Positions 1 to 8,274 of a DNA stretch of 8,274 nt are shown in pieces. Made by a program: the position numbers and the translations under genes. Within the stretch, counting starts at the first letter, position 1, and each line of letters begins with the position of its first letter. Source of the DNA: Gammaproteobacteria bacterium (GTDB lineage Bacteria; Pseudomonadota; Gammaproteobacteria; Competibacterales; Competibacteraceae); contig JAIFNF010000236.1 of the NCBI GenBank assembly GCA_020047885.1, positions 1-8,274 on the forward strand, read 5' to 3'. The notes under the pieces were generated by a model. That model had not been told where the DNA came from. It did no database searches and was given only the letters and a program-made list of their open reading frames with translations.

Positions 1-1
1 A

Positions 2-78
2 TTAGCCACGGAAAAACACGGAAAAACACGGAAAATTCTTTCTTTTTCTGTGTCATTCTGTGTCATTCCGTGGCTAAA
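2..78. repeat. Imperfect inverted repeat with 10-bp internal periodicity
   Basis: The left arm (2-34) begins TTAGCCACGG and continues with three near-identical 10-bp steps of the form ACACGGAAAA. The right arm (about 43-77) is its reverse complement with roughly six mismatches over 34 positions, and has two TGTGTCATTC steps. The short centre (35-42) would be the loop of a long hairpin. It lies downstream of the stop of the DUF6763-like gene and may terminate its transcript. It resembles the family of dispersed intergenic palindromes with a CCACGGA-type core seen in several bacterial genomes. Whether it is dispersed in this genome cannot be judged from one copy. Confidence 0.75.
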
Positions 79-150
79 ATTCTCACGTTTGGCTGGAGTG
101 GGGATCAAGGCGGGTATGCTCTTTTCAGGAAATCGCCTTAGTAAGGATAT

Positions 151-453
151 TCAGTCCTCCCGGTCGGCGAGCAGGTCGTCCTCGTCGCTGAATTCGGCTT
201 CCTCCTCGGCTTCTTCCTCGTCGCTCGGATCATCGCCGCCGACGCCATCAAACGGGCCAGACCAGTCTTCCGGGGCTTCGATAGCGTCCATCGGGAGTTC
301 ATACCAGGCATCCAGATCCAGTTCCTCGACTTCACCGTCGAAGTACTGGATTTCGATCGTTTGTGCATCCTCGTCGAGGGCAACGACTTCAAAATCATTG
401 CCGGTTTCCTGGTTGCGATACCAGTTGCCAATGATGGGATCAACATCGCTCAT
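151..453 (-). CDS. Small acidic protein, DUF6763-like
   Basis: A 100-residue protein. The N-terminal half carries the pattern DPIIGNWYRNQETG, then EVVALDEDAQTIEIQYFDGEV and LDLDAWYELP, followed by APEDWSGP. I recognise this as the gammaproteobacterial DUF6763 type, whose function is unknown. The C-terminal third is almost all Asp, Glu and Ser (roughly residues 74-100) and is probably disordered. There is no signal peptide or membrane segment, so it is expected in the cytoplasm. The start is an ATG at 453-451 with a good AGGAG ribosome binding site (461-465) seven bases upstream. The helicase gene lies upstream on the same strand, but a 165-base gap with its own promoter candidate suggests separate transcription. 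The family name is from memory of the motif; the ORF itself is certain. Confidence 0.85.
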   Translation of the reverse strand: MSDVDPIIGNWYRNQETGNDFEVVALDEDAQTIEIQYFDGEVEELDLDAWYELPMDAIEAPEDWSGPFDGVGGDDPSDEEEAEEEAEFSDEDDLLADRED

Positions 454-509
454 CGCCGATCTCCTGCAGCAGGTGGGATAACTCTATGGGTTCACGGTTT
501 CTATCAGCC

Positions 510-539
510 ATTTTGACTAATGACCCCAGAACAATTCAA
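510..539 (-). promoter_or_regulatory. Candidate sigma-70 promoter for the DUF6763-like gene
   Basis: Read on the minus strand there is TTGAAT (539-534; consensus TTGACA, 4 of 6), an 18-base spacer, and CAAAAT (515-510; consensus TATAAT, 4 of 6). It lies about 57 bases upstream of the start codon, in an AT-richer island of an otherwise GC-rich window. The match is modest and was found by eye only. Confidence 0.35.
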
Positions 540-587
540 CCCACTACTGAGGAAATTTTGGATGCAGGACTTTCGCGGCGCCCGGCC

Positions 588-605
588 CCCACGCCGGAAC
601 GTGGG
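588..605 (-). terminator. Hairpin just downstream of rhlE, possible terminator
   Basis: On the minus strand CCCACG pairs with CGTGGG around a six-base loop, starting 13 bases after the rhlE TAG stop. There is no T tract after the stem, so it would be a weak intrinsic terminator at best. It may only protect the mRNA 3' end. Confidence 0.3.
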
Positions 606-618
606 AACCGGAGTTCGC

Positions 619-1959
619 CTACCTTAGCGCACTTCGACTGTCCGATGAGCGGGCAGGGGCGGAGCCGCGCCAACTGGGACCTTGGTTGCGGGAATGGGAA
701 TGACTTGACCGAGCGGGTTCCGAACGTGATGGTTGACTGCCCGACCGGGGCGCACGACTGGGCATCGCACCGCGATTGCGGCCATTGGGAATCGGCTCGG
801 CCTTGATGCGCGGGTCCGGTTCAAAACCGGGCAGCGCGTCTTTGGGCAGCGCACGTTTGAGCACCTTCTCAATATCGGCCAGCAACTTGTTCTCATCCAC
901 GCAGACCAGCGAGACCGCCGCGCCTTCCGAACCGGCGCGACCGGTGCGGCCAATGCGATGGATATAGTCTTCTGGCACGTTGGGCAATTCAAAATTCACG
1001 ACATGCGGCAGTTCCACAATATCCAGACCCCGAGCCGCGATGTCGGTCGCCACCAGGACGGGTAAGGTGCCACTTTTGAACTGCGCCAGGGCATGGGTTC
1101 GTGCTGACTGACTCTTGTTGCCATGAATCGCCAGCGACGCAATCCCGTCCCGGCTCAACTGCTCGGATAACCGGTTAGCGCCATGCTTGGTGCGGGTAAA
1201 CACCAGCACCTGCCGCCAACCGTTCTCCTTGATCAGATGCGCCAGCAATTCACGCTTCCGTTCCCGATCCACCGGATATACCCGATGGCTGACCGCTTCC
1301 GCTGGGGCGTTGCGGCGAGCGACTTCAATCAAGGTGGGACGGTTCAACAAGCTGTCGGCCAGCGTCCGAATCTCGTCGGAGAAGGTCGCCGAGAACAACA
1401 GGTTCTGCCGTTGCCGGGGCAGCAGCGCCAGCACCTTCTTGATGTCGTGGATAAAGCCCATATCCAGCATCCGGTCCGCCTCATCCAGCACCAGCACCTC
1501 GACCCGCGACAGGTCTACCGTGCGCTGACCGGCGTGATCCAGCAGGCGGCCTGGCGTCGCGACCAGGATATCCACCCGATTGCGCAGTTGCTGGATTTGC
1601 GGCTGGATGCCGACGCCGCCGAAGATGACCATCGACTTCAATTTCACATATTTGCCGTATTCACGGACGCTTTCCTCCACCTGCGCGGCCAGTTCGCGGG
1701 TTGGGGTGAGAATCAGCGCGCGGATCGGCGCACGACCGCCGGTATTGGCGCTGCGGCCATCATTGGTAGCCAGGCGCTGTAGGAGGGGTAAGGTAAATCC
1801 AGCGGTTTTGCCGGTGCCGGTCTGTGCGCCAGCGAGTAAATCACCGCCCGACAGCACGGCAGGGATCGCCTGCTGCTGAATTGGGGTGGGCACGGTGTAG
1901 CCGCGTTCAGTCACTGCGCGAACGAGAGCATCGGACAGTCCAAGGGAAGCAAACGACAT
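619..1959 (-). CDS. rhlE: DEAD-box ATP-dependent RNA helicase, RhlE type
   Basis: A 446-residue cytoplasmic RNA helicase that would use ATP to unwind short RNA duplexes. Family roles are in ribosome assembly, RNA decay and cold adaptation. All signature motifs are present in order: Q motif around residues 21-30 ([10 protein letters not shown]), Walker A AQTGTGKT at 45-52, PTREL at 86-90, TPGRLL at 135-140, DEAD at 159-162, SAT at 190-192, VFTRT at 253-257, ARGLDI at 309-314 and [10 protein letters not shown] at 334-343. After about residue 390 there is a basic, Ser/Arg/Pro-rich tail typical of RhlE and likely used to bind RNA. The ATG at 1959-1957 begins the conserved [16 protein letters not shown] opening and has TTGGAG upstream. 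The gene appears intact, unlike the large gene upstream. RhlE is favoured over SrmB, DbpA or CsdA by the opening, the length and the absence of their C-terminal domains. Confidence 0.93.
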
Positions 1960-2256
1960 GAGACTCCAAAGATTTCAAGGCAACATCGGCCGGTCGCCGG
2001 AGGTCGGCGCCAGTCTTGGGCAGATGGATAAGAAGATTGACCAGAATGGGCGCGGCGGGAGACTGGAATAATGCCGCGGGAACGCAGACTAACAGAATTC
2101 CCCACATTAAGCTTGCGAAATCCGGGAATCGGTACGAGTTGACCGACCTGCGCTTGTTTGCCGTGGTCGGGATTGGATTGGAACGGGTGGTGTGGCAGGG
2201 GGTTGGCGTGTAGGGGATGGGGGAGCCGGCGTCTGGCCGGCTCCCGTGGAGCGGAT
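1960..2256. other. Non-coding region between the broken surface-protein gene and rhlE
   Basis: These 297 bases should hold the rhlE promoter and leader. I see no clear -35/-10 pair. The AT-richer part around 2080-2110 is the likeliest place for one. Short open frames that run into rhlE have no recognisable content. The only clear structure is the hairpin at 2221-2245. Confidence 0.5.
2221..2245 (-). terminator. Strong 10-bp hairpin after the surface-protein gene
   Basis: GGGAGCCGGC (2221-2230) pairs perfectly with GCCGGCTCCC (2236-2245) around a five-base loop. It lies 12 bases beyond the TAA stop (2259-2257) of the large minus-strand gene. The position fits a transcription terminator, but there is no T tract on the minus strand, so a Rho-dependent or 3'-end-protecting role is also possible. 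Confidence 0.5.
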
Positions 2257-2259
2257 TTA

Positions 2260-3040
2260 CCAGCGGCCGGTCACCGGGACATTGCCCGGCAGACCGAAGC
2301 CGGTCTCAGGCTGGGCGGGGTTCTTTTCGACGCACTGGTCGATCGTACAGCCATCCCAGGCTTGGTTGCCATGGAGGTCGAAGTACCAGCTACCGTCGCG
2401 GTAGACGCCGATGCGGGTGACGCCGTCGCCGACCCAGTCACCGGCCACGGGCATATCGCCGGGCGCGCCGAAGGCGTTTTCCGCGCAGCCGTCGATTTCA
2501 CAACCATCCCAGGCCTGGTTGCCATTCCGGTCGAAGTACCAACTGCCGTCCCGGAACACGCCGATGCGGGTCACGCCGTCGCCGACCCAGTCGCCGACGA
2601 CCGGGCGGTCGCTGGCCTGGCCAAACTGACCGCAGCGGTCGAGGGCGCAATCGTCCCATTGGCCGTTGCCGTTGGCGTCGAGGTACCACGCGCCGTCCCG
2701 GAACACGCCGACGGTGGTGATCCCGGAGCCAGTCCAGTCGCCGGCGACCGGTTGGTCGTCGGCCAGGCCGAAGCCGTCGATACAGTGGTCCACGTCGCAG
2801 CCGTCCCACTGGCCGTTGCCGTTGCGATCCAGGAACCAGCCGACCGGGGCGGGTCGGAACACGCCGATCCGGTCACGGTCGTCGTCGGCCCAGGAACCCA
2901 CGACCGGGCGGTCGCTGGCCAGGCCAAAGACGTGACAGGAATCCGTCGCGCAGCCGTCCCAGGTGCTGGTGCCATTGGCGTCGAGGAACCACCAGCCCTC
3001 GCCGCCGCGTTCGGCATCCCGTGGACGGAAGACGCCCATG
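2260..3040 (-). repeat. Five C-terminal repeats of about 51 residues (GVFRDGSWYFD...WDGC)
   Basis: Each unit reads roughly GVFRDGSWYFDxNGNxxWDGC, then a Cys four residues later (CATDSC, CDVDHC, CALDRC, CEIDGC, CTIDQC), then FGxxxDxPVxGDWxGDGxTR. At DNA level the units begin near 3034, 2863, 2707, 2560 and 2407, giving spacings of 171, 156, 147 and 153 bp. The DxNGN pattern suggests calcium binding and the period suggests beta-propeller-like blades; both are inferences. The last unit ends PVTGRW at the stop codon, so this is the natural C terminus. Confidence 0.85.
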
Positions 3041-5149
3041 GCGCTAAACGGCAACGCCGGTCACGGTCCGCGCCGCGGTCAGGGTGACCGGGCAGGTTAG
3101 TACGGTGCCAGTACAGGCGCCGGTCCAGCCCAGGAAGGTAGCCCGGGCCGCGGGGGTGGCGGTCAGCGTCACGCGAGTATCCTGCGGGTAGCTTTCGGTG
3201 CAGTCGGCTCTGCACTGGATGCCCGCCGGGGCGCTGGTCACCGTGCCGGCCCCGGTGACCACGACTGTCAGCGAATAAACCGATGTGGCCTGGAACGTCG
3301 CCTGAACCTCGCAGTCGGCGGTGATGACCGCCGTGGTGTAGGTCGTCCCGGAGAGCGTCCCGCCGCAGCCGCTGACCGCTGCCAGGGTGTACCCGGTATC
3401 AGCAGTGACCATGAAGATCGCCATCGCGCCATCAGCCACGGTTTGCGGCGTCGCGGGGTCAATCCCGCCGCCCATCCCTACCGTGGGTGTGACGGTGTAG
3501 ATGCGGTCGCTGACGCCCATCTGGACGGTGAATGCCTGCTCGGTCAGGATATTTTCCAGACCCTGATCGACGACCTGGAGGGTGAAGGTGTAGGTTCCCG
3601 CTTGCGTTGGCGTGCCGCTGAGGGTGGCGGTTGGTTGGTCGGGACGGGCCGCGAGCAGTTCCAGACCGGGCGGGAGGCTGCCGGTGGCCATGCCCCAGGT
3701 GTAGGGACCAACGCCGTTCCCGGCGGTGAGGACGCCTTCATAGGCGACGCCGACCTGGCCGGTGGCAGGCAACGCGCCGGTCAGGACAAAGTTGGATACG
3801 GCGGGACCGGCCAGGTTAATAATCACCCCGTTAGCCGTCAGGTCATTATCGCCATAACCACCATCCTGGATCGTGTAGGTCACGATGTTGCCGGCGATCG
3901 TCGCTCCATCCAGCACATACCAGTCAGGTAAGTCATTCTGCGCGGTTTGCGCGTATTTCCGGGGTGTCGGCTGACCCCCGTCGGGTGGACGATATGTTGT
4001 CAAGACGCCGGTCGGCGGTGCCCCCTCCGACCCCGGCTCCTTGGACTCAGGAGGGTAGGCTATGGTCATTATCACGATGGTTCCCACCTCAACGCCCTCG
4101 ACTTTGAGGTTCACCGCCCCGTAGGGGTCACCGTGGGGGTGGTCTGCTGGACCTGGAAGCTCGCCGTCACCGTACAATCCGCCATCACCGCCGCCGTGGT
4201 GTAGGTGGTTCCCGACAGGGTACCGCCGCAGGTGCCGCCCACCGTCCCGAGGTACCCGCTGTTCGGGGTGACCGTGAACGTGGTTGTACTGCCGTGATTG
4301 ACCGTTTGACTCGTCGGGCTGATGCCGCCACCGGTTCCGGCAGTCGTGGTCACGGTGTAGCTTTGAATACTGGCGCTGCAACTGGCGGTCGTGCCGTTGC
4401 TGCTACCGCTGCAACTCCACAACCACGGGCCAGTACCACTGACGGCTGAGGGACTGCCTACAGCGCAGAGATCGGTTGTCGGGGCGTTGGTGAAGGTTCC
4501 ATTATGGGCACTGCCGCAGGCGCCGTTGACCGGCGTGGAACCACCCCCGCCGCCACCGCCGCCTCCCGACGCCGCATTCGTCAGGCTGAAACGGCCGTTG
4601 CTGGCTCCGGTGGCACTGACTGTGACTGGATAACTACCCGCTGTGGAATTGGCCGTAGCCGTCACGCTGGCCGAACCGCTGGCAATCATAAACGGGCTAC
4701 CGACCAGGACGGCGCTGGCCCCGCTGCCAGGGGCGGTGAAAGCAACTTTGCCGCCATTGACCTGTCCTGCGCCGGTCGCAGTGACGGTCACTGCCAGCGG
4801 ATGGGCAAACGCGGTGCTGATCGTCGTGCTCTGGTTGTCGCCGCCGGTCTTGGTGAGGATGAAGCCTTGCGATTCATACGCGCCGATGTCGCAAGTCGCC
4901 CGGGTAACCCCGCGCTGATCGGTTGCCGGACACCCGCCATTGGTTCCGGCATTAATCGCCGGACTGCCCGGCAGCAGCGGGAAGGTCTGGGTCGAACCGG
5001 TGTAATTGCCTAATGCGCTGAGCAGCGGGTTGGTGTTGCTCAACGAACCGCTGGTTGAGCCGAAGCCGCACGTCGTGCCGTCGTCGAGATTGTTCCCGCC
5101 GGTGGTGATCGTGCCGGAACAGTTCCCGCCGGTGGTATTGCCCGCCAGC

Positions 5150-5440
5150 AGGGTGTTGGTCAGGGTTGCTGCGGTGCCTGCGCCATCGTTGTGAAGCCCG
5201 CCGCCGGTGGTGGCCGAGTTGCCGGAAAACGTAGTGTTGGTCAGGGTTGCGGTGCCTTCGCCATCGTTATAAAGCCCGCCGCCGATGGTGGCCGAGTTGC
5301 CGGAAAACGTAGTGTTGGTCAGGGTTGCTATGCCAGAGTTGAAAAGCCCGCCGCCCTCGACGGCCTAGTTGCCTGAGAACGTGGTATTGATCAGGGTTGC
5401 TATGCCAAAGTTGAAAAGCCCGCCGCCGATGCTGCCACTG
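5150..5440 (-). repeat. Tandem beta-helix turn repeats of 72-81 bp
   Basis: The motif CAGGGTTGC on the plus strand recurs at 5161, 5242, 5320 and 5392, giving units of 81, 78 and 72 bp (27, 26 and 24 residues). Each codes for one turn of the type GGGLxNxGxATLTNTTFSGNSAT on the minus strand. The copies are nearly identical at DNA level, so recombination between them is likely. In one copy the conserved TCG (Ser) codon has become TAG (5367-5365). Confidence 0.85.
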
Positions 5441-5730
5441 CCATTGGCCACCGTGAGGTTTCGCAACGTAAAGTTGGCGGTATCGGTGATGACGCGGAAC
5501 ACCCGGAAACAGGTCGTACAACTGACGCCAGGGCCATTGACGGAGACGATATGCCCGGTTCCGTCAATCGTCAGATTCTTGTCAATCGCCAACTCGTCAG
5601 ATGTGAGTTGCACGGCGAGATCGCTGGCAAAGGTAATCGTGCTGTTCGGGCAGGCATCGGCGATGATTTGCCGCAAGCTGCCCGCGCCGCTGTCAGCGGT
5701 GGTGGTGACCACCGTGGCCGGACAGGGCAC

Positions 5731-6179
5731 GGTGATGTCCTGCGTGACCTGCGGGGCGGCGTTGTAGTTGCTGTTGCCGTCCTGATCAGCAGCAATGGTG
5801 CAGGTTCCCGCCGTCACGCCCGTGACCGTTACGCCATTGGTGCCGCTCACCGTGCAAACGCCGGTTGTGGTCGAGGTGAAGGTGACCGGATTGCCGGAGG
5901 CACCGCCAGTGGCGCTGGCGGTGGTGACGCCGCCCACGCTCAGGGTGGTGGGGTTGAAAGTGATCGCGCCAATCGTTTGATTGCCCTTGCCGACGGTGAT
6001 GTCCTGCGTGACCTGCGGGGCGGCGTTGTAGTTGCTGTTGCCGTCCTGATTGGCGGCAATGGTGCAGGTTCCCACCGTCACGCCCGTGACCGTTACGCCG
6101 TTAGTGTCGCTCACCCTGCAAACACCGGTCGTGGTTGAGGTGAAGGTGACCGGATTGCCGGACGCGCCGCCAGTGGCGG
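5731..6179 (-). repeat. Two copies of an 88-residue Ig-like repeat at 264-bp spacing
   Basis: A segment of about 185 bp at 5731-5915 recurs almost unchanged at 5995-6179, exactly 264 bp away. It codes for the conserved part SATGGASGNPVTFTSTTTG, then GVTVTGV, GTCTIAA and NYNAAPQVTQDITV. A third, more diverged copy lies at about 6265-6490 and carries the TAA lesion. These are Ig-like stalk repeats common in secreted bacterial proteins. Confidence 0.85.
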
Positions 6180-6764
6180 AAACTGTCCCGGTTCCATCGA
6201 CGACCACGCTGGGTGCGGTGCCGAAGCTGATGGTCTGCGCGGCCGGGGTCACCGTGAAGGTCTGTTGAACCTCTGGGGCGGCATTGTAGTTGTCGTCGCC
6301 CGCCTGGTTGGCATTGATGGTGCGAGTGCCGGCAGCCTGGAAGCTAACTTAGCTGTCGGTCAGCATGCAGATGGCGCTGCTGGCCGGGGCAATGGCGAAA
6401 ATGACTGGGAGTCCGGAGGTGGCGGTGGCGGTGGGCGTATAGGCGGGGCCGTCCACCGTAGCGCTGGGGGCCGTGGAGGTGAAGCTGATGGTTTGCGCGG
6501 CCTTGAGGGTGAAGGTGGCAATAACTGTTTGATTAACCGCGGTGTTCACCGTGCATGGGTTGTCATTCTCGGATAGGCAACCCGTCCAGCTACTGAAGGT
6601 GGAGTTGGCGTCGGGGGTGGCAGTGAGGACAACCTGCCCCGCCGTGAGCATCTCATGGGCGAAACTGCCCTTGCAGTACTGGCCACAATCCACGCCGGGC
6701 AGGCTGCTGGCCACCGTGCCGCTACCCCCGCCCGCCTTGGTCACAGAAAGCAAAGCATACTGTC

Positions 6765-6787
6765 CGCCGCGCACCAACCGCACGGCG
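6765..6787 (-). promoter_or_regulatory. Imperfect palindrome at the 3' edge of the VR, candidate IMH element
   Basis: On the minus strand the arm CGCCGTGCG is followed by loop GTTGG and arm TGCGCGGCG. This gives a nine-position stem with seven Watson-Crick pairs and two G-T wobbles. It covers the point where VR and TR similarity ends, which is where the IMH (initiation of mutagenic homing) site sits in studied DGRs. The TR counterpart has lost one base and the second arm, as expected for an IMH* that cannot itself be a target. The function is inferred. Confidence 0.45.
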
Positions 6788-6881
6788 TTGCTGTTGCCCC
6801 TGTTGTTGGCCTGTTCGTCACCCTTGAGGAAGTAAACGACCAACGCGGCGTTGGCAAAGGGGGCAGACGGAGACGCCGACC
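6769..6881 (-). repeat. DGR variable repeat (VR) inside the DUF1566 domain
   Basis: These 113 bp align with the TR at 7579-7702. They start with GGTCGGCGTCTCCG and end with GCCGTGCGGTTG(G)TGCGC on the minus strand. Over the 35 codons compared I count 21 differences, 14 of them at TR adenines (14 of 31 adenines changed against 7 of 74 other bases). Examples of TR to VR: AAC to GTC, AAC to CTC, AAT to TTT, AAC to TAC. The encoded segment runs from WSASPSAPF to GNSNAVRLVR, in the exposed ligand-binding part of the C-type-lectin-like fold. There is no stop codon within it. Confidence 0.9.
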
Positions 6882-7299
6882 AGAAATAAGCGTTGGGCGT
6901 ATTGGGGAACACCGTGGCGTTGATCGCCGGATTAAAATTACGCCGTTCGACAATCGACGCCAGTTCTTTCTGATTGGGCAGCCGCCAGTCGCTGAAAGTG
7001 GCGAAGGTTCCGAGCGTCGGCCCTCGTTCTAGAGCCAGCGACCAAGTGTAGGTGTCAGCCACACCGGCATTGTCCACGCAAGTGCTTCCATTCCAATCCC
7101 AGCCCTCGTGGCAGCGCTTCCAGGTCAGGCCAGTTTTTTTGTGGTAGGCGGTGCCATTGACATCGTCCAGGGTGAAATCACTGGTGGGCGTGGTCGCCAG
7201 TACCGCCGGGTTTTCATCCGCCCACACCGTGGCCGCGGGCCAGGCCAGCAACACCAGCGCCCAGCCAAGAACCAGGCAGCGAAGAAGCAGTGTCTTCAT

Positions 7300-7578
7300 G
7301 AAGAGGATTCCTGTGGAGTCGAAGAAGAGCGACCTCGGCCAGACGACAGGGATGTCCGGCCGGAGGGCGAGAAGAGGATTCGGGGAGGCGCTGGTCGCCA
7401 GATCAGCCGCAGCACCCGTCGCTTGAGACCGCCGCGCAGGTCGCCTTCCTCGGCGATGAAGCGGTGGGCGATGCCCAGGCGGCGCAGTTGCCGACGCAAG
7501 CCAGCCAAGGCGTTCAGCGGCAAGCGAAACACTTGGGCAAAACCCGGTCGGGCAGCGGGTTTGGCGCGGGGGCGCAGG
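7300..7578 (-). other. Spacer between the TR and the target gene
   Basis: In the usual DGR order the reverse transcriptase gene would begin here; no RT motif such as (Y/F)xDD is visible in any frame. One minus-strand frame holds a coding-looking stretch at about 7398-7545 (LPLNALAGLRRQLRRLG, then IAHRFIAEEGDL), but I cannot assign it to a family. The last bases contain the ribosome binding site of the target gene. No clear promoter is seen. Confidence 0.5.
7540..7562 (-). terminator. Hairpin with short T run just after the TR
   Basis: On the minus strand AAACCCG (7562-7556) pairs with CGGGTTT (7546-7540) around a nine-base loop, with one more T at 7539. It begins 16 bases after the TR ends. 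It could close the TR RNA as a weak intrinsic terminator, or form part of the structured flank that DGR reverse transcriptases use for priming. This is inferred from position and pairing only. Confidence 0.35.
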
Positions 7579-7702
7579 GCGCACAACCGCACGGCGTTGT
7601 TGTTGCCCTTGTTGTTGCCCTTGTTGTTGGCGTTGTCGTTACCATTGTTGAAGTTCACGTTCCACGCGTTGTCAGCATTGGGGGCATACGGAGACGCCGA
7701 CC
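7579..7702 (-). repeat. DGR template repeat (TR)
   Basis: A 124-bp repeat matching the VR. On the minus strand it is dominated by AAC and AAG codons between GC-rich edges, the classic TR composition in which adenines are the bases replaced during error-prone cDNA synthesis. It would be transcribed as a non-coding RNA, reverse transcribed and copied into the VR. It contains two tandem copies of AACAACAAGGGC where the VR has one, which explains its extra length (124 minus 12, plus the one base missing at the IMH* edge, gives 113). It lies between the Avd-like gene and the target gene on the same strand. The open reading frame running through it is an effect of its composition. Confidence 0.9.
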
Positions 7703-7845
7703 CTGCCGACCGGATGGCCCACGCACTTGGGCGGACGAACGTCCCACCGGAGTCCCAGCCCGATGGTAGGAACCCCTGCATCGTTTTCCCCGAAATCGGG
7801 GGGCGTGGGGGCACAGTGATCTCGGCACGCGCCATCCCCGCAACA
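7703..7845 (-). other. Avd-TR intergenic segment, likely leader of the TR RNA
   Basis: These 143 bases separate the ancestral end of the Avd gene from the TR. They contain a hairpin at 7788-7801 (CCCCG and CGGGG around a four-base loop) and a direct repeat of GTCCCA at about 7741-7756. In studied DGRs this segment belongs to the structured TR RNA. I see no gene or convincing promoter in it. Confidence 0.45.
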
Positions 7846-8236
7846 TTAACTTTGCGGTGACGACTGCTGACCGGCCCGCCGCTGCCACCCGCCGCTCTGT
7901 CGACCCAGGGCGACCGCCCGTTCGGCGATCACCTGAAATTCGCTGAAACTGGCAAACGCTCAGATCTCCTTACCCCATTGCACGATCAGCTTGAGATCGT
8001 CCACCGCCAGAACCAGCCGTTCGATCTGCTGCGCCCGGTCATCACGGGCATGGCAGGCGCGCAGGATCAAGCGGCACACCCCCATCGCCTGATGGCGCAA
8101 ATCGCTGCCCAAGGTGTATTTGTGGTAACGCGGAAAGCGGCGCACTGCTTCTTCGACCAGCCGTAACCAGGCGAGTCGCGTCACGCCACAGGGTCTGTTG
8201 ATTGAGACCGGAACCTTTTCCAGAAGAGGTCGCCAT
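7846..8236 (-). pseudogene. avd: Avd-like four-helix-bundle protein, DGR accessory factor, broken
   Basis: The core reads RLVEEAVRRFPRYHKYTLGS, then LRHQAMGVCRLILRA and VLAVDDLKLIVQWGKEI. This is the helical pattern of the Avd/23S-IVP-like four-helix-bundle family that binds DGR reverse transcriptase and TR RNA. The open frame ends at TGA 7962-7960. The same frame continues beyond it for 37 codons with the usual family tail (AFASFSEFQ, then AVALGRQSGGWQRR) to TAA at 7848-7846, so the TGA is a nonsense mutation. At the other end the current frame has only a TTG at 8259 without a ribosome binding site. ATG 8236-8234, in another frame, has AAGGA ten bases upstream and reads NQQTLWRDATRL before joining the core if one base near 8155-8175 is removed. 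That frameshift is inferred; the TGA is directly visible. A shortened product cannot be excluded. Confidence 0.75.
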
Positions 8237-8274
8237 TCAGCAAATTTCCTTAAAGCCAAAGTTCAAAATCACTG

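Follow-up and report, generated by a model that had tools for sequence, protein, structure and literature searches.

Diversity-generating retroelements (DGRs) copy the RNA of a template repeat (TR) with errors at adenines, and the cDNA replaces a variable repeat (VR). Degenerate DGRs have already been described (PMC3521204, PMC7517822, PMC10907252). In the cases given in the cited passages of the DiGReF survey, reverse transcriptases (RTs) are inactivated by stops, frameshifts or insertions and VR/TR differences are confined to adenines, hence recent inactivation; its authors expect random mutations to accumulate in an inactivated DGR (PMC3521204). In Thiohalocapsa PB-PSB1, key machinery is missing or pseudogenised through transposon or MITE-like replacement, while complete loci are present in the same genome (PMC10907252). 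In cyanobacteria, remnant TR-VR homology has been reported, and the authors suggest that components are removed once an optimal variant has been found (PMC7517822).

The whole stretch of DNA analysed here (the window, 8,274 nt) preserves recognisable TR, VR, avd and RT sequence in the ancestral order, although with lesions, and is very probably a dead DGR with a genuine TR/VR pair and an RT that has been nearly all deleted. As in the DiGReF cases, the RT is inactivated, TR and VR are still recognisable, and the mutation build-up predicted there (PMC3521204) is seen in the window, which differs in having lost most of its RT to deletion and in its accumulated non-A differences. With the Thiohalocapsa loci (PMC10907252) it shares a gammaproteobacterial host and missing or pseudogenised key machinery; unlike them, it shows a simple internal deletion in which no transposon or MITE-like repeats were noticed, and it is known from one window. 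The cyanobacterial remnants, in which the diversified gene outlasts the machinery as in the related genome G398, belong to another phylum, and an RT-tail remnant is absent from the cited passages (PMC7517822). Set against those passages of the three papers, the new part is the anatomy of the deletion together with a series of compared loci whose RTs were lost through internal deletions, the 3' end being spared in most.

TR, VR and target are all read on the minus strand. The AAC-rich TR (7584..7702) has its 3' end cut at CGGTTG (7584), and the VR (6764..6881), with a conserved G/C-rich 3' end, lies inside the Lcl_C/DUF1566 domain of the downstream target gene, target2. TR positions 7702-7584 align with 107 nt of the VR (6881-6775) with a local score of 116, whereas 100 dinucleotide shuffles of the remaining strand reached 33 at most. 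With one 12-bp gap, mismatches occur at 14/31 template adenines and 7/76 other bases (Fisher p 6.6e-5), reproducing the count of 14/31 and 7/74 made by hand in an earlier sequence-only reading; with free gap placement, they occur at 13/31 and 6/81 (p 5.3e-5). The gap reflects one 12-bp unit fewer in the VR than in the TR, which carries a tandem 2 x 12 bp (AACAACAAGGGC) at 7605..7628 on the minus strand (positions counted by hand). The VR retains its 3' end GTGCGGTTGGTGCGCGGCGG down to 6764, of which the TR keeps the first part only. The pair proposed by that reading is thus borne out by the adenine specificity of the mismatches and a score above the shuffles; an even spread of mismatches over the template bases was not seen in the exact alignment.

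Target2, from its start to the first in-frame stop, occupies 6349..7299 (minus) and contains PF07603 Lcl_C (E 6.9e-29), in agreement with the DUF1566 domain named earlier as the DGR target. Its frame is interrupted by two in-frame stops, TAA at 6351-6349 and TAG at 5367-5365, and then runs on to TGA at 4113-4111. At the opposite edge of the window, CAGTGA (8269..8274, minus) aligns with the end of target1 in the related genome G416 and is probably the final codon and stop of target1, an upstream target gene the rest of which lies beyond the window.

Of 369 genomes sampled from the class, G080 and G211 were nearest by DEAD-box helicase (84% identity). Among the 39 genomes from the family of G080, 2 gave an avd match (E<=1e-10), 8 an RT match (E<=1e-20) and 11 a match to window DNA 6349-8274. 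Several of these relatives carry broken versions of the target1-avd-TR-RT-target2 locus. What remains in G416 (91% identical to window DNA over 388 bp) is target1 with its VR, the back half of avd, a TR that breaks off after some 70 bases, and the RT tail. In G398, target1 and the RT tail are fused and a target2 frameshifted at its VR comes next; a search of this genome with the TR gave two VR copies only. G395 has two targets with avd, TR and RT all absent between them, G399 keeps target1 together with about 70 bp across the start of avd, and in G415 the front of avd is fused to target2 (contig C74). The best RT of the family, on C133 of G415, adjoins a TR-like stretch; its 5.1-kb contig yielded no VR. 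In G398, the VR of target2 is closely followed by an ORF (L082:9473-9844, plus strand) whose motif points to an IS200/IS605-like transposase. The target2 of G395 (L083:2478-4364, minus) is intact, with 629 aa, and ends in an IPTLSVWG motif. This motif resembles that of exosortase-sorted proteins, a hint that the DUF1566 targets are surface proteins.

The adenine bias recurs in these relatives. Nine VRs (that of the window and eight of relatives), a non-independent set chosen for similarity to the TR region, were aligned to the window TR; eight, including seven of the eight from relatives, have an excess of mismatches at A (p<=0.0017), and the ninth, on C35 of G395, has p 0.11. The bias is strongest in G399 (19/29 A vs 9/83 other), G395 VR2 (18/28 vs 10/81) and G398 VR2 (14/31 vs 3/80). 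The TR of G416, aligned to the window TR as a control, has no significant A bias (3/20 vs 3/58, p 0.17). Without any DGR, a lectin-domain segment of biased composition might simply have been duplicated, as could be argued from the seven non-A differences between TR and VR and from the DUF1566-like paralogues in several genomes of the family. The probability of such a duplication is nevertheless close to nil, given the recurrence of the bias, the avd homologue and RT tail that adjoin the repeat, and the codon positions of the 14 A-site changes in the window, all of which fall at positions 1 or 2 and none at position 3.

On the other side of the TR, the dead DGR retains an avd pseudogene (7846..8236, minus). 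It starts at ATG 8236 in one frame and goes on in another after a frameshift near 8170-8160; an in-frame TGA follows at 7962-7960, beyond which Avd sequence resumes to the natural end at about 7846. Over 75% of the ORF used as query, it shares 91% identity with P0001, an intact protein of 129 aa. Because its profile matches are below the curated cut-offs (DivGenRetAVD, E 1.1e-5; bAvd, E 0.008), as are those of the intact protein for both profiles, the name leans on position too. The Avd-like gene noted earlier beside the template is thus an Avd homologue, lying upstream of the TR, but not an intact gene. The avd-TR spacer (7703..7845, minus) is 138/147 identical to G416 (q426-572, 7849-7703). 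In the back half of avd, window and G416 differ at 4, 4 and 10 sites by codon position, mostly at the third, which suggests that avd was still under constraint after the two parted and weakly favours separate losses in them.

Directly after the TR comes a C-terminal remnant of the RT, about 64 codons long (7391..7583, minus). Its translation is 56% identical over 57 aa to residues 446-502 of a 521-aa RT (P0123) that matches PF00078, and its best score is 159, the highest of 300 shuffles being 69. The RTs compared match PF00078, and no DGR-specific model was matched. By BLASTP the tail matched 10/11 RTs tried (the exception being that of L087) and in a second search 6/6, and it was also found by tblastn; one of the matched RTs (P0114) belongs to L001, a locus with adenine-biased VRs. 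The window cassette lacks a complete RT: about 445 codons (about 1.3 kb) are gone, with about 60 C-terminal codons left. The earlier statement that similarity stops sharply at both edges of the repeat must accordingly be amended on the RT side, where the edge is the TR meeting the RT fragment and not a natural homing boundary.

The TR, VR1 and VR2 are repeats able to confuse an assembly, so that the TR might have been wrongly joined to the RT tail in a genome with an intact RT. Such an artefact is most improbable: the RT tail is unique sequence, the string common at the junction is just 6 bases, RT tails without RT bodies occur in separate assemblies too (G416, G398, L006), and avd and target carry lesions as well. 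A real deletion being preferred, one common to the window and G398 was considered, as their RT-side edges lie within about 10 bp. It is disfavoured by the G398 bases before CGGTTG, which fit RT (ADRL in P0124) and not TR, and by G398 VR2, which departs from the TR at other adenines than the window VR; separate RT deletions are preferred on these few bases. Retention of the tail as a peptide was also considered, but it is in frame with the preceding sequence in 3/7 tail loci (window, G398 and L020), near chance, and out of frame, as read by eye, in the other four (G416, L006, L016 and L036).

A scan of the genome collection for avd gave 45 loci, and their RT content was assessed by tblastn with 16 RTs. 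Both RT ends were matched near avd in 28. The C-terminal part alone was matched in four (L006, L016, L020 and L036), the N-terminal part alone in one (L031), and both ends with a shortened middle in one (L029). The remaining 11 gave no RT match with the 16 RTs, five of them with <2 kb of downstream sequence. L001, L002 and L004 have an intact avd-TR-RT between two DUF1566 targets. They resemble the window in gene order, TR/VR type, and homologous Avd and RT C-terminus; they differ in having a complete RT and adenine-only or nearly adenine-only pairs, with 0-2 non-A mismatches in the best pair. All seven viral contigs with avd have RT matches and A-biased pairs, the best pair having 1-2 non-A mismatches. 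L006, from Halochromatium salexigens DSM 4395, has the window-like layout of avd, shortened TR and RT tail. L010, one of the other six of these 11, has an A-biased TR with two VRs. An opposite-strand ORF (L010:10847-11440, minus) lies between its TR and target2, at the expected place of the RT, and by its motif resembles an IS200-type transposase. In L020, an open frame at about 9971-10600 (plus) joins the Avd front in frame with the RT C-terminal region at a QLGN common to both, and may be a chimeric protein or a mere deletion scar. In P0005, avd is fused to a TR-like stretch.

Among the 28 loci matched at both RT ends, all but L040 and L044 gave an A-biased pair (26 loci). In the best pair of each, 0-4 non-A positions differ, 3/51 (5.9%) being the highest rate, and the A-bias filter itself favours low counts; some second pairs are higher (L012, 5/101; L021, 5/101; L003, 6/111). 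The window, with 6/81 to 7/76 (7.4-9.2%) and a 12-bp indel, has the highest rate in comparison with best pairs, and its lower count of 6 is equalled by the second pair of L003. Because its 6-7 non-A mismatches stand against 0-4 in the best pairs of RT-bearing relatives, homing in the window lineage probably stopped long ago, and the sequence-only reading, which thought homing probably not recent, looks right. Because the best pairs of the RT-truncated L006 (0/56) and L029 (0/59) have no non-A mismatch, their RT losses are apparently recent; that of L010 has 4/88. The DiGReF authors apply the same logic of non-A drift to inactivated DGRs (PMC3521204), and non-A mismatches may work as a clock since the last homing.

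It has been proposed for the degenerate Thiohalocapsa loci that they are served in trans (PMC10907252), and the window might likewise be a non-autonomous, RT-less cassette used by another DGR of the same genome. G398 indeed has a second, separate DGR (L120, on C53) with adenine-only pairs (13/25 and 14/25 A, 0 other), and G399 has two further ones with adenine-only pairs (L121 and L122). Together with L126 (G381) and L124 (G382) of the same family, these three have A-biased repeat pairs close to RTs; their best pairs show no non-A mismatch, except for one in L124, and the loci are probably active. The evidence here covers 8,274 nt of the window organism, which leaves room for an RT elsewhere in its genome. 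Service in trans is nonetheless very unlikely, given the broken avd, the lost TR 3' end, the 12-bp length mismatch and the 6-7 non-A differences. Moreover, an RT match at E<=1e-10, present in 6/16 genomes searched (that of L031 left out), was not found in G416, the nearest locus-bearing genome, or in Halochromatium (G006), G395, G417 (L016) and G012 (L020).

The window locus is therefore best read as a relic unable to work in cis, because its RT is reduced to a tail, its avd is broken and its target has stops, three defects that the earlier reading had missed. We infer that the element was once active in this lineage, in what order its lesions arose and that it lost function, along the following course. 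The ancestral order would have been target1 - avd - TR - RT - target2, which is intact in relatives. While the RT was active, the TR would have been copied with errors at A and the cDNA placed into the VR. An internal deletion, perhaps via the CGGTTG common to both junction sides, would then have removed about 1.3 kb and fused the TR 3' end with the last ~60 RT codons. Homing would have ended with the loss of the RT, after which avd may have acquired its frameshift and stop, the TR its additional 12-bp repeat unit and the target its stops, while TR and VR drifted. The present VR would be a frozen allele, diversified in the past.

Taken together, the loci form a readable series of DGR death, from complete loci through Halochromatium (apparently recent) and the window (older) to G398, where the adenine-scarred VR alone is left, and this series is material for asking why hypermutation is abandoned. 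It is conceivable, though unlikely, that internal deletions repeatedly remove the RT in this lineage but leave its 3' end because this carries the expression signals of the downstream target; deletion would then be a lock-in step that freezes a useful lectin variant, and not decay alone. New in this would be the sparing of the RT 3' end, removal after an optimal variant being already suggested in the cited passages of PMC7517822. Such a reading is weakened by three points: the window's own downstream target is broken, the target2 of G398 is frameshifted at its VR, and in a search by way of avd, deletions leaving the left side in place are the more likely to be picked up. More generally, a TR/VR pair beside an Avd-like gene should not be taken as evidence that a DGR works.

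No plasmid match was found for 975 bases, no phage match for the target protein, and no Rfam family at the gathering score. Elsewhere in the window, repeats of ~150 bp at 2257-3054 (minus) encode VFRDGSWYLDANGNGQWD-like units, with no Pfam match at E<=0.1. An inverted repeat with 34-nt arms, 82% complementary, lies at 2-77 and adjoins a DUF6763 gene.
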